A DNA stretch of 6,556 nt, from assembly GCA_031272655.1 (NCBI GenBank), contig JAISTJ010000191.1, positions 1 to 6,556 on the forward strand. The letters are read 5' to 3'. Shown here piece after piece: positions 1-6,556 of the stretch. Below the pieces are notes generated by a model, which was not told the origin of the DNA, made no database searches, and saw nothing but the letters and a program-made list of their open reading frames with translations. This DNA comes from Tannerella sp. GTDB lineage: Bacteria; Bacteroidota; Bacteroidia; Bacteroidales; Tannerellaceae. Position 1 is the stretch's first letter. Each line of letters starts with the position of its first letter. The position numbers were made by a program, and so were the translations under genes.

Positions 1-87
1 GTACTTCCTGCTGTCCAGTGCGAGGCGATGTATGAACCGGATGCTCGTGCGCGTACGACCGCAGGGAAGGTTAAGGTTGGGAAGTGA
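1..87 (+). CDS. C-terminal fragment, probable alpha-2-macroglobulin family protein (5' end outside window)
   Basis: An open frame runs from the first base to a TGA at 85-87 and encodes 28 residues, including LPAVQCEAMYEP and ending KVKVGK. The pattern 'LPxVxxEAMYxPxxRAR', followed by a short basic/valine-rich end, resembles the extreme C-terminus of bacterial alpha-2-macroglobulin-like proteins. These are large envelope proteins thought to trap proteases, and in many bacteria they pair with a penicillin-binding protein. Only the tail is visible, so no domain, thioester motif or signal peptide can be checked. The gene converges on the glycerol-1-phosphate dehydrogenase gene, with 67 bp between the two stop codons. 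No strong intrinsic terminator follows; there is only a short T run at 88-93. That the frame is coding is likely; the family call rests on about a dozen residues and is moderate. Confidence 0.55.
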   Translation, partial: VLPAVQCEAMYEPDARARTTAGKVKVGK

Positions 88-126
88 TTTTTTACAAAAA
101 AAAATAATAGGATATTAAAACTTTAT

Positions 127-134
127 TATCTTTG
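127..134 (+). promoter_or_regulatory. Bacteroidota-type -7 box pointing into the 3' end of egsA
   Basis: TATCTTTG matches the Bacteroidota -7 consensus TAnnTTTG and is followed by CACCG, where transcription would start. No convincing -33 TTG element lies 19-21 bp upstream. About 29 bp downstream, after an A-rich leader, an ATG at 163-165 opens a frame of only four codons (MEKK, stop at 175-177). No plus-strand gene follows, because the sequence from 155 on is the 3' end of the opposing dehydrogenase gene. It may be the leftover front end of a lost gene, an antisense promoter, or a chance match. Confidence 0.35.
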
Positions 135-154
135 CACCGTTATCAATTTAAAAA

Positions 155-1462
155 TCAGCAAGATGGAAAAGAAATAGCAATAGCATTAGTGCGTTGGAGC
201 AGGTCGAGGATGGTGTAGCGACTGCGGATAAAGGGCGCTCGTTTGATGGAAGACCGGAGTTTTTCAGTGGTGATGCCTATTTGTTCGGGGGTGGTCGGCG
301 CACCGACTTGCTGCAGGCGTTCTGTTACCGTTGATAAAGGCAAGAGTTGTGCTTTGAGAGCCTTACGAATCTTGTCCCAGCGGCTTACGAGCAGTTTGAG
401 TTGTCCGGCAAGTTGGGTGGGAGTTACGTATTTGGCATGAGTTTCGTTGAGGCAGCGCTCTAAAAAGCCGCTATTGCCAAATTGTGCAACAGTTACTTTG
501 TCCATCGCTTTAATGCTTTTATACCACTGACTGCAAACAGACTGAATATCAAGTGATTGGAAAGGGTACTGAAGGACTTTTTCATATAGGGCGGTAACGG
601 TTACCGTTCCGATGCTCACCTGAAAGCCGTGTGAGACAGGTTTGCCGTTGAAGCGGTGATTTTCCATATCCCACAGGTGGCTCAGGTAGTGTTCGGCGCC
701 GGAAGCAGGTCGGCTTGACTTCATTGCCTGCATAGCAAACCCGCTCATCATCAAGCCTTCTATCAGTTTACCGATAGCTGTGGGTTCACCTCTACTGACC
801 CCGACAGGGTCGGAAAGCGCATCTTGCAGACCATTTTGAACTATATTCCAAGCTTTCTTGTTAATCGGCTCTATTTCAAGCTTATCGGCAAGAATCCAGT
901 CCGCGCCTGCCGTAACTTTCGAGAACAGGTCGGCATATCCGGCGGCGTTCAATTCTGACGGCGCATTGGCGATGACGTCGGTATCAGCCACGCAGACCTG
1001 CGGTGCGGGGCAGTTGAATGTCTTTTTGGCGCCGTGAGCCGTGATTGAAGCGCCGTAGGAGGTATAACCGTCCACAGACGCTGCTGTCGCTACGCAGATA
1101 TATTGTCGGTTGGTGCAATAAGACGAAAACTTTATCAGGTCATTGATCGTTCCCGACCCGACGGCTACCGGTATAGCTTCTGTTTTGCCCAGAATCGCCG
1201 TCAGCCTGCCTATATGCTTAAATTCGGCGTGGAGTTCTTCGTCTGTGAAGATGAAAGGCGGATCAAATCGTACGTCTGACCTTTTGAACATGTCTCTGAG
1301 AGCTTTTCCGGCCGCTTTCCATGTGTTTGTATCGGCGACAATAAGCGCCTTTTTGCCGGGGAAATGTTCGGCAAAAAGTTGCGGGACAGCTTTCAAGACG
1401 CCTCTTCCGATCACAAGAGCGCGTGTATCCGTCGCTGATTGAAGCGCCTGCTCGATGGTCAT
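155..1462 (-). CDS. egsA: sn-glycerol-1-phosphate dehydrogenase (AraM/EgsA family)
   Basis: This 435-residue cytoplasmic enzyme is predicted to reduce dihydroxyacetone phosphate to sn-glycerol-1-phosphate with NAD(P)H. Visible family motifs are the nucleotide-binding GSGTIND (102-108), the ASVDGY block (128-133), and three metal-ligand positions: Asp178 in AAGYADL, His258 in RPASGAEH and His278 in SHGF. The three form the usual Asp-His-His metal site of the iron-containing alcohol dehydrogenase/glycerol dehydrogenase superfamily; Bacillus AraM uses nickel. The C-terminal IRSRYTILDLL block (412-422) is also typical. The ATG directly abuts the ntpK stop (TAAATG), so translation is probably coupled, and this is the last gene of the ntpD-I-K operon. 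In archaea the product is the ether-lipid backbone; in Bacillus it feeds PcrB-type prenylglyceryl phosphate synthesis. The partner prenyltransferase is not in this window. The last residues (AIAISFPSC) look unlike the family and overlap a plus-strand promoter-like stretch, so the tail may have been replaced. Confidence 0.93.
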   Translation of the reverse strand: MTIEQALQSATDTRALVIGRGVLKAVPQLFAEHFPGKKALIVADTNTWKAAGKALRDMFKRSDVRFDPPFIFTDEELHAEFKHIGRLTAILGKTEAIPVAVGSGTINDLIKFSSYCTNRQYICVATAASVDGYTSYGASITAHGAKKTFNCPAPQVCVADTDVIANAPSELNAAGYADLFSKVTAGADWILADKLEIEPINKKAWNIVQNGLQDALSDPVGVSRGEPTAIGKLIEGLMMSGFAMQAMKSSRPASGAEHYLSHLWDMENHRFNGKPVSHGFQVSIGTVTVTALYEKVLQYPFQSLDIQSVCSQWYKSIKAMDKVTVAQFGNSGFLERCLNETHAKYVTPTQLAGQLKLLVSRWDKIRKALKAQLLPLSTVTERLQQVGAPTTPEQIGITTEKLRSSIKRAPFIRSRYTILDLLQRTNAIAISFPSC

Positions 1463-1915
1463 TTATCCGGCGAAAGTTCCTGATATAAGGATAGATACGA
1501 CAAGTGCGAGGATGGCGTAAAGCTCAGGGAAGACAGCCATGACCATTGTGGCGGCGAAGACGTTGTGTCCTGCGGCTGTGGCTGCTACTCCTTCGGCGCA
1601 GACCTGACCCTGACGTATGGCAGAGAACAAACCCGCAAAACCCATCAACAGCCCGGCTCCGAAAATACCTGCCGCTGCTATCCACTTGATGTCGGGCGTA
1701 AGATACGACTGCACCATCATATAAGCTACAAAGCCGTATAAGCCTTGCGAACTCGGGAGGGCGCTAAGGGCGATATATGAGCCCATCTTTTCGGGAGCTT
1801 TTTTCATCGCTCCTATCACTGTGTTTCCGCAGATAGTCAGGCCATAAGCGCTGCCTATTCCGCTCAATCCTACCATGCAGGCCACGCCTACATAAGCTAA
1901 TACTATTGGTTCCAT
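1463..1915 (-). CDS. ntpK: V-type ATPase proteolipid subunit K (rotor ring)
   Basis: This 150-residue membrane protein builds the rotor ring that carries ions across the membrane in the V-type ATPase. It is a duplicated hairpin of four membrane helices, roughly 4-27, 46-68, 77-99 and 117-146. The first hairpin carries SALPSSQGLYGF (51-62); the second carries AIRQGQV (99-105) and VFPELYAILAL (128-138), with the ion-binding carboxylate Glu131. Leu53, Ser56, Gln57, Gln102 and Glu131 sit at a constant offset of eight from the Na+ ligands recalled for E. hirae NtpK (Leu61, Thr64, Gln65, Gln110, Glu139), so Na+ coupling is plausible. The length is normal for a two-hairpin subunit. The gene starts 18 bp after ntpI behind an A-rich leader, and its TAA touches the ATG of the dehydrogenase gene. 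Family assignment is firm; ion specificity is inferred. Confidence 0.95.
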   Translation of the reverse strand: MEPIVLAYVGVACMVGLSGIGSAYGLTICGNTVIGAMKKAPEKMGSYIALSALPSSQGLYGFVAYMMVQSYLTPDIKWIAAAGIFGAGLLMGFAGLFSAIRQGQVCAEGVAATAAGHNVFAATMVMAVFPELYAILALVVSILISGTFAG

Positions 1916-1933
1916 TTTCTTTTATTTTTGTTT
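1916..1933 (-). promoter_or_regulatory. A-rich translation leader of ntpK
   Basis: The 18 bp between the ntpI stop and the ntpK ATG read, on the coding strand, as almost pure A with a few T/C/G (AAACAAAAATAAAAGAAA). There is no GGAGG-type Shine-Dalgarno. Unstructured A-rich leaders are the usual initiation signal in Bacteroidota. This may help make the proteolipid, needed in many copies per ring, at a higher rate than subunits D and I; that last point is inference. Confidence 0.4.
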
Positions 1934-3868
1934 TTAATTCTTAATTCTAAAAGGTTGATAATCAAGTCCTCCGCCTTCAAATTCGGAGTTCTTATAGTAT
2001 TCCACATAGATAAGCCTCAACGGATGAACGAGGGAGCTGATAAGGCTGAGGCCGATATTGAGCGCGTGCCCGATAATGAGAATCAGCAGCATCGGCAACC
2101 AGCGGATAAACGGGTTCATCGAGGCGGTCATATCTATCGCCATAGAGTTGAACACACCGCCGAGCAGAGCGCCGGTAAGGCCGATCGCATAGAGGCGGAT
2201 ATACGACAGGACATCGCCTACAAGCCCGGAAACTGTGTTATAAGTATTCCAGATGCCTGCTCCGAAGTTGAGGAAAATATTCCTGCCGGGCATATTGTAC
2301 AGCAACGCAACGGCTCCGCTAAGCCCTGCTATCGCGTACATGATATATTTTAACGTATCGGGAATCGTGATTTTGAGCATCGGCAGCGCAAGGACGCATC
2401 CGAGCGAGAGTATCACGAAAACCCATGCAAAAGCAGCGAGGCTATACTTTAAACCCCTCTGTATCTTGATTTTATATGCAGCAATAATTTTGCCGTAAAC
2501 AACGTGGAAAAACCCTATCACGAGGGAAATGATCATCAGGTTGTCGCTTGTGATAAACCATTGTTTCACTTTTGCGAATGTGGGAAAATCCACGAGCGAG
2601 CAACCGAAAAATGAACCTGTTAACGTGCCTATTATCAGCGTAGTAATGCCAAAAAGGAGCACTAAAGTCATTATCGGTTTCATTGTCGCCGACATCTTCT
2701 GACGGAGCAGTAATGAGGTGATAATGAGCAGCAACCCGTAGCCTCCGTCGCCGAAGCACAAACCGAAAAACAGCATGAAAAACGGCGCAAACAGTGGTGT
2801 AGGGTCTATTTCGCTGTAGTTGGGCAGCGAATAAAGTTTGGTGATTGGCTCGAAAAGTTTGGTGAAACGGTTGTTTTTCAGCTTGATAGGGATGACGTCT
2901 TCGTCGGTTATCTCTGTTTTTTTGAAGAAACAACCGGCTTTTTCAAGCGCAGCTTCGGTATTAGCCGCTTCCGATGCGGGAATCCAGCCTTCGAGGAACA
3001 TAAGTTTGCTCTCTGCTTCCGTTTCGGTCTGTATCTCAACGCCTTTCCACATCAGCTCGTTCTCAATTTCCGTTTTGTATTTCTTGAGTGTATCAAGATG
3101 AGTTTCAGCTGTTTTGGCGATTTTATATTTGGTCGTTTGCTTTATTTCTATCTGATCTTCAATATCTTGTGATATTGTTTGAAAATCTTTCAGCGGCAAT
3201 TTGGCTGCATCTGCGTCTATTGCAAGGTATTCTCCCTGTTTTGTTATTGTAACAAAATATTTTATTGAGTTTATTTCATTGATAATAAGCGCATTATAAG
3301 TTGATTCCCATGTCTCGTCGTAGTTTTGGGCAGGGCATGTGTAGAAGCTTGTTTTGTAGCCTTCTTTGAGGAGTTTGGCGGTTGTCTCGTAGCTGAAATC
3401 GCCCCATGGGTCAAACAGGCTGCGCTCTTTTTCGAGGGTTACGAGGGCGGCTTCGGTTTTGGCGAGGGTCTCGCGCAGGTCTTCGGTTTTGGCGAGGATT
3501 GTTTCGGGAAGGGCGGCAGCTGTTTCAGGGATGACGGCGGCTGTTTCCGGAAAGGCGGCAGCCGTTTCGTCATTGCGAGGTACGAAGCAATCTATGTTAG
3601 TGGTGGCGGTGTTCTGGATTGCTTCACTGCGTTCGTAATGACGGGAAGAGGGGTCGTAAAGACGGGCAGGTGGTTCGAAATTGCTGAGATAGTCTATTTG
3701 TGCGGAAACTCGTTTCAATTCGTCTGTAAAGCGCTGAATATCACCATTTTCGGAGACAGGGCGTATGGTTTTTACGTGCACTACTCCGAGTGAGCGCAAG
3801 TGTTCGAGAAACGCCTTATACTCACGATGATAGACTAAAAAAGCGTATTTGTTCATCTTAACTATCAT
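1934..3868 (-). CDS. ntpI: V-type ATPase subunit I (stator/ion channel) carrying an in-frame repeat insertion
   Basis: This 644-residue protein is the membrane stator that forms the ion half-channels against the K ring. The N-terminal cytoplasmic half (1 to about 350) begins MIVKMNKYAFLVYHREY and contains the LFDPWGDFSYET block (151-162) and FLEGWIPASE (291-300). The membrane half (about 357-615) has seven or eight helices, with the FGDGGYG motif (372-378) and GDVLSYIRLYAIGL (551-564), in which Arg558 is the expected essential arginine facing the proteolipid glutamate. The end VHPLRLIYVEYYKN with EGGG (614-634) is also typical. Residues 76-100 are encoded by a dispersed inverted-repeat element, and 101-121 or so by a 21-bp tandem repeat, so the coiled-coil hairpin of the cytoplasmic domain is enlarged by some 40-50 residues; the rest looks intact. 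The start overlaps the ntpD stop (ATGA). Met5 is an alternative start, but the upstream ATG fits family members and the coupling. Confidence 0.94.
   Translation of the reverse strand: MIVKMNKYAFLVYHREYKAFLEHLRSLGVVHVKTIRPVSENGDIQRFTDELKRVSAQIDYLSNFEPPARLYDPSSRHYERSEAIQNTATTNIDCFVPRNDETAAAFPETAAVIPETAAALPETILAKTEDLRETLAKTEAALVTLEKERSLFDPWGDFSYETTAKLLKEGYKTSFYTCPAQNYDETWESTYNALIINEINSIKYFVTITKQGEYLAIDADAAKLPLKDFQTISQDIEDQIEIKQTTKYKIAKTAETHLDTLKKYKTEIENELMWKGVEIQTETEAESKLMFLEGWIPASEAANTEAALEKAGCFFKKTEITDEDVIPIKLKNNRFTKLFEPITKLYSLPNYSEIDPTPLFAPFFMLFFGLCFGDGGYGLLLIITSLLLRQKMSATMKPIMTLVLLFGITTLIIGTLTGSFFGCSLVDFPTFAKVKQWFITSDNLMIISLVIGFFHVVYGKIIAAYKIKIQRGLKYSLAAFAWVFVILSLGCVLALPMLKITIPDTLKYIMYAIAGLSGAVALLYNMPGRNIFLNFGAGIWNTYNTVSGLVGDVLSYIRLYAIGLTGALLGGVFNSMAIDMTASMNPFIRWLPMLLILIIGHALNIGLSLISSLVHPLRLIYVEYYKNSEFEGGGLDYQPFRIKN
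3451..3498 (-). repeat. 17-bp direct repeat, 30 bp apart, within ntpI
   Basis: CTTCGGTTTTGGCGAGG occurs at 3451-3467 and again, identical, at 3481-3497. On the coding strand the two copies encode the repeated peptide LAKTE (residues 125-129 and 135-139), inside a helix-forming stretch that leads into the conserved LFDPWGDF block. The repeat looks like a local duplication that lengthened the coiled coil next to the tandem repeat and the inverted-repeat insertion. Confidence 0.7.
3501..3563 (-). repeat. 21-bp tandem repeat (3 units) encoding PETAA heptapeptides in ntpI
   Basis: Three adjacent 21-bp units start with GTTTC at 3501, 3522 and 3543. A fourth start at 3564 (GTTTC) runs straight into the inverted-repeat element. 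On the coding strand they give TAAAFPE, TAAVIPE and TAAALPE. Period 21 keeps the frame, so copy number can change without breaking the ATPase subunit. The alanine/proline/glutamate composition suggests a flexible linker rather than a folded domain. Confidence 0.8.
3568..3643 (-). repeat. Dispersed inverted-repeat element, copy 1, inside the ntpI coding region
   Basis: A left arm at 3568-3594 (CGTCATTGCGAGGTACGAAG...) and a right arm at about 3614-3643 (...TTCGTAATGACG) are imperfect inverted repeats around a 20-bp loop. Read on the coding strand, the 76 bp contribute residues 76-100 of subunit I: RHYERSEAIQ from one arm and DCFVPRNDE from the other. The same element occurs between genes at 6099-6185. 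The arms differ from each other (one has GAGGYACGAAGC, the other GAACGnAnTGAAGC), which gives the element a polarity; in both copies the same arm comes first when read along the transcribed strand of the neighbouring gene. Peptides of the RHYERSEAIQ type are widely seen as translations of such repeats. No clear target-site duplication is visible. It is probably a non-autonomous MITE- or REP-like element. Confidence 0.85.
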
Positions 3869-4479
3869 GCTGCTTCCTCCTCCTTTTCTGCCCTGCGTTC
3901 CTGATTGGCGCGCATAATTTTTTGCGATGATTTGGCAAGGCTTTCCTCATCTTCCATAAATCGTTTTATCTTCAAAATAGCCTCTTTGTAGCCGGGAATT
4001 TGCACTTTTTCAAAGAGGTTGAGTTTTTGTGTCGTTTTTCGGCGGGCACGTTCCAACATGCTGAGTTTCAGCCCCGTAAACTCTGCCTCGATGCCTGTGG
4101 ATGCAAGTTTTTTCAACACATCAATGCCATCGTAAAACCATGAAGGGTTGCCGAAGAGGCTGAAGGGTTTCACGTCGAACGCGATGTCATCAAGCACGGG
4201 CGCCACAACGCCGGCAATCTTGCGGGTAGAGAGCGCCACGTTGCGCACGCTGATGAGAGATGGGTCAAACTCTGTCCACAGCGCCGTCATGTATTCGTAG
4301 CTGCGGATGTCGCGTTCAAGTTTTTCTTCAAGCGCCGTCATCTCGTCGCGCGTCCGTTTTACTTCGAGGCGCAGTGCATTTTCCTTGCTTTTAATCGTCG
4401 GCAAAGCCCTCTCGCGTATCTTCAGTTGCTTTTCAAGCCCCTGCAGCGAGGTTTTGTTATATTGAAAACGTATAGCCAT
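3865..4479 (-). CDS. ntpD: V-type ATPase subunit D (central rotor stalk)
   Basis: This 204-residue cytoplasmic protein is the central shaft that transmits rotation between the A/B catalytic head and the proteolipid ring. It begins MAIRFQYNKTSLQGLEKQL and has the classic layout of a long N-terminal helix (about 10-66), a middle globular part (about 70-120, with VKPFSLFGNPSWFYDG) and a long C-terminal helix (about 122-198) containing LNLFEKVQIPGYKEAI (153-168). The two helices would form the antiparallel coiled coil of the shaft; the last residues are charged (EKEEEAA). Length and start agree with Bacteroidota homologues. It is the first gene of this operon: its stop overlaps the ntpI start by four bases, and upstream lies a divergent promoter region rather than the usual ntpB gene. 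A promoter-like -7 box ends only 7 bp before the ATG, implying a very short leader. Confidence 0.95.
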   Translation of the reverse strand: MAIRFQYNKTSLQGLEKQLKIRERALPTIKSKENALRLEVKRTRDEMTALEEKLERDIRSYEYMTALWTEFDPSLISVRNVALSTRKIAGVVAPVLDDIAFDVKPFSLFGNPSWFYDGIDVLKKLASTGIEAEFTGLKLSMLERARRKTTQKLNLFEKVQIPGYKEAILKIKRFMEDEESLAKSSQKIMRANQERRAEKEEEAA

Positions 4480-4486
4480 TCGACTG

Positions 4487-4494
4487 CAAAAGTA
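4487..4494 (-). promoter_or_regulatory. Candidate -7 box of the ntpD-I-K-egsA operon
   Basis: On the minus strand TACTTTTG (4494 to 4487) matches TAnnTTTG and is followed by CAGTCGA and then the ntpD ATG at 4479. If transcription begins at the usual distance past the box, the mRNA would have a leader of only a few bases or none. The expected -33 TTG is not clear; the nearest TTG is too close, about 10 bp upstream of the box. Confidence 0.55.
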
Positions 4495-4547
4495 ATAATT
4501 TTTTCAATCGGCTTGATACTTTAGGGCGTTTTTTTAGATTTTTTCCG

Positions 4548-4555
4548 TAAATTTG
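4548..4555 (+). promoter_or_regulatory. Candidate -7 box of gcvPB
   Basis: TAAATTTG matches TAnnTTTG exactly and is followed by CGG, with the ATG at 4580 about 24 bp downstream. This spacing leaves a short A/T-rich leader. No good -33 TTG lies 19-21 bp upstream. The box argues against starting gcvPB at the in-frame TTG at 4553, which lies inside the box itself. Confidence 0.6.
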
Positions 4556-4579
4556 CGGCTGATTTTTGATAAATTGAGT

Positions 4580-6010
4580 ATGAAATTATTGTTTGAAATA
4601 AGCAGAAAAGGGCACAAAAGCGCGTTGATTCCGGAGGCGGATACGCCTGTGTATGAACTGCCTGAGGCTTTTAAACGGAGTACGCCGGTGAGGTTGCCGG
4701 AGTTGTCGGAAACGGAAATAAGCCGGCATTACACAAAATTGATGAAACGCACATTCGGTGTGAACGACGGTTTTTATCCGCTCGGCTCGTGCACGATGAA
4801 GTATAACCCGCGTATCAACGAAGATATGGCGTCGTTACCCGGTTTCAAAGATCTTCATCCGTTACAGCCGGAGCATACCGTTCAGGGCGCTCTTGAGGTT
4901 TTTCACGAGACAGGGAAGGCGCTGTGCGAGATAGCCGGTATGGACGCTTTTACATTTCAGCCGGCGGCAGGGGCGCATGGCGAGTTTGCAGGCGTGATGC
5001 TGATAAAGGCTTATCACGAAGCGCGCGGCGACTTGCAGCGGACAAAGATTATCGTACCCGACGCGGCTCACGGCACAAACCCCGCATCGGCGACAATGGC
5101 AGGCTTCACGGTTGTCAATATCCCGTCTAATGCCGCCGGATGCGTTGATGTGGACAAACTGCGCGAGGCAGTCGGAAGCGACACCGCCGGATTGATGCTT
5201 ACAAACCCCAATACGCTCGGTTTATTTGATCCTAATATATTGGAAATCACTAAGATAGTGCATGAGGCCGGCGGACTTAACTATTACGACGGCGCAAATC
5301 TGAACGCCATTATGGGCATCACGCGACCCGGCGATATGGGCTTTGATGTTATCCATATCAATCTTCACAAAACTTTTTCAACTCCTCACGGTGGGGGCGG
5401 TCCGGGCGCCGGTCCGGTCGGATGCAAATCTTTCCTTGCCGATTATTTGCCTGTGTATCAGGTAGTTAATGGCGGCTATGGTTTCCGGTTTGATAATCCT
5501 GCCGCTTCAATAGGAAGTACGAAAGCTTTTTATGGTCATTTCTTAGTGATAGTCAGGGCTTTAACTTATATAAAAACACTTGGGGCAGAAGGCATTCGTA
5601 ATGTTGCTGTTCATGCGGTTTTGAATGCCAATTATATGCGGAATAAACTGTCTGAATATTACGATGTTGCGTACGACAGGCTTTGTATGCACGAGTTTGT
5701 GCTGACGCTTCAGGGCATTAAGGATAAGTACGGTGTTTCGGCTCTCGATGTGGCTAAGGAGTTGTTAGATAATGGAATACATCCGCCTACGATGTACTTC
5801 CCGTTGATAGTGCATGAGGCGCTGATGATTGAGCCTACCGAGACGGAATCAAAAGAAACGATGGATGAGGCGATAGCTGTTTTCAAAAAGATTTTTGAGT
5901 TGATACTTTCCGACGCCGGAAGCCTGCACAGTATGCCGCTTTCTACGCCCGTCCGCAGGCTCGATGAGGTAGGCGCCGCGCGGAATCCGAGATTGAGGTT
6001 TGGGGTTTGA
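4580..6010 (+). CDS. gcvPB: Glycine dehydrogenase (decarboxylating) subunit 2, PLP-binding
   Basis: This 476-residue cytoplasmic enzyme subunit belongs to the glycine cleavage system. With subunit 1 (GcvPA) it decarboxylates glycine and loads the aminomethyl group on lipoyl-GcvH. Visible blocks are YPLGSCTMKYNP (66-77), FQPAAGAHGEF (126-136), TNPNTLGLFD (208-217), and the PLP site HINLHKTFSTPHGGGG (259-274) with the Schiff-base lysine at Lys264. The length is normal for a stand-alone subunit 2. I chose the ATG at 4580: it gives the family start MKLLFEISRKG and lies downstream of the promoter box, whereas the TTG at 4553 does not. GcvPA, GcvT and GcvH are not adjacent, so the partner genes must lie elsewhere. 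The C-terminus ends ARNPRLRFGV; its last codons and stop are written in the G/T-rich repeat that follows, so the original tail may have been replaced. Confidence 0.96.
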   Translation: MKLLFEISRKGHKSALIPEADTPVYELPEAFKRSTPVRLPELSETEISRHYTKLMKRTFGVNDGFYPLGSCTMKYNPRINEDMASLPGFKDLHPLQPEHTVQGALEVFHETGKALCEIAGMDAFTFQPAAGAHGEFAGVMLIKAYHEARGDLQRTKIIVPDAAHGTNPASATMAGFTVVNIPSNAAGCVDVDKLREAVGSDTAGLMLTNPNTLGLFDPNILEITKIVHEAGGLNYYDGANLNAIMGITRPGDMGFDVIHINLHKTFSTPHGGGGPGAGPVGCKSFLADYLPVYQVVNGGYGFRFDNPAASIGSTKAFYGHFLVIVRALTYIKTLGAEGIRNVAVHAVLNANYMRNKLSEYYDVAYDRLCMHEFVLTLQGIKDKYGVSALDVAKELLDNGIHPPTMYFPLIVHEALMIEPTETESKETMDEAIAVFKKIFELILSDAGSLHSMPLSTPVRRLDEVGAARNPRLRFGV

Positions 6011-6090
6011 TGTTTCGGGGTTTTGGGGTTTGAGTTTAATGTTTCGGGTTGGAGGTTTGAGGTTTTGGGGTTTCAGGTTTGAGGTTTCAT
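5993..6090 (+). repeat. Degenerate G/T-rich repeat after gcvPB
   Basis: About 100 bp consist of variants of GGTTTGAGGTTT and GTTTCGGGG. A longer period of about 28-29 bp is visible: GTTTGATGTTTCGGGG near 6006 and GTTTAATGTTTCGGG near 6034. G runs at 6002-6005, 6017-6020, 6025-6028, 6046-6048 and 6067-6070 could allow a weak G-quadruplex on the plus strand, but several loops are long. The repeat starts inside the last codons of gcvPB. It has no coding signal of its own. Confidence 0.7.
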
Positions 6091-6098
6091 GTATAAAT

Positions 6099-6185
6099 CC
6101 GTCATTGCGAACGAATGTGAAGCAATCCAGTCAATTAAACCTTTTATACCAATTTTCTGGATTGCTTCGTGCCTCGCAATGACGG
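6099..6185 (+). repeat. Dispersed inverted-repeat element, copy 2, intergenic
   Basis: The left arm CCGTCATTGCGAACGAATGT... (6099-6130) and the right arm CTGGATTGCTTC...CGCAATGACGG (6157-6185) are inverted repeats of about 30 bp around a 26-bp A/T-rich loop. The arms match those of the element inside ntpI: the right arm here differs from that copy's left arm at only two positions over about 27, after reverse-complementing. The loops share nothing. In RNA this would fold into a long hairpin between the convergent gcvPB and nuclease-like genes, so it could also protect or end transcripts, but no T run follows. Confidence 0.87.
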
Positions 6186-6198
6186 GACTTTGTCCCGT
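6182..6198 (+). other. Perfect 7-bp hairpin at the edge of the inverted-repeat element
   Basis: ACGGGAC-TTT-GTCCCGT is a perfect inverted repeat with a three-base loop, overlapping the outer end of the long element. It resembles the stem of an intrinsic terminator for gcvPB, but the following bases (TCAACCC) are not a T tract, so terminator function is uncertain. The copy in ntpI lacks this hairpin. Confidence 0.4.
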
Positions 6199-6412
6199 TC
6201 AACCCAAATTCGTTGCGTCTTTCCGTCTTTGAGTCTTTGAGTCCTTCGCGTTCAGTATATATTCCCAAACAATCCGCGTTCATCTGCGTCCATCCGCGTT
6301 CCAACTCTTTCCGCGTCATCCGTGTTCTCTCCACGTCGTGCCGTACTGTCTTCCTGCCTTCGTGTTGAAACCTTCGTGAAACCCACCGTGATAAAAATTC
6401 AAAGAACGACGC
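6199..6412. repeat. Gene-free stretch made of short-period dispersed repeats
   Basis: No credible gene lies here. Visible pieces are GTCTTTGAGTCTTTGAGTCC (repeat of about 9 bp, 6225-6244); three exact 10-bp units AATCCGCGTT, CATCTGCGTC and CATCCGCGTT (6271-6300) with further echoes at 6311-6326; and a doubled CCTTCGTG (6358-6365 and 6371-6378). Read on the minus strand it gives TQMNAD-like peptides, a wording familiar from translated intergenic repeats in many bacteria. It looks like several repeat families laid end to end rather than one element. Confidence 0.6.
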
Positions 6413-6442
6413 CACAAAAATAAATCAACTTAGTTCTTAACT

Positions 6443-6556
6443 TTATAATCCGTTGATTTGTTCCTCGTTCAGTCCGGTGATGCTTTTGATTTGCTCTAAC
6501 GGCATGCCGATTGCTTTTAATTTGCGGGCTGTTTCGCGGTTGGCCTCTTCTTTACC
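6443..6556 (-). CDS. C-terminal fragment, Rpn/PD-(D/E)XK transposase-like nuclease family (5' end outside window)
   Basis: An open minus-strand frame enters at the window edge and stops at TAA (6445-6443), giving 37 residues that begin GKEEANRETARKLKAIG and end EEQINGL. The pattern 'REtAxKLkxiGMPLEQIxxITGLxxEeI' is the small helical tail found at the C-terminus of Rpn family recombination-promoting nucleases/putative transposases, common and multicopy in Bacteroidota. The catalytic PD-(D/E)XK domain would lie beyond the window. This gene is convergent with gcvPB across the repeat-filled region. Similar tails also occur in other proteins, so the family call is moderately strong. Confidence 0.65.
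   Translation of the reverse strand, partial: GKEEANRETARKLKAIGMPLEQIKSITGLNEEQINGL

Follow-up and report, generated by a model that had tools for sequence, protein, structure and literature searches.

In an uncultured relative of Tannerella, a segment of the gene for V-type ATP synthase subunit I (ntpI) is very probably a copy, in frame, of a CGTC-ended palindromic repeat that is dispersed through the genome, resembles the RPE-4 elements of Rickettsia, and is likely to have spread as selfish DNA; its predicted product is a disordered extension of a linker in the protein. Copies of the same repeat lie in open frames of 33 genes of this genome. The window, by which we mean the whole stretch of DNA analysed (6,556 nucleotides), is one entire contig (G000:C154) of a 2.18 Mb host genome that is 72.5% complete and assembled in 225 contigs. 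In addition to the ATP synthase genes and repeats given below, it contains a Fe-ADH_2-type dehydrogenase gene on the minus strand and a glycine dehydrogenase gene on the plus strand, and an Rfam scan of the window returned zero matches at gathering thresholds. The features are as follows.

1463..1915, minus strand: ntpK, ATP synthase subunit C (open reading frame and profile match)
1934..3868, minus strand: ntpI, V-type ATP synthase subunit I, 644 aa, the host of the insert (open reading frame and profile matches)
3500..3567, minus strand: 21-nt tandem repeat adjoining the element, read as ETAAAFP/ETAAVIP/ETAAALP (direct-repeat search of the window)
3568..3643, minus strand: palindromic repeat copy with two unlike arms, in frame as NtpI residues 76-100 (arm complementarity, fold and translation)
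3568..3592, plus strand: type B arm, CGTCATTGCGAGGTACGAAGCAATC, whose coding strand reads DCFVPRND (complementarity and translation)
3614..3643, minus strand: type A arm, CGTCATTACGAACGCAGTGAAGCAATCCAG on the coding strand, read as RHYERSEAIQ (complementarity and translation)
3644..3682, minus strand: probable continuation of the insert, in which the arm end is iterated twice in degenerate form at 21-nt steps, read as about NFEPPA-RLYDPSS (spacing of 21, with an inferred boundary)
3865..4479, minus strand: ntpD, ATP synthase subunit D, overlapping the start of ntpI (open reading frame and profile match)
6099..6185, no strand assigned: second repeat copy, intergenic, with an A+T-rich spacer like several other intergenic copies (complementarity and fold)

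An earlier note on this DNA described a palindrome within ntpI with a second copy between genes, and this description is borne out. The same two arm types are present in both copies; the arm at 3568-3592 is 96% complementary to 6160-6184 of the second copy, and that at 3614-3627 is 100% complementary to 6117-6130. Both copies fold better than shuffled sequences, with z-scores of -8.5 for the intergenic copy and, for the ntpI copy, -6.1 on the plus strand and -4.1 on the coding strand, where 1 of 200 shuffles was equally good. The minus-strand frame 3868-1934 is open across both arms and encodes RHYERSEAIQNTATTNIDCFVPRND, corresponding to residues 76-100 of NtpI, also as the note had it. The repeat-derived DNA probably reaches past 3643 to about 3682; the degenerate 21-nt arm-end iterations there, TTCGTAATGACGGGAAGAGGG and GTCGTAAAGACGGGCAGGTGG, stand beside the element just as like iterations do at other repeat copies, suggesting that the repeat-derived part of NtpI likely begins near residue 63.

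NtpI passes PF01496 (83.6 versus a cut-off of 30.7), it aligns over residues 1-642 to NF004429 (V-type ATP synthase subunit I) with 255 bits, which is under that model's cut-off of 799, and a PDB fold search with its AlphaFold model confirms the subunit a/I family only. Residues that are invariant across 53 aligned sequences are retained, so the claim that the family motifs survive holds. The proposed position between two helices agrees with the AlphaFold model, in which helices span 42-62 and 116-150 and the segment 74-117 between them is mostly below a pLDDT of 50; this is a poor model (pTM 0.37), and the placement is accordingly a low-confidence prediction. A clean insertion at residues 74-122, for which the note proposed a check, could not be delimited: the linker between two anchors is 123 residues long in the window's NtpI and has a median of 99 (range 83-134) in the 109 of 119 listed relatives in which both anchors were located, one of them as long as the window's, and with a linker so variable in length the insert has no precisely definable ends.

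Of 3,660 NtpI homologues found, 120 were listed, and a single one of these, P0001, from the window's own lineage, has the repeat peptide; the nearest other relative, P0002 (71% identical), is without it, and the same peptide was found in none of the 119 other listed homologues, where its occurrence in unrelated lineages was looked for as evidence against an insertion. P0001 differs from the window's NtpI at two of 644 residues (252 and 598) with the insert unchanged, and its longest contig, of 11,288 bases, exceeds that of the window. On comparison of the contigs, P0001 is a separately assembled allele, possibly from the same sample. This bears on the concern, also raised by the note, that the insertion is an artefact of assembly or binning, with repeat reads misjoined inside genes of a metagenome-assembled genome. 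Repeats break assemblies, and one that is 72.5% complete and in 225 contigs invites such suspicion; however, a separately assembled allele on a longer contig bears the same insert, the frame is preserved in gene after gene, and three congeners with similar copy numbers and likewise fragmented assemblies have none of 47 sampled repeat clusters in recognizable genes (see below). We therefore regard an artefact as extremely unlikely.

The repeat is abundant in this genome and in some of its relatives. Its core 11-mer, CGTCATTGCGA, occurs exactly 269 times in the host genome compared with twice for the reversed control, and a 141-base query gives at least 86 matches to its own genome at E up to 1, from a search in which 40 of 181 first-look candidates were scored. 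Six congeners have core counts of 292, 259, 249, 166, 115, and 100; counts range from 0 to 64 in the remaining 30 congeners and from 0 to 12 in 24 other genomes of the same order. There are also lineage-specific variants, with CGTCATTGCGAACG present 71 times in genome G022, twice in G006, and not in G005. From these counts it appears that the repeat would have multiplied lineage by lineage. Each arm type is stop-free in four or five of its six frames, and an insertion of 3n bases can thus be read through. The papers listed by a literature search with the core sequence all concern, by title, other subjects.

The search for further in-gene copies that the earlier note had proposed was productive, and NtpI proves to be not a special case but one of 33 genes so decorated in the same genome. 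The own-genome loci fetched contain 80 repeat clusters, 35 of which lie in frames that run open for 45 aa or more to either side, within 33 open reading frames. Four of these were dropped (L021, L081, and L104, which lack a Pfam match, and L007, which was not run against Pfam) and four genes were added from a coordinate-based pass: ABC2 (L095), ribD (L099), purL (L101), and DUF3316 (L108). The final set comprises 33 genes, each with a repeat copy in its open frame and a Pfam match above cut-off. Because the genes were chosen by open frames, out-of-frame copies within genes are possibly under-counted.

In 23 of the 33 genes homology is recognized across the insert or on both sides of it: ntpI, atpG, aroC, leuC, ddl, cdsA, murF, prmC, ribD, purL, and rimM, together with genes for a radical SAM protein, two GH106 enzymes, a GH3 enzyme, a C26 peptidase, a PPDK_N protein, a ferredoxin-type protein, an Lnb protein, a cobalamin adenosyltransferase, an FAD-dependent protein, a VTC protein, and an ABC-2 permease. 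The remaining ten have one-sided or weak homology, and encode a third GH106 enzyme, an A2M protein, an OMP, a KASIII-like protein, a SIS protein, a transglutaminase, a zinc ADH, a GT2, a sulfatase, and a DUF3316 protein. This 23/10 split, and the strict count of 13 clusters used below, were judged by the author from Pfam and NCBIfam alignments; among the 23, the second Pfam stretch was reported without position for pduO and FADdep, and the spanning model for ntpI is below its own cut-off. Pfam or NCBIfam alignments span or flank the insert in aroC, leuC, atpG, cdsA, murF, prmC, ribD, purL, ddl, rimM, and others. Of the ten proteins submitted, eight (AroC, LeuC, AtpG, Ddl, PrmC, RibD, PurL, and MurF) score above the cut-off of a curated NCBI equivalog or subfamily model, and NtpI and CdsA do not.

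Extra length at the insert is seen in AtpG and Ddl. In AtpG, 117 residues separate two anchors compared to a median of 53 and a maximum of 86 in 105 relatives; in Ddl the corresponding values are 122 residues, and a median of 66 and a maximum of 98 in 116 relatives. The AlphaFold model of AtpG has pLDDT values mostly above 90 that fall to about 43 over the insert residues 73-132, the other low-scoring loop being near 263-279, although low pLDDT over the insert also reflects missing alignment depth. The inserts in NtpI and the other genes are likely translated, putatively as extra disordered linkers or loops.

We note that 48 clusters lie outside of the 33 genes. Pieces of open reading frames abut both sides of these in 26 strand cases, which were inspected by eye and two of them in detail, and one gene was found to be cut off at a repeat copy, at G000:C26:11266. 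This gene we take to be FabZ-like.

The presence of the same DNA in 33 unrelated genes, read in several frames, argues against a specific function, and the description of the ntpI copy as 'domesticated', which implies one, is not supported. Domestication would mean that the insert has a useful role in NtpI, such as tuning of the stator coiled-coil or binding of a partner, and that selection on its sequence maintains it. The unchanged insert in the P0001 allele is consistent with this, as is the location of the linker at what the poor structural model suggests is a mechanically interesting place; but besides the 33 genes, there is the lack of the insert in the other 119 listed NtpI homologues, and we consider a domesticated insert to be quite improbable. 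Tolerated, frame-filtered selfish DNA is the better fit.

The spacing and frames of the in-gene units provide marks of translation. Neighbouring units on the same strand no more than 60 nt apart are spaced by a multiple of three in all 31 in-gene cases, but in 14 of 30 cases outside genes (p 7e-7). Codon-multiple spacing is helped, but not forced, by selecting for open frames, as a forward unit can be read without a stop in two or three frames, and divisibility by three is required of the insert as a whole but not of each spacing. The 77 in-gene units are distributed by frame as RND 38, RHC 24, VIA 7, SLR 6, and AMT 2; that none of the 77 is in the TGA-bearing reverse frame is forced by the open-frame selection and carries no weight. 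The choice between the two stop-free reverse frames is not forced, and here 21 genes have RND and two have AMT, the more hydrophobic of the pair (p 3e-5). The codon-multiple arrays also suggest that the repeats grow in place.

Codon-multiple spacing and the preference for RND together argue for real translation of the inserts, and against their removal or skipping at the level of RNA or translation by splicing or ribosome bypassing. The coding-strand RNA of the ntpI copy still forms a hairpin (z -4.1), as might be expected were it skipped, but at -19.9 kcal/mol this is weaker than that of the intergenic copy (-38.3 kcal/mol), and skipping would need neither the codon-multiple spacing seen in 31 of 31 cases nor the frame bias seen in 21 of 23 genes. 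We think skipping very improbable.

The manner in which tolerated selfish DNA could come to decorate so many genes can be outlined. Because the arm types have few stops, a 3n-base insertion would be readable through; insertions that break the frame or enter a folded core would be lost with their cells, and those in linkers and loops would survive. The preference for the less hydrophobic frame would then be a mark both of this survival filter and of real translation. Once in place, arm ends may multiply mostly in steps of 18, 21, or 24 bases, and the peptide would grow with them.

Congeners with a similar repeat load serve as natural controls for how often the repeat is expected in genes. The first 100 of the 269 core matches in the host genome, taken in contig order, group into 56 clusters; 24 of these lie in open frames, 22 lie in Pfam-supported open reading frames, and 13 qualify by a strict two-sided rule. 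For G022, G006, and G005 (292, 249, and 259 matches) the first 30 listed places in each, with the matched 11-base pattern, form 16, 15, and 16 clusters, with three, one, and two in open frames; none of the 47 clusters is in an open frame with a Pfam match above cut-off. The difference between 22 of 56 (strict 13) and 0 of 47 has a p of 2e-7 (strict 2e-4). Extrapolated to the whole genome, and provided that the sample is representative, this would put the number of affected genes at some fifty.

Longer patterns give a weaker excess. An earlier control in G022 with a 14-base pattern gave 21 clusters, four in open frames and none with a Pfam match. With a 27-base pattern at least 80 loci were found in named genomes, and of the 61 listed clusters with 200 nt on both sides six are open and one is in a recognizable gene (L178, BcrAD_BadFG/DUF2229). 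Comparison of the host genome using longer patterns gives 2 of 9 versus 1 of 61 clusters in the other named genomes (p 0.04) and 3 of 18 versus 0 of 21 in G022 (p 0.09), both weak excesses.

A bolder reading of these comparisons is that the repeat acts as a proteome-wide maker of disordered loops, entering core enzymes in frame, including both kinds of rotary ATPase, and growing by codon steps, while sister species keep equal numbers of copies out of their genes owing to some lineage-specific cause. Candidates for that cause would be weaker selection, a different mobilizing enzyme, or a different insertion target. We offer this combined proposal tentatively, as somewhat more likely to be wrong than right.

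A RAYT or other Y1 transposase was considered as the mover of the repeat and rejected, as PF01797 matches do not track repeat number. Searches with PF01797 gave zero matches in the high-copy genomes G006, G007, G016, G022, and G029 and one match in G005 (30.6 bits, cut-off 23), and low-copy genomes often have some. In the host genome, which is 72.5% complete, the PF01797 search gave one Y1_Tnp fragment, at C53:778-1044, with no repeat unit in C53:500-1199 and the nearest listed unit at 2034, about 1 kb off. The Y1 search of the host genome and congeners thus found no transposase tied to the repeat.

The repeat shares features with two described groups of elements. CGTC-tagged REPs were surveyed by Di Nocera et al. 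(2013; PMC3733652), whose available text lists Bacteroidetes among the host phyla, equates two CGTC families with RPE-4 and RPE-6 of R. conorii, and reports intragenic units in several species and no dedicated transposase; the highest intragenic numbers given are for R. conorii (CGTC) and O. terrae (GTAG), and not for any Bacteroidetes species. As described there, these REPs have CGTC at one end, a CCA-like tail, and opposite-orientation dimers mostly with 20-100 bp spacers. The Tannerella unit has the CGTC end, in the core CGTCATTGCGA (269 versus 2 reversed), and its consensus units end in ...GCAATCCA(G), unpaired in the fold in the manner of a CCA-like tail, with the ntpI type B arm reading ...GCAATCTA; it shares the opposite-orientation dimers as well. 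Neither consensus unit forms the stem of 8-9 bp and loop of 4-5 bases expected of a single unit; both fold with a stem of 5 bp and a loop of 10-12 bases (z -0.4 and -0.7), in contrast to the 8-9 bp stems given for the four CGTC families (PMC3733652), and the repeat is therefore not filed in families CGTC-1 to CGTC-4.

The likeness to in-frame Rickettsia palindromic elements that the earlier note pointed to is apparent in the ATGAC and CGTC motifs and in the in-frame insertion. The R. japonica genome report (PMC3767692), in the portions available, describes RPE-4, RPE-6, and RPE-7 (and the extended eRPE-4) as palindromes with an ATGAC motif inserted in frame in unrelated genes, at the same sites in orthologues across Rickettsia, and solvent-exposed. 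Read on the opposite strand, every exact core match is TCGCAATGACG, which includes ATGAC; the arms end in AATGACG, and the 33 genes provide RPE-4-like insertion in many unrelated conserved genes. This resemblance, drawn from features and published description, suggests that the repeat works like RPE-4 and CGTC elements. It differs from RPE-4 in its host, a member of the Bacteroidales and not an obligate intracellular alphaproteobacterium, and in the iteration of its arms in codon-multiple tandem arrays. RPE-1, RPE-2, and RPE-3 differ in being longer (about 150 bp), of other sequence, and with almost no ATGAC (0.1 per kb for RPE-1, -2, -3, and -5 together); nearly half of the 44 first elements were in frame in genes (Ogata et al. 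2000, 2002, as cited in the accessible parts of PMC10969869 and PMC3767692).

Beyond the 2013 survey (PMC3733652), we found no report of in-frame repeats in Bacteroidales among the open-licence papers listed, and the available text of a 2024 review (PMC10969869) calls the shaping of proteins by repeats in other prokaryotes 'conceivable'. In-frame palindromes are best known from Rickettsia; the present case is large in scale, comes from an unrelated phylum, and involves genes that include atpG, aroC, leuC, murF, and purL. Two old questions thereby become testable, namely whether such inserts are no more than what a frame filter has let through, and whether new segments of protein do arise from repeats.

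Several of the closest NtpI relatives with organism names, among the homologues listed, are from Tannerella sp., and the named genomes include repeat-bearing records of Tannerella sp. under isolate names like Gx481_bin112. Bins such as Gx481_bin112 are presumably of termite-gut origin.

A PPDK_N protein of 1077 residues encoded in the Tannerella host genome (G000:C32, L093:2702-5932) contains repeat units at three separate places. A copy also lies in frame in another Bacteroidales bin, Th196P3bin138, within a BcrAD_BadFG/DUF2229 protein (L178:3608-7999); this is the only recognisable in-gene case in the 61 clusters of named genomes among the loci listed.

The one clear broken gene among the host clusters checked by eye is at G000:C26:11266 (L091), where a gene, presumably FabZ-like, is truncated at a repeat copy. 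The truncated gene and the repeat are followed by the apparent end of another gene.

The repeat variants are lineage-specific in the host and three congeners with similar copy numbers. The host carries the GAACG form, for which G022 has 71 occurrences, G006 has two and G005 has none.

Two further Ddl proteins (P0335 and P0329) have repeat-like peptides, SSPFEGGQGDVI units and FQLSTFNFQLI, at the loop that holds the host repeat insert (alignment A3); these are quite unlike that insert. From the aligned sequences, it is as if this loop were one site tolerating several repeat families.

Another repetitive tract is present in the window, shortly before the intergenic repeat copy:

6004-6087, degenerate GGTTTGAGG/GGTTTTGGGG repeats, downstream of the glycine dehydrogenase gene
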